Source: Desulfocicer vacuolatum DSM 3385
GTDB lineage: Bacteria; Desulfobacterota; Desulfobacteria; Desulfobacterales; Desulfobacteraceae
NCBI RefSeq assembly: GCF_900176365.1
Contig: NZ_FWXY01000001.1
Location: 124,001-188,000 of the forward strand
DNA: 64,000 nt
Direction: 5' to 3'
Positions within the stretch are counted from its first letter, which is position 1; every line of letters begins with the position of its first letter. Positions 1-64,000 of the stretch are shown here, piece after piece. The translations under genes were made by a program, and so were the position numbers. The notes under the pieces are model-generated. The model was not told the DNA's origin. It was given only the letters and a program-made list of their open reading frames with translations, and ran no database searches.

Positions 1-1176
1 CATGGACTGGGGGGTTAAAATAATCAACACACTGTCCACCCCGGGATCACTGATCACCGTGGCCAGGGTGTTTTCGTACCGGTCCCGGGCTGCGTCTCCA
101 ATGACATCCACAGGGTTATGGAAATTGGCAGTGGGGGGCAGATATTTATGCAGTTCCCGGATGGTGTCCTGGGTGAATTTTGCCAGTTTCAATCCGGAAT
201 TTTCACTCATATCCGTGGCAATGATTCCCGGCCCCCCGGCATTGGTGACAATGGCAATTTTATCCCCCCGGGGCACTTTTTTGCAGGCAAGGGCCTTGGC
301 ATAATCAAACAGCTCATTCACGGTGCTGCATCGCATGATGCCGGACTGGGAAAAAATAGCATCATACACGGCATCAGAGCCTGCCAGGGAACCGGTGTGG
401 GAGGCGGCTGCTGCTGCCCCGGCATCGGAGGTTCCTGATTTAATGGCAATCACCGGAGTGGGATTTAAGCCGGAGGTCATTTCCCGGACCTCACGGATAA
501 AGGTCTGTGCATCACAGGAGAGCTCTTCCATGTAGATCATCACCACATCGGTGTTGGGATCAGCGTGATAGTAGCGCAGCAAATCCAGTTCATCCACATC
601 GGCTTTATTTCCAATGGAAACAAATTTTGAAAACCCAAATCCCTGGTCCGCCGCAAAATCCAGCACTGCCGTACACAGGGCCCCGCTCTGGGAAATAAAA
701 GAGATATTACCGGGCTGGGGCATGCGATTGGAGAAACTGGCGTTGAGGGACACCCCGGGGGAGGGATTGATCACACCCAGGCAATTGGGACCCACCAGTC
801 GAATATCTGCATCCTGACACAATTGCTGGATCTTTTTCTCCATCTCCAGCCCTTCTCCACCCACCTCTTTAAATCCGGCAGAAACAATGACAATCCCCTT
901 GACCCCTTTGGCAATGCACGCCTCCACAGCCTTCACCGCAGGCCGGGGGGGTAAAATAATCATGGCAAGATCAATGGGATCAAGAATATGGGCAATGGTC
1001 TGATAGCATTTTACGCTGAGAATGGATCGCGCCTTGGGATTTACGGGATAAAGGGTTCCTTGAAATCCCCCATAAAGGATATTGGCAAATATATCATGCC
1101 CCACCTTACCTTTTTGGGTGGAGGCACCAATCACAGCAATGGATTCCGGCGAAAAAATTGCATCAAGCTTATCCAT
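1..1176 (-). CDS. ADP-forming acetate/acyl-CoA synthetase, CoA-binding (alpha-type) part, 3' end cut by window
   Basis: The minus frame is open from an ATG at 1174-1176 through position 1 (392 codons seen), so the C-terminus lies outside the window. An AGAGG ribosome site sits just before the ATG. The N-terminus (residues about 8-20, ESIAVIGAST) is the CoA-binding Rossmann motif. GPNCLGVINP, the SQSGAL motif and SHTGS near residue 258 (the His phosphorylated in this family) follow in the usual order, and TNAGGPG is also present. The family (NDP-forming acyl-CoA synthetases, succinyl-CoA synthetase superfamily) interconverts acyl-CoA plus ADP and Pi with acid plus ATP in the cytoplasm. It follows the cooC-like gene by 16 bp, so it is probably in one operon with it. 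A role in acetate formation or activation linked to the acetyl-CoA pathway is inference. Whether the ATP-grasp beta domain is fused cannot be seen. Confidence 0.9.
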   Translation of the reverse strand, partial: MDKLDAIFSPESIAVIGASTQKGKVGHDIFANILYGGFQGTLYPVNPKARSILSVKCYQTIAHILDPIDLAMIILPPRPAVKAVEACIAKGVKGIVIVSAGFKEVGGEGLEMEKKIQQLCQDADIRLVGPNCLGVINPSPGVSLNASFSNRMPQPGNISFISQSGALCTAVLDFAADQGFGFSKFVSIGNKADVDELDLLRYYHADPNTDVVMIYMEELSCDAQTFIREVREMTSGLNPTPVIAIKSGTSDAGAAAAASHTGSLAGSDAVYDAIFSQSGIMRCSTVNELFDYAKALACKKVPRGDKIAIVTNAGGPGIIATDMSENSGLKLAKFTQDTIRELHKYLPPTANFHNPVDVIGDAARDRYENTLATVISDPGVDSVLIILTPQSM

Positions 1177-1192
1177 TTTACCTCTCCAGTGC

Positions 1193-1960
1193 TTAAGCGT
1201 TAACAGTATCCATCACTTTTTCCATCATCTGCTGCACCGCCATGACCCCGGGGGAATCATCGGGTAACTCCAAAAGGGATTTTTGTTCCATGTCATATTC
1301 CAGCAAGGCATCATCATTGGGAATGGTGCCGATGATGGGAATACCGATTTTTTCCACCTCACCCAAAAAGACATCCCCCAGGGTTTCCGGTGCACGGTTC
1401 ACCACCAGCCCCACATGCCCCACAGAAAGCTTGAGATCATCGAGCATGGAAACAATGCGACCCACGGCCCGAAGCCCCCGCAAAGCGTAATCCGTAACCA
1501 AAAGCAGCATATCCACCTTGCCGCTGGTGCGGCGGCTCAAATGCTCCATGCCCGCTTCATTGTCCACCAGAAGATATTTATAGTTTTTTTCCAGCTCTTC
1601 GGAAAATCTATTGAGAATATTATTCACCATGCAGTAGCAGCCCTGGCCTTCCTGACGTCCCATCACCAAAAGATCAAACTCTTTATTTTCTATGAGCACC
1701 TGGTTCATGAGCATTTCAAGATAAACAATCTTATCCATACCCGATGGAACGCCCTGGGGATCTTTCATGAAACTTTCCCGGATATCCCCAACGGTTTTTT
1801 CAACATTCAGCCCCAGAGTTTCTCCCAGGTTGGAGTTGGGATCTGCATCCACGGCAAGCACCGGGGAGTGGTTATTCGTTGACAGATATCTCAGTACCAG
1901 TGATGCCACAGTGGTTTTTCCCACTCCGCCCTTTCCAGCCAGTGCAATAACTTTACCCAT
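1193..1960 (-). CDS. cooC: CooC-type nickel-insertion ATPase (first copy)
   Basis: This is a 255-aa MinD/ParA-like P-loop ATPase. It has the deviant Walker A GKGGVGKT near residue 8, an AVDADPNSN switch, and the Cys-x-Cys pair GCYC near residue 113 that binds metal at the CooC dimer interface. The family matures the Ni-Fe-S C-cluster of carbon monoxide dehydrogenase. I start it at the ATG at 1958-1960 because GGGAG lies 5 bases upstream. The in-frame TTG at 1970-1972 would place that site inside the gene. It is the first gene of a two-gene minus-strand operon with the acyl-CoA synthetase. A second, only distantly similar CooC is encoded at the end of the acs operon, so the two may serve different clusters or enzymes (inference). 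Confidence 0.88.
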   Translation of the reverse strand: MGKVIALAGKGGVGKTTVASLVLRYLSTNNHSPVLAVDADPNSNLGETLGLNVEKTVGDIRESFMKDPQGVPSGMDKIVYLEMLMNQVLIENKEFDLLVMGRQEGQGCYCMVNNILNRFSEELEKNYKYLLVDNEAGMEHLSRRTSGKVDMLLLVTDYALRGLRAVGRIVSMLDDLKLSVGHVGLVVNRAPETLGDVFLGEVEKIGIPIIGTIPNDDALLEYDMEQKSLLELPDDSPGVMAVQQMMEKVMDTVNA

Positions 1961-2223
1961 GTTTACTCCCAAAAAATAGTTGTAATAGAAAATTTAGCGA
2001 ACTTTATATTTTCACAAATCCAATGTCGCAAACCAGTTCACTTTGAACAGTGCTGTGTTTAAGCTTATCAATGTTATGATAAAATCCCATCACCGCATCG
2101 GTTGCAATAATATATAAGGACTAATTTCCCCAAAAGCAAAGTTTTTCTCAGTATTTCCCATTCAGTGCTATTTTTTGTCTTTCCTGCCACATTTCACCAC
2201 GACGAAAAAGCAATATTAAAAAC
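1961..2223. other. Gene-free upstream region of the cooC-like gene
   Basis: AT-rich stretch with no convincing ORF, lying between divergent genes. It should hold the promoter for the cooC/acyl-CoA synthetase pair, but I see no clear operator. Confidence 0.5.
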
Positions 2224-2345
2224 GGTGCTATGCCACCCCGGCCCAAAACAAAGCTTGAAATATCCCCCCTGATCTGCGGAGCATTTCAGACAAACGGGCA
2301 TCTCCTGTCGGGCACAACGAAGATTACAATGGTATCATGCCGAAA
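2224..2345 (+). repeat. Dispersed repeat, copy A (second hairpin of type 1 plus spacer)
   Basis: It contains AACAAAGCTTGAAATA, a GAAATA...GCATTTC hairpin, then CCTGTCGGGCACAACGAA and TGGTATCATGCCG. All of these modules recur in the other copies listed here. The long type 2 hairpin that normally follows TGGTATCATGCCG is missing. Confidence 0.75.
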
Positions 2346-2528
2346 AGTTCACAAATTTTATGTTGCACATTTTTTCAAAATAGATATGATTCTCCATCAA
2401 AAAAAACAAGCACGATTCAAACATAACCGCCATATAGCCGTCGGGGAGCATAATGCCATTTTCTATATGCGTTGTGTCCGGCAGGGCATGCCCATCATAA
2501 AAATTTTCAGAAAAATAAGGATAAAAAC

Positions 2529-2954
2529 ATGAGCAACACTGCGCAGAATATTTTAAGAAAAATCAACTACATTGAAGCGGACATGGACATTCAAAAGCAG
2601 ATTTTATTTTCCATTCCATCGGAAGAAAAACAGGAGATGGAAAAAGTACTGAAAATCATTGCAGGACAAAAAGAAGAAATAAATACCCTGAGGCAGGAGA
2701 TGAAAAAAGCGGCACCGGAGGAGTATGAAAAAATTCTCATGTTTGAAAAGGCCGCCCAGAAATTTAAAGCCCTTGCAGCAGAAAAAAAATTCAAAGATGT
2801 TTCATCCTTTGACGGTACAACACCCTGCACCGTTTCCCTTAAAGACGGCACAAGCATGGACTGCCTGGTCAAAGCCCAGGATGATGCAGGCGACTGGACC
2901 GTGATGACATTGGACGGCAAGATCCAGACATTTCAAGCAGATAGCGTGGTCTGA
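2529..2954 (+). CDS. Small coiled-coil protein of unknown function
   Basis: 141 aa, starting at the ATG at 2529 (AAGGA just upstream). Residues about 1-90 are a run of charged heptads rich in Glu, Lys and Gln, predicted to be a helical coiled coil. The last 50 residues look like a small beta domain with a repeated pattern around DGTTPCTVSLKDG and TLDGKIQTF, which resembles an SH3-like or Tudor-like strand pattern. There is no signal peptide or membrane segment. It stands alone between two repeat copies. I do not recognise the family. Confidence 0.75.
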   Translation: MSNTAQNILRKINYIEADMDIQKQILFSIPSEEKQEMEKVLKIIAGQKEEINTLRQEMKKAAPEEYEKILMFEKAAQKFKALAAEKKFKDVSSFDGTTPCTVSLKDGTSMDCLVKAQDDAGDWTVMTLDGKIQTFQADSVV

Positions 2955-2998
2955 TTTCTTACAACCCACATTTTTTCAGGAAAATAAAGAATCTTGAA

Positions 2999-3172
2999 AA
3001 TGGTATCATGCCGCCCCCCCGGGGGGGGGCTCTGCCAAGGTTGCCCGGAGGTTTTATTTTCCAACAACCGCCACAGGCGGACCGTATTCTGACCTCGTTC
3101 CGCCCACAACAAAGTTAGAAATACTCCCCTGGTTAACGGAGTATTTCATATAAAAAAGCCCATGGCAGTTAC
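2999..3172 (+). repeat. Dispersed repeat, copy B (collapsed type 2 hairpin plus type 1 unit)
   Basis: TGGTATCATGCCGCC is followed at once by a C-run/G-run pair and GGCTCTGCC. The two arms of the type 2 stem are present but its loop has been deleted. A full type 1 unit follows at 3065-3153: hairpin GGCGGACCG...CGTTCCGCC, then GAAATACTCC...GGAGTATTTC. Confidence 0.8.
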
Positions 3173-3208
3173 AAAAAAAGGCCGGAGAAAAAATTCCCCG
3201 GCCTTTAT
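3173..3208 (-). terminator. Rho-independent terminator after folD
   Basis: Read on the minus strand this is AAGGCCGGGG, a loop and CCGGCC followed by seven T residues, about 90 bases past the folD stop. It ends the fhs/folD side. Confidence 0.8.
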
Positions 3209-3295
3209 AAAAAATCGGCAAATTTCCCCTGGATCTCGTAATCCAGAGATTATCAGCCTTTAATACAAATTTTTCCGCAAAAACAAAAAGTCCTG

Positions 3296-4189
3296 CTATC
3301 CCTGAATACTCAGCTGGGCAGATCTCAAGGTGTTTTTCATGAGCATGGCAATGGTCATGGGTCCAACACCACCGGGTACCGGGGTAATCTTTCCGGCAAT
3401 TTCCTTTGCCTTTTCAAAATCCACATCACCCTTGAGAATGGCTTTGCCGGTCTCTTCGTTCATGCCCACACGGTTAACTCCCACATCAATAACTGTGGAA
3501 CCGGGTTTAATCCATTCGGGTTTCACCAGATCGGGAACGCCTGCAGCCACAATGAGAATATCAGCACGTTTACAATGGGCAGCCAGATCTTTGGTACGGG
3601 TATGTACAATGGTAACTGTGGAGTTGGCACCCACACCCTTCTGGGCCATCATCATGGCAATGGGTTTTCCAACGATATTGGAACGACCCACAACAACCAC
3701 CTCGGCACCGGAGGTTTCCGTGCCGGAGCGTACGATCATTTCCTGGATACCGGCAGGGGTGCAGGGCAGAAATTTTGCTTCATCACCGCCGATCATCAAA
3801 CGCCCCACATTCACGGGATGGAAGGCATCCACATCTTTGTCAGGATCAATGGCATTCAACACTTTCTTATCATCAATGTGCTTGGGAAGGGGAAGCTGAA
3901 CCAGAATACCGTGGATTTCAGGATCATTATTATATTTATCAATGAGGGCAAGAAGATCTGCTTCAGAGATATCATCTGGCTGATCGTCCTGGATCTCTTT
4001 GAATCCCACACTGAGGGCGGTTTTAACTTTAAGGGTCACATAGCTGATGGATGCAGGACTGGAACCCACAAGAATTGTTACCAGTCCAGGTACCTTTCCA
4101 TGCTCTGCCTTCATTTTCTCAACATCTGCCTTTACTTCTGCAAGGATATCCTTGCGAATACTGGTACCGCTGATAATTTCTGCTGTCAT
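3296..4189 (-). CDS. folD: Bifunctional methylene-THF dehydrogenase / methenyl-THF cyclohydrolase
   Basis: 297 aa, a normal FolD length. The start is the ATG at 4187-4189, with AGGAG about 12 bases upstream; the longer in-frame extension has no ribosome site. Visible family marks are YVTLK near residue 52 (catalytic Lys), the QLPLP segment, DVDAFHPVNVG, the NAD(P)-binding VVVGRSNIVGKP, and the C-terminal TPVPGGVGPMT. FolD hydrolyses/oxidises the C1 unit between formyl- and methylene-THF in the cytoplasm, here serving the methyl branch of the acetyl-CoA pathway. It lies downstream of fhs on the same strand (263-base gap) and ends at a terminator. Confidence 0.96.
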   Translation of the reverse strand: MTAEIISGTSIRKDILAEVKADVEKMKAEHGKVPGLVTILVGSSPASISYVTLKVKTALSVGFKEIQDDQPDDISEADLLALIDKYNNDPEIHGILVQLPLPKHIDDKKVLNAIDPDKDVDAFHPVNVGRLMIGGDEAKFLPCTPAGIQEMIVRSGTETSGAEVVVVGRSNIVGKPIAMMMAQKGVGANSTVTIVHTRTKDLAAHCKRADILIVAAGVPDLVKPEWIKPGSTVIDVGVNRVGMNEETGKAILKGDVDFEKAKEIAGKITPVPGGVGPMTIAMLMKNTLRSAQLSIQG

Positions 4190-4452
4190 TTTTCTATATT
4201 TCTCCTGATTTTTGGCAAAAACCTGTAGCCGCATTTACATCCCGGATGTTCATGGGATTAGAAGCACCCCACATTTACAATGTTTATCCCCAAAGTGAAA
4301 AAACTCTGGAATTTAAAACCGGACAGATTACGAACGATTTTCACCATCCATACAAAATAACAATAACACTTCACCCTCCCGGCTGCTAAAGTCGGGAGAA
4401 TGAAGCATTATTCAAGACATGTCATCAAATAGAAAGGATATTTAACAAATCC

Positions 4453-6228
4453 TTAGAATACACCCTGAACCTTACCGGTTTCAACGTCTACATCAACACG
4501 TTTGAAAGCGGGGTTGGAGCCGGTACCGGGCATGAGGCTGATGGCGCCTGCCACAGGCACGATGAATCCGGCACCACCATAGGTAAGGACCTCTCTGATG
4601 CTGAGAGTCCATCCCTTGGGCACACCCTTGAGGGCAGGATTGTCAGAAAGAGAAAGATGGGTTTTAACCATGCACATACCCAGTTTGGAAAGTTCAGGAT
4701 CTGCCTGGATTCTTGCAATGGCAGCATTGGCATCAGCAGAGTACTCAACACCGTCTGCGCCGTAAACTTCTTTGGCGATGAGTTCGATTCTTTCCTTAAT
4801 GGGCATATCCAGCTCATAGAGGAATTTGAATTCTGTTTTTTCTTCACAGGCAGCCACAACGGTTTCAGCAAATTCAATGGCTCCGTCACCACCTTTTTCC
4901 CAGTGACGGGACAGGGCAACCTTGGCACCTTCAGCTTCACAAAGTTCACGAACCTTGGCAATTTCAGCATCTGTATCAGTATAAAAAGCATTGATGCAGA
5001 CCACAGGAGAGATACCGGCTTTTCGGACGTTTCTGATGTGGTGAATCAGGTTGTCACAACCCTTGGCAACCCATTCCACGTTTTCTGTGCTGTACTCTTC
5101 CGGCATGGGTTTACCCGGCACAGGTACCGGAGCGCCGCCATGGCATTTAAGTGCACGGATGGTGGCCACAACAACGGCACAATCGGGCACAAGACCGGAG
5201 AAACGACATTTGAGGTTCCAGAATTTTTCAAAACCGATGTCCGCACCAAATCCAGACTCTGTGACATGGTAGTCGGCAAGCTTGAGACCCACACGGTCAG
5301 CAATGATGGAGCTCTGACCAATGGCAATGTTGGCAAAGGGACCGGCATGAACAATAACGGGCTGGCCTTCCAGGGTCTGCATGAGAGAAGGATTAAGAGC
5401 ATCCACCATCCATGCGGTCATGGCACCGGCAACCTGGAGATCTTCTGTTGTGACAGGTTTACCTTTTTTGGTGTAAGCCACAACGATTTTACCCATTCTT
5501 TCACGCATGTCTTTAAGATCACGTGCCACAGAAAGGATGGCCATAACCTCGGAAGATACGGCAATACCGAATTTAGATTTCATCATGAAACCGTCGGATT
5601 TACCATTTACACCGTCAATACCGATGATGATATTTCTAAGGGCCTGGCAGCAGAAGTCCATGATCCATCCCATTTCAACCTTGGTGGGATCAATGTCAAT
5701 GCGTTTCATGCCGGAAAGTCTTTCCAGCTGTTCATCAGTATAGTTTCTTTCATGCTGGAGTCTTGAAGTCAAGGCAACCATGGCAAGGTTATGGGCATTC
5801 ATGATAGCGTTGATGTCACCGGTAAATCCAAGAGAGAACGGTGTCAGGGGGATACATTGAGCCAGACCGCCGCCTGCAGCAGAACCTTTGATGTTCATGG
5901 TGGGGCCACCGGAGGGTTGACGAATGGCGGCACATACGTTTTTACCAATTTTTCCAAGACCCTGAACAAGACCCATGGAAGAAGTTGATTTACCTTCTCC
6001 AAGGGGTGTGGGGGAGATGGCAGTTACGTCAATGTACTTTCCATTGGGTTTGTCTTTAAGGCGATCAAGAACTGCACGAAAATCAATTTTTGCAATATAA
6101 TGCCCCTGGGGAAGCAGCTCTTCTTTGGTCAGACCAAGTTTTTCACCGATTTCATAAATGGTCAGCATGTCTTTTTCTGCATCCTGGGCAATTTCCCAGT
6201 CCGCATGTTTGGTTGGATCCAATGCCAT
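4453..6228 (-). CDS. fhs: Formate--tetrahydrofolate ligase
   Basis: 591 aa, slightly longer than the usual 555-560 because of an N-terminal extension of about 30 residues. AAGGAG lies correctly before the ATG. The ATP-binding loop TPLGEGKST (near residue 72), [19 protein letters not shown], and the [10 protein letters not shown] and [11 protein letters not shown] motifs are all family-typical. It activates formate with ATP to 10-formyl-THF, the entry step of the methyl branch. It is divergent from the acs operon across a 985-base region and precedes folD. A TGTGACA/TGTCACA dyad lies about 70-90 bases before the start. Confidence 0.97.
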
Positions 6229-6297
6229 GGTAAAACTCCTTTTTTTGGTATTTGGGCTCAGGGGATGAGCCGATCAGTTTTCTTTATTACAAAATAC

Positions 6298-6319
6298 TGT
6301 GACAAGGTTGCCTGTCACA
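6298..6319. promoter_or_regulatory. Candidate operator upstream of fhs
   Basis: Perfect 7-bp inverted repeat TGTGACA ... TGTCACA with 8 bases between the arms. It resembles CRP/FNR-type half-sites, but the spacing (TGTGA-N12-TCACA) is too wide for the standard site. The bound factor is unknown. Confidence 0.4.
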
Positions 6320-6450
6320 ACTATATCAATAGTTTAAATATTATAAATTTTCGATGGGCAACTTCTTTAATGTGGCCCTACATAAAAATTGAATTTAAAG
6401 TAGCAGCATTATCATACAGAGGCCATGGACAATTACAAATTGATAATGCA

Positions 6451-6550
6451 ATAACAGTCATGGCCAGACCTTAATTTTGATCAGGTTCTTCCCACAACGA
6501 AAGATAAAAGATTGCTGGAAGGAGCGATCAGGCTCGCCTTCCAACCAAAA
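6451..6550 (+). repeat. Dispersed repeat, degenerate copy C
   Basis: TGGCCAGACC ... GGTTCTTCCCACAACGAA matches the first hairpin of type 1 with drift. It is followed by a different second hairpin (TGGAAGG...CCTTCCA). This is an older copy. Confidence 0.55.
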
Positions 6551-7135
6551 GGTGCAACAGACACACTTCGCATGCTGATGAACTTTTAGTTAGCCCCATG
6601 TATCCTAAAATTTGTAAAACAGCCCTAAGCAAATCTGAATACTTCACAATTAAAAATCAAATGAGCACCACAAGATTTCACCGGGAATAATCTTATAATG
6701 TGCATTACTCGTCAAGAACTATTTGCACATTTACCAAAAAAAACATTCTCCATTTTTCATCCACAGCACAAATCGCCATGCAAAAAAACGAAATCACGCA
6801 GACTAAATAAGATTCATTCATTAATTATATCAAACATTTTTAAGAACTGCCGACTTTTACTATATTTTTGACTTTGTGTTTTTTTTAAGCCCTCATCTAT
6901 TGACAAATAACCCCTCTGGATGTAAATCATTACACGGTAGACTTTGTGGCATAATTCAATTAGACATGTAATTTCACATCTAATAAAGGTGGATGGTGGG
7001 CCATAAATCAATTCAAAATTTCCAGAAAAAATATAACTCAAAAGGTGTTTTTTCAACACCCGTATCTGTTATTCCTATTTTTCCCCCATCCCCCCTTCAC
7101 ACCTATATATCCTTCCTGTTTCTTCCATTCATAAT

Positions 7136-7162
7136 GTATGACAATTTCCCCATTGTTCATAC
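7136..7162. promoter_or_regulatory. Dyad in the acs operon leader
   Basis: GTATGACAAT and ATTGTTCATAC are inverted around six bases, with one bulged base, about 50 bases before the acsD start. It could be an operator or an RNA hairpin in the leader. Confidence 0.35.
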
Positions 7163-7213
7163 TATCCATAATCAACCCGCAACCAATAACTATCAACTTA
7201 TAAGGAGGTAAGA

Positions 7214-8779
7214 GTGGGATTTGAACTTACAAAAGAATCCTATGCTGGCGGAATTAAAGCAGTCACCATTGGAAAGGGTGATAACGCATTAACCATCGGC
7301 GGCCAAACATGTTATCCTTTTTACCAGTTCGAAGGTGAAATGCCCGGCAAACCCATCATTGCCATGGAAATCTGGGACATGGAACCCGAAGAATGGCCAG
7401 CAGCCGCCATGGCACCGTTCAAGGATGTCCTTGGTGACCCGGTGGCATGGGCCAAAAAATGCATTGACGATTTTGGTGCACAGCTCATCGTTCTCCAACT
7501 AAAAAGCATTGATCCCAATGACAAAGATAGAAGTCCTGAAGATGCTGCGGCCCTGGTGAAAAAAGTGGTGGATGCCATTGATGTTCCCCTCATTGTCTGG
7601 GGATGCGCATCCCCGGCCAAGGACGAAGATGTCCTCAAGGCCGTGGCTGAAGCCTGCCAGGGTGAGAATCTGATTCTTGGTCCTGTGGAAGAAAAAAATC
7701 ATAAAGGTATTGGTGCGGCAGCCATGGGTTACGGCCATGCCATTATATCATCCTCCCCCATTGATGTTAACCTTGCAAAACAGGTGAACATTCTTCTTGA
7801 AAACCTTGGTATCCCCCTGGACAAAGTCCTTGTGGACCCCACCACCGGTGGTTTGGGTTATGGTCTTGAGTATACCTACTCCGTCATGGAACGTCTGAGC
7901 ATGGCAGCCATGGCCCAGGGCGATGACAAGCTCCAGAATCCCATGATCAACAACCTGGCCAATGAAGTCTGGAAATGCAAAGAGGTTAAACAAACCGCAG
8001 AAGAGGCACCGGAACTGGGTGATCCTGAACGACGCGGTATCCTCATGGAGGCTGTGGGCGCTGTGTCTTACTTCATGGCCGGTTCAGACATCATGATCAT
8101 GCGTCATCCTGAAGCCATCAAACTTGCCAAGGCATTTGTGGATCTCATCTGCGACGGCGGATCTGCCGCTGACGTGGCTCCCATCGCCAAGCAGCTTGAT
8201 GATGTGGAAATTGACTTTGCAGCCCTTGCACCTGCCCCTGATCTTGCCATGGAAGCAGATGAAAAAGCAGCAGCTCCGGCAAAAGCCGAAGCTCCCAAGG
8301 CAAAAGCCGAAGCTCCCAAGGCTGCACCGGCAGCAAAAGCTGAAGCTGCACCGGCTCCCAAGGCAGAAGAAGCACCTGCTCCGGCAGCTGAAGCTGCACC
8401 GGCTGTGGATGCCAAGGCCCAGGCAGAAGCTGAGGCAAAAGCAAAGGCAGAGGCAGAGGCAAAAGCCAAAGCTGACGCAGAAGCTGCTGCTGCAGCAAAG
8501 GCTAAGGCTGAAGCTGAAGCTGAGGCAAAAGCAAAGGCAGAGGCAGAGGCAAAAGAGAAAGCTAAGATAGAAGCTGAGAAAAAAGCGGCTGCCGAAGCCG
8601 TTGCCCAGCGCGAAGCTGAAGAAGAGGCGATCAGGGAAAAACGGGCTGCGGAAAAAGCCCAGCATCACACAGCAGCTCCCAAAAAGGCTGTTACCCTCAC
8701 CGCCGCCGAAGAACAGCTGTCTGATCTGGATAAAATTCTCAAAAGCCTTGAAAGAATCCACAGACGACATGTCGCATAA
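7214..8779 (+). CDS. acsD: Corrinoid iron-sulfur protein small subunit with long Ala/Lys/Glu-rich tail
   Basis: 521 aa with a GTG start directly behind a strong AAGGAGG. Residues 1 to about 335 match the TIM-barrel small subunit of the corrinoid iron-sulfur protein (PFYQFEGEMP, IVLQLKSIDPN, LVDPTTGGLGYGLEYTYSVMER). With AcsC it carries the methyl group from methyl-THF to acetyl-CoA synthase. The usual protein ends about there. Here about 150 residues of low-complexity Ala/Lys/Glu/Pro (residues about 340-490) follow, then a short amphipathic end (LSDLDKILKSLERIHRRH). The tail DNA contains an exact 35-bp direct repeat (8431-8465 and 8521-8555), a sign of internal duplication. It is the first gene of the acs operon. 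Confidence 0.93.
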   Translation: MGFELTKESYAGGIKAVTIGKGDNALTIGGQTCYPFYQFEGEMPGKPIIAMEIWDMEPEEWPAAAMAPFKDVLGDPVAWAKKCIDDFGAQLIVLQLKSIDPNDKDRSPEDAAALVKKVVDAIDVPLIVWGCASPAKDEDVLKAVAEACQGENLILGPVEEKNHKGIGAAAMGYGHAIISSSPIDVNLAKQVNILLENLGIPLDKVLVDPTTGGLGYGLEYTYSVMERLSMAAMAQGDDKLQNPMINNLANEVWKCKEVKQTAEEAPELGDPERRGILMEAVGAVSYFMAGSDIMIMRHPEAIKLAKAFVDLICDGGSAADVAPIAKQLDDVEIDFAALAPAPDLAMEADEKAAAPAKAEAPKAKAEAPKAAPAAKAEAAPAPKAEEAPAPAAEAAPAVDAKAQAEAEAKAKAEAEAKAKADAEAAAAAKAKAEAEAEAKAKAEAEAKEKAKIEAEKKAAAEAVAQREAEEEAIREKRAAEKAQHHTAAPKKAVTLTAAEEQLSDLDKILKSLERIHRRHVA

Positions 8780-8847
8780 ATGCCTAACAAAATTATGATT
8801 GCCATGTTCCAAGGCAAGCATTTACATAACAGGAGGAGGAACCTCTA

Positions 8848-10875
8848 ATGGCAGACGTAAAAAAAGTTAAAAAAGCAAAAGCACCCAAAGTAGCCAATCC
8901 ACTTGAGGCCACCATAGATGTGGCATCCCAGGAGATGATTGTCCGTGCCCAGGAATTGGGAATTGACACGGTATTTGACCGTGCCGTCACCATGAAACCC
9001 TGTGCCATCGGCCTCCAGGGAATTTGTTGCAAAAACTGCTCCATGGGTCCCTGTAGACTGCCCCTTCCCAAAGACGGCATTGAAGGCGAAGATACCCGTA
9101 AAGGTCTTTGCGGTGCCACTGCAAATACCATTGCCGCACGAAATTTTATTCGCATGATTGCCGGTGGTGCTTCTGCCCACTCCGACCATGGCCGCTGCGT
9201 TGCAGAAGTGTTCATGGCCGCTGCCAGAAAAGAAACCGAAGCCTATCAGATCAAAGACACAGACAAACTGCTCCAGATCGCCCCGGCACTGGGCGTTGAC
9301 ATTACAGTTGACGTTGACGGTGAAATCAAAGACCGTGACATCGACGAAATTGCCCTGGAAGTTGCAGAAGTGGCTCTGGCCGAATGGGGAAAACCCGAAG
9401 GCGAGATCCTCTACATGAAACGGGCCCCCGAGGCACTGTATGAAAAATGGAAAAAACTGGGCGTTCTTCCCAGAAACATCGACCGGGAAATTGTAGAAAT
9501 CATGCACCGCACCCACATGGGCGTGGATCAGGACTATAAAAATCTCATGAAACAAGGCACAAGAGCGGCTCTGGCAGACGGCTGGGGCGGTTCCATGCTG
9601 GCAACGGATCTCCAGGATGTTCTTTTTGGAACTCCTTATCCGGTACAGTCAGAAGCCAACCTCGGTATCATGAAAGAAGACCATGTTAACCTCATCGTAC
9701 ACGGTCATGAGCCTGTATTGTCAGAAATTCTGGTGGCGGTTGCCCAGTCCCAGGAGATGGTGGATTATGCCAAGGAAAAAGGCGCCAAGGGTATTCAGCT
9801 GGGCGGCATCTGCTGTACAGCCAATGAAATCCTCCAGCGTCACGGTATCCCAACAGCTGCCACCTTTCTACAGCAGGAACTTGCCATCATCACCGGTGCC
9901 TGTGATGCCATGGTGGTTGACATCCAGTGTATCATGCAGAACCTGGCCAATGTTGCCAAGTGTTTCCACACCAAACTGATTACCACCCACCCCATTGCAA
10001 AAATGGAACAGGACAACGTCATTCACATTGAGTTTGACGAAGCTTATGCCCTGGAAGATGCCAAGAAAATCGTCAAAATGGCCATTGACAACTTTGAGAA
10101 CAGAAGTTCTGAGGTAATGATTCCCCAGTACAAGAGTTCCCAGGTTGCAGGATTTGGCGTGGAATCCATCCAGTATCATCTGGGCGGAACCTTCCGCGGC
10201 ACCTACTACACCCTTAACGATAATATCATCAACGGACGTATTCGCGGTATTGCCGGTGTGGTCGGCTGTAACAACGCCAGAACCAAACACAACGACGGCC
10301 ACATCAAAGTTGTAAAAGAGCTGATTAAAAACGACGTCATCGTCCTCACCACCGGCTGCAACGCCATTGCCTGTGCCATGGAAGGACTGTTGACCCCTGA
10401 AGCCGCTGCCGTTCATTGCGGTCCCGGCCTTGCAGAAGTCTGCGAAACCGTTGGTATCCCACCGGTTCTTCACCTGGGTTCCTGCGTGGATAACAGCCGT
10501 ATCCTCCTGGCAGCCACAGAGGTTGTTAAGGCCGGCGGTCTTGGCAACGATATCTGCGATCTTCCCGCAGCAGGAAGTGCCCCTGAATGGATGAGTGAAA
10601 AGGCCATCTCCATTGGTCATTACTTTGTGGCATCCGGCGTTTATACTGTATTTGGCGTCACCCTGCCCACCTCCGGCGCACCGGTATTTCACAAATACAT
10701 CTCCGATGAATTTGAGAAAATCACCGGCGGAAAATGGGACCTTGAAATTGATCCCATCAAACATGCCCAGAAAATGATCGCACACATTGATAAAAAACGT
10801 GCAGAGCTGGGTATTGACAAAGCAAGGGAAAGGGTCCTCATGGATATGGCCGATCGTCAGAAACTTGAGGCGTAA
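8848..10875 (+). CDS. acsA: Carbon monoxide dehydrogenase catalytic subunit
   Basis: 675 aa, the usual length, behind an AGGAGGAGG ribosome site. The N-terminal cysteine series CAIGLQGICCKNCSMGPCR (from about residue 52) supplies the D- and B-clusters. GICCTANE, GVVGCNN, TTGCNAIACA and HLGSCVDNSR carry C-cluster ligands. The enzyme reduces CO2 to CO (or the reverse) in the cytoplasm and passes CO through a tunnel to AcsB, encoded next. The Lys-rich first 16 residues are an extension of the core. It lies in the operon between acsD and acsB. Confidence 0.97.
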   Translation: MADVKKVKKAKAPKVANPLEATIDVASQEMIVRAQELGIDTVFDRAVTMKPCAIGLQGICCKNCSMGPCRLPLPKDGIEGEDTRKGLCGATANTIAARNFIRMIAGGASAHSDHGRCVAEVFMAAARKETEAYQIKDTDKLLQIAPALGVDITVDVDGEIKDRDIDEIALEVAEVALAEWGKPEGEILYMKRAPEALYEKWKKLGVLPRNIDREIVEIMHRTHMGVDQDYKNLMKQGTRAALADGWGGSMLATDLQDVLFGTPYPVQSEANLGIMKEDHVNLIVHGHEPVLSEILVAVAQSQEMVDYAKEKGAKGIQLGGICCTANEILQRHGIPTAATFLQQELAIITGACDAMVVDIQCIMQNLANVAKCFHTKLITTHPIAKMEQDNVIHIEFDEAYALEDAKKIVKMAIDNFENRSSEVMIPQYKSSQVAGFGVESIQYHLGGTFRGTYYTLNDNIINGRIRGIAGVVGCNNARTKHNDGHIKVVKELIKNDVIVLTTGCNAIACAMEGLLTPEAAAVHCGPGLAEVCETVGIPPVLHLGSCVDNSRILLAATEVVKAGGLGNDICDLPAAGSAPEWMSEKAISIGHYFVASGVYTVFGVTLPTSGAPVFHKYISDEFEKITGGKWDLEIDPIKHAQKMIAHIDKKRAELGIDKARERVLMDMADRQKLEA

Positions 10876-10939
10876 TCCATACAGGGTATGAACCATTTCG
10901 TTATTAACATAAGCTAAATCCTCAACGAAGGAGGAACAC

Positions 10940-13153
10940 ATGTCAAAATTAATAGCATTTGCAGCTATTCAGGGTGGATATAAAGTCGTTTCAGAGGTTG
11001 AAGGTCTTTACCAGAAAGCATTACAGACTTACAATGCAGATACAAAAGTTGAATTTCCCAACACCGGTTATTTTCTGCCGGTTATTTACTCATTAACAGG
11101 TCTTAAGGTACAGACCCTGGAAGATATCCAGAAACCGCTGGCCTTTGCCCGGGGACTTCTGCCCCCCCATGTGAAAAGTAAAAATCACCTGCCCTATCTT
11201 GGACCACTCCTTGATGCCGGTATGGCAGGTATCATTGCCTATGAGATCAAAGAGGCATTAAGAAGTGTTACAGATCCTGAATTTTACTATCCCCATGAAG
11301 ATCCGGATCTGGATGCCGGTAAAATCTGGACAGGCCCTGCAGATGATACCATCCTGAGAAAAAGGGGTGTTGAGTTTGTGGATGGCTCCGCCCCGGGATT
11401 TGCCGCCATCGTGGGTGCTGCACCCAACCCGGAAATTGCAAAAATGATCGTGGAAGACTATCAGAAAAAGAGTCTTTATATCTTCTGTGCGGCCAACCAC
11501 AACGGTCAGACTGTCATTGAACAACTCATTGAAGCCGGTGTCCAGGTGGGTTGGAATACCCGTATTGTTCCCTTTGGTCCGGATATTTCTTCTGCTGTAT
11601 TTGCCCTTGGTTTTGCCAACAGGGCAGCCATGGCATTTGGTGGCGTTCAGCCGGGTGATCACAAAAAGATCCTCATGTACAACAAAGAGAGAATTTTTGC
11701 CTTTGTAAATGCCCTTGGTGATATCGGCACCGAATGGGGTGTGGCTGCTGCCGGTTGTGTTAACTGGGGTTTCCCGACCTTGGCTGACACAGATATTCCG
11801 GAAATTCTGCCCACAGGTATCTGTACCTACGAGCATGTGGTCACCAATGTTGCCCATGACGAAATGTGCCAGAGGTCCATTGAAACCCGTGGTCTCAAGG
11901 TTAACGTCACGGAAATTGACATCCCCATGGCATTTGGTCCGGCCTTTGAGGGTGAGCGCGTTCGCGGTGCTGATCTCCATGTACAATGCGGCGGCGGTAA
12001 GACCCAGTGCACCGAGCTTGTGAAAAAAGCCGAGATGAACGAGATTGAAGACGGCAAGGTTATTCTGGAAGGTCCCGATGTCACAGATCTGAAAGAAGGC
12101 GAAACCTTTCCCCTTGGTATCTTTGTTCAGATTGCAGGACGTGAATTCCAAGATGATTTTGAACCCATCATGGAACGCCAGATCCATCATCTGGTGAACT
12201 ACATCCAGGGCATCATGCACATTGGACAGCGTGACATCTCCTGGGTTCGTGTTTCCAAGGGTGCCATGGAAAAAGGCTTCAGCCTGAAACACATCGGTAC
12301 TGTGCTCTATGCCAAGTTCCATCAGGATTTCCAGAAGATTGTGGACAAGGTTCAGGTCACCTTGTACACCAAAACCGATGAAGTGGACAAAATGACTGCC
12401 CTGGCAAGGGAAAACTACCTTGCCCGTGACTCCCGCGTGGATGCCATGACCGACGAAGACGTAGATACATTCTACTCCTGCACCCTGTGCCAGTCCTTTG
12501 CTCCCAACCATGTCTGTTCAGTCAGTCCTGAAAGAACCGGACTTTGCGGTGCATACAACTGGATGGACTGCCGTGCCGCCTTTGAGATCAATCCCACAGG
12601 CCCCAACCAGCCCATTGAAAAGGGTGAATGCATTGATCCCAAGCTGGGTCAGTGGAAGGGTGTTAATGACTTTGTCAACAAAGCCTCCCGAGGTGCTGTG
12701 ACCCATTACAACTTCTACTCCATGGTAACAGATCCCATGACCACCTGCGGTTGCTGTGAGTGCATCGCTGCCATGCTGCCCTCCTGTAACGGCGTCATGA
12801 CTGTAGGCCGGGATTATTCCGGAGATACCCCCTGCGGTATGAAGTTCACCACCCTTGCCGGTGTCATGGGCGGTGGCGCATCCTCTCCCGGATTTGTGGG
12901 TCATTCCAAACATAACATTACCCAGGGAAAATTTATACTGGGTGACGGTGGCCTGTTGAGAATGGTGTGGATGCCCAAGATGCTGAAAGAAGAACTCAAA
13001 GATCGTATCGTTGCCAGAGGCGAGGCCATGGGTGTACCCGATCTCTACGACAAAATTGCCGATGAAAGCGTTGGTATCACCGAAGAAGAGATCCTTCCCT
13101 TCCTCGAAGAGAAAGGACACCCGGCACTGAGCATGGACCCACTGATTGGATAA
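10940..13153 (+). CDS. acsB: Acetyl-CoA synthase (CO dehydrogenase/acetyl-CoA synthase beta-type subunit)
   Basis: 737 aa, close to the bacterial full-length form with three domains. GAAGGAGG stands before the ATG. The C-terminal domain has the A-cluster cysteines: CTLCQSFAPNHVC and GLCGAYNWMDC near residues 514-545, and TTCGCCECI near residue 600. The N-terminal domain, which docks on AcsA, is present. It condenses CO, the methyl group from AcsCD and CoA into acetyl-CoA. A stem-loop at 13166-13204 separates it from acsC. Confidence 0.97.
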   Translation: MSKLIAFAAIQGGYKVVSEVEGLYQKALQTYNADTKVEFPNTGYFLPVIYSLTGLKVQTLEDIQKPLAFARGLLPPHVKSKNHLPYLGPLLDAGMAGIIAYEIKEALRSVTDPEFYYPHEDPDLDAGKIWTGPADDTILRKRGVEFVDGSAPGFAAIVGAAPNPEIAKMIVEDYQKKSLYIFCAANHNGQTVIEQLIEAGVQVGWNTRIVPFGPDISSAVFALGFANRAAMAFGGVQPGDHKKILMYNKERIFAFVNALGDIGTEWGVAAAGCVNWGFPTLADTDIPEILPTGICTYEHVVTNVAHDEMCQRSIETRGLKVNVTEIDIPMAFGPAFEGERVRGADLHVQCGGGKTQCTELVKKAEMNEIEDGKVILEGPDVTDLKEGETFPLGIFVQIAGREFQDDFEPIMERQIHHLVNYIQGIMHIGQRDISWVRVSKGAMEKGFSLKHIGTVLYAKFHQDFQKIVDKVQVTLYTKTDEVDKMTALARENYLARDSRVDAMTDEDVDTFYSCTLCQSFAPNHVCSVSPERTGLCGAYNWMDCRAAFEINPTGPNQPIEKGECIDPKLGQWKGVNDFVNKASRGAVTHYNFYSMVTDPMTTCGCCECIAAMLPSCNGVMTVGRDYSGDTPCGMKFTTLAGVMGGGASSPGFVGHSKHNITQGKFILGDGGLLRMVWMPKMLKEELKDRIVARGEAMGVPDLYDKIADESVGITEEEILPFLEEKGHPALSMDPLIG

Positions 13154-13165
13154 ACAACAGAATAA

Positions 13166-13204
13166 CCGTGCTGCGGGTCTGCCCCACCATAACCGGCAGC
13201 ACGG
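13166..13204 (+). promoter_or_regulatory. Intergenic stem-loop between acsB and acsC
   Basis: CCGTGCTGC pairs perfectly with GCAGCACGG across a 21-base loop, followed at some distance by TTTTTT. It could be a partial terminator or an mRNA stability/processing element. Confidence 0.55.
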
Positions 13205-13236
13205 ATACTCATATTTTTTGAAAAAAGGAGAGAACA

Positions 13237-14577
13237 ATGGCATTAACCGGTATTCAGATCTTCAAACTCCTTCCCAAGACCAATTGTAAGGAGTGCGGTG
13301 TTCCCACCTGTCTTGCGTTTGCCATGAACCTGGCATCGGGCAAGGCAGAGCTTGACAGCTGCCCCTATGTGTCCGATGAAGCAAGGGAAAAACTGGCCGA
13401 AGCATCTGCTCCTCCCATCCGTCCCGTAAAACTGGGTAAGGGTGTTCGCCAGACCACAACCGGTGGCGAAACCGTTCTTTACAGACATGAAAAGACTTTC
13501 TTTAACCCCACCATTCTTGCCGGTACCGTGGCATCGGACATTGCGGCTGCCGACCTTGAACAAAAACTGAAAATATACAATGCCTTTCAATACGAGCGGG
13601 TAGGACTGAACTTAAGACCTGAACTGCTTGTGGTAAAAGATGCAGGTGCCGGTGCCGACGCCTTTGCCGCCACGGCAAAATGCATTGCAGAAACCTCGGA
13701 ATTCAACCTGGTTCTCATGACTGAAGATCTGGATGTCATGAAAGCCGGTATTGCAGCCGCCGGTTTTAAACGGCCCCTGCTCTACGCTGCCACAGAAGCC
13801 AATGTTGATGACATGGGTGCCCTTGCCAAAGAAAACGATCTGCCCCTGGCCGTGAAAGCCGATTCCATTGACGCGTTGATGCCCCTCACCGAAAAACTCA
13901 CAGGCATGGGATTAAAAGACCTTGTCATTGATTCCGGTGCCCGGGAAATCAAACAAGCCCTGGAAGATCAGGTGGGCATCCGTCGTGCCGCCCTCAAGGC
14001 CGGCAACAAGGCCCTTGGCTTTCCCACCATTACCTTTCCCTGTGAAATGGCTTCCAACCTTGACATGGAAACCGTTATTGCCGCCATGTTTGTGGCCAAA
14101 TACGGCGGAATTGTGGTGATGTCAGACTTTGCTGCTGAATCTTTATTCCCGCTGCTCCTGGAAAGACTCAATATTTTCACCGATCCCCAGCGTCCCATGA
14201 CCGTCACCGAAGGTATCTTTGAAATCGGTAATCCCGATGAAAATTCACCGGTTGTTGTCACCACCAACTTTGCCCTGACCTATTTCATCGTATCCGGTGA
14301 AATTGAAGGCAGCAAGGTTCCCTGCTGGCTGCTCATCAAAGATTCCGAAGGTCTTTCCGTTCTCACGGCCTGGGCTGCCGGTAAATTTGGCGGTGATGAT
14401 GTGGGTATGTTCGTTAAAAAATGCGGTATCATGGACAAGGTGAAACACACCGAGCTGATCATCCCCGGTTATGCTGCAGCCATTGCCGGTGATGTTGAAG
14501 AAGAACTTCCCGGATGGACCATCACTGTGGGTCCCAGGGAAGCGGCCCATCTTCCTGCATTTCTTAAAACCAAATAA
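13237..14577 (+). CDS. acsC: Corrinoid iron-sulfur protein large subunit
   Basis: 446 aa, the family length. The N-terminal [4Fe-4S] domain shows TNCKECGVPTC and DSCPY (Cys near residues 17, 20, 25 and 42). A TIM-barrel follows, then the C-terminal B12-binding domain. It holds the cobamide that accepts the methyl group from AcsE, and its cluster reduces Co(II). GGAGAG precedes the ATG. It pairs with AcsD, encoded at the other end of the operon, so the two subunits are separated by acsA and acsB. Confidence 0.96.
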   Translation: MALTGIQIFKLLPKTNCKECGVPTCLAFAMNLASGKAELDSCPYVSDEAREKLAEASAPPIRPVKLGKGVRQTTTGGETVLYRHEKTFFNPTILAGTVASDIAAADLEQKLKIYNAFQYERVGLNLRPELLVVKDAGAGADAFAATAKCIAETSEFNLVLMTEDLDVMKAGIAAAGFKRPLLYAATEANVDDMGALAKENDLPLAVKADSIDALMPLTEKLTGMGLKDLVIDSGAREIKQALEDQVGIRRAALKAGNKALGFPTITFPCEMASNLDMETVIAAMFVAKYGGIVVMSDFAAESLFPLLLERLNIFTDPQRPMTVTEGIFEIGNPDENSPVVVTTNFALTYFIVSGEIEGSKVPCWLLIKDSEGLSVLTAWAAGKFGGDDVGMFVKKCGIMDKVKHTELIIPGYAAAIAGDVEEELPGWTITVGPREAAHLPAFLKTK

Positions 14578-14588
14578 CCCCGGATAAA

Positions 14589-14627
14589 ATCAAAAGGGAA
14601 AAAAGGACCTCTTTTTTCCCTTTTGAT
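14589..14627. terminator. Perfect 17-bp hairpin after acsC
   Basis: ATCAAAAGGGAAAAAAG and its exact complement flank a 5-base loop. The downstream arm itself carries a T6 run. No U-run follows, so it may act as a leaky terminator, attenuator or RNA-stability hairpin between acsC and acsE. Confidence 0.6.
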
Positions 14628-14700
14628 CTATCCTGTTGATCCATCATAACCCATTTTTTTAACCTGAAAAAATCACTTTTAAACCTGAAAGGAAGACACT

Positions 14701-15606
14701 ATGATACTTTTCGGAGAAAGTCTGAATGTTATCTCCAATGTCATTGGTAAAGAGTTCAAAGAGGCGGATCCTGCCAAGCGGAACCCTGAGCCCATCCAGA
14801 AAGAGGTCATCATGCAGAAGGAAAAGGGCATGGATTATATTGACATCAACCTGGGACCGGCAAAAAAATTCGGTACAGAGCTCATGCCCTGGGTGGTCAA
14901 TGTTGTTCAGGAAGCCGTCCCCGGCATGCCTTTATTACTGGACTCCTCCAACATAGATGCCATTGAAGCAGGACTTAAAGTGGCAAAACCCGCTGACAAG
15001 CCCCACATTGTCAATTCCATCATGGCACGGCCGGAAAGATACGAAAAAATGGTTCCCATGACTGCCCAGTACGATGCGGACTTTGTGGCATTGATGTGGG
15101 GTCCTGAAGGACTTCCCAGGGACGAAAATGAACGTGCAGCCCTTGCTGTGGAACTGCTCTACTTTGCCAATGAAGCAGGCATTCCCAATGAAAAGATCTG
15201 GGTGGACGGTATTGTTACTCCGGTGAATATCCAGCAGCCCCAGGCCATCAGCCTCATGGAATTCCAGGGCATGCTCCAGGACATTGCTCCGGGTGCCAAA
15301 AGCACCTGCGGTCTGTCCAATATTTCCAATGGGCCGCCAAATCACCTGCGTCCCATTTTGAACCAGACTTACATGGTCATGCTGCAAAAATACGGCATGG
15401 AATCAGTTATTTCCGATCCCCTGGATGAGCAGCTCACTGCCATTGCCAAGGGCCAGCGCCAGGATATTGTTGACCTTGTTTACGGCATCATGGACGGCAA
15501 CCAGCCGGATATGGCATCTCTTAGCAAAGAGCTTGCAGATTATGCAAAAACCGTCAATGTCATCCTGGGCAACACCCTTTATTCAGATTCATGGCTTGAG
15601 CTGTAA
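14701..15606 (+). CDS. acsE: Methyl-THF:corrinoid iron-sulfur protein methyltransferase
   Basis: 301 aa; the family is usually about 262-270, so it carries a modest extension. It starts at an ATG preceded by AAAGGAAG. The pterin-binding TIM barrel is recognised by GESLNVIS at the N-terminus, the YIDINLGPAKK segment, LLLDSSNIDAIEAGL, and TCGLSNISNGPP. It transfers the methyl group from methyl-THF (made by MetF, also in this window) to Co(I) of AcsCD. It ends the main acs transcript: a strong terminator begins 28 bases past its stop. Confidence 0.93.
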   Translation: MILFGESLNVISNVIGKEFKEADPAKRNPEPIQKEVIMQKEKGMDYIDINLGPAKKFGTELMPWVVNVVQEAVPGMPLLLDSSNIDAIEAGLKVAKPADKPHIVNSIMARPERYEKMVPMTAQYDADFVALMWGPEGLPRDENERAALAVELLYFANEAGIPNEKIWVDGIVTPVNIQQPQAISLMEFQGMLQDIAPGAKSTCGLSNISNGPPNHLRPILNQTYMVMLQKYGMESVISDPLDEQLTAIAKGQRQDIVDLVYGIMDGNQPDMASLSKELADYAKTVNVILGNTLYSDSWLEL

Positions 15607-15634
15607 TCGCTTTTGCCTGAAAACGTAGGACAAG

Positions 15635-15667
15635 ACCTCTCCCTGGCAAAGGGAGAGGTTTTTACTT
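15635..15667 (+). terminator. Rho-independent terminator after acsE
   Basis: ACCTCTCCCT and AGGGAGAGGT form a perfect 10-bp stem with a short loop, followed by TTTTT. The next ORF begins almost on top of it, so read-through probably feeds the small ORF and cooC. Confidence 0.88.
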
Positions 15668-15679
15668 TTGGGAAATCTT

Positions 15680-15979
15680 ATGGAACCGGACAAAACAATA
15701 AAAAATCAGTGGGTTCATGTGGTGATTCAAAACCCCGGCACACCGGGGGAAGAACTCATGGGCTATGGCACCGAACAGATACCGGAACCTTTTATTCCGG
15801 CCTTTACCACCCGGGAGGAAGCCCAGGCCTGTTTTTTAATGATGCCCAAGGATATCATGAACAAAAAATATGAAGTCCATGCCATCTTAAAAGAGGATCT
15901 CATTGAACAGGCCCGGACAAACGGGTTTAGAGTTTTTCTGATGGATGATAAAAGCAGTATCAAAGAAGAATTGTGTTAA
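15680..15979 (+). CDS. Small conserved-looking protein between acsE and cooC
   Basis: 99 aa from the ATG at 15680 (weak GGGA 5 bases upstream; a TTG 12 bases earlier is an alternative). No signal peptide or Cys motif. Alternating strands and helices are suggested by WVHVVIQNPGTPGEELMGYG, AFTTREEAQACFLMMP and YEVHAILKEDLIEQ, with a final FRVFLMDD strand. The gene begins immediately after the acsE terminator and ends 12 bases before cooC, so it is probably co-transcribed with cooC. A role in CODH/ACS maturation is a guess from position only. Confidence 0.75.
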   Translation: MEPDKTIKNQWVHVVIQNPGTPGEELMGYGTEQIPEPFIPAFTTREEAQACFLMMPKDIMNKKYEVHAILKEDLIEQARTNGFRVFLMDDKSSIKEELC

Positions 15980-15991
15980 GGGGAGAAATCA

Positions 15992-16771
15992 ATGAGTTTA
16001 AAACTGGCCATCGGCGGTAAAGGCGGGGTTGGTAAAACAACCATCACATCTCTGCTTGCCAGATGTATTGCACACCTGGATAAAGAAAACAGCGTCATTG
16101 CAATTGATGCCGATCCCGTGGCCAATCTGGCTGCAGGCTTAGGCATTCCTGAAGACACCCCCATCACCCCCATATCCGAACTGTCCGACCTCATTGCAGA
16201 GCGCACCGGGGCAAAACCGGGAACCATGGGGGGATTTTTCACACTCAATCCCAAGGTGGATGATATCCCCGATCGATTTTCCCTGGAACGGGACGGGGTG
16301 AAACTGCTGGTCATGGGCACTGTACAAAGCGGCGGTTCCGGCTGCATATGCCCGGAGAGCACCATTTTAAAAGCCCTGATGAACCATCTGGTTCTGGCCA
16401 GAAATGAAATTGTGGTCATGGACATGGAAGCCGGGGTGGAGCACTTAGGTCGCGGCACATCAGGCTCCATGGATGCCCTGGTGGTGGTGGTCAACCCTGG
16501 AAAAAGAAGCCGTGTGGCTGCCGAGAAAATCAGAAAACTGGGCCATGACATTGGAATTAAAAGGGTGGTGGTACTGGGAAACCGGGTGGCATCACCTGAA
16601 GATGAAGCCTTGATAAGAGAATCCCTTTCCGACTATGAAATCATCGGATGCCTGCCGGAAATGGAAGAAATTGCCATGTCCGACCGCAGGGGCGTCCGAC
16701 CCTACGAAGACATTTCCAAGGCTCCTGAAGCCTTGATGGACATTGCCAGAAAATTCATGGCCCTGGTGTAA
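15992..16771 (+). CDS. cooC: CooC/AcsF-type CODH/ACS maturation ATPase (second copy)
   Basis: 259 aa, AGGGGAG before the ATG. Deviant Walker A GKGGVGKTT starts at about residue 8, AIDADPVANLAAG follows, and the metal-binding Cys pair GCIC is near residue 115. MDMEAGVEHLGRGT is the Walker B/switch II region. The family inserts nickel into CODH (CooC) or ACS (AcsF); position at the end of the acs operon supports either. The stop codon TAA runs straight into a type 1 repeat. It differs clearly in sequence from the copy near position 1.5 kb. Confidence 0.93.
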   Translation: MSLKLAIGGKGGVGKTTITSLLARCIAHLDKENSVIAIDADPVANLAAGLGIPEDTPITPISELSDLIAERTGAKPGTMGGFFTLNPKVDDIPDRFSLERDGVKLLVMGTVQSGGSGCICPESTILKALMNHLVLARNEIVVMDMEAGVEHLGRGTSGSMDALVVVVNPGKRSRVAAEKIRKLGHDIGIKRVVVLGNRVASPEDEALIRESLSDYEIIGCLPEMEEIAMSDRRGVRPYEDISKAPEALMDIARKFMALV

Positions 16772-17310
16772 CCGCCATGGGCAGATCTTACTCTGATCTC
16801 GATCTGCCCACAACAAAGATAGAAACTTGCCCCTGATTGACGGGAAGTTTCTTATAACTGCCATGGGCAGACCTTGTTCTGATCTCGTTCTGCCCACAAC
16901 GAAGCATGAAAGATTGATAGGTCTATCTACTCTTTCATATAAAAATGGTCATGTCCTGCCGAACACAACGAATATAGGGTCGTAGACGCGGAGCCAAATG
17001 GTATCATGCCGCCTCCCCCGACGGGCAATGGGCCCGGGCCGGAACTGTAGACAGCTCAATTGCCCGGTTCCTATTGCCCGTCGGGGGAGGCTCTGCTGAG
17101 GTTAACTTGGAGGATACCTTTTCAAATAACCGCCACGGGCGGACCGTATTCTGATCCGGCTCTGCCTTAGCTTGCCTTGAGACTGCCTTTTCATATAACT
17201 GCCACGGGCAGACCGTATTCTGATCCGGTTCTGCCCACAACAAAGCTTGAAATACGCCCCTGATTTGCGGAGTATTTCATATAAACGGCCATGGGCAGAT
17301 CATATTGGGA
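16769..17310 (+). repeat. Composite repeat cluster, copy D (several type 1 units, spacer, type 2 hairpin)
   Basis: In order: type 1 (16769-16857), type 1 variant with a GAAAGA...TCTTTC second hairpin (16857-16943), spacer with CCTGCCGAACACAACGAATATA and CGTAGACGCGGAGCC, type 2 hairpin with a perfect 19-bp stem (17011-17029 with 17073-17091), a partial and a full type 1 (17126-17284), and a fragment. The array fills the whole gap between the convergent cooC and nuoF-like genes. Confidence 0.85.
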
Positions 17311-17348
17311 ACCTGACCCGCCCTTGGAAATTTCATCGTAAAAGCAAA

Positions 17349-19136
17349 TTATAAAATGGCGTCAAATTTACAGCGATCATAACAGCTCATGCACTTGATG
17401 CACTTATCCTTATCAATAACAGCCACCTCTTTTTTCTGCCAGGCAATGGCATCGGCCGGGCAACCCTTGGCGCACAGCCCGCAGCGCTTGCACGCATCCG
17501 GGTCCACCTCAAATTTCACCAGATCAGGACAGGTCTTGGCAGGACAGGTCTTGGCATAAATATGGGCCTCAAATTCATCCCTGAAATACCTCAATGTGGA
17601 TAAAACAGGGTTGGGCGCTGTCTGCCCCAATCCACAAAGGGCTGTGTGGCCCACCACATGGCAAAGGGATTCCAGTTCTTCAATGTCCCCGTCTTTACCC
17701 TTTCCCTTGCAGATATCCTCCAGAATGGTAAGAATCCTTTTGGTACCCTCCCGGCAGGGGGTGCATTTACCGCAGGATTCATCCTGGATAAAATCCATGA
17801 AATAACGTGCCATATCCACCATGCAGGTGGTATTGTCCATGACAATGGCACCGCCGGACCCCATGATGGCACCCACCTTGGCAATGGCTTCATAATCAAT
17901 GGGGGTATCCAGATGTTGTTCCGGCACACATCCCCCTGAAGGCCCACCCAGCTGAACCGCTTTAAATGTTCGTTTACCGGGCACCCCGCCCCCGATGTCA
18001 TACACAAGACTTCGAACAGAAGTCCCCATGGGCACTTCCACAAGGCCGATGTTGGCCACATCCCCGGACAGGGCAAAGACCTTGGTTCCCTTGCTGTTTT
18101 CTGTGCCCACACCGGCATACCAGGCCCCGCCTTTCAACATGATTTGGGGCACATTGGCCAGGGTCTCCACATTGTTTAATATGGTGGGTTTCCCCCACAA
18201 TCCCTTGTGGGCCGGAAAGGGAGGTCTGGGAATGGGCATTCCCCTTTTTCCCTCAATGGAACGCATAAGAGCCGTTTCTTCACCGCACACAAAGGCCCCG
18301 GCGCCCTGGTACACTTCCACGTCAAAATTAAACCCTGATCCCAGAATATCGTCCCCAAGAAGTCCGTAGGCCTTTGCCTGGTCAATGGCAATGTGAAGGC
18401 GTTTAATGGCAAGAGGATACTCGCTCCTGCAATAGATATATCCCTTGTCAGCGTTGATGGCCCTGGCAGCAATGGCCATGCCCTCCAGCACCGCATGGGG
18501 ATCAGACTCCAGGATGCTTCGATCCATAAAGGCCCCGGGATCCCCCTCATCGGCATTGCACAACACATATTTCTCATCCCCGTCGGCCCATTTGGCAAAT
18601 CGCCATTTGGCACCGGCAGGAAAGCCAGCCCCCCCCCGGCCCCGGAGACCTGATGCCATCATCTCATCAATGATATCTTCAGGTTTCATCTCTGAAAGCA
18701 CCTTGGCAAGTCCAAAATACCCGTCCCTGGCAATGGCCTCATCAATGAGCTCAGGGTCTATGAGCCCTTTATTTCGCATGGCCCTGAACTCCTGGCTGGC
18801 AAAAAAGGGAATATCCCCCATCTTGGAGATTCTCTTTTTTGTGGCCGGATTCTTATAAAAAAGCCGCTCCACCGGACGTCCGTGCAGACAATGCTCCGTG
18901 ACCAGCTCCTTTGCATCTTCGGGTTGAATCTTCTGGTAAAAAATTCCTTCGGGCTGGGTCACCATCACAGGCCCCACCGCACAAAACCCGTTGCAACCGG
19001 TGATAACAATGGAAACTTCTTCTGTTAATCCCTGCTTTTCAATCTCTTCCTGGAGGGCAGCCCTCACCTTTTCACTGCCGGTGGAGTCACACCCGGTACC
19101 GCCACAGAGCATCAGCTGCATTCTAATTTTATTCAT
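17349..19136 (-). CDS. NuoF-like NADH-binding flavoprotein with ferredoxin ends (HydB/HoxF type)
   Basis: 595 aa. Domains in order: thioredoxin-like [2Fe-2S] domain (residues 1-90; CGGTGCDSTG and GCNGFC), FMN/NADH-binding NuoF core (GLRGRGGAGFPAGAKW near residue 168, GAGAFVCGEETAL), the [4Fe-4S] motif SCGKCTPCREGT near residue 450, and a C-terminal 2[4Fe-4S] ferredoxin (CKRCGLCAKGCP and CIKCMSCYDRC). This layout is known from NAD(P)-linked hydrogenases, formate dehydrogenases and electron-bifurcating complexes. It would pass electrons between NAD(H) and ferredoxin-like partners in the cytoplasm. It follows the NuoE-like gene by 25 bases. No NuoG, hydrogenase or Fdh gene is adjacent, so the partner is unknown. 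Confidence 0.92.
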   Translation of the reverse strand: MNKIRMQLMLCGGTGCDSTGSEKVRAALQEEIEKQGLTEEVSIVITGCNGFCAVGPVMVTQPEGIFYQKIQPEDAKELVTEHCLHGRPVERLFYKNPATKKRISKMGDIPFFASQEFRAMRNKGLIDPELIDEAIARDGYFGLAKVLSEMKPEDIIDEMMASGLRGRGGAGFPAGAKWRFAKWADGDEKYVLCNADEGDPGAFMDRSILESDPHAVLEGMAIAARAINADKGYIYCRSEYPLAIKRLHIAIDQAKAYGLLGDDILGSGFNFDVEVYQGAGAFVCGEETALMRSIEGKRGMPIPRPPFPAHKGLWGKPTILNNVETLANVPQIMLKGGAWYAGVGTENSKGTKVFALSGDVANIGLVEVPMGTSVRSLVYDIGGGVPGKRTFKAVQLGGPSGGCVPEQHLDTPIDYEAIAKVGAIMGSGGAIVMDNTTCMVDMARYFMDFIQDESCGKCTPCREGTKRILTILEDICKGKGKDGDIEELESLCHVVGHTALCGLGQTAPNPVLSTLRYFRDEFEAHIYAKTCPAKTCPDLVKFEVDPDACKRCGLCAKGCPADAIAWQKKEVAVIDKDKCIKCMSCYDRCKFDAIL

Positions 19137-19161
19137 GTCCCTCTCCTGATCCCATGCCGGG

Positions 19162-19668
19162 TTATTTATAGTTTTCCAAAATCTGTATCACCTTGTCAGA
19201 TGAAACCGCGCCATGGACATCTTTGTCCACCACCATCACAGGGGCAAGCCCGCACGCCCCCAGGCAACGAACCCCTTCCAGGGAGAAACGACGATCTTCT
19301 GTGGTCCCCCCCTCTTTTAAATTATATTTGCCGTGGATGCGATTGAGGCTCTCTTTAATGCCCTTGACATAACATGCCGTACCGGTACATGCCTTAATGG
19401 TGTGACGTCCCTTGGGGGTCAGGGAAAAAAAAGAATAAAACGTGGCCACCCCGAATACCTGACTCACGGGCAGATTCAGCCCGGAACTCACATAGGACAA
19501 TAGCTCCCGGGGAAGATAACGCACCACGTCCTGGCACTCCCGAAGCACTGTGATCAATGCCCCGGGTTCTCCCCTGCCCGCCTCAATAATTGTATCTATT
19601 TTTTCCCACATATTTCCATCAATATCCGGATGGTGTGGATGAATCCTTTTTATCATTATATACCCCAT
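19162..19668 (-). CDS. NuoE-like [2Fe-2S] subunit
   Basis: 168 aa (or 164 from the ATG four codons later). The thioredoxin-fold [2Fe-2S] ligands are visible as CTGTACYVKG and CLGACGLAP, with the FYSFFSLTPKGRH segment between helical and thioredoxin domains. It partners the NuoF-like protein encoded directly downstream and would relay electrons from FMN. Both form a minus-strand operon. Confidence 0.93.
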   Translation of the reverse strand: MGYIMIKRIHPHHPDIDGNMWEKIDTIIEAGRGEPGALITVLRECQDVVRYLPRELLSYVSSGLNLPVSQVFGVATFYSFFSLTPKGRHTIKACTGTACYVKGIKESLNRIHGKYNLKEGGTTEDRRFSLEGVRCLGACGLAPVMVVDKDVHGAVSSDKVIQILENYK

Positions 19669-19716
19669 CTATTTGGTTCTCCAGACCCGGGAACAGTGGC
19701 TGTTGAACCTGATTTT

Positions 19717-19808
19717 TTTATATGAAATACTCCGTTAACCAGGGGAGTATTTCTACCTTTGTTGTGGGCAGCACCGGATCAAAATAAGCCCTGCCCATGG
19801 CAGTTATT
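19717..19808 (-). repeat. Type 1 repeat, copy E (minus orientation)
   Basis: Reads on the minus strand as CTGCCATGGGCAG, a GATCCGG-centred hairpin, CCACAACAAAGG and GAAATACTCC...GGAGTATTTCATATAAA. One complete unit upstream of the nuoE-like gene. Confidence 0.85.
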
Positions 19809-19900
19809 AAGAAATACCAGCACCTGCGACCGGGATATCCCCGGTTAATTTTAAAAAGATAAGTGGTAAATTTACCCCCACCCCCCATTTTTTGCAACCA

Positions 19901-20992
19901 TTAATAATGAGATGCCAGCAAATCCAGCTCTGTGTCATAGGCGGCAATGATCCGGTTCCAGGCATATTGTTCCATCTTCTTGATCAAAACATCTCTCACC
20001 GGAATAAAACGAGAATAGTTAAGAATGATATTTTCAAGCATCCCGGGAAGGTATTTATACCCTTGATAAATCAGATCTCCATGGAATTCACGGGGTATGA
20101 TTTCCGGATAGGCCAGGCGATCCGGCAACAAAGGCACACACCCCCGGCGCACTGCTTCCACAACGGAAATACCAAAATTTTCCTGATTGGCCGTACTCAC
20201 CACAATGGCCCCCCGGTCCAGCCATGTTTCATACTCTTTTCTGGATGCCGCATACCCCCAGGTAACAATTTCCTTTTGAAAAAATCGCCGGGCAGACGCA
20301 AAGGCAGCAGGCACTGTTGTGCCGCCTTCTCCCAAAAGGGCCAGCTGAAAAGGGATTTTTTTTAATTTTAAAATTTTCAATGCTTTAAAAAAAGGGCCGG
20401 GATTTTTATCAAATTCCCATCGATGATTCCATATAATCAAGGGGGGATTTAACCAGGGGGTGCCGGGGAGTGCCTCCCCACCGGGAAAAGGGCACCCCGG
20501 ATAAAGGACACCCGATTTTTCTGCAAGGGCTCCTTCACACCATGTGATATTTCCCCCGGGGATACGATTTAAAAAGTCAGATGCCCCTTCCAGAAAATCC
20601 CGGCGATGAAACCGGGAATTAAATATAATACGCCGGGCTGCCAGGGCCGTTGTGATATTCATGATCCCCAGGGATTCATCCCGTTGTTTTCCCGGAAACA
20701 GAGGATAGGTTAATTGATTTTCATGGAAATACACCAGGCAGGGGGGAAGGGGTTTTCTTGCCAGGGCCATGAAATCAGCAAGGTTCATCATGTCCGAAGT
20801 GATGATTCCGTCATAGGTTTCATAATTTTTTTTCTTTCCAATAAATTGCAGCGCCGCCCCCCGCATGCGCCATTTCCAAAAGGTATCCGGCAGGGTCAGA
20901 AGTTCAATGTCATGCCGGGAATGGGCCTGCCATCCCAGGGCAAAAGACTTATGGGAGCCGCCAAAAAACGGCTCCATAAATAAAAATTTCAT
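19901..20992 (-). CDS. Glycosyltransferase of the tRNA-queuosine alpha-mannosyltransferase (DUF3524/GTDC1) type
   Basis: 363 aa from the ATG at 20990-20992 (AAGGAA just before it; a GTG five codons earlier is less likely). The N-terminus FLFMEPFFGGSHKSFALGW and the TLPDTFWKWRMRGAA segment are the hallmark of the GTDC1/DUF3524 family. The C-terminal half is a GT-B glycosyltransferase domain (STANQENFGISVVEA near residue 275 is the donor-site motif). Animal members mannosylate queuosine in tRNA-Asp; bacterial members are usually only annotated as DUF3524. Function here is by family resemblance. It stands alone, with no que genes in the window. Confidence 0.82.
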   Translation of the reverse strand: MKFLFMEPFFGGSHKSFALGWQAHSRHDIELLTLPDTFWKWRMRGAALQFIGKKKNYETYDGIITSDMMNLADFMALARKPLPPCLVYFHENQLTYPLFPGKQRDESLGIMNITTALAARRIIFNSRFHRRDFLEGASDFLNRIPGGNITWCEGALAEKSGVLYPGCPFPGGEALPGTPWLNPPLIIWNHRWEFDKNPGPFFKALKILKLKKIPFQLALLGEGGTTVPAAFASARRFFQKEIVTWGYAASRKEYETWLDRGAIVVSTANQENFGISVVEAVRRGCVPLLPDRLAYPEIIPREFHGDLIYQGYKYLPGMLENIILNYSRFIPVRDVLIKKMEQYAWNRIIAAYDTELDLLASHY

Positions 20993-21338
20993 GTATTCCT
21001 TTTTCACACTCTTTTATACAGACTGCCACGGTCAGCCCGTATTCCGGTCCCCGCCGGCTATGATCAAAAAGCCATATTGTGAGCAGACCGGAAAATGGCA
21101 ATCCACCCGGCTGCAATGATGATATGGCTCATCTATAACACAACTCCCGGCAAGGGAAAACAAAGGATAAAATCCCTGATTTCAGCCTTAATTCATCAAA
21201 AGACTTGACTATTTAACCGTTTTTGCGTTTTTAAGGGAGGGGAAATAACTGTTTTTATCTTTACACCACCCGCTGGAGAGGATATTAACCAGATTAAACA
21301 TATTTTTTTACACTTAAATTTGCCCAGGAGCATATGTA
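20993..21338. other. Gene-free divergent region
   Basis: Contains a short type 1 fragment (about 21022-21055, CTGCCACGGTCAGCCCGTATT) and otherwise no recognisable element. It must hold the promoters for the divergent glycosyltransferase and S1-protein genes. Confidence 0.45.
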
Positions 21339-22796
21339 ATGACAGACGATGTTGAAAAAAAAGAAGCATCCGGCAACCAAGAAGAGAGTTTTGCCGAACT
21401 TTTTGAAGCCTTTGGTTCAGATATCAGCCATGATGTCCGGCAGGGTGATAAAATTGAAGGAAAAATAATTGCCGTCGGCACAAACAGTGTTTACGTCAGC
21501 ACCGGCTCTAAAAGCGACGGTGTGGTGGACAAAGCAGAACTCCTGGACGAAAACGGAGAACTCCCCGTGGCCGTGGGAGATACGCTGGAACTTTATGTGG
21601 TCTCCATGACAGAAAGTGAAATCATTCTCTCCAAAGCCCTTTCCGGCGCCGGAACCCTGGATCTTATTGAGGAAGCCTCCTTTAACAAGACCCCGGTGGA
21701 AGGCAAGGTCACTGAAACCATCAAGGGAGGCTTCAGCGTGGATATCATGGGCAAAAGAGCTTTTTGCCCGGTGAGTCAGATCGATATCAAATATGTTGAA
21801 ACACCGGAAGACTATGTGGGGCAGCAGCTGTCCTTTATTATTACCCGATTTTCCGAATCAGGCCGTAATATTGTGATCTCCCGGCGGGATCTTCTGAATC
21901 GGGAAATCAAAGCCTCCCGGGAAGCTTTTTTAAAGGACCTCAAGGAAGGTGATACCTGCCAGGGCCGCGTGGTAAAACTGATGCCCTACGGTGCATTCAT
22001 AGAGCTTGCTCCGGGGGTGGAAGGCATGGCCCACATTTCTGAACTCTCCTGGTCCCGGGTGGACAAGGCCGAAGAAGTGCTGGCACCGGATGAAACCGTC
22101 ACTGTAAAAGTGCTTAAAATAGAAGCAAGGGATAAGCAGGAGAGCCCCAAGATATCCCTGTCCTTAAAGCAGATGTCCTCAGATCCCTGGGAAAGAGCCG
22201 TTGATACCATCCGTCCCGGAGATCAATTCACGGGCAAGGTGGTGAGGCTTGCACCCTTTGGTGCCTTTGTGGAAATAGAGCCCGGCGTGGACGGTCTGGT
22301 TCATCTAAGTGAAATGAGCCACACCCGCCGCATTGTAAAAGCCGAGGATGCCGTGTCCCAGGGAGAGCATATCCAGGTGGTGGTGAAAGAGATCAACCCC
22401 GATCAAAAACGAATTTCCCTGAGCATGAAAGATGCCCTGGATGACCCATGGTCAGGCGTAACGGCAAAATATCAGCCGGGTCAGCCCGTGGAAGGGACCG
22501 TGGAAAAAAGGGAGCAGTTTGGCCTGTTTATTAATCTGGAACCGGGGATCACTGCCCTTCTTCCCGCCTCACTCATGGGAAAATCCGCCACCTCCGCTGA
22601 TTTTGACAAATTAAAACCGGGAGATACCGTTTCCCTGGTGGTGGAAAACACCGATGAAGATGCCCGCAGGATCAGCCTGGCACCGACGGATCTCAAGGAA
22701 AAAGACAATTGGAAACCCTTTGTGCCGTCGGAGAAAAAAAGCCTTGGCACCATGGGCAGCCTGTTAATGGAAGCCATGGAAAAAAATAAAAAGTAG
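21339..22796 (+). CDS. S1 RNA-binding repeat protein (ribosomal protein S1-like)
   Basis: 485 aa, AGGAG before the ATG. Five S1/OB-fold repeats can be read, each opening with a G-x-V/I-x-G pattern at about residues 35, 115, 203, 290 and 377. Repeats 3 and 4 (MPYGAFIELAPGVEGMAHISELSW and its near copy) are the best conserved. It is shorter than classical six-repeat S1. Likely a ribosome- or mRNA-associated protein acting in the cytoplasm; whether it is the sole S1 of the cell cannot be told. The acidic, low-complexity N-terminus (30 residues) lies outside the repeats. Confidence 0.9.
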   Translation: MTDDVEKKEASGNQEESFAELFEAFGSDISHDVRQGDKIEGKIIAVGTNSVYVSTGSKSDGVVDKAELLDENGELPVAVGDTLELYVVSMTESEIILSKALSGAGTLDLIEEASFNKTPVEGKVTETIKGGFSVDIMGKRAFCPVSQIDIKYVETPEDYVGQQLSFIITRFSESGRNIVISRRDLLNREIKASREAFLKDLKEGDTCQGRVVKLMPYGAFIELAPGVEGMAHISELSWSRVDKAEEVLAPDETVTVKVLKIEARDKQESPKISLSLKQMSSDPWERAVDTIRPGDQFTGKVVRLAPFGAFVEIEPGVDGLVHLSEMSHTRRIVKAEDAVSQGEHIQVVVKEINPDQKRISLSMKDALDDPWSGVTAKYQPGQPVEGTVEKREQFGLFINLEPGITALLPASLMGKSATSADFDKLKPGDTVSLVVENTDEDARRISLAPTDLKEKDNWKPFVPSEKKSLGTMGSLLMEAMEKNKK

Positions 22797-22804
22797 GATT
22801 ATTC

Positions 22805-22908
22805 GGCATGCTTCATTTATGGTTTACACTTTCCAGAACAATGTTCCCATTTTGAGGATAAATTTTCAAAAAAGTGTAAACTACTTTTGAAGTTGTATGA
22901 AAGATGCC
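22805..22908 (+). repeat. Nested inverted-repeat element, family 2, copy 1
   Basis: 104 bp bounded by CGGCATGCTTCAT and ATGAAAGATGCCG. Inside are GTTTACACTTTCC and AAAGTGTAAAC as an inner dyad. Copy 2 at 36027-36132 has the same size and the same right half (TAAACT-CTTTT--AA-TTGTATGAAA-ATGCC). Each precedes a small Fe-S protein gene on the same strand. Confidence 0.75.
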
Positions 22909-22998
22909 GATTATTCAACGTAAATATTGGGGCAGTGCCGTACCTTTGCGGTACTGCCTGAAGTTAAAAAAAGCACCAGTGTGTACAGGGAAACAGAC

Positions 22999-23367
22999 AT
23001 GGGTAAAATCACCATTGAAGATCTTAAAAAAATAAAAGAAAAAACCGCCGGCATCGTATCCCAGCGGGAAGGAAAGGCCACCGTCACCATCCGTGTTCAC
23101 ATGGGAGAATGTGGCATTGCAGCCGGATCAAGGGATGTCATGACAGCCCTGCTTGAAGCCCGGGCAGAAGCCCATCGCTCGGATATCATGATCGTTGCAG
23201 CAGGCTGCGTGGAAAAATGCCGAAATGAACCCATGATAACCATTGAGGAAAAAGAAAAAGCTACGGTACAATACGGTAATTTAAATCCGGAAAAGGCCCG
23301 CCAGATATTCACCGGCCATATCCTTGACGGCCGGGTTCAAGAAAATTTCCTCATGTCCGGAGACTAA
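22999..23367 (+). CDS. HndB-like [2Fe-2S] thioredoxin-fold ferredoxin
   Basis: 122 aa from the ATG at 22999 (AGGGA 8 bases upstream). It matches the HndB family, known as a small subunit of NADP-reducing hydrogenase: a Lys-rich helical N-terminus, HMGECGIAAGSRDVM near residue 38, AAGCVEKCRNEPM near residue 77, and a closing YGNLNPEKARQI. Only three of the four cysteines of a canonical thioredoxin-like ferredoxin are visible, as I recall for HndB itself. It lies far from hydrogenase genes; the radical SAM gene follows 31 bases later. Possibly a partner of the NuoEF-like pair 3 kb away (inference). Confidence 0.8.
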   Translation: MGKITIEDLKKIKEKTAGIVSQREGKATVTIRVHMGECGIAAGSRDVMTALLEARAEAHRSDIMIVAAGCVEKCRNEPMITIEEKEKATVQYGNLNPEKARQIFTGHILDGRVQENFLMSGD

Positions 23368-23398
23368 ACTTTTCACCACTGATGTATGGCAACCTTTA

Positions 23399-24670
23399 AT
23401 GACGGCAACCATTTTCACAGATGAACACCATAAAATATGCCTTGATAAACCCGGGGCAGACACCTACATCAAAATCAGCTATCCCCTGAAGTACGGCAGA
23501 TACTCGGAAATTGAAACCCGGGATGCGGTACTTCAGTTCAATCTCAACCATGAAATTGTCCGTGCCAGGGGAAAGGACAGTAAATGGATACAACCCACGG
23601 AATGGTTGAAAAGAAGTATGGGAAACGACTGGGTCTATTACTCCACCGGGGGATACACCGGCGTATTTGAAGCCACCGGGGAGTATTATCTGCCCAACCT
23701 GCCCTACCCCACCAACTCACTTCTGGGGGGCAAACCCCTTAAAGAACCCTCGGTGATGCGCATTACCCACCACTGGTATGATATCCTCCAGGCAGTGAAG
23801 GCCCAATGCAACCGGCCCCATCCGGCGGTGCAGTCCTTTCTGGAACAGGCAGTGGCAAACACCCCAAAAATCCTGGAGCAAAAGGCGCAACAACTGTTTG
23901 ATATTGCCGACGGACGCATAACAGTGATGCCCCCGGATGCCCGCCATGTGGATTATGATATCATCCCCCTGACCATTTCCCACGGCTGTATTTATAAATG
24001 TAAATTCTGCCGGGTGAAAACCAATGCGCCTTTTTCCATGGCCTCTGAGACAGAAATCCTTTCCAAAATAGCCCGGTTAAAAAAACTGTATGGTAACGAT
24101 CTGGTCAATTACAACGGCCTTTTCCTGGGGGAACATGACGCCTTGAATGCCCATGCAGGTCTAATCCTGTTTGCCGCAGACAGTGCTTTTAAAGCATTTG
24201 ATTTTAAAAACGCCTATATGAAAGGGGCAAGGCTGTTCATGTTCGGCAGTGTGGATTCCCTTTTAAAAGCCCCCCCATATCTTTTTGAAAAACTCAATGC
24301 CCTTGACTACCGGACCCACATCAACATCGGCCTTGAATCCGCCAACCAGGAGACCCTGGACCGCATTGGAAAACCCATCACCACAGATCAGGTTTTAAGG
24401 GCCTTTGATAAAATGCAGCAAATCAACGGGCAGTATGACCGCATTGAAATCACTGCCAATTTTATCATGGATGACACCCTTCCCAAGGCCCATTACACCA
24501 CCTTTCTCTCCCTTGTAAGAGACAAGGTTCCCCGGCCCCGGGACAAGGGTTCCATTTACCTTTCCCCCCTTCGCATCAATGCCCCTTCCAGATCGGTTCT
24601 CTTCCAGTTCAATGAACTGAAGCGCCTCAGCCATCTGCCCACATATCTTTATATTATCCAGCGATTGTAA
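23399..24670 (+). CDS. Radical SAM protein of unknown function
   Basis: 423 aa from the ATG at 23399; a TTG 25 codons upstream, inside the preceding gene, is the alternative, and neither has a good ribosome site. The cluster motif CIYKCKFC lies near residue 200, preceded by about 190 residues with a WYDILQAVKAQ helix region and PTNSLLGGKP. After it come a GLESAN motif and DRIGKP (the Elp3/MiaB-like signature region). It would use a [4Fe-4S] cluster and S-adenosylmethionine for radical chemistry. No substrate can be named. It is followed closely by the PHP-phosphatase gene, suggesting one operon. Confidence 0.8.
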   Translation: MTATIFTDEHHKICLDKPGADTYIKISYPLKYGRYSEIETRDAVLQFNLNHEIVRARGKDSKWIQPTEWLKRSMGNDWVYYSTGGYTGVFEATGEYYLPNLPYPTNSLLGGKPLKEPSVMRITHHWYDILQAVKAQCNRPHPAVQSFLEQAVANTPKILEQKAQQLFDIADGRITVMPPDARHVDYDIIPLTISHGCIYKCKFCRVKTNAPFSMASETEILSKIARLKKLYGNDLVNYNGLFLGEHDALNAHAGLILFAADSAFKAFDFKNAYMKGARLFMFGSVDSLLKAPPYLFEKLNALDYRTHINIGLESANQETLDRIGKPITTDQVLRAFDKMQQINGQYDRIEITANFIMDDTLPKAHYTTFLSLVRDKVPRPRDKGSIYLSPLRINAPSRSVLFQFNELKRLSHLPTYLYIIQRL

Positions 24671-24719
24671 CCTGTTGATCCTCTTTTCAATCCCCACCGG
24701 ATGTGATATGGGAGAGCCC

Positions 24720-25625
24720 ATGGAAAAAATAAGATACGTCTCTGTCCACGGCGGCCACAGTGGTGAATTCTGCGACCATGCCCGGGATAACCTGGAAGAT
24801 ATCATTGAACAATACATTGAAATGGATTTTGCGTGGGTGGGCATCACCGAGCATGTTCCCCCCCCCACCGATGCCCAGAGATATCCCGATGAAATTGAAA
24901 AGGGCATCAGTGCCGCCTTTCTCCGGGAACGATTTGCCCGTTACATGGGCCACTGCCGTCATCTCCAGGCCAAATACCAAAAAGAAATCACCCTTTTTGT
25001 GGGGTTTGAAACGGAAAGCTGGCAGGGATGCCTGCCCTATATTCAAAGCGTTGTCAAGCAGTTCAGGCCCGATTACATCGTGGGGTCTGTGCACCATGTG
25101 GATGATCATTGCATTGACTATTCACAAGCGCTTTACCGTGAAGCTGCCGGGGCTGTGGGTGGCATGGACAGCCTTTACTGCCGTTATTTTGACCGGCAGC
25201 ATGAAATGCTTCTGGCCCTGGAGCCCGCCGTTGCAGGCCATTTTGATCTCATTCGAATTTTTGATGCAGATTATGAAAGGCGATTAAAAAAACCTGAAAT
25301 ATGGCAGAGAATCACCCGGAATCTGGCGTGCATTAAAGCCCTTGACATTGCCCTGGACTTTAACCTTCGTGCCCTTAAAAAAGGGGCAAAGGAGCCCTAT
25401 GTCTCCCGGGCCATACTCCAGCAGGCAAAGAAGATGGGCATTGTCGTCATTCCCGGGGATGATTCCCACGGCGTGGCGGACATCGGCACATATATGAAGG
25501 TGGGCATGGAACACCTGAAAACCGCAGGTATCAGTGCAGGTCCCTGGCTGCCCCCACGCCTTTATGACGGCCCCAAAAGGCCCCGGTGGGGGGCCGATCT
25601 TAAGTACAACAAAATACCAAAATAG
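24720..25625 (+). CDS. PHP-domain phosphoesterase, histidinol-phosphatase-like
   Basis: 301 aa from the ATG at 24720, with GGGAG 6 bases upstream. The metal-binding PHP motifs are visible: [10 protein letters not shown] (N-terminus), GITEHVP near residue 42, GFETES near residue 100, GSVHHVDD near residue 122, AGHFDLIR near residue 175 and GDDSHG near residue 257. This arrangement is that of the HisK-type histidinol-phosphatases, but no his genes are nearby, so another phosphoester substrate is possible. Cytoplasmic. Confidence 0.82.
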
Positions 25626-25639
25626 AGGAGAGAAATTCC

Positions 25640-26086
25640 ATGAGAGCTGTTGTGCAACGGGTGAAGAATGCCCGGGTAACCGTTGGCGGGTCCGCCACCG
25701 GAGAAATTAACCGGGGGCTTACGGTGCTATTAGGGGTTGCCGGGGGAGATACCCAAAAAGAGGTCGATTTTCTGGTGGAAAAGATTATTCATTTGAGGAT
25801 TTTTGAGGACAGTGACGGTAAAATGAACCACTCCCTCATGGACATCAAAGGGGATCTTCTGGTGGTCTCCCAGTTCACCCTGCTGGGGGATGTGAAAAAA
25901 GGGCGTCGGCCTTCCTTTACCCAGGCGGCCCCCCCGGATGAGGCAAAAGCCCTTTATGAATTATTCATTGAAAAAGCCCGGCACATGGGCATTAACACCC
26001 AGACCGGTGAATTCCGGGCCATGATGGATGTCTCTCTGGTCAATTCAGGACCGGTAACCCTTATTCTGGACACAGCAACCCTATGA
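25640..26086 (+). CDS. dtd: D-aminoacyl-tRNA deacylase
   Basis: 148 aa, the usual length. It starts [15 protein letters not shown], has [10 protein letters not shown] near residue 77 and the cross-subunit NSGPVTL motif at the C-terminus. It removes D-amino acids (and glycine mischarged on tRNA-Ala) from tRNA. GGAGAG lies before the ATG. Its stop overlaps the start of the next gene by four bases (ATGA), so the two are translationally coupled. Confidence 0.96.
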
Positions 26087-26814
26087 AATACGATAATCTG
26101 AGTGTGGTGCTTGTGGCACCCCAGGGCCCATTAAATGTGGGTGCCACCTGTAGAACCATGATGAATTTTGGTTTTTCCGATTTGAGGCTGGTCACCCCAT
26201 GCACCGCCTACCGGGGCCTGGAGGCCAGAAAGATGGCATTGACTGCCCAGCCCATGCTGGAAAAGGCCCGGGTATTTGACAGCCTTGCCCATGCCCTGGC
26301 CGATTGTCATCTGGCCTTTGGCACCACCCGGCGGTTTGGAAAATATCGAAACAATTTTTTCACCCCTGATGTGGCCGGAACAAAAATAGCACAACTGGAT
26401 GATTCGTTTAAATGTGCCCTTGTCCTTGGCCGGGAAGACAATGGCCTCACCACAGAAGAGCTTTCCCTGTGCCAGCACTTTATCACCATTCCCACACAGG
26501 ATGCCTTTGCATCCATGAATCTGTCCCATGCCCTAACACTTTTTCTCTATGAAATTGCCAAGGCCATGCAATCCGGCCAACAGCACACCGTGGCCCAGGG
26601 TCGGCCTGCCACCATGAAAGCCTCGGAACAGATGTATGCGCACATGCGAAAAACCCTGTGCGACATCGAATATCTTGATCCCCAGAATCCCGATCACCTG
26701 TTGCGAACCTTTCGAAGAATCTTCAGCCGGGCCGGGCTCAGGGACAGGGATGTAAACATCATCCGTGGGCTCATGAGTCGCATTGACTGGATCAACAAAC
26801 AAAGAAAAAAATAA
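26083..26814 (+). CDS. trmJ: SPOUT tRNA (cytidine/uridine-2'-O)-methyltransferase, TrmJ-like
   Basis: 243 aa. [19 protein letters not shown] at the N-terminus, FGTTRR near residue 82, [15 protein letters not shown] near residue 107 and ASMNLSHAL near residue 146 are the SPOUT knot motifs of the TrmJ/TrmH group 1. A C-terminal helical extension of about 80 residues is typical of TrmJ. It methylates the 2'-OH at the tRNA anticodon loop (position 32 in known members). It overlaps dtd by 4 bases. A type 1 repeat starts right at its stop codon. Confidence 0.88.
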
Positions 26815-26901
26815 TCGTCACGGGCAGACCTTATTCTGATCTCGGTCTGCCCACAACAAAAATAGAAATATTCCCCGGATTTGCGGAGTATTTCATATAA
26901 A
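26815..26901 (+). repeat. Type 1 repeat, copy F
   Basis: One complete unit starting at the base after the trmJ stop: GGGCAGACC...GGTCTGCCC, CACAACAAA, then GAAATATTCC...GGAGTATTTCATATAAA. Confidence 0.88.
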
Positions 26902-26910
26902 AAAAATTCT

Positions 26911-27546
26911 TTAAATGAGCACGAACAGGGCCTGGTCTGTTTTTTCTATCAAACCGCTTTTTTTCAGTTTATACACCGCATCTGCCACTTTTTTAGCACT
27001 GAAACCGGTTTTTTTCTCCAGGGTTTTGGAGTCAAGTCCTGTTTTGCTTTTCTTAATGTGGTTTAACACCGTGGTGGCCGCCGTGATCCGGGGTTTTCGC
27101 GCAGCGGTTTTTTTCTTTGCTTTGGATGGCCGGGATGTTGATGCTGCTTTGGATTTCTTTGTCGTTTTTTTCACAGATTTTTTAGCAGCAGGGGTTGATT
27201 TTTTTTCAGGCACCGCAGACGCCTCCGGAGACTTAACAGCCCCGGCATCCTCTTTAACCGCAGCGTCTTGAACATCCGGCACCGGAGCACTGCCCGATGC
27301 TTTTTCAGCCGTTTCTTTTGCTGGAATTATCTTTTCTGTTACGGTGTCCGGAGTTTCGTCTTTTATGCCGTCGTTTTTTTCGGCTTCCGGGGGCACAGGT
27401 GCCTGGTTTTTCTCACTGTCTAAATTCACTGCAACTTGTTCAAAAATCTTTATAACATTGCTGATTCCAACAGAAATTGATTTCAATTGTTTTTGGATTT
27501 TTTCCATTGAATCTTTATCTGCGTCAATTTTTATTTCGATCTTCAT
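26911..27546 (-). CDS. Lys/Ala-rich protein with C-terminal winged-helix domain
   Basis: 211 aa. Residues 1-45 form an acidic/basic helical N-terminus. Residues about 50-145 are low complexity, passing from Ala/Pro/Glu-rich to Lys/Ala/Ser/Thr-rich (KKSVKKTTKKSKAAS), like the tail of histone H1 or AlgP-type proteins. Residues about 150-211 (TAATTVLNHIKKSKTGLDSKTL ... KVADAVYKLKKSGLIEK) read as a winged helix of about 60 residues. A DNA-binding, nucleoid-associated role is inferred. AT-rich sequence upstream; it stands alone. Confidence 0.78.
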   Translation of the reverse strand: MKIEIKIDADKDSMEKIQKQLKSISVGISNVIKIFEQVAVNLDSEKNQAPVPPEAEKNDGIKDETPDTVTEKIIPAKETAEKASGSAPVPDVQDAAVKEDAGAVKSPEASAVPEKKSTPAAKKSVKKTTKKSKAASTSRPSKAKKKTAARKPRITAATTVLNHIKKSKTGLDSKTLEKKTGFSAKKVADAVYKLKKSGLIEKTDQALFVLI

Positions 27547-27867
27547 GGGTGGGAAATTCCTAAGAAATTTTTTTAAATTTATGGGATTAAAATTTACACA
27601 CGCTAACAGAAAAACGTTGGGAAATCGATCCCCACATTTTCACTGACAACACGGATAATCGTTGCCGGATCTGTGCAACCGGCATGGGCCGGAATCATAA
27701 AACGTCTAATATCATGGGGTTTTTATAAATCTTTTTCCCACAATATTCAATATAAAAATAGACATTAACTCCAATTGACGATCATAGAAAAAAGCTTTAA
27801 AAGCGATGTTTAAACGAAGCCATACTTTTTTCTTGAAAAACTTTCAATTTTAGATACACTGAAATGC
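27547..27867. other. Gene-free divergent region
   Basis: Lies between the Lys/Ala-rich protein gene and the DUF2914 gene. I see no repeat copy, terminator or RNA gene; promoters for both are expected. Confidence 0.4.
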
Positions 27868-28290
27868 ATGAAAATCTTAAAAATAACGCTACTTATTATA
27901 CAGACATTTTTTGTGATATCCCCACTGCCCGCCGGGGCCGGAGAAATCCAGGAAGTGATGCCGTCCACCATGGTACTGAGCCATGCTGTCATGTGCGAAT
28001 CCATTGAGGATTTCAAACCCCGAAATCCTGCCATTGTCTTTTCCATTGATCTTGGCAAGGTATTTTGTTTCACCACTTTTAAGCAGATCACAGAAACAAC
28101 CCGCATTTACCATAAATGGTTTCAGAGAAACCGCCTGGTTTCCCAAAAAAAATTAACGCTGAAACCGCCCCAATGGTCCACCATCAGCAGCATGCAGCTG
28201 CGCATGGCTGACAGGGGGCCCTGGTACGTGGAAATAACAGACAAAGACGATACACTTTTACAACGTTTACGATTCAGCATATCAGATTAA
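27868..28290 (+). CDS. Exported DUF2914-type protein
   Basis: 140 aa. Signal peptide at residues 1-25 (MKILKITLLIIQTFFVISPLPAGAG). The mature part has the DUF2914 pattern: FTTFKQI, IYHKWFQRNRLV, LTLKPPQWSTISS, and the closing GPWYVEITDKDDTLLQRLRF. The domain is of unknown function, probably a beta-sandwich in the periplasm. It lies 9 bases before the diadenylate cyclase gene, hence one operon. Confidence 0.8.
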   Translation: MKILKITLLIIQTFFVISPLPAGAGEIQEVMPSTMVLSHAVMCESIEDFKPRNPAIVFSIDLGKVFCFTTFKQITETTRIYHKWFQRNRLVSQKKLTLKPPQWSTISSMQLRMADRGPWYVEITDKDDTLLQRLRFSISD

Positions 28291-28299
28291 AGGAGCATC

Positions 28300-29745
28300 A
28301 TGACAGATGCCTTGAGCTTCATGTCCAGTCTCCGATGGCAGGATTTTCTGGACATCGGACTGAACGGTTTTATTCTCTTCAGACTTTACGTACTTTTCAG
28401 GGGATCGGGACTGATTCGCGTCATGCCCGTGGTGGTTATTCTCTGGGCGCTAAGGGGGGTGGCCCTTTTTGCAGGACTGGTGGTGACAAGCTGGGCCATC
28501 CAGGGCATCATTGCCGCCGCAGCACTGATTCTTATCATCGTATTCCGGGATGATATTGCCTCGGTTTTTCAGGCCGGCAATCTTAAAACGTTTTTGTGGG
28601 GCCTTCCCTCCCATGGGAATATCACCTCCATGGATATCATTGCCCAAACCACCTTTGAAATGGGAAAAAACAAAATCGGTGCCCTGATGGTGTTCCCCAG
28701 GACAAAGGAGATCAACAATATTATCCAGGGCGGCATTGACTGGGATGGCAAACTGTCCAGGGAAATGCTGCTCAGTATTTTCTGGGACAAAAACCCCGTG
28801 CATGACGGGGCTGTTATCATCAAACAAAATAGGATTTCACGGGTGGGAGCCATTTTACCCCTTTCCCGGCGCAGCGATCTGCCCTCCCGGTACGGTACCC
28901 GCCACCGGGCAGGCCTGGGACTGGCGGAATCATCCGATTGCCTGGTGATCATCGTTTCTGAAGAATCCGGTCGGGTGACTGTGGTAAAAGGAACTGAAAT
29001 AAAAGATGTCAGAAACGTGGCACAGCTTAAGATCATCATGGAAGGGCATCTGGGCAATGGCAAAAAAAAGAAATCAGCCCTGTGGAAAAATTTCTTTGAA
29101 TACGGAACATCGGCCCTGGTGTGTCTGGCCCTGGTCACCGGCATCTGGTTTGGCCTTTCCAGGGGCCGGGAGACCCTTAAAAGCATTGTTGTTCCACTGG
29201 AATACACCGATATTCAAAAAGACTTTGAAATCATTGAATCTTCCACAAACACTGTGACCCTTCACCTTGGGGGATCGGTTCCCCTGCTCAAATCCCTGGG
29301 GCCCAAGCAGATTAAAGTGCTTCTGAAGCTCAATGCTGCATCTGCCGGTGAAAACATCTACACCGTGTCCGGTAAAAATATTATCCTGCCCCCGGGAATT
29401 CATCTTAAAAAGGTGGAGCCCTCCAGTGTCAAACTGGTGCTTGACGGTACCGTCACAAGACAGCTTCCCATCCAGTTGAACTGGACCGGAAAATTATCCG
29501 AAGAACTGATTCTGGCCAATGCACAGATGACCCCCCAAAACATCACAGTGACAGGTCCCCGGAAAGTTCTCAAAACCATCACCACACTTTACACGGAAAA
29601 AATCCCCTTGGACACCATCCAAACCTCCGGTACCAGGGAAGTGGCTGTAATCCTCCAGCCATCATCCTTGAATGTGGCTGACAAGAAAAACAGGGTGAAG
29701 GTCAGCTACACAGTGGTTAAAAGAGAAAAGGCCCCTGTTCTATAG
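28300..29745 (+). CDS. cdaA: Diadenylate cyclase (CdaA) fused to a YbbR/CdaR domain
   Basis: 481 aa. Three N-terminal membrane helices (residues about 20-90) precede the DAC catalytic domain. Its DGA motif is near residue 168 (VHDGAVII) and its RHR motif near residue 201 (GTRHRAGLGL). Both are intact, so synthesis of c-di-AMP from two ATP is expected. A fourth membrane helix (about 262-282) leads into YbbR repeats (about 285-480) that would face the periplasm. In Firmicutes, CdaA and its regulator CdaR (YbbR repeats) are separate neighbouring genes; here they form one polypeptide. Upstream is a DUF2914 gene. A repeat cluster follows. Confidence 0.92.
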   Translation: MTDALSFMSSLRWQDFLDIGLNGFILFRLYVLFRGSGLIRVMPVVVILWALRGVALFAGLVVTSWAIQGIIAAAALILIIVFRDDIASVFQAGNLKTFLWGLPSHGNITSMDIIAQTTFEMGKNKIGALMVFPRTKEINNIIQGGIDWDGKLSREMLLSIFWDKNPVHDGAVIIKQNRISRVGAILPLSRRSDLPSRYGTRHRAGLGLAESSDCLVIIVSEESGRVTVVKGTEIKDVRNVAQLKIIMEGHLGNGKKKKSALWKNFFEYGTSALVCLALVTGIWFGLSRGRETLKSIVVPLEYTDIQKDFEIIESSTNTVTLHLGGSVPLLKSLGPKQIKVLLKLNAASAGENIYTVSGKNIILPPGIHLKKVEPSSVKLVLDGTVTRQLPIQLNWTGKLSEELILANAQMTPQNITVTGPRKVLKTITTLYTEKIPLDTIQTSGTREVAVILQPSSLNVADKKNRVKVSYTVVKREKAPVL

Positions 29746-29766
29746 AACTCTGCCTCCCTGTTTTTG

Positions 29767-30022
29767 ATAACCGCCACGGGCGGACCGCATTCTGATCCGG
29801 TTCTACCCACCACGAAGCTTGAAATACACACCTGATTTGTGGAATATTTCAAATAAACTGGCATCTATGGCATTATACCGCCCCCCCCGAGGGGTAATGG
29901 TTCCGGCCCGGAACTGTAGACAGCTCAATTGGCCGGTTCCTATTACCCCTCGGAGGGGGCTCTACTGAGGTTACCCGGAAGTTTTATTTTCTAACAAACT
30001 GCCACGGACAAACCTTATTTTC
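29767..30022 (+). repeat. Composite repeat, copy G (type 1, type 2, type 1 fragment)
   Basis: Type 1 at 29767-29858; type 2 hairpin at 29881-29960 with GAGGGGTAAT paired to ATTACCCCTC; then CTGCCACGGACAAACCTTATTTT. The last fragment overlaps the 3' end of the isomerase gene, whose stop codon (30015-30017) falls in repeat-derived sequence. Confidence 0.85.
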
Positions 30023-30908
30023 CAATGCCCAATACATCTTTGGCATATTTAATGCTTTTAATACACGCATCCATCTCTTTTTGACGGGCCACTTCCACGG
30101 AATCTTCTCCCATGTCCCATTCGATTTCAAAGGTAATACGATCGGTGGGGGAAAGTTCCCGAATGGTATTGTAGGTTTTAAAGCAATCAATATCGCCGTC
30201 ACCCAGGGCCACCCCATGAAAACGGATGCCAAACTGATCCCGGTCCAGCTTATGATCACAAAAATGGTTGGAAAAGGCATAGGGCGCCAGCTTTTCCACG
30301 GCATCTTCGGGATTTTCAAGAACCCCCATGGAGTTCACGGTATCCACACAGGCCCCCACCAGAGGATGATTTATCTGTTCAATGAGCCAGATAATTTCAT
30401 CACTGAAGGTTTCCGTATGATTTTCCAGGGCCAGTTTAATACCGGTTTTTTCAAGAAACGGCACAACAGCCATCACCTCGTCGTAAACATCACACAATTG
30501 ACGCATGACCTTGGGATGAAAGCAGCTGCCGTACAATGGACGGGGACGTCGAATGTCAAGACTGAGTTTGGCAAGGTCCGCCCCAAGCTTATGGGTGATG
30601 TGAAGGCCGTCTTCCACGGTGTCTGTGAGCCGGGGATCAAACTCTTCAGCCCGGGAATAATTATATTCCAGATAAAGTCCATGATCCTTTGCCGCCTGAT
30701 TGATCTCCCGGAGTCGGGCATCGTCCTTGGTTTCAAGATCACAACCTGTGATATGCAACCCGTCAAGGCCCCATTCCACTGCCTTGTCCATCAACTGCAG
30801 CAAATTCATCTCTTTGGGCCGCGGGTCCGCCTGAACCCCCCAGTTCTGGCCCAATCCCCACAGATGCAGTGTATAGGTGTGAAGTCCAAGTTTCATTTTT
30901 TTTCCCAT
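30015..30908 (-). CDS. Sugar phosphate isomerase/epimerase-like TIM-barrel protein
   Basis: 297 aa from the ATG at 30906-30908, behind a strong GAGGAGG. It belongs to the AP-endonuclease-2 / xylose-isomerase-like TIM-barrel fold: LGLHTYTLHLWG at strand 1, GLDGLHITGCDLE, LALENHTETFSDE near residue 150 (metal-binding Glu), GACVDTVNSMG, and FHGVALGDGDID. Probably a metal-dependent isomerase or epimerase in the cytoplasm; the substrate is not known. It is the only gene downstream of the sigma-54 regulator on this strand, 537 bases away. Its C-terminus ends within a repeat. Confidence 0.78.
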   Translation of the reverse strand: MGKKMKLGLHTYTLHLWGLGQNWGVQADPRPKEMNLLQLMDKAVEWGLDGLHITGCDLETKDDARLREINQAAKDHGLYLEYNYSRAEEFDPRLTDTVEDGLHITHKLGADLAKLSLDIRRPRPLYGSCFHPKVMRQLCDVYDEVMAVVPFLEKTGIKLALENHTETFSDEIIWLIEQINHPLVGACVDTVNSMGVLENPEDAVEKLAPYAFSNHFCDHKLDRDQFGIRFHGVALGDGDIDCFKTYNTIRELSPTDRITFEIEWDMGEDSVEVARQKEMDACIKSIKYAKDVLGIGK

Positions 30909-31445
30909 GGTAAACCTCCTCATAAATGATCTTTCAGTCCGCTGGATTTCGCATCATTGCGTTGTCATTTGACGATTATTTTTGACATGATTTTGCCAAG
31001 GCAGCAAAAAGTACCAATTTTATGGGAGATACAGCAACTTCCATACCATGCAAATATGCGAGATAAAAGTTCATATGGAAAAAATGCATAAGCACGGCAT
31101 CATTTCCGGAAAACTGAATCAAAAAGATACACAGGACAAAGGTCGGTTCTCATTGCCGGGAATAATTATTGGGAGCAGTATGCTACGCAGTCCCAAACAG
31201 GTGAATATGGGGCGCTGCCCAAACATTTACATTAGCCAGCCGACTATTTCCCGGTAAAAGCAAAAAAACTTCAAAATTCAAAATATTAACTTCAAAAGGA
31301 GAAATCATAAAAATAATCCCCCACACTGAATATCAACAAAGGATCAAAATAAAAAAACAAATTTTTTTTAAAAACCCAAAGTAAATTTTTTTACCTGAAA
31401 ATTCAAAAAAGAGTTAAACAACATGCGCAATCCCGCATCCCCGCT
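30909..31445. other. Gene-free region between regulator and isomerase
   Basis: AT-rich with no convincing ORF (a 69-codon plus ORF near 31048 has no ribosome site). I looked for a sigma-54 promoter before the isomerase and found only an imperfect TGGTAC...TTGC with wrong spacing. Confidence 0.45.
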
Positions 31446-33011
31446 CTACAGAAGAAAATCCTTTCGAAACAGGTTGTGTTTTTTCATCTTGTAATGAAGA
31501 AGCTGGGGGGAAATACCCAATTCCTTTGCTGACCGGGATATATTACCCTGGAAGCGGCTTAACATGGCGTATATGGCCCGATACTCATTTTCCGCCTGTA
31601 TACTGCCCAGGGATTGCCCCCCTGCCCCCGGGGACACTTTAAATCTCCGGCCGGGAGGAACAGATTGAGGCCCGGCACAACCCGTATCTCCCACCGGTTC
31701 ATCGGAGAATGCATCCAATATTTCAGAAGAATCAGAAACGGAGGAGGATATACGACGAATGTGGACCGGCAGATGCACAATTTCAATAACCGTTGCATCC
31801 TTTTCCACCAGGTTGGCAGCCCCCTCAATGACATGTTCCAGCTCCCGGACATTACCAATCCAGCGATAATTGTAAAACAGCTCCATGACATCGGCGGAAA
31901 TCGCATTGATGTTTTTACCCAGAATGGCATTGCACTTATGAAGGAAATGAGTGATAAGGGCCTCAATATCCCCCATGCGCTCCCTCAACGGCGGCAGATT
32001 GATGAGCACCACCCCCAGACGATAGAGAAGGTCATATCGTAAAGCACCCCTTTCTGCAGCCCCATGGGGATCTTCATTAACAGAACTGATAATTCGAAGA
32101 TCAATGTCCATTTCCTGTAATGATCCCACCCGTCGTACCTTTCGTTCCTGGAGCACCCGGAGCAGTTTAGACTGCAAACCAACGGACATGGAGTTTACTT
32201 CATCCATGAACAGGGTGCCCCCATGGGCCTGCTCAAAAAGTCCGGCCTTATCCTGGGCACCGGTGAAGGCCCCTTTCACCGTTCCAAACAAAATACCTTC
32301 CAGCAGATGTTCGGGTATGGCGGCACAATTGATGGCAATGAAAGGTTTGTCTTTGCGTCCACTGCTGTTATGAACAGACTGGGCCAACAGTTCTTTTCCT
32401 GTACCGGTTTCACCGCTGAGCATGATGGAGGAAGGTGAATTGGATGAAAGCTTTGCCGCCGTTAACGCCCGGGTGAATACCGGCGACGTACCGATGATAT
32501 CATGAAAAGAAAATCGAGTTCCATTGGCCAAGGGAGGTTTGGAATTTCCTGTTTTTGAAGATGGATCAAAATGTTGTATAGTGTTTCCTTTTCGGGGTTG
32601 GGATATGATTTCATATGTTTGCTCCACAATACTGTAATCCCTGACAAAACAGATGGTACCCACCAGGGTGTCGTGGGCATACAGGGGAAAAACATTATGA
32701 ATGGAGTTGATCACCCGCCCCAGACGGGTACGATAATAACAAGGAAAATTTTCAACAATTTTTCCACTCTCCAGACACTTGATAATGGGGGTATCATCAT
32801 CATCCACACGATAAAGCTCCCGGACAGAGCGCCCAATCACCCCGGTGGTATCCAGGTCATCAATTCTGGCCTGGGCGTCATTGAAATAGCGAATATGCCC
32901 CAGATGATCAGTAATAACCACCCCTTCGTAAAACTGATCCAGAACGGAAAAAAAAGGGATGGAACCAACATCCACACCTGGAAATAATTTTTGAATTTCA
33001 ACCGACTTCAT
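31446..33011 (-). CDS. PAS-containing sigma-54-dependent transcriptional activator
   Basis: 521 aa. PAS domain at residues about 18-135, AAA+ domain at about 165-405 with Walker A GETGTGKE, the sigma-54 contact loop GAFTGA, GGTLFMDEV (Walker B), and RYDLLYRLGVVLINLPPLRER. A Fis-type helix-turn-helix is at the end (NISRSAKELGISPQLLHYKMKK). It resembles RocR-like activators, with a sensory PAS and no receiver domain. It would open sigma-54 promoters in response to a PAS ligand or redox state. Target unknown; the isomerase downstream is one candidate. Confidence 0.92.
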   Translation of the reverse strand: MKSVEIQKLFPGVDVGSIPFFSVLDQFYEGVVITDHLGHIRYFNDAQARIDDLDTTGVIGRSVRELYRVDDDDTPIIKCLESGKIVENFPCYYRTRLGRVINSIHNVFPLYAHDTLVGTICFVRDYSIVEQTYEIISQPRKGNTIQHFDPSSKTGNSKPPLANGTRFSFHDIIGTSPVFTRALTAAKLSSNSPSSIMLSGETGTGKELLAQSVHNSSGRKDKPFIAINCAAIPEHLLEGILFGTVKGAFTGAQDKAGLFEQAHGGTLFMDEVNSMSVGLQSKLLRVLQERKVRRVGSLQEMDIDLRIISSVNEDPHGAAERGALRYDLLYRLGVVLINLPPLRERMGDIEALITHFLHKCNAILGKNINAISADVMELFYNYRWIGNVRELEHVIEGAANLVEKDATVIEIVHLPVHIRRISSSVSDSSEILDAFSDEPVGDTGCAGPQSVPPGRRFKVSPGAGGQSLGSIQAENEYRAIYAMLSRFQGNISRSAKELGISPQLLHYKMKKHNLFRKDFLL

Positions 33012-33576
33012 GGCGTTTTTGCCTCATCTATCCAATTACTTAAACCGTTTAAAGGAAATAATCCAGAACTGCAATGTATCCACCCGGAGATGAATTGTTC
33101 ACGAAAAGATTTCAAAACAACCTGAACGTTAACTGGGATACGGTACAATGGAGGAACACAAATATCACATTTTTTTATTAAAATATATTGGGGTGGACTA
33201 AACATTGTCAATATAAAAAGGTGCCATACACCAATTTCAGGATTGCTATTTTTCAAATATCCCATGGTTGTCACTGGCCGGGACATGCTCAATCCCAAAC
33301 ATTAGCCTTGACGGTGCACGATCTTTACGCAACGTGCCGAATAAAGCGTGTTGTTTTCCCCCCATAGTGGTGATAAGAGGGCATGGTAAAAATAAATATT
33401 CAAAAAACGCATCTTGTTTGAATAAATGGGCTTGATCATAACGTCGAACACCTTGTAATGGAATTTCAAACTTGGAAAATAAGCGATATTATTCCAAGTG
33501 TTAGCGATGGGTGTTAATTCCTCTCCCGCATAGTGGCCCATATTATGATCAAGCCTGAAAAAATGGAGAAAATACA
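33012..33576. other. Divergent gene-free region
   Basis: 565 bases between the sigma-54 regulator and the YqaA-like gene. The notable content is the nested inverted repeat at 33429-33555. The two minus ORFs of 91-96 codons lack ribosome sites and protein-like composition. Confidence 0.5.
33429..33555 (+). promoter_or_regulatory. Nested inverted-repeat leader before the YqaA-like gene
   Basis: Perfect 13-bp outer arms GGCTTGATCATAA (33429-33441) and TTATGATCAAGCC (33543-33555) enclose AACACC/GGTGTT and CTTGGAA/TTCCAAG. The right arm ends 21 bases before the ATG. This suits a structured 5' UTR or a small palindromic element. Confidence 0.55.
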
Positions 33577-34008
33577 ATGGATTTTTTTCTGGAACACGGA
33601 TACTGGGGACAGTTTATTTCTTCATTTATGGCTGCCACTATTCTACCCCTGAGCTCGGAAGTTGTATTAACCCTGCTCCTTGCCAATTACTATGATCCTG
33701 TGGCTACAATCGCCGTTGCCACATTGGGCAACGTCCTTGGATCTGTATTAAACTATGCCATGGGATTCTGGGGACGTACCATGGTGGTGAAACGCGTACT
33801 GAAAATCTCCGATAAAGAAATTGACAAGGCCACCCGGCGATTTTCACGCCACGGTGTTTTTTCCCTTTTTTTTGCGTGGGTACCCATCATCGGTGATCCT
33901 TTAACCGTGGTTGCCGGGGCATTGAGGGTAAACGGGCTTATTTTTTTATCCCTTGTCACCACAGGAAAGCTGCTGCGTTATATTGTGGTTGGCTATGCAG
34001 CCATGTGA
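33577..34008 (+). CDS. YqaA-type (DedA superfamily) small membrane protein
   Basis: 143 aa, GGAG 8 bases before the ATG. Strongly hydrophobic, with about four membrane segments and a short charged loop in the middle (KISDKEIDKATRRFSRHG). LPLSSEVVLTLLL, ATLGNVLGS and FFAWVPIIGDPLTVVAGALR are the VTT/SNARE-assoc signatures of the YqaA group. DedA-superfamily proteins are linked to lipid (polyprenyl-phosphate or phospholipid) translocation; for YqaA no function is settled. Inner membrane. Confidence 0.87.
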   Translation: MDFFLEHGYWGQFISSFMAATILPLSSEVVLTLLLANYYDPVATIAVATLGNVLGSVLNYAMGFWGRTMVVKRVLKISDKEIDKATRRFSRHGVFSLFFAWVPIIGDPLTVVAGALRVNGLIFLSLVTTGKLLRYIVVGYAAM

Positions 34009-34271
34009 CAATGAACAGACAATTGATTTGTAAAACTTTTGTCCCCATTTCCAACCATCTTTACTTTTCATCTGAATTCATCCATAAATATCTATCCATC
34101 AGCGTTACCACAGATCTGCCCCTGAAATTCCATGAAAAATGGGGCTGTGAAACTGAAAACCTGAACTTTTTGAATCCAATGATAATCGTCACGGATGAAT
34201 CTTAATGATGATATTGGTCCGTCCGTAATAACACCCGAAAACCGGAACAAAAATTACCAGGAAAAAACGTT

Positions 34272-34880
34272 TTGTCCCATACAATCTTTGATAGCCCGGC
34301 CCTGAAAAAAATAATGCCGCGCCTTTCTCGAATGATATTAAAAGCGGCCCAATGGCGGGTTGAAGGAAGCCTTCCCCAAAGCTCCAGGTTTGTGGTCATT
34401 GCAGCACCCCACACATCCAACTGGGATTTTCCCTTTATGCTCTTAATCTCGTTTGCCATGGAAATGAAAGTTAACTGGATGGGGAAAGATGCTATTTTTC
34501 GTAAACCGTTCAGGGGACTTTTTAAATGGCTGGGGGGAATTCCCATTGACAGAAGCAGGAGCAATAACGTTGTTGGGCAGTCCATTGAAACCTTGACACA
34601 TCTCGATAATCTGGCCCTGGTCGTTCCCCCTTCGGGAACCCGACAGCGGGTGACCCGCTGGAAAACGGGATTTTATCACATCGCCCATGGGGCAAAAGTA
34701 CCCATTGCATTGGGTTTTCTGGATTATCAAAGAAAGGCAGGCGGCATCGGCCCCCACCTGATACCCCGGGGAGATCTGGCGGCAGACATGGAAATCATCA
34801 GTAAATTTTATGCCCGGGTAACAGGCAAACATCCGGAAAATGCCATACTCCCCTCCCATGTCAACAACAAAACCCCTTGA
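34272..34880 (+). CDS. PlsC-like 1-acyl-glycerol-3-phosphate acyltransferase family protein
   Basis: 202 aa from a TTG at 34272 with AGGA about 10 bases upstream; the ATG at 34314 (14 codons later) is the alternative. The acyltransferase HX4D motif is HTSNWD near residue 47, and the GIPIDRSR block is near residue 90. In this variant group, NRTLVVxPSGTR-like VVPPSGTRQR replaces the usual FPEGTRS. Members are typically cytoplasmic-face membrane enzymes in phospholipid or lipid A-like synthesis; the exact acceptor is not known. Confidence 0.82.
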   Translation: MSHTIFDSPALKKIMPRLSRMILKAAQWRVEGSLPQSSRFVVIAAPHTSNWDFPFMLLISFAMEMKVNWMGKDAIFRKPFRGLFKWLGGIPIDRSRSNNVVGQSIETLTHLDNLALVVPPSGTRQRVTRWKTGFYHIAHGAKVPIALGFLDYQRKAGGIGPHLIPRGDLAADMEIISKFYARVTGKHPENAILPSHVNNKTP

Positions 34881-34899
34881 AATCGGCATCCGCATATAA

Positions 34900-34922
34900 C
34901 CGCCACAGGTGGCCTTTTTTTT
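34900..34922 (+). terminator. Possible terminator after the acyltransferase gene
   Basis: CCGCCACAGGTGGCC, a short dyad like the head of the type 1 repeat, followed by eight T residues. It is probably a repeat remnant that works as a terminator. Confidence 0.5.
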
Positions 34923-35012
34923 ACGGATTATTATTGATTTTTTTTTATTCTGGTCTACTTTATAGAGCGACTTAAGAGTCATAACTCATAAATAAGTAAA
35001 GGAGACCTAAAT

Positions 35013-35888
35013 ATGCGTGTTGCCACACTGTATAAAAACCAGACACACCCCAGTATTTCCTTTGAATTCTTCCCTCCCAGGGATGAAAAAGCCGAGGTAG
35101 AATTCACCACTGTTGTTGATCAACTGGCCACCCTGGCACCCGATTATATGTCCATGACCTTTGGAGCCGGCGGCTCCACAAGTGAAGGCTCTTACCAGGC
35201 TGTCAAAATGATGAAACAAGAAAAAAAGCTGCCCACCGTGGCCTACCTGGCCGGATTTGGGCTCAGCCCCGACAGCATCACCACGGTCCTGGATCGATAC
35301 AAAGCCCTTGGCATTGAAACCATTTTTGTCCTGCGGGGGGACGAACCCCGGGGCAGTGATTTTGTTCCCCACCCGGACAGCTTTTCCTATGCATCAGACA
35401 TTCTCAAATTCATCAGTGACCGCTACGATTTTGATCTGGGATGTGCCGGTTATCCAGAGGCCCATGTCCAGGCAGAAAGTCTGGAAAAAGACATTGAATA
35501 TCTCAAGCTGAAACAAGATAACGGCGCACAATATGTGGTGGTCCAGTATTTTTACGATAACGATTTTTTCTACACCTATGTGGACAAATGCCGGGCCGCC
35601 GGTGTCACCGTTCCCATCATTCCGGGTATCATGCCCATTTACACGGCAAAACTGACCAACATGCTGTGCAAATTGTGTGGTTCCACCCTGCCCCAAGGAA
35701 TAAAAAAACAATTGGACAACACAAAAAACGCAAAGGAAGCCGCAGCATTGGGAATGGATGTGGCCTTTGAACAATGCAAAGATCTCCTGGCCCACGGCGT
35801 GGACGGCCTCCATTTCTACACCATGGACCGGGTCCCTTCGGTGACCCGGATTGTTCAACGATTAAGGGAAGAAAAACTTATTAAATAA
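35013..35888 (+). CDS. metF: Methylene-tetrahydrofolate reductase
   Basis: 291 aa, a usual MetF length, with AAGGAGA before the ATG. SFEFFPPRDE at the N-terminus, SMTFGAGGST, VLRGDEPRG, GCAGYPEAH, VVQYFYDND and PGIMPI are the TIM-barrel FAD/folate motifs. It reduces methylene-THF to methyl-THF, the substrate of AcsE. It stands alone about 19 kb from acsE, with no MetV partner gene alongside. The electron donor (NADH, or ferredoxin through another protein) cannot be read from the sequence. Confidence 0.95.
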   Translation: MRVATLYKNQTHPSISFEFFPPRDEKAEVEFTTVVDQLATLAPDYMSMTFGAGGSTSEGSYQAVKMMKQEKKLPTVAYLAGFGLSPDSITTVLDRYKALGIETIFVLRGDEPRGSDFVPHPDSFSYASDILKFISDRYDFDLGCAGYPEAHVQAESLEKDIEYLKLKQDNGAQYVVVQYFYDNDFFYTYVDKCRAAGVTVPIIPGIMPIYTAKLTNMLCKLCGSTLPQGIKKQLDNTKNAKEAAALGMDVAFEQCKDLLAHGVDGLHFYTMDRVPSVTRIVQRLREEKLIK

Positions 35889-35889
35889 C

Positions 35890-36018
35890 AATACCTTCGC
35901 CAATTTTTAGGATGTGCTTTGATCTGAAATTTATGGCTCAATATATAGTGTGTTTGTTATTTAACAAGCACACTATATGGCTGAAAAACTGATCAGAAAT
36001 ATAATTGGCAAAGGTATT
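35890..36018 (+). repeat. 129-bp nested palindrome after metF
   Basis: Outer arms AATACCTTCGCCAATT and AATTGGCAAAGGTATT pair at 15 of 16 positions. Inner arms ATATAGTGTGTTTGTT and AACAAGCACACTATAT pair at 15 of 16 around four bases. It begins one base after the metF stop and could end its transcript, but no T-run follows. Confidence 0.7.
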
Positions 36019-36026
36019 AAATAATA

Positions 36027-36132
36027 GGCATACGTCATTTTTCAGTTTACACTTTCCAAAAAAATATACCCATTGCCCGGGAAAAATTGATCGAAAAGTG
36101 TAAACTGCTTTTAAAATTGTATGAAAAATGCC
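36027..36132 (+). repeat. Nested inverted-repeat element, family 2, copy 2
   Basis: 106 bp from GGCATACGTCATTTTTCAG to ATGAAAAATGCC with the inner GTTTACACTTT / AAAGTGTAAAC dyad. Same plan and right half as copy 1 at 22805-22908. It lies 46 bases before the NifU-like gene. Confidence 0.75.
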
Positions 36133-36178
36133 AAATAAAGGCTCAAACAATTACCCCGGACAATCAGGAAACATAGAA

Positions 36179-36640
36179 ATGGCAGACAAACTGGATCAAT
36201 TTCTGGATGACCTCCAGGAAAAAATATTTGATGAAGCAAAAGAAGTGTTGGGAGACAAGGGATTTCATCGATGGCAGAATCCCAGATTCAGAGGAAAACT
36301 ATCCGACTGTGATGTCCATGCCCACACGGTTGGGGCCTGCGGAGATTCCATGGATATCTATCTTAAATTTGATAACGAAATGGTGTCAGAGGCCTCCTAC
36401 ATCACCGACGGATGCGGCTCCAGCAATGTATGCGGCTCCTTTGCCGCCGAATTGAGCCTGGGAAAACGGGCAGAGGAACTTGCCGACATCACAGGAGAAC
36501 TTATTCTCTCAAAACTTGGAGAGGTCCCCGAAGATGATCAGCATTGTGCCTTTCTGGCCGCCGGTACCGTGCAAGAGGCATTAAAACAATACTATACCGC
36601 CGATAATAATAAGACGAAAAAAAAAGAAACGCCCCAATGA
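36179..36640 (+). CDS. IscU/NifU-like iron-sulfur scaffold protein
   Basis: 153 aa from the ATG at 36179 (AGGAA about 9 bases upstream). GACGDSMDIYLKF near residue 68, TDGCGSSNVCGSFAAEL near residue 92 and DDQHCAFLA near residue 135 carry the scaffold cysteines of the NifU N-terminal/IscU fold. A helical N-terminal extension of about 45 residues (FLDDLQEKIFDEAKEVLG) is present. It would assemble or carry Fe-S clusters in the cytoplasm. Its stop overlaps the next ATG (ATGA), so a 57-aa ORF is coupled to it. Confidence 0.87.
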   Translation: MADKLDQFLDDLQEKIFDEAKEVLGDKGFHRWQNPRFRGKLSDCDVHAHTVGACGDSMDIYLKFDNEMVSEASYITDGCGSSNVCGSFAAELSLGKRAEELADITGELILSKLGEVPEDDQHCAFLAAGTVQEALKQYYTADNNKTKKKETPQ

Positions 36641-36810
36641 ACTGCATCCCGGAAATGATAGCGATTCAGGTCAATCTGGACATCACTGTTGCAGCATTGC
36701 AGACCGCTGTTCCCACTGCCAGAAAAGCTGTAAAAAAGGATGAACGGGGAGAGTCTACTGTGGAATACTGGAGAATGTCTGTGAAAGATAGTTTAACAAT
36801 TTCTGTATAA
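36637..36810 (+). CDS. 57-aa ORF translationally coupled to the NifU-like gene
   Basis: The ATG at 36637 overlaps the preceding stop in an ATGA junction. The protein reads MNCIPEMIAIQVNLDITVAA, continues through an Arg/Lys-rich middle and ends LTISV, with a stop at 36808-36810. No known motif is recognised and there is no signal peptide. The stop codon TAA is also the first three bases of a type 1 repeat, so the native C-terminus may have been changed by the repeat. Start overlap and open length argue for a real gene; it could still be chance. Confidence 0.5.
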   Translation: MNCIPEMIAIQVNLDITVAALQTAVPTARKAVKKDERGESTVEYWRMSVKDSLTISV

Positions 36811-36950
36811 CCGCCACAGGCGGACCTTATTCCGACCCGGTTCCGCCCACAACGAAGCATGAAAGAGTGTTAGGCTTGCCTGCTCTTTCTTGTAAACTGT
36901 CACGGGCAGATCGCGGTCAGACTACGGTCCGCCCGTCGGGCGGTGTCGCA
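36808..36950 (+). repeat. Type 1 variant repeat, copy H
   Basis: CCGCCACAGGCGG, GGCGGACC...GGTTCCGCC, then the alternative second hairpin GAAAGAG...CTCTTTC seen also in copy D, and a second truncated unit with CCGCCCGTCGGGCGG. Confidence 0.8.
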
Positions 36951-37008
36951 CCATTGTTATACATATATATCATTACTAAATGATACACAGCCCAAATCCT
37001 GCAACCGA

Positions 37009-38364
37009 TTATTTTCGAGCCTTTTGAAGGGCCTGCTCCGCAGCAATGGTGATGGGCTCTTTGCTGGGCTCTGATGCGCAATCCGGATTTCCTGCGCACA
37101 TGAGCATCACCAGATCCCCAATCTTCTTTTCCCCCAGTATCAGGGCATTGACGGTATCAATTTCCTTTACCGGTCCTTCAGCATCACTGATGATCTGCCC
37201 CCCCAGAAGCTTCTGGGAATCTTTGTCAAACACCAGCTTAAGGGTCCAGGGACGCACCCCGGGGATCATGCTGTGCTTGCTCACCGAATCCACTGTGGCG
37301 CACACCGGGGTAAACCCGTTCTGTTTTGCCATCTCCTCTGTGAATCCCGTGGCAGAAATATTTTTTTCAAACAATTTCACGGCACTGTTCCCCAGAAGCC
37401 CGGGAAAGGGAAGTTCAAATCCGGCCAGACGTTTGGCAATGAGGCGGCCCTGGATCACGGCAGGTCCCCGGAGCTGAATGGGGGTGGATTCCTTGGTGAT
37501 GAAATGGAAATTATCAATGCAGTCCCCCCCTGCAAATATATCTGGATCTGAGGTTTCCATGAATTCATTGGCTTTTATGCCAAATTGCCCCATGTCAAGT
37601 CCTGCGGCCGTGGCCAGTTCCAGATTGGGCCTGGAGCCCACATTCATGAACACCATGTCCGCCTCCACAGTTTCTCCGGATTCAAACTTCACTCCGCAGA
37701 CATGCCCGTCTTTACCAAGAATTTCAACGACCTTTTCTCCCATGCGCATGGCAAGGCCTTTTTCTTCAAGATAGGTCTGAACCGTACCTGCCATTTCAGG
37801 GTCCAGCATCAGTCCCAGGGGGTGATCCAGCACTTCCACCACGGTTAAATCATAAAAATCAGGATTGGACTCCTTTAATAAAGTGGCCACTTCCAGATTT
37901 AAAAAACCCGCCCCGATGAACACGGCTTTTTGGGGGGATTTTGTATCCACATATGTCCGCACTTTTTCCGCATCCACAAGGGCTCTGAGGGTAAAAACCC
38001 CTTCCAGCTCATTGCCGGGGATGGGCAGTAAAAATGGGGAAGACCCCGTGGAAAGAATCAATTTATCATAGGCAATCTTTTTTCCACCACCCAGAGAAAC
38101 GGTTTTATCTTCCCGGTTCACACTTTCAACACGATCAATGATCACGTTGATATTATTATTTGTAAACATGGCGTCGGGATTAACAATGGACTCTCCTGTG
38201 ACCAGACCGGCCACGACATGGGGCAGTGCTCAGCGAACAATGAATCGGTCTTCAGCCCGGATCAAGGTGATATTCACCCCGGGCATCAATTTTCTGGAAA
38301 GCATGGCAGCCGGGGCACCCACACCACCACATCCTACAATGACAAGATTTTCTCCCTTTTTCAT
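37009..38364 (-). CDS. FAD/NAD(P)-dependent disulfide-reductase-like oxidoreductase, selenoprotein with Sec45 at in-frame TGA
   Basis: 451 aa if the TGA at 38230-38232 is read as selenocysteine. Translation starts at the ATG at 38362-38364 (AAGGAG 8 bases upstream). Residues 8-20 give the FAD-binding VIVGCGGVGAPAA, and the frame stays open to FIVR, TGA, ALPHVVAGL. Without read-through the FAD site would be lost from the downstream part. In CoA-disulfide reductase and NADH oxidase/peroxidase relatives this spot is the redox-active Cys of a CxLPY motif. Further motifs follow: KLILSTGSSPF, AVFIGAGFLNLEVA (NAD site), VFMNVGSRPN and IFAGGDC. A SECIS-like hairpin with loop GGUCU starts 15 bases after the TGA. 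Likely a cytoplasmic thiol/disulfide or NADH oxidoreductase; substrate unknown. Confidence 0.88.
38198..38214 (-). promoter_or_regulatory. SECIS-like hairpin for Sec45
   Basis: On the minus strand GTGGCC and GGTCAC pair (one G-U) around the loop GGTCT, the same loop as the E. coli fdhF SECIS as I recall it. The loop begins 21 bases past the TGA, within the bacterial range of about 16-37. Confidence 0.8.
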
Positions 38365-38388
38365 GCAATGTCTCCTTTATTTTAACAA

Positions 38389-38660
38389 ATAACTACCATG
38401 GGCAGACCTTATTCTGACCCGGTTTTACCCATAACAAAATTTGAAATACCCCCTGATCTGCGGTGTATTTCATATAACCGCCACGGGCGGACCGTATTTT
38501 GATCCCGCTCCGCCCACAACAAAGATAGAAATTTTCCACAGATTTGCGGAGTATTTCATATAAACTGCCACGGGCAGACCGTATTCTGATCCGGTTCTGT
38601 CCACAACAAAGCTTGAAATACGCCTCTGATCTGCGGAGTATTTCATATAAATTCATATAA
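38389..38660 (+). repeat. Tandem array of three type 1 units, copy I
   Basis: Three head-to-tail units at about 38391-38475, 38475-38563 and 38563-38651 (period about 88 bases), each with the GGGCAG/GGCGG hairpin, ACAACAAA and GAAAT...ATTTCATATAA. They lie just upstream of the selenoprotein oxidoreductase gene. Confidence 0.9.
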
Positions 38661-38820
38661 AATGAACTCGTATTCCTGGAAAGGCATATATGCAAAAGAA
38701 ATACCACATTTTGATCATTACCTCATTACACCAAAAAAGTCACCCATTAACAACAAAATCAATGAAATCAGGAATGCTCACACGTATTTAACTCAACTTT
38801 CGGTGTTCGCATTTCGTGGT

Positions 38821-38909
38821 GGGGCCAGGCTTTCGTTATTGACATTATCGAGGCTTTTTTCGTTGGCAAAGGCCTTGGTCAATAACATCAATAACAAAAG
38901 CCTGACCCC
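38821..38909. repeat. 89-bp imperfect palindrome, REP-like
   Basis: GGGGCCAGGCTTTCGTTATT at the left pairs with AATAACAAAAGCCTGACCCC at the right with three mismatches; the pairing continues inward. The GGGG-CAGGCTTT end resembles palindromes that accompany IS200-like REP transposases, but no transposase is in the window. Confidence 0.7.
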
Positions 38910-39016
38910 GTCGGCACACTGACCCCATCGGTACATTTAAAAATGCCGGCTTTGAAATGAAGCCCAAAAGTTGAGTATTTAAAATAAACAAAAGCATTTC
39001 TCTCTCTGCCCCAAAG

Positions 39017-39058
39017 CGTTACCGTTACAAAGAAACGTCAACTACCCTCATGGTAACG
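39017..39058. promoter_or_regulatory. CGTTAC motif cluster upstream of the binding-protein gene
   Basis: CGTTACCGTTAC at 39017-39028 and an inverted GTAACG at 39053-39058, about 210-250 bases before the ATG. The same hexamer is repeated before the porin-like gene at 54174-54213. Confidence 0.3.
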
Positions 39059-39265
39059 CCACATTGGGAACCCCCAAAATGCAAATTCCTTACAAATTCA
39101 TGAAACCGTATGGCCAATTTCAGACAATTAAACGCGTATGGGTCAAATCGTCGACTTTTTTTTAAATCCCTGATATGGATGACACAATGAACCATCCACA
39201 AAGACAAATTTCCAAAAGATACAAGACACTCATAAAATTATTAACATGGAGGTGTCATCATCATC

Positions 39266-41443
39266 ATGGGCTTTACAAAAATAATTTGGGCAGTTTTTTA
39301 TCTGTGCTGTTTCATCAGCAATCCCTTGACAACAAGGGCCTTTGAACCTGTCAAAATCGCCGTTATTCTTGCAAAGACAGGTATCGCAGCCCAAGACAAT
39401 GTGGCCATGGGCCAGGCAGCCACCATGGCAGTGGAGGAGATCAATGAAAAAGGGGGGCTTCTGGGCAGCCCGGTTGAATTGATTTTAATTGATAACAAAA
39501 GCACATCATTGGGGTCAAAGGCTGCCGCCATGGAGGCGGTACAGCGTCAGGTCACAGGGGTTATTGGAGCGTCCTGGAGTTCCCATTCTCTGGCCATGGC
39601 ACCAGTGCTGCAAAGGGCAGGGATACCCATGATCACACCGGTTTCCACAATGCCCGGGCTCACTGAAATCGGAAACTATATTTTCAGGGTCTGTTTCACC
39701 GACGAACTCCAGGCCAAAGCCATGGCAAGCTTTGCCACAAAGGATCTCAACGCCCATACCGCTGTGGTGCTGCATAATGTCAATGAACAATACAGCGGCA
39801 CCCTGGCAAATTATTTTTCCCAATGCTTTATCAAAAATAACGGAAAAGTGCTTTTCCATGGGTATTACACAGCAAAAAGCGTTGACTTTACAGACATGCT
39901 TGCAACGGTCAAAGACATGGCCCCGGATATTGTTTTCATTCCCGGTTATTCCAGGGACAGCGCCCTTGTGATCCGTCAGGCCGTTGAAATGGGCATAACA
40001 GCAACCTTCCTTGGAGGAGACGCCTGGACAGAGAAAATGTTTGACTATGCAGGCAACGCTCTAAACGGCAGCTACACCACTGCCAGCTGGCACAAAGATT
40101 TTTCCTTTCCTGGGTCCCGTCATCTCAAAGCATTGTTCCGTAAAAAATATACCAACACCCCGGTGTATAACTCCGACATTCCCCTGACCTATGATGCTAT
40201 GGGACTCCTTGCCCATGCCGTTAAAAAAGCCGGAACCCTTAACACTGAAAAAATCCGGGATGTCCTGGCCAAAACAGTTGATTATCACGGTGCCACCGGA
40301 GATATTGCCTTTGATGGAAAGGGGAATCCCCTGGGAAAGGAAGTTGTCATTGTTCAACTGGAGGGGAACACCTCCAGATTTGTAAAATCCGTTAAAGAAG
40401 AAACCGTCAAAATAGCGGCAATTTATGCATTATCCGGTAAAGCCGCAGAATCAAATAAACCCTCCCTTGAAGGCGTGATCAATGCGACAAATGACATCAA
40501 TGCCTCAGGGGGTATTTCAGACAAAAAAATAAAACTTCATATTTTTGATAACCAAAGCACCCCCATCGGTGCCAAGATGGCTGCAAAAGAAGCGGTGGCA
40601 AAGGGGGCCAGAGCCATCATTGGAGCAGACTGGAGTGACCACTCTCTGGCCGTTGCCAGGGTGGCCCAGGCCGCAGGCGTCCCCATGATTACCAACGTTT
40701 CAACAAACCAGGAGATTACAAAAACAGGGAATTACATTTTCCGGGTCTGTTTTATTGATTCGTTTCAAGGAAAGGTAATGGGTAAATTTGCCCTTGAGGA
40801 TTTAAGTGCTGCCACTGCCGTTATTTTTACCAATATAACAAGTGCGTACAGCATGGGGTTGTCCCGGGAATTTCAAAAAACCTTTGAAAAGTCAGGGGGT
40901 AAGATTTTATTCACTGCACCATACAAAACCGGGTTAAAAAAATATAAAAAACTTATTTCCCAAACCAAAAATAAAAATCCCGATGTAATCTTTTTCTCAG
41001 GCCACGATGAAAGCGGTTTTCTGGCCCGGCAGATACAACGTTCCGGGGTGCGGTCAATTTTACTGGGAGGAGATGACTGGGATACAAAAAGCTTTTTATC
41101 AAAGGGGGGGAAATATATCACAAAGGGATATTATTGTACCCATTGGTCCATGGCATCCAAATCTCCTGTTTCCCTTGATTTTGTAAAAAGATATCACACC
41201 ATGGAAAAAATACCTTCAGCCTTTGCTCTATCCCATGATGCCGTTCTATTGCTGGCCAATGCCATGAATCGCGCCGGAAAAATGGACAGAAAGTCCATTC
41301 GAGATGCATTACAGGAAACCGCCGCCTTTGAGGGTATCACCGGTAAAATAGTTTTTAACAAAAACAGAAATCCCGTTAAAAATGCCATCATCAATGAAAT
41401 TAATCATGGACAGATCAGATATTTTAAAACCATCTCCCCCTGA
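39266..41443 (+). CDS. Periplasmic binding protein with two tandem type-I (Leu/Ile/Val-like) domains
   Basis: 725 aa with GGAGG before the start. Signal peptide at residues 1-25. Domain 1 (about 27-375) and domain 2 (about 382-725) are each a complete Peripla_BP_6 fold. They share the same order of motifs (GVIGASWSSHSLAMAPVLQ versus AIIGADWSDHSLAVARVAQ, GNYIFRVCF in both, GGDAW versus GGDDW), so the gene arose by internal duplication. Single-domain members bind amino acids or other small anions for ABC uptake. No permease genes lie here; instead histidine kinases follow, so a sensory role with the downstream kinases is likely (inference). Confidence 0.9.
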   Translation: MGFTKIIWAVFYLCCFISNPLTTRAFEPVKIAVILAKTGIAAQDNVAMGQAATMAVEEINEKGGLLGSPVELILIDNKSTSLGSKAAAMEAVQRQVTGVIGASWSSHSLAMAPVLQRAGIPMITPVSTMPGLTEIGNYIFRVCFTDELQAKAMASFATKDLNAHTAVVLHNVNEQYSGTLANYFSQCFIKNNGKVLFHGYYTAKSVDFTDMLATVKDMAPDIVFIPGYSRDSALVIRQAVEMGITATFLGGDAWTEKMFDYAGNALNGSYTTASWHKDFSFPGSRHLKALFRKKYTNTPVYNSDIPLTYDAMGLLAHAVKKAGTLNTEKIRDVLAKTVDYHGATGDIAFDGKGNPLGKEVVIVQLEGNTSRFVKSVKEETVKIAAIYALSGKAAESNKPSLEGVINATNDINASGGISDKKIKLHIFDNQSTPIGAKMAAKEAVAKGARAIIGADWSDHSLAVARVAQAAGVPMITNVSTNQEITKTGNYIFRVCFIDSFQGKVMGKFALEDLSAATAVIFTNITSAYSMGLSREFQKTFEKSGGKILFTAPYKTGLKKYKKLISQTKNKNPDVIFFSGHDESGFLARQIQRSGVRSILLGGDDWDTKSFLSKGGKYITKGYYCTHWSMASKSPVSLDFVKRYHTMEKIPSAFALSHDAVLLLANAMNRAGKMDRKSIRDALQETAAFEGITGKIVFNKNRNPVKNAIINEINHGQIRYFKTISP

Positions 41444-41623
41444 TCAACAGCCGGAGAAATGAATATTGAGTTCTAAGTGAGCCAGATCTTATTGATTTAC
41501 CATTTAACCATACCAAATTGATATGTTTTATGGATAAAATTTCAGATAAACGGTAAATTGAAAACTGCTGACTCCCTAAAGTTTAACTTGGCTTAACAAT
41601 TTGGAAAAACAAGTGATAAATCC

Positions 41624-43720
41624 ATGAACAGAACGATAAAAACAACAAGTCTTGGTTTTAAAATAAACACCATTATTATAAGCACATGTTTAATATTTGC
41701 ACTGGTGTGCGGTTGTGTATTGTATTTTACCAGCATAAACATCCTGGCACAGAAATATGATGAAAACAGCACCCTGTTACATGTACTGTTTGAGCAAAAT
41801 CGAGAAGACATTGCCAATGAAATATTTGCAGAACAGAACATGGCACTCCAGGAATCATTAAATGACATCCTGGATGTTAAAGGAATGGCAGGGGTGGCAG
41901 TATATGACAAAAAAGGGATTTTAATACTGTCCACAGGAACAAATCACAGGGCAACACTTTCTCAAAATGAGATGCAGTCCCTTAATGAAAAATCTATTTT
42001 TAAAAAAAGAGTTAACTCAAATAAAAATATGACTTCCTATTCTTCCATGATTAAAGTCATTGGGGAGCAACTTGGCTATATAACAATGTATTATGATTCC
42101 AAATCCATAAATAAACAATTAAACCAGGTTGCAATCATTTTTATCTCCTTTTTTGTCATGTTGACCATTTTTACCCCATTAATTTTAAATATCCTTTTAT
42201 ACCGTTTTATCATTAATCCTGTTTTGACCTTAAAGCACTCCATGGAAAAACTGGACAAGGGCAGTCTCGGTATAAAAGTAGATCTTTCCGCCAGGGATGA
42301 AATCGGTGATATGGGGTCGGTTTTTAATAAAATGTCTGAAACATTACTCCAGAATCACACGGCCCTTGAAAATGCGGTTCAAACAGAGGCGGATTACGCA
42401 TTAAAGCTTGTAAACGCCAACACAGAGTTAAAAAGAGTCAATGTTGAAATTGAGAGGTCAAACAATGCACTGGCCCAACTCAATACCGATCTTGAAAAAA
42501 CCGTGGAAAAACGAACCGCAGCCCTTATGGAATCCAATGCCAGCCTTCAAAGGGAGATGGATGAAAAAGAAAAAATGCAAAAAGACCTCATCCGGGTGGA
42601 AAAACTTGAATCAACGGCCTTGCTTGCCGGTGGTATTGCCCACGATTTTAACAACATTCTAAGTATTATTACGGGTAATATCTCCCTTGCTCAACTCCAG
42701 GCAGAACAGGGAGAAAACATATCAAAAATCCTCGTGGATACTGAAAAAGCGTGTTTCCGGGCCAGGGATCTAACCAAACAGCTTCTCACATTTTCCAAGG
42801 GGGGAAGCCCCGTTAAAAAAACGCTGGTGGTGAGCGAACTCATACAAGAAACCGTTGTGTTTGCCCTAAGGGGCTCCAATGTGAAATATGAGTTTTCCAT
42901 TGCACCGGATTTGTCTCCTGTGAATGTGGATGAAGGCCAGATCAATCAGGTGTTGAGCAACATCGTTATCAATGCTGGCCATGCCATGCCCCATGGCGGA
43001 ACAGTCATGGTGACGGCAGAGGATTTAACCATTAAAGCGAAAAACTCTTTTTCCATTCCCCTGTCCCCGGGACCTTACATCAGAATAAGTATCAAAGATA
43101 CAGGCACCGGCATTGCAAAGAAAAACCTTCACTCCATATTTGATCCTTATTTCACAACCAAACCAACGGGAAGCGGTCTTGGCCTTGCCACGGCCCATTC
43201 CATCATTGAAAAACACGGAGGATTCATAGGGGTTGAATCCCAGGAAAAAAAGGGCACCACATTTCATATTTATCTGCCCGCATCCATGAAAGGCATCCAT
43301 GGCAGTGGTTCTCCGATCAATGCATCCATGACAACACTTTCCCAGGGACATGGAAAAATTTTAATCATGGATGATGAAGAGATGGTAAGAAAGGTTGTGG
43401 GAGAATTGCTCAAACACATGGGTTATGCACCTGATTTTGCCAAAGATGGTGTCGAGGCATGCAGGAAATATCAGGAAGCCATGGCAAATAACGATAAGTT
43501 CAAAGCAGTTATCATGGACTTGACCATTCCCGGGGGGATGGGTGGAAAGGAAGCCGTGCAGCATATCCTGGAAATTGATCCCCAGGCAAAAGTGATTGTT
43601 TCCAGCGGATTTTCCACGGATCCTGTGATGGCAGATTATAAATCCTATGGGTTTTCCGGTGTGGTTGCCAAACCGTTCATGGTTCAGGAATTAAGCGATG
43701 TGCTTTGTAAAATAATCTAA
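41624..43720 (+). CDS. Membrane hybrid histidine kinase (HAMP, HisKA, HATPase, receiver)
   Basis: 698 aa. Two membrane helices (about 12-35 and 166-190) flank a periplasmic sensor of about 130 residues. HAMP (about 190-245), a coiled coil, the H-box GGIAHDFNNIL near residue 340, the HATPase domain ([22 protein letters not shown]) and a C-terminal receiver (about 577-698: MDDEE, VIMDLTIPGG, SSGFS, AKPF) follow. All phosphotransfer residues are present. It is the first of three similar hybrid kinases in this block and follows the tandem binding protein. No ribosome site is obvious before the ATG. Confidence 0.9.
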   Translation: MNRTIKTTSLGFKINTIIISTCLIFALVCGCVLYFTSINILAQKYDENSTLLHVLFEQNREDIANEIFAEQNMALQESLNDILDVKGMAGVAVYDKKGILILSTGTNHRATLSQNEMQSLNEKSIFKKRVNSNKNMTSYSSMIKVIGEQLGYITMYYDSKSINKQLNQVAIIFISFFVMLTIFTPLILNILLYRFIINPVLTLKHSMEKLDKGSLGIKVDLSARDEIGDMGSVFNKMSETLLQNHTALENAVQTEADYALKLVNANTELKRVNVEIERSNNALAQLNTDLEKTVEKRTAALMESNASLQREMDEKEKMQKDLIRVEKLESTALLAGGIAHDFNNILSIITGNISLAQLQAEQGENISKILVDTEKACFRARDLTKQLLTFSKGGSPVKKTLVVSELIQETVVFALRGSNVKYEFSIAPDLSPVNVDEGQINQVLSNIVINAGHAMPHGGTVMVTAEDLTIKAKNSFSIPLSPGPYIRISIKDTGTGIAKKNLHSIFDPYFTTKPTGSGLGLATAHSIIEKHGGFIGVESQEKKGTTFHIYLPASMKGIHGSGSPINASMTTLSQGHGKILIMDDEEMVRKVVGELLKHMGYAPDFAKDGVEACRKYQEAMANNDKFKAVIMDLTIPGGMGGKEAVQHILEIDPQAKVIVSSGFSTDPVMADYKSYGFSGVVAKPFMVQELSDVLCKII

Positions 43721-44064
43721 CTGTTTGTCAGACACATGTCCACATGGGGAATACCGTCTTCAAGATAATTCCGGGAAATGGTGGTAAAACCGTGGGAGAG
43801 ATAAAATTTTTTCAGGTAAACCTGGGCCGCAATGCGAATATTTTTTCCTGACCACAGTTGCCCGGTCTCACAAAAAGCCTGTTCCAGGAGTCGGTGTCCC
43901 AGCCCTTTACCCCGGTAGGGAGATGCCACCACCAACCGTCCCAGTCCCACCTCAGGAAACACCATCCCCGGGGGCAGTATGCGAAGATAAGCTGCCAGCT
44001 CACCACTGCCTGACACCCGACCCAGCAAATGCCGGGTGCCCGGCCGGATGTCAAGCCCGTCCAA
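43717..44064 (-). CDS. GNAT acetyltransferase (ElaA-like) with missing or frameshifted N-terminus
   Basis: The 115 residues from a TTG at 44064 contain an ElaA-type GNAT core: DLDGLDIRPGTRHLLGR, LGRLVVASPYRGKGLGHRLLEQA (acetyl-CoA loop), and the closing YLEDGIPHVDMCL. ElaA proteins are about 150 aa. The same frame remains open upstream (KFQLCIYPDLDG just before the TTG) but has no ATG, GTG or TTG. The expected LYA...LR helix appears instead in the next frame (LYARIAHLSK near 44110-44140). A frameshift near 44100-44110 is therefore possible, or the N-terminus was lost against the divergent kinase gene. The stop overlaps the convergent kinase gene by four bases. Confidence 0.5.
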   Translation of the reverse strand: MDGLDIRPGTRHLLGRVSGSGELAAYLRILPPGMVFPEVGLGRLVVASPYRGKGLGHRLLEQAFCETGQLWSGKNIRIAAQVYLKKFYLSHGFTTISRNYLEDGIPHVDMCLTNS

Positions 44065-44178
44065 ATCAGGATAAATACACAGTTGAAATTTTTCCTTTTT
44101 CGCTTTGACAAATGTGCGATTCTTGCATACAAATAAACCATAGACCCACCACCCAAAACAGGGATACGGGAGGGAAAA

Positions 44179-45933
44179 ATGACCCCCATCATCAAAAAAA
44201 GTACGCCCATGCTCCCACGCACCAGGTACTATATTATGATTCTTTACACACTGATGGGCATGATCATCCTATGCAGTTTATCCTTTATACAGAAATTCAG
44301 TGCAGGATTTAATCCCTATATACTGAAGGGATATGTCATCCCCCTGATATTCGGAGGCGGATCAGGGTTAACCATTGGCATATACATTTCCAGACACAAA
44401 GCTGTGGAAGCGATCTTAAGGGAAAGTGAGAGCCGTTTCAGAACCATTGCCGACTATACCCATGACTGGGAATACTGGCTGAAACCAGACGGCAGTTTTG
44501 AGTATATTTCACCCTCCTGTGAACGGATCACCGGATACAGGCCCCAGGCATTTTTTAAACGGCCTGAGCTGTTCACGGAAATCGTTCATCCCAAGGATCT
44601 TCCAAACTTCAAGCAACATCTTCAAACAGAAAAAGATATAAATGAACCGGTGCCCATTCATTTTCGCATCATCACCCAGGGCGGAAAACAAAGATGGATC
44701 AGCCACTCATGTCGATCCGTGTACAATGAAAATGGAAAATATCTTGGCCAGCGGGGCAGTAACCGGGACGTCACAGAATCAAAAAAATTACAAATAAAAC
44801 AATTCAAACAACAACGGATGGAATCCATTGCAACCCTTGCCGGGGGTGTGGCCCATCAGTTCAACAATGCCCTTGCCGTCATCACCGGCAACATGGATCT
44901 GATGCAGGAAGACATTTCTCCCAATGATGCTGTGGAACATTATACCCATGAGATAAAAGAAGCCACAGACCGAATGACCCGCCTGACAGCTCAATTGCTG
45001 GCCTATGCCAGGGGAGGGAAATACCGGGTCCAGGATATTGAGTTAAATGGTTTTATCACAGAAACGGTTCCCATTATCCGACATAAACTTTCCGAAAATT
45101 TAGAAATTCATACCCCGCCACAAAGTGGCGATCTGACAATCCACGGAGATCCCATTCAGTTGCAGATGGTTTTATCCGCAGTGCTGACCAATGCCCATGA
45201 AGCCATGGACGGCCACGGAAAAATTTACATTGCATGCGAAAAAATAAACGCAGGCACAAAAGATAAGGCACTGCCCGTGGAATTATCTCCGGGGGAATAT
45301 GTCTGTCTCAGCATTGCAGATAATGGAAAGGGGATGGATGAAGAAACCCGGGAACGGATATTTGAGCCCTTTTTCACCACCCGCTTTGAAGGGAGGGGAC
45401 TTGGAATGGCCGCTGCCTTTGGTATCATAACCAACCACAACGGCACCATTAAGGTGGCATCCCAAAAAAACAAAGGAAGCACTGTTTCCATATTTATCCC
45501 CCTTGTCCCCCATGAAGCTGAGTCTACCCCACCAAACGCTGCATCAAAACCAACTGAGATTGCCCCCCACCACACCATTTTAATCATTGAGGATGAAGAA
45601 AGCGTCATGATCGTATGCCGACAAATGCTCCAACGCATGGGATATCATATACTGGAAGCAGACACCGGAGAAAAAGCGCTGGCCCTGGCCGGTGATGCCG
45701 ATAACAAGATGGATCTTGCGTTGCTGGATGTAATGATACCCGATATCCAGGGAGATCTGCTGTACCCGCGCCTGAAAAAACTGCGTCCGGAGTTAAAGGT
45801 TCTTGTCACCAGCGGTTACTCCCTGGACAGTCCTGCCCGGGACATCATTCGGGCCGGGGCTGAAGCCTTTCTCCAGAAACCATTCACAACCGCCGCATTG
45901 GCCCATAAAATTAAAATCTGTCTGGATCAATGA
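44179..45933 (+). CDS. PAS hybrid histidine kinase
   Basis: 584 aa, GGGAGGG before the ATG. Two N-terminal membrane helices (about 18-38 and 48-66) with a very short outer loop, PAS domain (about 78-195; DWEYWLKPDGSFEYISPSCERITGY), H-box GGVAHQFNNAL near residue 224, HATPase domain (ADNGKGMDEETRERIFEPFFTT, GRGLGMAAAFG) and a receiver domain (about 467-584; IIEDEES, LLDVMIPD, TSGYS, QKPF). The H-box has HQ instead of the usual HD/HE after the phospho-His, a conservative change. It would sense an internal or membrane signal through PAS. Confidence 0.9.
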   Translation: MTPIIKKSTPMLPRTRYYIMILYTLMGMIILCSLSFIQKFSAGFNPYILKGYVIPLIFGGGSGLTIGIYISRHKAVEAILRESESRFRTIADYTHDWEYWLKPDGSFEYISPSCERITGYRPQAFFKRPELFTEIVHPKDLPNFKQHLQTEKDINEPVPIHFRIITQGGKQRWISHSCRSVYNENGKYLGQRGSNRDVTESKKLQIKQFKQQRMESIATLAGGVAHQFNNALAVITGNMDLMQEDISPNDAVEHYTHEIKEATDRMTRLTAQLLAYARGGKYRVQDIELNGFITETVPIIRHKLSENLEIHTPPQSGDLTIHGDPIQLQMVLSAVLTNAHEAMDGHGKIYIACEKINAGTKDKALPVELSPGEYVCLSIADNGKGMDEETRERIFEPFFTTRFEGRGLGMAAAFGIITNHNGTIKVASQKNKGSTVSIFIPLVPHEAESTPPNAASKPTEIAPHHTILIIEDEESVMIVCRQMLQRMGYHILEADTGEKALALAGDADNKMDLALLDVMIPDIQGDLLYPRLKKLRPELKVLVTSGYSLDSPARDIIRAGAEAFLQKPFTTAALAHKIKICLDQ

Positions 45934-46081
45934 GCGTGGAACAAGCCGGAACGAAAATATTGCAGGGAAAACTAAAAAGTGTTTTAATGTGACATGGGTT
46001 CAATCGTACTGTTCTTTGTTTTCCATGAAAAAAAAATCGGTGAATTCATCAATCCCATTGCTAGCTGACAGGAGACTTTTA

Positions 46082-48724
46082 TTGGCAACGACCAGACTGC
46101 AAAGATATTGGTTCTTAAAAATCCACCTCCTTTTCATGACCCTTTTTTTATTTTTTTTTTGTTCCATGGCCGGGGCCGCAGAAAAAGTATCCATACAGCT
46201 GGCCTGGAATCACCAGTTTCAATTTGCCGGTTACTACGCGGCCCTGCACAGGGGATATTACAGCAAGGAGGGTCTTGATGTCACCATCATCGAAGGGGGA
46301 ACAAACACATTTGCCAGGGAAGCTGTGGCCGGTCACCGGGCCCAATATGGTGTGGCAGGAGCAGAACTGATGCTCCACCGCATTGACGGTGATCCTTTTG
46401 TTGTACTGGCTCCCATATTTCAGCACTCTGCCACCATCCTTCTGGCCAGACGGGATTCGGGCATATCCACCATCCATGATCTCATGGGCAAGCGGGTGAT
46501 GTTATTGCCGGGGAAAAAAGATGCCGACATTCTGGTGGCTTTTTTAAACGAAGGTATCCCCATAAGTGCCATTGAGCGCATGGATCAGACCTACAATCTC
46601 AATGACCTCATCCAAGGACGCACCCATGCGGTGAGCGCTTACACCACCAATGAACCCTGGCAGTTACTGCAAAACAACATAGAACCTGTCATCATTTCTC
46701 CCCGGACCTATGGCATTGATTTTTACAGCGATTGCCTGTTCACCACCCACAATGAAATCAAGCATCATCCCCGTCAGGTGAAGGCATTTCTGGAAGCCTC
46801 CCTCAAGGGATGGGCCTATGCCATGGATCATCCTGAAGAGATCATTGATCTGCTCATATCACACTACCATGTTAAAAAAAGCCGGGGTCATCTCCGGTAT
46901 GAAGCCCAGGCCATCCGAAAAATAATGCGTCCTGATTTAATTCAAATCGGGCACATGAATCCCGGCAGATGGCGTCACATTGCAAAAACATACCGGAAAC
47001 TGGGGCTTCTCACCGGGGAATTCCCCTTTGATGACTTTCTATACGACCCCAACCACACAACAGATGCGACCCGACTCAAACGCATTGCCGCCGTTGCTGT
47101 GGGCATCTGCATGGTATTTATCGTGGTCATCTTAACGCTATACTTTTTTAATAGAAAGCTGGCAAACGAGATAAGAGAACGTAAAAAGGTGGAAAAAAAC
47201 CTCCGGGAAAGGGAACAGCTTTTAAATGAGATGGGAAGCCTTGCCAGGATCGGCGGCTGGGTACACGATCTGGTGGAAAACCGTGCCACCTGGACCAAGG
47301 AAATCTATAAAATCATTGAAATAGATGATTCCACCGTTCCCCCGGGCCCTAATGAACACCTGAACTACTATCCCCCCCGGGACAGGGAAATGCTTGCCAG
47401 AGCCTATGATCTTTCCATGGAAACCGGTGAAAAATTTGATATTAAGTTACAATGTCACACGGCCAGTGACCGCCTGCTCTGGGTCCATGCTGTGGGGCGA
47501 CCCGAGTATGCAAATGGGGAATGCATCAAAATGAAGGGAATCTTCCAGGACATCACAAAACAAAAAGAAATCGAAACTCAGCTCCTCCAGGCCCAGAAAA
47601 TGGAAGCTGTGGGAAGGCTGGCCGGTGGTGTGGCCCATGATTTTAACAACATGCTGAGCATCATTCTTGGCAATGCGGAAATTCTTCTGGAAGATATGCC
47701 CCCCACCGATCCACTCACAGACAATGTCAAAGAAATTCATAAAGCAACAAAACGATCTGCCAATCTCACCCGACAATTGCTGGCCTTTGCAAGAAAGCAG
47801 GCCATTGCGCCCCGGATATTGGACATCAACCAGGTACTGGAAGAAATGCTCAAAATGCTCCAGCGACTTATCGGTGAAGACATTGAACTGTCCTGGATAC
47901 CCGGACAAGGGATATGGCCGGTGCGCATGGACCCTTCCCAGGTGGATCAACTGCTGGCCAATCTGTGCCTCAATGCAAGGGACGCCATTGAAGACATCGG
48001 AAGGGTCACCATAGAAACGGATAATGTGGTGTTCAATGCCGATTACTGCCGGGACCACATGGGGTTTCACCCCGGTGAATTTGTCATGATCGTGGTCAGT
48101 GACAATGGTGCAGGCATGGACAAAGAAACCCGGGAAAATCTTTTTGAACCATTCTTTACCACAAAAAGCATTGGCCGGGGAAGCGGGCTGGGACTGGCAA
48201 CTGTGTTCGGTATTGTCAAGCAGAACAAGGGGTTTATAAATGTTTACAGCGAACCCGGCAAAGGTTCAACATTTAAACTGTACCTGCCTGCATCCGGGAA
48301 AAGCATGCCACCTGAACCCCCAAAAAATATGCCCTTCTCCCCCCAGAGCGGTGATGAAACCGTGCTGCTGGTGGAGGATGAGCCACCCATTCTTAAAATA
48401 GCACAAAAGATACTTGAACAGCTGGGGTACACAGTGCTGGCCACCCATAGCCCTGATGAGGCCCTTAAAATGGCCGGAATGTGGGGAAAAAATACCATCC
48501 ACCTGCTCATCACCGATGTGATCATGCCCGGCATGAATGGCCGGGAGCTGTCTGAAAGGCTGTGCCGTCTTCACCCTGACATGAAATGTATTTTCATGTC
48601 AGGCTATACGGCCAATGTTATTGCCCGCCACGGGGTCCTGGACAAAGGCGTACATTTTATTAATAAGCCCTTTTCCAGGCAGGATTTGGCCCAAAGCGTC
48701 CGGGAAGCCCTGGGTCACAGCTAA
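46082..48724 (+). CDS. Fusion of NMT1/THI5-like binding domain to a PAS hybrid histidine kinase
   Basis: 880 aa from the TTG at 46082, chosen because CAGGAGA lies 8 bases before it and a good signal peptide follows ([21 protein letters not shown]). The ATG at 46025 is an alternative, without a ribosome site. Residues about 38-300 are an NMT1/ThiY-like substrate-binding fold ([22 protein letters not shown]), as found for thiamine-pyrimidine, nitrate or sulfonate binding proteins. A membrane helix (about 337-360), PAS (about 385-500), H-box [11 protein letters not shown] near residue 515, HATPase and receiver (about 759-878) follow. The binding domain presumably replaces a separate periplasmic sensor. 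It could detect a pyrimidine- or taurine-like ligand; that is inference. Confidence 0.9.
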
Positions 48725-48750
48725 GGAATGAGTCCGAAATAACTTTGCCA

Positions 48751-48790
48751 TTTAGGGGCGGGGACAGATTTAAAAATCTCTGCCCCTAAA
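48751..48790. repeat. 40-bp palindrome between kinase and sigma-54 regulator
   Basis: TTTAGGGGC...ACAGATTT and AAATCT...GCCCCTAAA form a hairpin. It looks like the GGGGACAGATTT palindromes common beside REP-type transposases, or it may serve as a terminator without a T-run. Confidence 0.6.
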
Positions 48791-48861
48791 AGCACACAAA
48801 CGGGCAACCCGGTTACAAACCATTTCCAATGCGGATGTTCAAGAAACAAAGGAGCTTTTCC

Positions 48862-50274
48862 ATGAAAACCCATAAGATGTGGGACATTCATTTTTTCAAT
48901 CAAATCCTTGACACCATGGCTGACGGTTTGTTCACTCTGGACAGCCACGGACAGATCACTTCATGGAATCGTGCCATGGAAGATCTCACCGGGTATACGG
49001 CAAAGGAGGCCTTGGGCAAAGGCTGTAATCTGCTCCAGTGCAATCGATGTTTTGGCAAAGACTGTCCTTCTGACATGAAAAAATGCGGTGTACTCAAACA
49101 CGGCACTTCAGAATCCAAAGAGTGTCATGTAAGGCACCGGGACGGCTATGATGTGCCTGTGATCAAAAGCGCCCGGGCAGTGAGGGATGAAAATGACACC
49201 CTTCTCGGCATTGTGGAAACCCTGACCAACCTCACAGAACTCAACCGCATGAAAAAAAAAGCCCAGGACGCAGAGCGGCGGCTGGGGGAAATCCATGCAC
49301 TGGGAAACATCATCGGCAAAAGCCGGGGCATGCAGGACGTTTTCTATGCCATTACAGCGGCGGCGGACAGCCGTGCCACCGTACTGATCCAGGGAGAAAG
49401 CGGCACCGGCAAAGAACTGGTGGCCGGTGCCATCCATTACAACGGTCAACTGTCCCAGGGGCCTTTTATTCCGGTGAACTGTGCGGCCCTGTCTGAAACC
49501 CTCTTGGAAAGCGAATTGTTTGGACACATTAAAGGAGCCTTTACCGGGGCCCATCGGGATCGAAAAGGACGGTTTGAAGAGGCCCACGGGGGCACCATTT
49601 TTCTGGATGAAATCGGAGAGCTTTCACCATACATGCAGGTTAAATTGCTCCGGGTGCTCCAGGAAAGGGAAATCCAGCGGGTGGGGGAATCCCGTAAAAT
49701 AAAAATCAATATCCGAATATTGGCAGCCACCCACAAGGATCTCTACCGCCTCACCCGGGAGGGGCAGTTCAGGGAAGATCTTTATTACCGACTCAAGGTT
49801 TTTCCCATCCATATCCCACCGCTTAAATCCCGGCGGGAGGACATTCCCCTGCTGGTGAGAAAATTCATTGATAAAAACAATGATCGGGAATCAAAAAAAA
49901 TCAAGGATATCAGTCGCAACGCCATGGCAAAGCTCATGGAATATCCCTGGCCCGGCAATGTGCGCGAACTTGAAAATGCCATAGAACACGCCTTTGTCCT
50001 GTGCCCGTCACAGCAAATTCAAACCCGGGATCTTCCCATTGAAGTCAGAGAAAAAAAAGAATGCCTTGAAATCCCCCCATCCGGGTCTGAATCGCCCATG
50101 CCTGCCACTGCCATGGGGGCTCAACCCAAACTGAACCGGGAAAATCTGATAACGCTTCTCCATGAATGCGGCTGGAACAAGGCCGAAGTGGGACGACGCA
50201 TGGGTAAAAGCCGAACTTCCGTGTGGAAATACATGAAAAAATGGCATATCCCCCTGCAGCCGGAAACCAAATAA
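48862..50274 (+). CDS. Sigma-54-dependent activator with Cys-rich PAS domain
   Basis: 470 aa from the ATG at 48862 (AAAGGAG 7 bases upstream; a longer ATG start at 48829 lacks a site). PAS at about 8-130 contains the insertion GCNLLQCNRCFGKDCPSDM followed by KKCG (five Cys within about 25 residues, near residues 52-78). AAA+ domain: Walker A GESGTGKE near residue 178, GAFTGA near residue 224, FLDEIGEL, and PWPGNVRELENAIEHA. A Fis-type HTH closes the protein (WNKAEVGRRMGKSRTSVWKYMKK). It is probably the output regulator of the kinase block, or it senses redox/metal state through the cysteines. Confidence 0.92.
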   Translation: MKTHKMWDIHFFNQILDTMADGLFTLDSHGQITSWNRAMEDLTGYTAKEALGKGCNLLQCNRCFGKDCPSDMKKCGVLKHGTSESKECHVRHRDGYDVPVIKSARAVRDENDTLLGIVETLTNLTELNRMKKKAQDAERRLGEIHALGNIIGKSRGMQDVFYAITAAADSRATVLIQGESGTGKELVAGAIHYNGQLSQGPFIPVNCAALSETLLESELFGHIKGAFTGAHRDRKGRFEEAHGGTIFLDEIGELSPYMQVKLLRVLQEREIQRVGESRKIKINIRILAATHKDLYRLTREGQFREDLYYRLKVFPIHIPPLKSRREDIPLLVRKFIDKNNDRESKKIKDISRNAMAKLMEYPWPGNVRELENAIEHAFVLCPSQQIQTRDLPIEVREKKECLEIPPSGSESPMPATAMGAQPKLNRENLITLLHECGWNKAEVGRRMGKSRTSVWKYMKKWHIPLQPETK

Positions 50275-50283
50275 CTCCATACT

Positions 50284-50345
50284 CCCGGTGAACACAACGA
50301 ATATATGAAAATGACATCATATCTCACCCTGCGGGGTATGACACG
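50284..50345 (+). repeat. Spacer-type repeat fragment, copy N
   Basis: CCCGGTGAACACAACGAATATATG matches the CGGACACAACGAATATA module of the composite repeats. A degraded ATGACATCATATC...GGGGTATGACAC hairpin follows. It sits between convergent genes. Confidence 0.5.
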
Positions 50346-50359
50346 AAAGCAAACCATTG

Positions 50360-53300
50360 CTACTTCATGTGCTTGTGTTTGTTAAAAAAATCCTTCATCA
50401 GACTTTCATGGGTATCTTCTGCTTGAATCTGTTCCAGCAGGCGCTGTATCATACGGGCATGGATCTTGGCAATTTCAAAGGAGATCTGGGGGTACTCCAT
50501 GAGCATCTCCTCAAATTCCTGCTTATGAATCTCCAGGAGCCGTGTGGATTCCTTTGCCCGACAGGTGAGCAAACGTTTGCTGTCCACCAGAAAGGCACTC
50601 ATGCCAAAGCTGTCCCCCGGGTTAAACGTACCCACACCCACGTTGTTTCTGGATGCTGACACAGCCCCTTCCACGCAGATATACATGGTATCTGCAAACT
50701 CCTTTTCCTGGAAAAGAATTTCTTTGGGAGCAAAGGCCACTTCCTGGGCAATATCACTGATGGCAGCCAGTTCATTGATGGCCAGATTTTTAAAAATATC
50801 CACTTTCTGGATATAAACAATTTTTTCCTGGAAACTTAAGCTGTTTTCCATCACCACCTCCGTTGAGCTGAAATCTTCCAACCTGTCTGCATTGGCATTT
50901 CCTTGAAATAATTGCCCTGTGCACAGCGTTTTTGTTGTTTTAATGTCACCATCCAGCACATCCTGCGGTAATGTTTCCAATACCCCCCGGGCCAGACGTA
51001 CTGTCAACCGGCTATCACTTTGCAACAAAAATTCAAGGGCCTTTACCGGCTCAAATAAGCGCTCCGCTCCCCCCGGTTGCCTGTATAAACTTTTTAGAAT
51101 ATCCTCTGGCGCTGTCCCATCCAGAAAAGGCATGATTTGCCGGACCAACCGCGGATGCATGGTGCTTTCCAGGGCCTCCAGTGCATTGGATCGCCTGCGA
51201 TGATCCCGGGAAAAAAGACTTCTTAAAATAAGCCGCACCTGCCCTGAATCATCATTAATGGAAGCCACCCGAAGCCCGGCCTGGATATGAACGTGTCTGA
51301 TTTCAGAAAGGTGACGGATCAGCAATCGGCAGGACAGATTCCGGGGTAATTTTTCCAAAGCCCGGGAAACGGCAAGGCAGATGCATGCCTTACGAATCTC
51401 TCCTTCAAAAAAGGCAAACATGTCAGGATCTTTGATGTCAAGGGCTTTAAGAATTTCAAAAATGCCCTCCCGCATTTTCCGGGAAGCCGGATACAAAAAT
51501 TCAAACAGCAGCCGTCCATTGCAATGGGGACAAATTTTGATCTTTTCAATGGCAAGGGTGCGGATCTTGTCGGAACGATCCCCCACAAGGGCAAGAACCC
51601 GGCGCCGCAGCCCATCGTCATCATTTATTTCCAACGCTTCCAGGGCTGCCATGCGCACCTCAACCCGGGAATGGTTTAAAAACAAAGCCACCCGATGTGT
51701 GACACCGTCCGGATCAAGCTTTTTTAAGGCACGAATCAGGGCCGGCAGCAGCCGCTCATGGGAAGCCCCCCGGTTCAACAGCTGATTCAACAAAGAAACA
51801 TACACAGTCTCCCCTGATTCTGCCACGGCAATGATGGCGGCATGGACATGATCCAGGTTGGCGCCGCGCATCCACTGCCCCATGAGCTCCCGCCGGTGTT
51901 CAGACATTTCCATGAGCAGACAGGCAGCGGAGTGGGCCCTTATTTCCGGAGAAACACAGGTTTGTACCCCCCGGGATCGACATTGCTGTTCCAATGCCTG
52001 ATAAAATTTTCTACAGGCCTTTGTGTTGCGGGGTTGGGCCACCCGAATCATGGCAAGGGTCAATGGCTCATCTGCCACATTGATCATTTTTTTCAATATC
52101 CTGAAAAAACGATCACCACATTGGCCTGAAATCAGCGGCAACAGCTTAATCACAGTGGCACTGTCCTGATATTTCAAATTGTTTAAAATATGATTATCAA
52201 GATTTTCCATGCCCAGGTATTTCAGCAGACGGGCATGGAAAAAAGCGTCGATGCCCCTGCTGGATTTAAAATTATCCAGCAATTTATCCTGTATTTGCCT
52301 GTCGTGGAACAATTTTTTGATCACATGGGCTTCGGTGGACCTTAAATCCAGAAAATTAGCCCCAAGTAACCGGATAATCAAGGCGGCATATTTAAACTTT
52401 AAAAAAATCACCGTGCCAATCCAGCCAACCACAAAGGGAAGGGCCACAATGGAGAGATAATGGGGTGGCAGCACAGTGGTGGTCAGCAATATCAGGCAGG
52501 AGCCGGTGATCAATCCGGCCCGGGCCACCACGCCCCTTAAAAAGGGACGCATTCTGGAGCGATATTCATCCGGGAAAATGCCAATGAGCATATTGTTCAC
52601 CGGCTGGTTAAAGGTGGTACGAATCACATTGGTGGAAAATCGGGCATACATGGCGGAAAAAATATCAAACCGAAACAAAAACCCCAGAAAAACCAACAGA
52701 TAATTCATTGGATGGAACAGCAATGCCATGGGAATACCCCACCTGCCGTAAAATCGACCGGAAAAAAAAAGAAGCAATATGGAAACCACATTCATGGCCC
52801 CCCGAAAGGTGCCAAAAAAGACAATCATGGCATTTTCACCGCCAAAACGGTGATCCACCGCCACATTGAACTGATAGTTCATGATGGGCAGCACCACATT
52901 GGCAAAAAAAGTAAGTCCCACCATCACCGGAACAAGAGTGGATTTTTTCATCAAGGGGCCCATGCCCACAATGCGCTTTAAAAAGGTGCTTTCTTCTTTT
53001 GTGGCGACCTTTGGCTTTTTCGGCACCACCTGCAAAGGAAATCGGTTCCCCAGATACCGGGTCATCACGGCAGCAGAGATTAACACCGCTCCATACATCA
53101 GCAGCAAATGGTTAATGGCAACAACCTGTGAAACACCAACAGTTAAAAGGTTTCCCCCCATATCCCCCAGGACACCGCCAATGGTAATCAAAGGAAACAA
53201 TCGCTTGGACTGATGAAAATTAAACAGTTCATTGCCAAGGTTCCAGAAAAAAACACTGAGCAGGGTCTCAAACTGCACTTTCATCACAAACAATATGGGA

Positions 53301-53629
53301 TATAAAAATCGGCCTTCCATAAACATCAGCACCCAAATAAAAAACGCCATGGTGCCACAGCTGAAAAGCAAAAAAGAGAGACGACGGTAGGCAGAAAGAT
53401 GGGGTTTAATGCTGGATAATTTTTCCAGGAAAAACAGTGTGATCATGGGATTGACAATATAAAGCACCGGCAACCAGGAAACCCCGAAACGCTTTAAAAA
53501 AGCGGTTTCAGCAAAATTATTAAAAATCAGCCCGGCGCATCGGATTAAAAAGATCAAGGCCACGGATCCCAAAAACAGGCCCATCTCCCGGGGACGAATT
53601 TTCATCCATTTTTGCATATAATTTATCAT
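50360..53629 (-). CDS. Nucleotide-carrier-like membrane protein fused to HEAT repeats and a cyclic-nucleotide-binding domain
   Basis: 1089 aa. Residues about 15-430 hold 10-12 membrane helices with the look of the ATP/ADP carrier (NTT/Npt)-MFS group (LKRFGVSWLPVLYIVNPMIT, NELFNFHQSKRLFPLITIGG). Residues about 430-900 are alpha-helical HEAT/armadillo-like repeats (VEVRMAALEALEIND, RRRSNALEALE). Residues about 930-1060 are a CRP-type cNMP-binding domain (FAPKEILFQEKEFADTMYIC, FNPGDSFGMSAFL). There is no DNA-binding HTH. It may be a transporter gated by a cyclic nucleotide, or a receptor built on a carrier scaffold; neither is demonstrated. The start has no strong ribosome site. Inner membrane. 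Confidence 0.85.
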   Translation of the reverse strand: MINYMQKWMKIRPREMGLFLGSVALIFLIRCAGLIFNNFAETAFLKRFGVSWLPVLYIVNPMITLFFLEKLSSIKPHLSAYRRLSFLLFSCGTMAFFIWVLMFMEGRFLYPILFVMKVQFETLLSVFFWNLGNELFNFHQSKRLFPLITIGGVLGDMGGNLLTVGVSQVVAINHLLLMYGAVLISAAVMTRYLGNRFPLQVVPKKPKVATKEESTFLKRIVGMGPLMKKSTLVPVMVGLTFFANVVLPIMNYQFNVAVDHRFGGENAMIVFFGTFRGAMNVVSILLLFFSGRFYGRWGIPMALLFHPMNYLLVFLGFLFRFDIFSAMYARFSTNVIRTTFNQPVNNMLIGIFPDEYRSRMRPFLRGVVARAGLITGSCLILLTTTVLPPHYLSIVALPFVVGWIGTVIFLKFKYAALIIRLLGANFLDLRSTEAHVIKKLFHDRQIQDKLLDNFKSSRGIDAFFHARLLKYLGMENLDNHILNNLKYQDSATVIKLLPLISGQCGDRFFRILKKMINVADEPLTLAMIRVAQPRNTKACRKFYQALEQQCRSRGVQTCVSPEIRAHSAACLLMEMSEHRRELMGQWMRGANLDHVHAAIIAVAESGETVYVSLLNQLLNRGASHERLLPALIRALKKLDPDGVTHRVALFLNHSRVEVRMAALEALEINDDDGLRRRVLALVGDRSDKIRTLAIEKIKICPHCNGRLLFEFLYPASRKMREGIFEILKALDIKDPDMFAFFEGEIRKACICLAVSRALEKLPRNLSCRLLIRHLSEIRHVHIQAGLRVASINDDSGQVRLILRSLFSRDHRRRSNALEALESTMHPRLVRQIMPFLDGTAPEDILKSLYRQPGGAERLFEPVKALEFLLQSDSRLTVRLARGVLETLPQDVLDGDIKTTKTLCTGQLFQGNANADRLEDFSSTEVVMENSLSFQEKIVYIQKVDIFKNLAINELAAISDIAQEVAFAPKEILFQEKEFADTMYICVEGAVSASRNNVGVGTFNPGDSFGMSAFLVDSKRLLTCRAKESTRLLEIHKQEFEEMLMEYPQISFEIAKIHARMIQRLLEQIQAEDTHESLMKDFFNKHKHMK

Positions 53630-53812
53630 AATTGTTCTTAAAAGCCTTGTATTTGGGAATTAACAGCAACATCAATAAATTATCAAAAACTTAATTTTGA
53701 AATTCAGTATCAATACGCACAAAACATACAAAATACAAGCAAAGAAGCCAAGACAATGTAAAACTTTCATTGAAACTTACAAAAAATGTTCAGCAAAAAA
53801 CGTTCCATTTTT

Positions 53813-54155
53813 TTCATAACTGCCACGGGCAAACCGTATTTTGATCCGTTTCTGCCCACAACAAAGCTTGAATTACGCCTCTGATTTGAGGAGAATTTCA
53901 TATAACGGACATTTCCCGGCGGACACAACAAATATAGGGCCGTAGACGCGGAGCCAAATGGTATTATACCGCCGCCCCGACGGGCAATGGTCCCGGACCG
54001 GAACTGTAGACAGCTCAATTGTCCGGTTCCTATTACCCATCGGGGGGGCGGCTCTGCTGAGGTTGCCTTGGAGGCTGCCTTTTCATATAAACCCACATGT
54101 CTTGGCGGACACAACGAATATTGAAATATGGTATCATGCCCGCCCCCGGGGATAA
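53813..54155 (+). repeat. Composite repeat, copy J (type 1, spacer, type 2, truncated second copy)
   Basis: Type 1 at about 53817-53905; spacer GGCGGACACAACAAATATAGG and CGTAGACGCGGAGCC; type 2 hairpin at 53971-54052; a second spacer (GGCGGACACAACGAATATTG) and a truncated TGGTATCATGCCCGCC hairpin ending near 54155. Confidence 0.88.
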
Positions 54156-54173
54156 TAGTAGCGTCACACCAAC

Positions 54174-54213
54174 CGTTACCGCTACCGTTACATCAACGTT
54201 AAAATTACGTTAC
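54174..54213 (+). promoter_or_regulatory. Phased CGTTAC direct repeats, candidate enhancer site
   Basis: CGTTAC at 54174, CGTTAC at 54186, CGTTAA at 54197 and CGTTAC at 54208: four copies spaced 12, 11 and 11 bases, about one helical turn. They lie about 150-190 bases before the sigma-54 promoter, the usual distance for activator binding. Confidence 0.5.
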
Positions 54214-54363
54214 ATCACCTCTTTGAGTCCGTCCATTTTCATCAAAAAAAATATCCATGAAAATAAAAGAAACTCCTGAAACACCCTGCCGGCAAAGATT
54301 TCAAATGATTCTTCGCCACACATGGACACCAAAATCTCAAAAAAATCAAGACAAAAAAAAACT

Positions 54364-54378
54364 GGGCACACCCTTTGC
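54364..54378 (+). promoter_or_regulatory. Sigma-54 (-24/-12) promoter of the porin-like gene
   Basis: GGGCAC-ACCCT-TTGC: GG and GC are exactly 10 bases apart and TTGC is perfect; only the first T of the TGGCAC consensus is replaced. The predicted start near 54390 leaves a leader of about 65 bases before the ATG. Confidence 0.7.
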
Positions 54379-54453
54379 TATTTATACATTTCACAGGGCG
54401 GTATCTCATTTTTCTGCCGCCAACACTTCAATTTTTTATTCAGGAGATAAAAG

Positions 54454-55869
54454 ATGAAAAAACTAACACGTTATATCGCAATTGCAGTAACATGCCTTTT
54501 CTTTGTGGCTGCCGGTGCCAACGCCATGACCTTTAAAGCTGGAGATATGGGAGAAATGCAGATTAACGCTGCTTTCAAGGCAAGCTTTGGTGCCACCCAG
54601 TACCTTGATTTTGTGGATGACTATTCCAAAGGTGATGATTCCGATTTTGATGCCACACGGGAATTGAGTTTCAAGGCCCAGTGGATTCTTAATAAAAACC
54701 TCAAGGGGGTGGTCAGTTTCCAGATCGGTGAAGGTTCCACCGGTGGTTATTTTGGTAGCACAGATGCCCTTGTGGGTGGTGAAGAAGACGGGGATCTTAT
54801 TCTGGAACTGGATAATCTCTACATTGATTTCACAACGGATTCAGGAATTAATTTTAAAATAGGTTCCCAAGGTTTCAGTCTTGCTGAAATCGCATACGGC
54901 AGTAATCTTTTCTATGAAGTCCCCGCAGGTGTCACTTTTTCTGCTCCCCTGACCAACTCATCAAGCCTCCAGGCTGGCTGGTTCCGCATGGCAGACCTCA
55001 TGGATGATTCCAACAGCAACACCGATGATCAGGCTGATTTCCTGTATGCTAAATTACCTGTTAAAATGGATGCCATCAGCTTTACCCCCTGGGCCGCCTA
55101 TGCCAATATCCAGGAAGATGTCATTGCCAATGCCCCCAGCCACTGGAGATATGCCTACTTTGACTATCCCGGATTTCTCACCGGTGCCAACAGCGCAGTG
55201 ATTGATCCCACAGCAACGGACGATGTGTCTGCCTGGTATCTGGGTGTGAGTTTTGGATACACCATGGATGCCCTTTCCATTCAGGCCAGTGCCACCTACG
55301 GTGATATGGACTGGGAAACCGCCACAGTGGATGCAAGTATTGCCGGTTATTTTGCTGACCTTGTCATTGACTATAAAATGGATGGATTCACCCCGGAATT
55401 TTTCGCCTTTTACGGCAATGGACCCGATGCCAATGACGAAGATTTTGACATGATGCCGGTCCTCATCGGCGGTCCCACCTACACCAGTTCCTACTTTGGC
55501 GGCAGCCGGTTCAATGACAACATGTTTGACTCCTATGATTCCACCTATGCCACTTCCATGTGGGCCGTGGGTTTTAAGGTAAAAGACATTAAAACCGGAG
55601 AAAAACTCTCCCATGAGTTCCAGATCATGTATGCCGAAGGTACCGCAGAAGATACCATTTTTCAATCCCCCAACGACATTCTCATGAACGAAGATGAAAG
55701 CGTTCTGGAGGTCAATTTCAATTCAGAATACCAGATCATGAAACACCTGCTCTTTGCAACGGAACTGGGCTACATGACCTTTGATGAGGACTCTGACTAC
55801 AACGAGGCCCTTAACGGATCAGTGGAAGATTTCTGGAAAGTGGCCTGCGCCATTGAGCTTTCATTCTAA
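54454..55869 (+). CDS. Porin-like outer-membrane beta-barrel protein
   Basis: 471 aa with a ribosome site AGGAGA. Signal peptide at residues 1-24 (TCLFFVAAGANAM). The mature protein is acidic and rich in Gly, Asp, Tyr, Phe and Ser in alternating patterns (GEMQINAAFKASFG, SFKAQWILNKNLKGVVSFQ, LLFATELGYMTFDED). It ends in a C-terminal aromatic strand closing with Phe (ACAIELSF), as in outer-membrane porins. The substrate is not evident. Regulation by sigma-54 is suggested by the promoter and upstream repeats; two sigma-54 activators are encoded in this window. Confidence 0.85.
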   Translation: MKKLTRYIAIAVTCLFFVAAGANAMTFKAGDMGEMQINAAFKASFGATQYLDFVDDYSKGDDSDFDATRELSFKAQWILNKNLKGVVSFQIGEGSTGGYFGSTDALVGGEEDGDLILELDNLYIDFTTDSGINFKIGSQGFSLAEIAYGSNLFYEVPAGVTFSAPLTNSSSLQAGWFRMADLMDDSNSNTDDQADFLYAKLPVKMDAISFTPWAAYANIQEDVIANAPSHWRYAYFDYPGFLTGANSAVIDPTATDDVSAWYLGVSFGYTMDALSIQASATYGDMDWETATVDASIAGYFADLVIDYKMDGFTPEFFAFYGNGPDANDEDFDMMPVLIGGPTYTSSYFGGSRFNDNMFDSYDSTYATSMWAVGFKVKDIKTGEKLSHEFQIMYAEGTAEDTIFQSPNDILMNEDESVLEVNFNSEYQIMKHLLFATELGYMTFDEDSDYNEALNGSVEDFWKVACAIELSF

Positions 55870-56343
55870 CCCTTCACAATATCTATCCCCCTTAAACCGG
55901 GGCCGGGCGGGCAGCTATTTAAATATCGTCAAGCAGCACATGTTTTCCTCCTACAAAAAACGTGATTAAACGCCGATTAAAATAGCGCCCTTTTAAACAA
56001 ACACCGCCGTTTTCAGACACATGCCTGCCCGGCCCCAAATCACCACTTACACCCTAACACCACAACCTGTTCAGTGTGGTAAACTTAACAGTTTAAGTGA
56101 TCCAATTATCTTCTCCCCCATTGACCAGGCCCGAACCCCATTGGACCGATACCGGATGGTACCGATTGGGATTGGGAACGGACCGATCAATTTGATAGCC
56201 GAGGCTTTTCGACATTTTTTCCATATACAGTTCTTATGGATAGCTTAAAGTGACGATAAAGAAGAAATAGTTTTAAAACAATTTGCCCCGGTTTTGAGAA
56301 TATGCTAATTTAAATCTCATCAAAAATTATCATGGAGGTCCAA
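55870..56343. other. Gene-free region before the octaheme cytochrome gene
   Basis: Contains GGGGCCGGGCGGGCAG near 55902 with a matching CTGCCCGGCCCC near 56025, and three ACCGAT motifs at 56145, 56161 and 56182. No ORF is convincing. Confidence 0.45.
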
Positions 56344-57735
56344 ATGAAAATCATACCCATTATTGCAACAGCCTTTATCATTTCAGTTTATGGCACATCC
56401 TACGCCGATGTGGACCATTCAGAATTTATTGAGACCCAATGCCTCACAGGAGAAGATGTCACCCGCACCTGCCTGGAATGCCATGAAGAGACCGCAATGG
56501 AATTCATGGACACGGCCCACTGGATGTGGAAGGGCAAAACCCCCTATCTCAAAGGTCATGAAACAGATGGCCGATTTGGCAAAATCAACCTGATGAATGA
56601 TTACTGAGTGTCCATTGAATCCAATTGGTGCAGTTGCACCAAATGCCACGCCGGCTATGGATGGAAGGATGCCTCATTCGATTTTTCAGACATGGAAAAA
56701 ATGGACTGCCTCATCTGCCATGACACCACCGGTACCTATTCAAAGAAAAAAAACAGCTGCGGTATGCCCAACAAAGATCTTGACCTCACCGACATTGCAA
56801 AACAGGTGGGCCTTCCCGGCAGGGGTAACTGTGGAGAATGCCACTGGTATGGCGGGGGCGGTGACAATGCCAAACACGGAGATCTTGGAAGCGATCTTCT
56901 GACACCGGATGCCAGCCTTGACGTTCACATGGGCAAACTCGATTTTACCTGTCAAAAATGCCACGTAACAGATGCCCACAAAATAGCAGGCAGCAGCACC
57001 ACCTCTTCGGTGAGTGAGGGCCGGGTCTCCTGCACCGACTGCCATGATGAAAATCCCCATGACAGTTCCTTTCCCCTGTTAAGGAAACTAAATGAACACG
57101 GCATGGCCATGGCGTGTCAAACCTGCCACATTCCCCAATATGCGGTGAACAAATTTACCCTGACCTATCGGGACGGATCACGCATTTCAGACAAAACCGA
57201 AGTGGTGAGCCAGAGCCCCGATAAACGGGAACTCAAAACCCCCATGGGCCAGAAAATCCTGGAAAAAAATTTAAAGCCCTCCTATGCCTGGTACAATGGG
57301 AAACATCACAGATACATGAAAGGAGATCCGGTTGATCCCAAGGGCATCACACCATTAAATGCCCCGGATGGAACCATTAAAGATCCTTCAGCAAAAATTA
57401 CCCCCTACAAAATCATTAAAACCCGTCAGGCCATTGATGCCCGCCATGGATATCTCATTGTTCCCCATCTGGCCGGAAAAGACGGATTGATTTCAACCCA
57501 TGACTGGCAGGTCACCGCAGAAAAAGGCATGAAAGCCGCAGGCCTCAAGTTCAGCGGAGAAATCGCCTTTGCAGATACCATGATGTACTGGCGCCTGAAC
57601 CATGGCGTGGTTCCCAAGGAAAAAGCGCTGTCCTGTCTTGATTGTCACGGCCCCGAAGGTGTGATGGATTTCAAGGTCCTGGGATACAAAGGAGATCCCA
57701 TGGCCACGGGATGGCGATTTGCACCAGACAAATAA
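56344..57735 (+). CDS. Octaheme c-type cytochrome, tetrathionate-reductase family, selenoprotein with Sec88 at in-frame TGA
   Basis: 463 aa if the TGA at 56605-56607 is selenocysteine; start ATG at 56344 with GGAGG just before. Signal peptide about 1-21 (ending GTSYA). Eight CXXCH heme sites are present (the first four at residues 43, 98, 122 and 163; all CxxCH). NCGECHWYGGGGDNAKHGDL is the hallmark of octaheme tetrathionate reductase. The stop-free frame after TGA has no signal peptide or ribosome site of its own, and the first heme lies before it. By recall, the Shewanella enzyme has Cys64, Asp150 and Lys153 at its active heme. Sec88, Asp174 and Lys177 here have identical spacing (86 and 89). 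A SECIS-like hairpin lies 17 bases after the TGA. Probably periplasmic reduction of sulfur or nitrogen compounds. Confidence 0.9.
56625..56642 (+). promoter_or_regulatory. SECIS-like hairpin for Sec88
   Basis: TTGGTGC and GCACCAA form a perfect 7-bp stem around AGTT. A G is among the first two loop bases and the loop starts 24 bases past the TGA, both fitting the bacterial SECIS rule. Confidence 0.75.
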
Positions 57736-57773
57736 AATTATCATTTAGAAACAATACGTTAACAACAGATACA

Positions 57774-57873
57774 GTAAGTTCTCAACAAATCAGGCATTCA
57801 GAAATTCGTTTTGAATGCACCCGGATTTTAAAGGCTTGAGCAGACTTTATCCCCCGGGTTATTGAGAACTTAC
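57774..57873 (+). promoter_or_regulatory. Nested inverted-repeat leader before the DUF1638 gene
   Basis: Perfect 12-bp arms GTAAGTTCTCAA (57774-57785) and TTGAGAACTTAC (57862-57873) enclose a GCATTCA/TGAATGC hairpin. The right arm ends 21 bases before the ATG, the same distance as in the YqaA-like leader at 33429-33555. Confidence 0.55.
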
Positions 57874-57894
57874 CAGATACAGGAGTAACTTTTC

Positions 57895-58554
57895 ATGAAC
57901 AATATATCATTTTCGGACATGGCCGTTGTTTCCTGCGGCACCATGCAAATGGAGCTGGAGTCCCTTAGAAAAGAGGGATTTCTTGATACAGAGCATCTGT
58001 TTTTCACCCCACCCGGTCTGCATCAGGATGTGGAAAAGCTGGAAGAACGGCTCATTGCCACCATTGACAGGGCCAAAAAAAAGGCAGATAAAATCATTGT
58101 GGTCTACGGCGGCAAGTTCTGTTACGTCAATGCCGACAACCCCACCCGGAACATGCAGGAGATCATTGAAGAACAAGGCCCGGGTGTGGCACGGATCGAT
58201 GCCACCCACTGCATGGATATGGTGGCAGATGAATCAGAGCTAAAGCGCATTGGTGAAGAACTTGCCGGTGGCGAACCGGTGTGGTGGATGACTCCCGGCT
58301 GGGTGAAATTCAAACATCAGGTGTTCAAGGGGTGGGACAAGGCCCTTGCCAATGAAAATTTTCCCCGTCACACCGGCGGTGCCATTGTACTGGACAGCAT
58401 TGGATTTATGGAGCAATACATGGAGACAGATCCGGAAGGCTTTCTGGAGTACTGCGACTGGATGGGGATTCCCATGCAGGCATACCCGGTGACCCTGGAT
58501 CGCTTTAAAGCCCTTCTCTCGGATCAGGCCCAGGTGTTAAACTCAGTCAAATAA
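57895..58554 (+). CDS. DUF1638-type protein
   Basis: 219 aa, AGGAG 9 bases before the ATG. The DUF1638 pattern is visible: VVSCGTMQMEL at the N-terminus, FFTPPGLHQDVEKLEERL near residue 40, KIIVVYGGKFC near residue 65, THCMDMVADESE near residue 103, and WWMTPGWVKFK near residue 130. The family is of unknown biochemistry and is often found beside corrinoid methyltransferase genes. Here it follows the octaheme cytochrome by 159 bases and sits some 0.5 kb from the RACo-like genes on the other strand. No signal peptide, so cytoplasmic. Confidence 0.85.
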   Translation: MNNISFSDMAVVSCGTMQMELESLRKEGFLDTEHLFFTPPGLHQDVEKLEERLIATIDRAKKKADKIIVVYGGKFCYVNADNPTRNMQEIIEEQGPGVARIDATHCMDMVADESELKRIGEELAGGEPVWWMTPGWVKFKHQVFKGWDKALANENFPRHTGGAIVLDSIGFMEQYMETDPEGFLEYCDWMGIPMQAYPVTLDRFKALLSDQAQVLNSVK

Positions 58555-58596
58555 CACATACAGGTGCTTTATTTTTTGTGCCATTTCGTCAACATT

Positions 58597-58987
58597 AGAG
58601 CCTTTCCAAAAGATGCCGTCCCCCCGGGTAATGCACCCGGGCCGGGAGCGTAGACGGCTCAATTTGCCGGTTCTCATTAACCCTCGGGGGCCCTGCTGAG
58701 GGCAATTTAACGTTACTTTGTATATATCCTGTCGGACACAACGAATATAGCAAATGGTATTATACCGCCGCCCCCCGACGGGCAATGGGCCCGGACCGGA
58801 ACTGTAGACAGCTCAATTGTCCGGTTCCTATTACCCGTCGGGGGGCGGCTCTGCCTTAGCTTGCCTTGGAGGCTGAATTGTATATAACCGCCACGGGCGG
58901 ACCGTATTTTGATCCGGTACTGCCCACAACAAAGCTTGAAATATGCCTCTGATCTGCGGAGTATTTCATATAAAAAAACCACGGGCA
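58597..58987 (+). repeat. Composite repeat, copy K (two type 2 hairpins plus type 1)
   Basis: Diverged type 2 at 58615-58692 (CGTAGACGGCTCAATT loop), spacer CCTGTCGGACACAACGAATATAG, a full type 2 hairpin with 58767-58786 paired to 58830-58849, then a type 1 unit at about 58884-58974. It fills the gap between the convergent DUF1638 and 154-aa genes. Confidence 0.88.
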
Positions 58988-59013
58988 TCGGAAATAGTGA
59001 TTTTCAACCCGGG

Positions 59014-59478
59014 TTATTGAGATTCCTCGGAAATATCTCTGTTTTTTTTGAAAACCACAATCTTACCCTCAACAGCGGCAGGCTCAGGGGAAGCCTGCCT
59101 TGCCATCCAATTCTTAAGCGTGGTCTCCACTTTGATTTTTATTTCTCCAAGGCTGCCGTTCTTTCTTGCTTCAAGTTCCATTAATGTAATGATAATCTGA
59201 CCTCCCCTGTCGGGATTCCTGAAACGCCGTGCCATGAAATCATTCAGGGGAAGCACATTCTCAGCTTCTTTGTCTTCTGACAGTTCATTTCCTGCCATGA
59301 CAGTGGCGGTTCCGATGCTGGAATGGCTTTTTTCAAACATCTCCTGAATCCATCCCACGGTGTCGAAAAAGGCCCGGGGGTACTCCCGCTCCAGTGCGAG
59401 TAAATCGGCAATAATACGGCAGGCAACTTCACTGTTTTGAAACTTCACAGATATAGCTTTTTTCACAGAGCTGTCCAT
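59014..59478 (-). CDS. Hypothetical protein downstream of the RACo-like genes
   Basis: 154 aa. Mostly helical, charged, no cysteine-rich motif or signal peptide. FQNSEVACRIIADLLALEREYPRAFFDTVGWIQ (residues 13-45) reads as helices, and a Lys/Arg-rich middle with RRFRNPDRGGQIIITLMELEARK follows. It starts 17 bases after the ferredoxin-less RACo-like gene and so is likely the third gene of that operon. I do not recognise the family. Confidence 0.7.
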   Translation of the reverse strand: MDSSVKKAISVKFQNSEVACRIIADLLALEREYPRAFFDTVGWIQEMFEKSHSSIGTATVMAGNELSEDKEAENVLPLNDFMARRFRNPDRGGQIIITLMELEARKNGSLGEIKIKVETTLKNWMARQASPEPAAVEGKIVVFKKNRDISEESQ

Positions 59479-59495
59479 CTTGTTTATCCGTAAGT

Positions 59496-61076
59496 TTACC
59501 CCCCGTAAATACTCACCGACGGAAACAGAGATCGATCCGTATGGGGATAAAACTTGGCCCCGGAAAAGGTGTTCATGAAAGACTGATTCACATTAAGCTC
59601 AATATAAGTGATACTTTGCCCAATCATCCGGATCTCTTCAAAGGCATGGGGGTCCACAAGAAGCCGGGCCGCCCCACCCAGGGAAGAGTTACCCAGAACC
59701 TCAAATTTATCCAGGGGCATATCCGGCAGCATGCCGATGGAGATGGCAGATCTGGGATCGATAAAAGAGCCAAAGGTACCGGCCACGTAGAACTTTTCCA
59801 GTTCTTCAAAGGAGAGCCCCGCAGTCTGCCGGACAATGACCTCCAAAATGGAGTGCATGGCCGCCTTGGCACTGGTCAAGGAGTTTAAATCCACCTGGCT
59901 GAACAAAATTTCCCGGCCGGTGCCGGAATCTTCCCGTTTCACCAGGCAAAGATGCTGGATCTCATCTTTTTCAAAAAGCCTTTCCCCGCACCGTTCCGGG
60001 CTGAACTTGCCCCTGATATCCACCATGCCGGACAAAAAAAGCTGGGCTGCCAGATCAATCATGCCTGATCCGCAGATGCCCACAGGGGGTTTATTTTCAA
60101 TGGTACCAAGATCAATTTCAAGGGTATCAATATCAATGGACACCCGGTCAATCACGCCGGGCCCTGCGGTCATGCCCATGTCACTGATGCCCCCTTCCAG
60201 GGCAGGGCCCGCAGCCCCGGCACACGCCATGAGCCAATCCCGGTTTCCCACCACCACTTCAGCATTGGTGCCCACATCCACCATGAGACAGGGATTTTCC
60301 TTTTTATGGAGCTGTGCAAATAAAATCCCGGCAATGAGATCCCCCCCAAAATAGGAGCCGATATTGGGAAATAAAAACACCATGCCATGGGGGTGCATCC
60401 CAAGGCCTGCATCACCGGCGGCCATGGATTCCGGGGCATTCACCGCCGGAATATAAGGTTCCCGTATGATAAAAGAGGGCTCAATGCCCAGAAACAGATG
60501 GGTCATGGCGGTGTTGCCGGCCCCGGTGAACAGATACACAGATTCCACACCCAGCCCCGCAGCATGCACAAGCTTTTTGATGTGCCGGTTCATGCCGTCA
60601 ATGATCAGGGCCTGCATCTGTTCAAGCCCTTTGGGGTCCCGGGCATGGTGAATCCTTGTCAACACATCGGGCCCCAGGGCAATCTGGGGATTATCAAACC
60701 CCAGTTCCCCAAGATTGGCACCTGTTTCCAGATTCACCAGGCGAAGCACCACCCGGGTGGTGCCAAGATCCGCTGCCACCCCGCACACCGGCTGGGTTAA
60801 TTCCGGATCTATGACAGCAATCACCCGCCACCCCCGGGAATCTTTAAACAGCACCACCTTGATGCAATGTCCCCATTGGCGAAGCTGCCGGGCAAGATCC
60901 GGCACCAAATGCGGTGGAAAATACACCGATGAATCCTTTGGGGCGTTTCCCTTCTGTTCCAGGTCATGGGAAAGGGCTGATACCAGGCGCTCCACATCTG
61001 CGGTGTTGTTACCCAGGCGTGGCTCTTTCACCTGTATTGTGCGAACAAATCCGTTGATATTTTCCACCGTTGTCAT
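59496..61076 (-). CDS. RACo-type corrinoid-activation ATPase lacking the ferredoxin domain
   Basis: 526 aa. From about residue 95 it has the ASKHA/DUF4445 fold of reductive activators of corrinoid proteins: GVAADLGTTRVVLRLVN (phosphate 1), GAGNTAMTHLFLGIEP, YFGGDLIAGILFA, MVDVGTNAEVVVGN, GAAGPALEGG, and VAGTFGSFIDP. The N-terminal [2Fe-2S] domain of the family is absent; residues 1-90 are an unrelated mixed segment without a cysteine cluster. The start codon overlaps the stop of the upstream full-length paralogue by one base (TGATG). It may act as a partner or regulator of that protein; it cannot deliver electrons by itself (inference). Confidence 0.88.
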   Translation of the reverse strand: MTTVENINGFVRTIQVKEPRLGNNTADVERLVSALSHDLEQKGNAPKDSSVYFPPHLVPDLARQLRQWGHCIKVVLFKDSRGWRVIAVIDPELTQPVCGVAADLGTTRVVLRLVNLETGANLGELGFDNPQIALGPDVLTRIHHARDPKGLEQMQALIIDGMNRHIKKLVHAAGLGVESVYLFTGAGNTAMTHLFLGIEPSFIIREPYIPAVNAPESMAAGDAGLGMHPHGMVFLFPNIGSYFGGDLIAGILFAQLHKKENPCLMVDVGTNAEVVVGNRDWLMACAGAAGPALEGGISDMGMTAGPGVIDRVSIDIDTLEIDLGTIENKPPVGICGSGMIDLAAQLFLSGMVDIRGKFSPERCGERLFEKDEIQHLCLVKREDSGTGREILFSQVDLNSLTSAKAAMHSILEVIVRQTAGLSFEELEKFYVAGTFGSFIDPRSAISIGMLPDMPLDKFEVLGNSSLGGAARLLVDPHAFEEIRMIGQSITYIELNVNQSFMNTFSGAKFYPHTDRSLFPSVSIYGG

Positions 61077-63037
61077 CAGGATGCCTGCCTTGCCCGGGTC
61101 TTTTCCTGGAGCCGTTTATGGAGCCGTGGAAAATAATTGAGCTCTGTGTGGGGTAAAAACAATGCTCCCACATAATGATCCATGTATGAAGGGGTTTCAG
61201 CCAATTCAAAGTTGGTCATCATCTCCACCACATCCACCACATCCCGGCGAAGCACATTGGTCAAAGAACTCATGCGGGCCCCCAAAAGGGAGCTGTTGCC
61301 CAGATAGACCACCTGTTCCGGATCAACCTCGGGCAGCAACCCGATGGTCATGGCTTTTTCAAGATCCACATAACTGCCAAATCCACCGGCAAGGATAATC
61401 ACCTCAATGTCCTGGATGGTGAGCCCCACCTCCTCCAGCAAGGTCAAAGCACCACTGTACATGGCACCCTTGGCCCGGATGAGATTGTCAATGTCCGGCT
61501 CGGTGATGACAATGTCCCTGTCAATCTGTGTGGCATCCTTCCACACCAGTACATACTCCCAGATCTCTTCTCTCTGGCGAATACGATCTGTGTTCAAATT
61601 ACGATTGAATTTACCACGGTTATCAATGACACCGTTTTCAAACAGCAACGCCACAATGGTAATAAGACCGGACCCGCAGATCCCCTTGGGTCTGACATTG
61701 CCCTTGGTGACAATCATGGGTTCACAGGAGATGGGATCAATGGAAAAATCCTCAATGGCCCCTTTTGCAGCCCGCATGCCAAAGGTGATACCCCCGCCTT
61801 CAAAGGCAGGTCCGGCAGAACAGGCGGTACAGGCCATCCAGTCCTTGTTGCCGATGACAATCTCGGCATTGGTGCCGATGTCCATGAAAAGGGTCAGTTT
61901 TTCTGATTTATACATACCGGCCCCCATGACACCGGCCACAATGTCGCCCCCCACATAACTTGACACACCGGGATAAATAAGGGCCTGGGCATGGGGGGCC
62001 AGATCAATGCCAAGGCTTTGGGCATGGAACGGCGGGTACATAATGGCCGCCGGCACATAGGGCGCTCTTCTGACATACCGGGGATTAATCCCTAAAAGCA
62101 GCTGGGTCATGGTGGTATTACCGGCCAGGGTGATGGTGGTAATACACTCGCGTTTGACTTTTCCCCTTTTAAAAATACGGTCCAGGACGCCGTTAATGGT
62201 TTCCACCACCCTTTTTTGAAGGGTGGCAAGGCCGTCCCCTTTTTCGGAAAACATGATCCGGGATATCACATCTTCGCCATAACTGATCTGCCCGTTGAAG
62301 TCTCCATATTCCGAAACCACCTCTCCGGTATTCAGATCCAGGAGTTGACCGTATATGGTGGTGGTACCGATATCCATGGCCACAGAGTAATTGCAGTCTG
62401 TGGTATCACCGGCCTCTATATTAACAATCTGATTTTTACCGTCTTCCCGCACCGGGCGAACAATGGTGGCGGTGACTTCAAATTTTTTTTCCCGGAAGAC
62501 ATCGGGCACCTTTCGCATGACATCTAAATCCACTCCCAGGCGATGCTCATCATATTGCACCTTAAGATGCTGGATCAAACGGGTGACATCGGCAATATTA
62601 TCCTGGGCAGAGGGCTCAGGCAATTTGAGATATTTTTTCTCCACCGGAGGAATCAACAGCCCTTTTTCCTTGAGATCTTCAAAACTGAAACTCTTTACCC
62701 GGGCCGTGTGGCGGGGGGCCGTATGTTTATTTAAAACAGAGGCATCCACCTCTGATTCCACAGGAACCCTTATTACCACATCGGATTTCACCTGGGAAAG
62801 GCAGGCCAGGCGGTAACCGTGTTCCCTGTCCTCGGTGGAAAGCTTATCCAGGCCACCGCCTTCAAGGTCACCGGATTCCACCAAAATTCGACACTTACCG
62901 CACACCCCTTCCCCACCGCAGGAGGCATTGATGTGTACCCCGGCTTCCATGGCCGCCCGGAGTAAATTTTCACCGTCTGCAACTGAGATCTCTTTTCCAT
63001 GGGGTTGAAACAAAATTTTATGGGTTTTCAGACTCAT
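61076..63037 (-). CDS. RACo-like reductive activator of corrinoid iron-sulfur protein, full length
   Basis: 653 aa from the ATG at 63035-63037, with AGGAG 5 bases upstream. N-terminal plant-type [2Fe-2S] ferredoxin domain (CGGEGVCGKCR near residue 40, and Cys in RLACLSQ near residue 78), a linker and middle domain (about 90-215), then the ASKHA ATPase: SVAMDIGTTTIYGQLLDL, LAGNTTMTQLLLGINP, YVGGDIVAGVMGAG, MDIGTNAEIVIGN, ACSAGPAFEGGG, GICGSGLI, and ILAGGFGSYVD. The family uses ATP to reduce inactive Co(II) corrinoid to Co(I). With AcsCD in the same window, the corrinoid iron-sulfur protein is the natural client. Confidence 0.93.
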   Translation of the reverse strand: MSLKTHKILFQPHGKEISVADGENLLRAAMEAGVHINASCGGEGVCGKCRILVESGDLEGGGLDKLSTEDREHGYRLACLSQVKSDVVIRVPVESEVDASVLNKHTAPRHTARVKSFSFEDLKEKGLLIPPVEKKYLKLPEPSAQDNIADVTRLIQHLKVQYDEHRLGVDLDVMRKVPDVFREKKFEVTATIVRPVREDGKNQIVNIEAGDTTDCNYSVAMDIGTTTIYGQLLDLNTGEVVSEYGDFNGQISYGEDVISRIMFSEKGDGLATLQKRVVETINGVLDRIFKRGKVKRECITTITLAGNTTMTQLLLGINPRYVRRAPYVPAAIMYPPFHAQSLGIDLAPHAQALIYPGVSSYVGGDIVAGVMGAGMYKSEKLTLFMDIGTNAEIVIGNKDWMACTACSAGPAFEGGGITFGMRAAKGAIEDFSIDPISCEPMIVTKGNVRPKGICGSGLITIVALLFENGVIDNRGKFNRNLNTDRIRQREEIWEYVLVWKDATQIDRDIVITEPDIDNLIRAKGAMYSGALTLLEEVGLTIQDIEVIILAGGFGSYVDLEKAMTIGLLPEVDPEQVVYLGNSSLLGARMSSLTNVLRRDVVDVVEMMTNFELAETPSYMDHYVGALFLPHTELNYFPRLHKRLQEKTRARQAS

Positions 63038-63277
63038 ACATTCTCCTGATTTTTTAACAACAGCCCCCAGTGTCACATGGTCTGTCGTCTGTTTAAAAGG
63101 TCTATTTTCTTACGTATAAATTCCACGTGACATGTCTGTCCCGGTAACTTCCTGCATTTTCCCCACCCCATGTGTATAATCCCTTCCCCAAATAATATCC
63201 AGTCTTTTTAACTCAATTTTCAAACCCGGATTCATTGGCACCGTAGCAACATTTTGCCCAGCTACTTTATATTTTTT

Positions 63278-63370
63278 TTTATATGAAATACTCCGCAAAC
63301 TTGTGGAGCTTTTCTGTCTTTGTTGTGGGCAGAACCGAATCAGAATAAGGACTGCCCGTGGCAGTTTATA
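63278..63370 (-). repeat. Type 1 repeat, copy L (minus orientation)
   Basis: One complete unit read on the minus strand: CTGCCACGGGCAG, hairpin with TTCGGTTCTGCCC, CACAACAAAG, and the GCTCC...GGAGTATTTCATATAAA hairpin. Confidence 0.85.
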
Positions 63371-63642
63371 TAAATCCAGAACCTCCTTTATTTGCTGTAT
63401 TTTATTCATTGCGATTATCATAAAGACCTTGCTTTTACAAGTTTATGCTCATATAGTGGTTAAACACTGTTTAGTATTGACGTATTTTATTTTTATGCAT
63501 ATGACTCATAATCAAAGGACCACCCATTGGAATATCACCGTAGCAAGTCAAACATACTATACTAATTTTCGACATTAACGGATTTACAGGGAATTTGGCC
63601 TGTATGATTGCATTTTTGTCAATGCGGCACTGTCTCTTTTTT

Positions 63643-63785
63643 AATATGAAATATTCCGCAAATCTGTGGAGCATTTCTACCTTGGTTGTGGGTAGAGCCG
63701 GATCAAAATACGGTCTACCCGTGGCAGTGACATGAAATACCCAGCAAATCAGGGATGTATTTCAAGCTTTGTTATGGATGGATGG
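63643..63785 (-). repeat. Type 1 repeat, copy M (one and a half units, minus orientation)
   Basis: A full unit at about 63643-63728 and the second hairpin of another (GAAATAC...GTATTTCAAGCTTTGTTATGG) at about 63732-63785. Confidence 0.82.
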
Positions 63786-63926
63786 AGATCAATATGAAAT
63801 TTACCCATGACCGTTAATCAAAAGGACAAAAAACGCCTTATTCCCAGCCACCGGAATCCAATTTCAAAAATCAAGTATACCAGCTGACGCTTTCATAATT
63901 ATTTTAGGTTAAGAGGGAAAACACTG

Positions 63927-64000
63927 ATGAACACTCTAAATGTTTCCATATTGCAAGGCATTGTGGGAAAAAATAATGTAAAGGATGACCCGGCCGATCT
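63927..64000 (+). CDS. Start of a FAD-linked oxidase (GlcD/lactate-dehydrogenase type), cut by window end
   Basis: Only 24 codons are visible from the ATG at 63927 (GAGGG about 9 bases upstream). VSILQGIVGKNNVKDDPADL matches the usual opening of FAD_binding_4 oxidases (IVG-x-x-NV-x-x-DP-x-DL), such as glycolate or lactate oxidase subunits. Function beyond that cannot be judged from this fragment. Confidence 0.55.
   Translation, partial: MNTLNVSILQGIVGKNNVKDDPAD

Follow-up and report, generated by a model that had tools for sequence, protein, structure and literature searches.

Described octaheme cytochromes and selenocytochromes

The closest described relative of the protein studied here is the octaheme tetrathionate reductase (OTR) of Shewanella oneidensis, represented by the structure 1sp3 and the protein family TIGR04315. 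PMC4484225 reports tetrathionate, nitrite, and hydroxylamine activity for this enzyme and names heme II as the catalytic heme. A selenocysteine (Sec)-containing member of the family has also been listed. In Table 1 of a 2026 review (PMC13188914), TIGR04315 appears among the selenoprotein families, marked as annotated in GenBank, with one Sec and no Sec motif, under the name "Tetrathionate reductase family octaheme c-type cytochrome" (WP_331457571.1). Proteins of this kind are therefore already catalogued, although the original prediction knew of no described Sec-containing member of the family. The entry shares the family and the single Sec with the protein described below.

In the accessible text of that review, the words octaheme and tetrathionate occur once each. 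Our search covered the open-licence literature. There, the review was the only source found for TIGR04315 and, in the text accessible, the only one found to tie OTR to Sec. The accessible text of the same literature yielded no statement or test of Sec standing at the position of the OTR active-site cysteine, and neither "Cys64" with tetrathionate reductase nor "octahaem" with selenoprotein was found in it. The Desulfobacterium autotrophicum genome paper mentions neither octaheme nor tetrathionate in its main text, and the main text of the deep-Sep paper contains none of the words cytochrome, heme, and tetrathionate.

Another multiheme c-type cytochrome with an in-frame TGA is ExtKL of Geobacter (NF040886), a five-heme selenocytochrome according to the accessible parts of PMC1914089 and PMC5877670. 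It differs from the present protein in having five rather than eight hemes, and the two belong to separate families: NF040886 is absent from the four NCBIfam matches of our protein at E ≤0.001.

An octaheme cytochrome gene with an in-frame TGA

The window, by which we mean the whole 64,000-nucleotide stretch of DNA analyzed, comes from Desulfocicer vacuolatum DSM 3385, a member of the Desulfobacterales, a group known for sulfate reducers. It carries a gene for a predicted selenocysteine-containing OTR homologue, here termed Sec-OTR, with the following features (window positions):

56334-56338, + strand: ribosome-binding site GGAGG, 5 nt 5' of the ATG, read directly from the sequence
56344-57735, + strand: Sec-OTR gene, 463 codons with TGA taken as Sec, then TAA
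56344-56409, + strand: putative signal peptide, approximately residues 1-22, called by eye from the hydrophobic N-terminus without a predictor
56470-56484, + strand: heme 1 motif C43-L-E-C-H47, the only CXXCH upstream of the TGA
56605-56607, + strand: TGA codon, predicted Sec88, aligned to Cys64 of 1sp3
56625-56642, + strand: SECIS-like hairpin TTGGTGC-AGTT-GCACCAA, with a 7-bp stem (56625-56631 and 56636-56642) and the loop AGTT (56632-56635)
56635-56649, + strand: heme 2 motif C98-T-K-C-H102, by homology the catalytic heme; the 3' arm of the hairpin falls in the first codons of the motif
56863-56865, + strand: Asp174, aligned to Asp150 of 1sp3
56872-56874, + strand: Lys177, aligned to Lys153 of 1sp3
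57634-57648, + strand: heme 8 motif C431-L-D-C-H435, read from the translation

Between the ATG at 56344 and the TAA at 57733-57735, the TGA at 56605-56607 is the single in-frame stop, and the frame is continuous only through it, as originally proposed. The first residues of the CXXCH motifs are 43, 98, 122, 163, 203, 230, 258, and 431, so that one motif precedes the TGA and seven follow it. This confirms the predicted layout, in which a first part holds the putative signal peptide and heme 1, and the remainder holds hemes 2-8. When the window was scanned for genes broken by one TGA, 11 places were recovered, and only the Sec-OTR gene looked selenoprotein-like by eye.

The TGA falls on the active-site cysteine of OTR

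The translated protein matched TIGR04315 (tetrathionate reductase family octaheme c-type cytochrome, NCBIfam) over residues 23-448, scoring 477.8 bits and thus above the cut-off of 375, with its eight CXXCH motifs in register with the family, and Pfam assigned four cytochrome c domain families to it. Its best PDB sequence match was 1sp3, the Shewanella octaheme cytochrome (E 2.6e-118). Counting along this alignment, U88, D174, and K177 fall on chain residues Cys64, Asp150, and Lys153; the spacing of these residues, as given in the original prediction, is exact.

An AF2 model computed with 57 aligned proteins reached a pLDDT of 90.1, with residues 1-21 below 50; a single-sequence run (pLDDT 30.4) was discarded. 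The only strong PDB fold match of the model was again 1sp3 (Z 43.9, rmsd 2.0 over 417 residues), which was also the sole Foldseek match at E <0.001. The next fold match, hydroxylamine oxidoreductase (HAO), is likewise an octaheme protein, with a Tyr-crosslinked P460 as its catalytic heme, but it scored only Z 3.3.

We take Cys64 and Lys153 of the Shewanella enzyme to be active-site residues, and the lysine at position 153 is presumably a ligand of the active-site heme. Sec88 sits ten residues N-terminal of the heme 2 motif, and homology to 1sp3 is predicted to place it beside heme 2 together with Lys177 and Asp174. Both this distance and the alignment with Cys64 support the proposal that Sec replaces the active-site Cys of OTR. 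Overall, Sec-OTR and the Shewanella enzyme have in common the eight hemes, the fold, and the equivalents of Lys153 and Asp150. They differ in that the latter has Cys64, with Pro at position +8 relative to it, whereas Sec-OTR has Sec88, with Cys at +8.

Codon usage at column 88 across homologues

Homologues were drawn from 7 loci on searched contigs, from relatives' genomes (72 of 98 matching at E ≤1e-20), and from a phylum survey, in which 80 of 395 genomes had a match at E ≤1e-40. We compared the DNA of 166 matches, the Sec-OTR gene and two duplicates included; many weaker matches in relatives' genomes and one phylum match (G186) fall outside this set. The codon at column 88 was TGA in 68 loci, TGC in 59, TGT in 37, ACT in one, and GCC in one. 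Thus, 164 of the 166 loci carry TGA or a Cys codon (the latter in 96), the exceptions being L118 (Thr) and L157 (Ala). After removing the two duplicates, TGA remains in 66 of 164. The cysteine expected in homologues at this column was therefore found. In a tblastn search of a plasmid collection, five records were recovered, four from Paracoccus and one from Photobacterium, at approximately 36% identity.

Among the 166 matches, a stop elsewhere within the aligned stretch occurred only in L080. This minus-strand OTR homologue has extra in-frame TGAs and a two-piece alignment, and may represent a decayed copy or an assembly fault. A distant relative, L169 (31% identity), has a TGA at the aligned column (439-441) and no hairpin by the criteria given below; it is an uncertain Sec candidate.

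Eight loci at 54-63% identity (L001-L007 and L009) share the TGA of the Sec-OTR gene, all of them with the hairpin, although that of L002 has only five pairs. This recurrence bears on the idea that the TGA is a sequencing error for TGC or TGT. The assembly is indeed a draft of 80 contigs, but the same error in eight loci at such identities is scarcely credible, and we rejected this explanation.

A SECIS-like hairpin accompanies the TGA

The original prediction placed a 7-bp hairpin with a G-containing loop at SECIS distance. The hairpin at 56625-56642 matches this description, with a loop that begins 24 nt after the TGA. Across the family, we scored a hairpin when the stem had at least 7 pairs and a G occurred in the first two loop bases. 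The loop was allowed to begin anywhere from 13 to 37 nt past the codon, in the control as in the Sec and Cys groups. Before the tree and hairpin counts, L059, L070, and L080 (short) and the duplicates L084 (of L001) and L085 were left out; L118 and L157 were kept in the tree, outside the Sec/Cys counts. By these criteria, 62 of 64 Sec genes had the hairpin, compared with 3 of 95 Cys genes and 1096 of 27,167 control codon positions of Sec genes (4.0%); the rows within the Sec and Cys groups are related, so their counts are of non-independent events. Among the hairpin-bearing Sec genes, 28 have a loop that starts 20 nt downstream of the TGA and 34 have one that starts 24 nt downstream. Two forms of the hairpin were apparent: GCAACGA-GGC-TCGTTGC, in 28 rows with 19 distinct windows, and, mostly, yTGGTGC-AGkT-GCACCAr, in 35 rows with 34 distinct windows, including the Sec-OTR gene. 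Compensatory change was scarce, with T-A in place of C-G at the outer pair in three rows.

Hairpin stability relative to synonymous shuffles gave a mean z of -1.69 for the 64 Sec rows vs. -0.20 for the 95 Cys rows (Mann-Whitney p 3.9e-15, with rows not independent). The Sec-OTR gene alone was not unusually stable by this measure (z -0.37, fraction 0.375), since its peptide already favors the hairpin. The case for the hairpin is thus a case from the family and not from this gene alone. An Rfam scan of 56560-56720 at E ≤10 returned no SECIS; its two matches were of snoRNA type and fell far short of the gathering scores. A genome search with SECIS_1 (RF00031) gave no match here, nor in any of 14 controls. 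Of the predicted SECIS element, then, the hairpin stood, in that it tracks the TGA genes, while a match to the Rfam models did not materialize.

The heme 2 attachment motif begins with C98-T99-K100, and the codons for these three residues contain the 3' arm of the hairpin (56636-56642). Residue +8 is Cys in 35 of the Sec rows, Ala in 28, and Gly in one, and Pro in 56 of the 95 Cys rows. Arginine at +9 is encoded by AGG (29) or CGT (28) in 57 Sec rows; in 61 Cys rows, the codons are CGC (37), CGT (8), CGG (7), CGA (6), AGA (2), and AGG (1). These codon patterns indicate that the hairpin goes with Cys or Ala rather than Pro at +8, and that it fixes the Arg codon at +9. A SECIS-like hairpin laid over a heme-attachment motif would be a clear case of an RNA signal and a protein function sharing the same codons.

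The same data weigh on the reading of the TGA as a stop, which would make the locus a pseudogene or a split gene with its second part starting at GTG 56608. In the mechanical ORF list, this GTG, right after the TGA, does open a 375-aa ORF, but its product would have no signal peptide and no heme 1. Moreover, the TGA recurs in homologues with the protein conserved on either side of it, and nearly all of the TGA genes retained for counting have the hairpin. We therefore rejected this reading as very improbable. For annotation, the consequence is that Sec-OTR genes appear as two ORFs in such a list unless the TGA is read through.

Sec machinery in the genome

The components of Sec insertion named in the original prediction were all found in the genome: selA (609 bits), selB (380 bits, cut-off 242), selD, which itself contains one TGA, and a tRNA-Sec with anticodon tca. 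Among the homologue genomes, 59 had a TGA copy, and selA was found in 56 of these, compared with 75 of the 77 in which only non-TGA copies were seen; the three TGA-copy genomes with no selA match have listed completeness values of 84, 90, and 81. The presence of selA is consistent with Sec without distinguishing Sec genomes from Cys genomes.

Taken together, the sequence evidence for Sec in place of Cys beside the catalytic heme is very strong. We regard Sec insertion at the active-site column of OTR as nearly certain, and the insertion combined with the assigned position as highly probable.

Sec/Cys changes on the tree

We built a quick tree of 162 rows with column 88 masked, using SH-aLRT support only; several of its branches are weakly supported. 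On this tree, at least 9 changes between Sec and Cys are required, where 300 label shuffles gave a minimum of 39 and a mean of 50.4. The clade that contains the Sec-OTR gene has 11 rows, all of them Sec, and a support of 100. For hairpins whose loop starts at 24 nt, a single origin was rejected (p-AU 3.8e-07); the test used a 64-row subset that included 1sp3 and forced 19 of the 35 rows of this type into one clade. As these rows do not form one clade, convergence, ancestral retention, and local gene conversion are the available readings. Convergence of the hairpin is plausible, because the codons conserved near +7 and from +10 to +12 may already partly pair.

Sec and Cys forms occur even within one genus code (g7), in which L058, L060, and L062 have Sec, and L065 and L057 have Cys. 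The latter two keep the Sec-type peptide SNEAR with altered third codon bases in the hairpin, which looks like a recent loss of Sec; a possible fossil SECIS, left by a change from Sec to Cys, is preserved in them. With a single multiheme enzyme occurring naturally in both Sec and Cys forms, two matters become testable: the effect of a selenolate beside a catalytic heme, and the purpose of Cys64 in OTR.

A proposed role for Sec88 at the catalytic heme

The gene product, an OTR-family octaheme c-type cytochrome, would be soluble and exported. UGA 56605-56607 would be decoded as Sec by SelB and tRNA-Sec under the guidance of the hairpin, as the sequence and the family comparison suggest. After export and heme attachment, Sec88 would come to lie next to heme 2, along with Lys177 and Asp174. 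In the mechanism that we consider most likely, periplasmic cytochromes would supply electrons that travel through the chain of hemes to heme 2. There, the selenolate could serve as a stronger nucleophile or redox partner than Cys, with a lower pKa. The substrate reduced in this way might be a small molecule containing a bond of the S-S, S-O, N-O, or Se-O type.

A direct catalytic role of Sec88 is likely on our assessment; the altered sulfur, nitrogen, or selenium chemistry named in the original prediction is an inference only. An inserted Sec88 might instead be non-catalytic, shaping the pocket, tuning or gating the Lys-ligated heme, or protecting against over-oxidation. Variation at Asp174 fits such a role: its equivalent is Asp in 148 of 166 loci, and Asn in L001 and L002, which belong to the same clade as Sec-OTR. 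The many loci that manage with Cys fit it as well, and both observations imply that Sec is not essential to the fold. Against it, column 88 is almost invariably Cys or Sec, beside an equivalent of Lys177 that is Lys in 166 of 166 loci, and Sec is costly and typically found at reactive positions. We consider a non-catalytic Sec88 unlikely. If Sec88 is instead catalytic, one may speculate further, and only tentatively, about a class of heme-selenolate reductases in which S-S, N-O, or Se-O bonds are attacked by a selenolate at the catalytic heme. Several gains of Sec in this class would have come about via near-identical SECIS hairpins in the attachment codons of that heme, with the hairpin forcing changes in the protein.

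Genomic neighborhood and paralogues

A DESULF_POR1 porin gene lies 474 nt upstream of the Sec-OTR gene on the same strand, and a DUF1638 gene (57895-58554, same strand) lies 159 nt downstream. Two adjacent genes for RACo/AcsV-like corrinoid activators occupy 59496-63076 on the opposite strand. A candidate regulator is found further upstream:

48829-50274, + strand: PAS-sigma54 activator, approximately 6 kb upstream of the Sec-OTR gene

This activator is 59-66% identical to regulators located approximately 0.6 kb or less from the Sec-OTR gene in L001, L003, L006, and L009. Of the 11 loci compared in the Sec-OTR clade, 5 have such an activator nearby, the present locus included; the flanks of L086 and L087 comprised only 1.5 kb in this comparison. 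Regulation of Sec-OTR by this activator is possible. Within the window, the sigma-54 promoter consensus at two mismatches matched 38 times vs. 43.9 expected, which gives no evidence of a sigma-54 promoter. The PAS part of the activator contains a Cys-rich segment, CNRCFGKDC.

The same genome has a second Sec-OTR paralogue, L044 (contig C32, 2797-6092), with nine CXXCH motifs in its translated part. It lies directly behind a gene for an NrfD/HybB-like membrane subunit, with which it possibly forms a quinone-linked OTR complex. A third OTR copy, L045, has Cys. Elsewhere in the window, ORFs at approximately 58909-59000 and approximately 63300-63420 encode a similar peptide (CPQQ...SLRSISYKK), which suggests an interspersed repeat.
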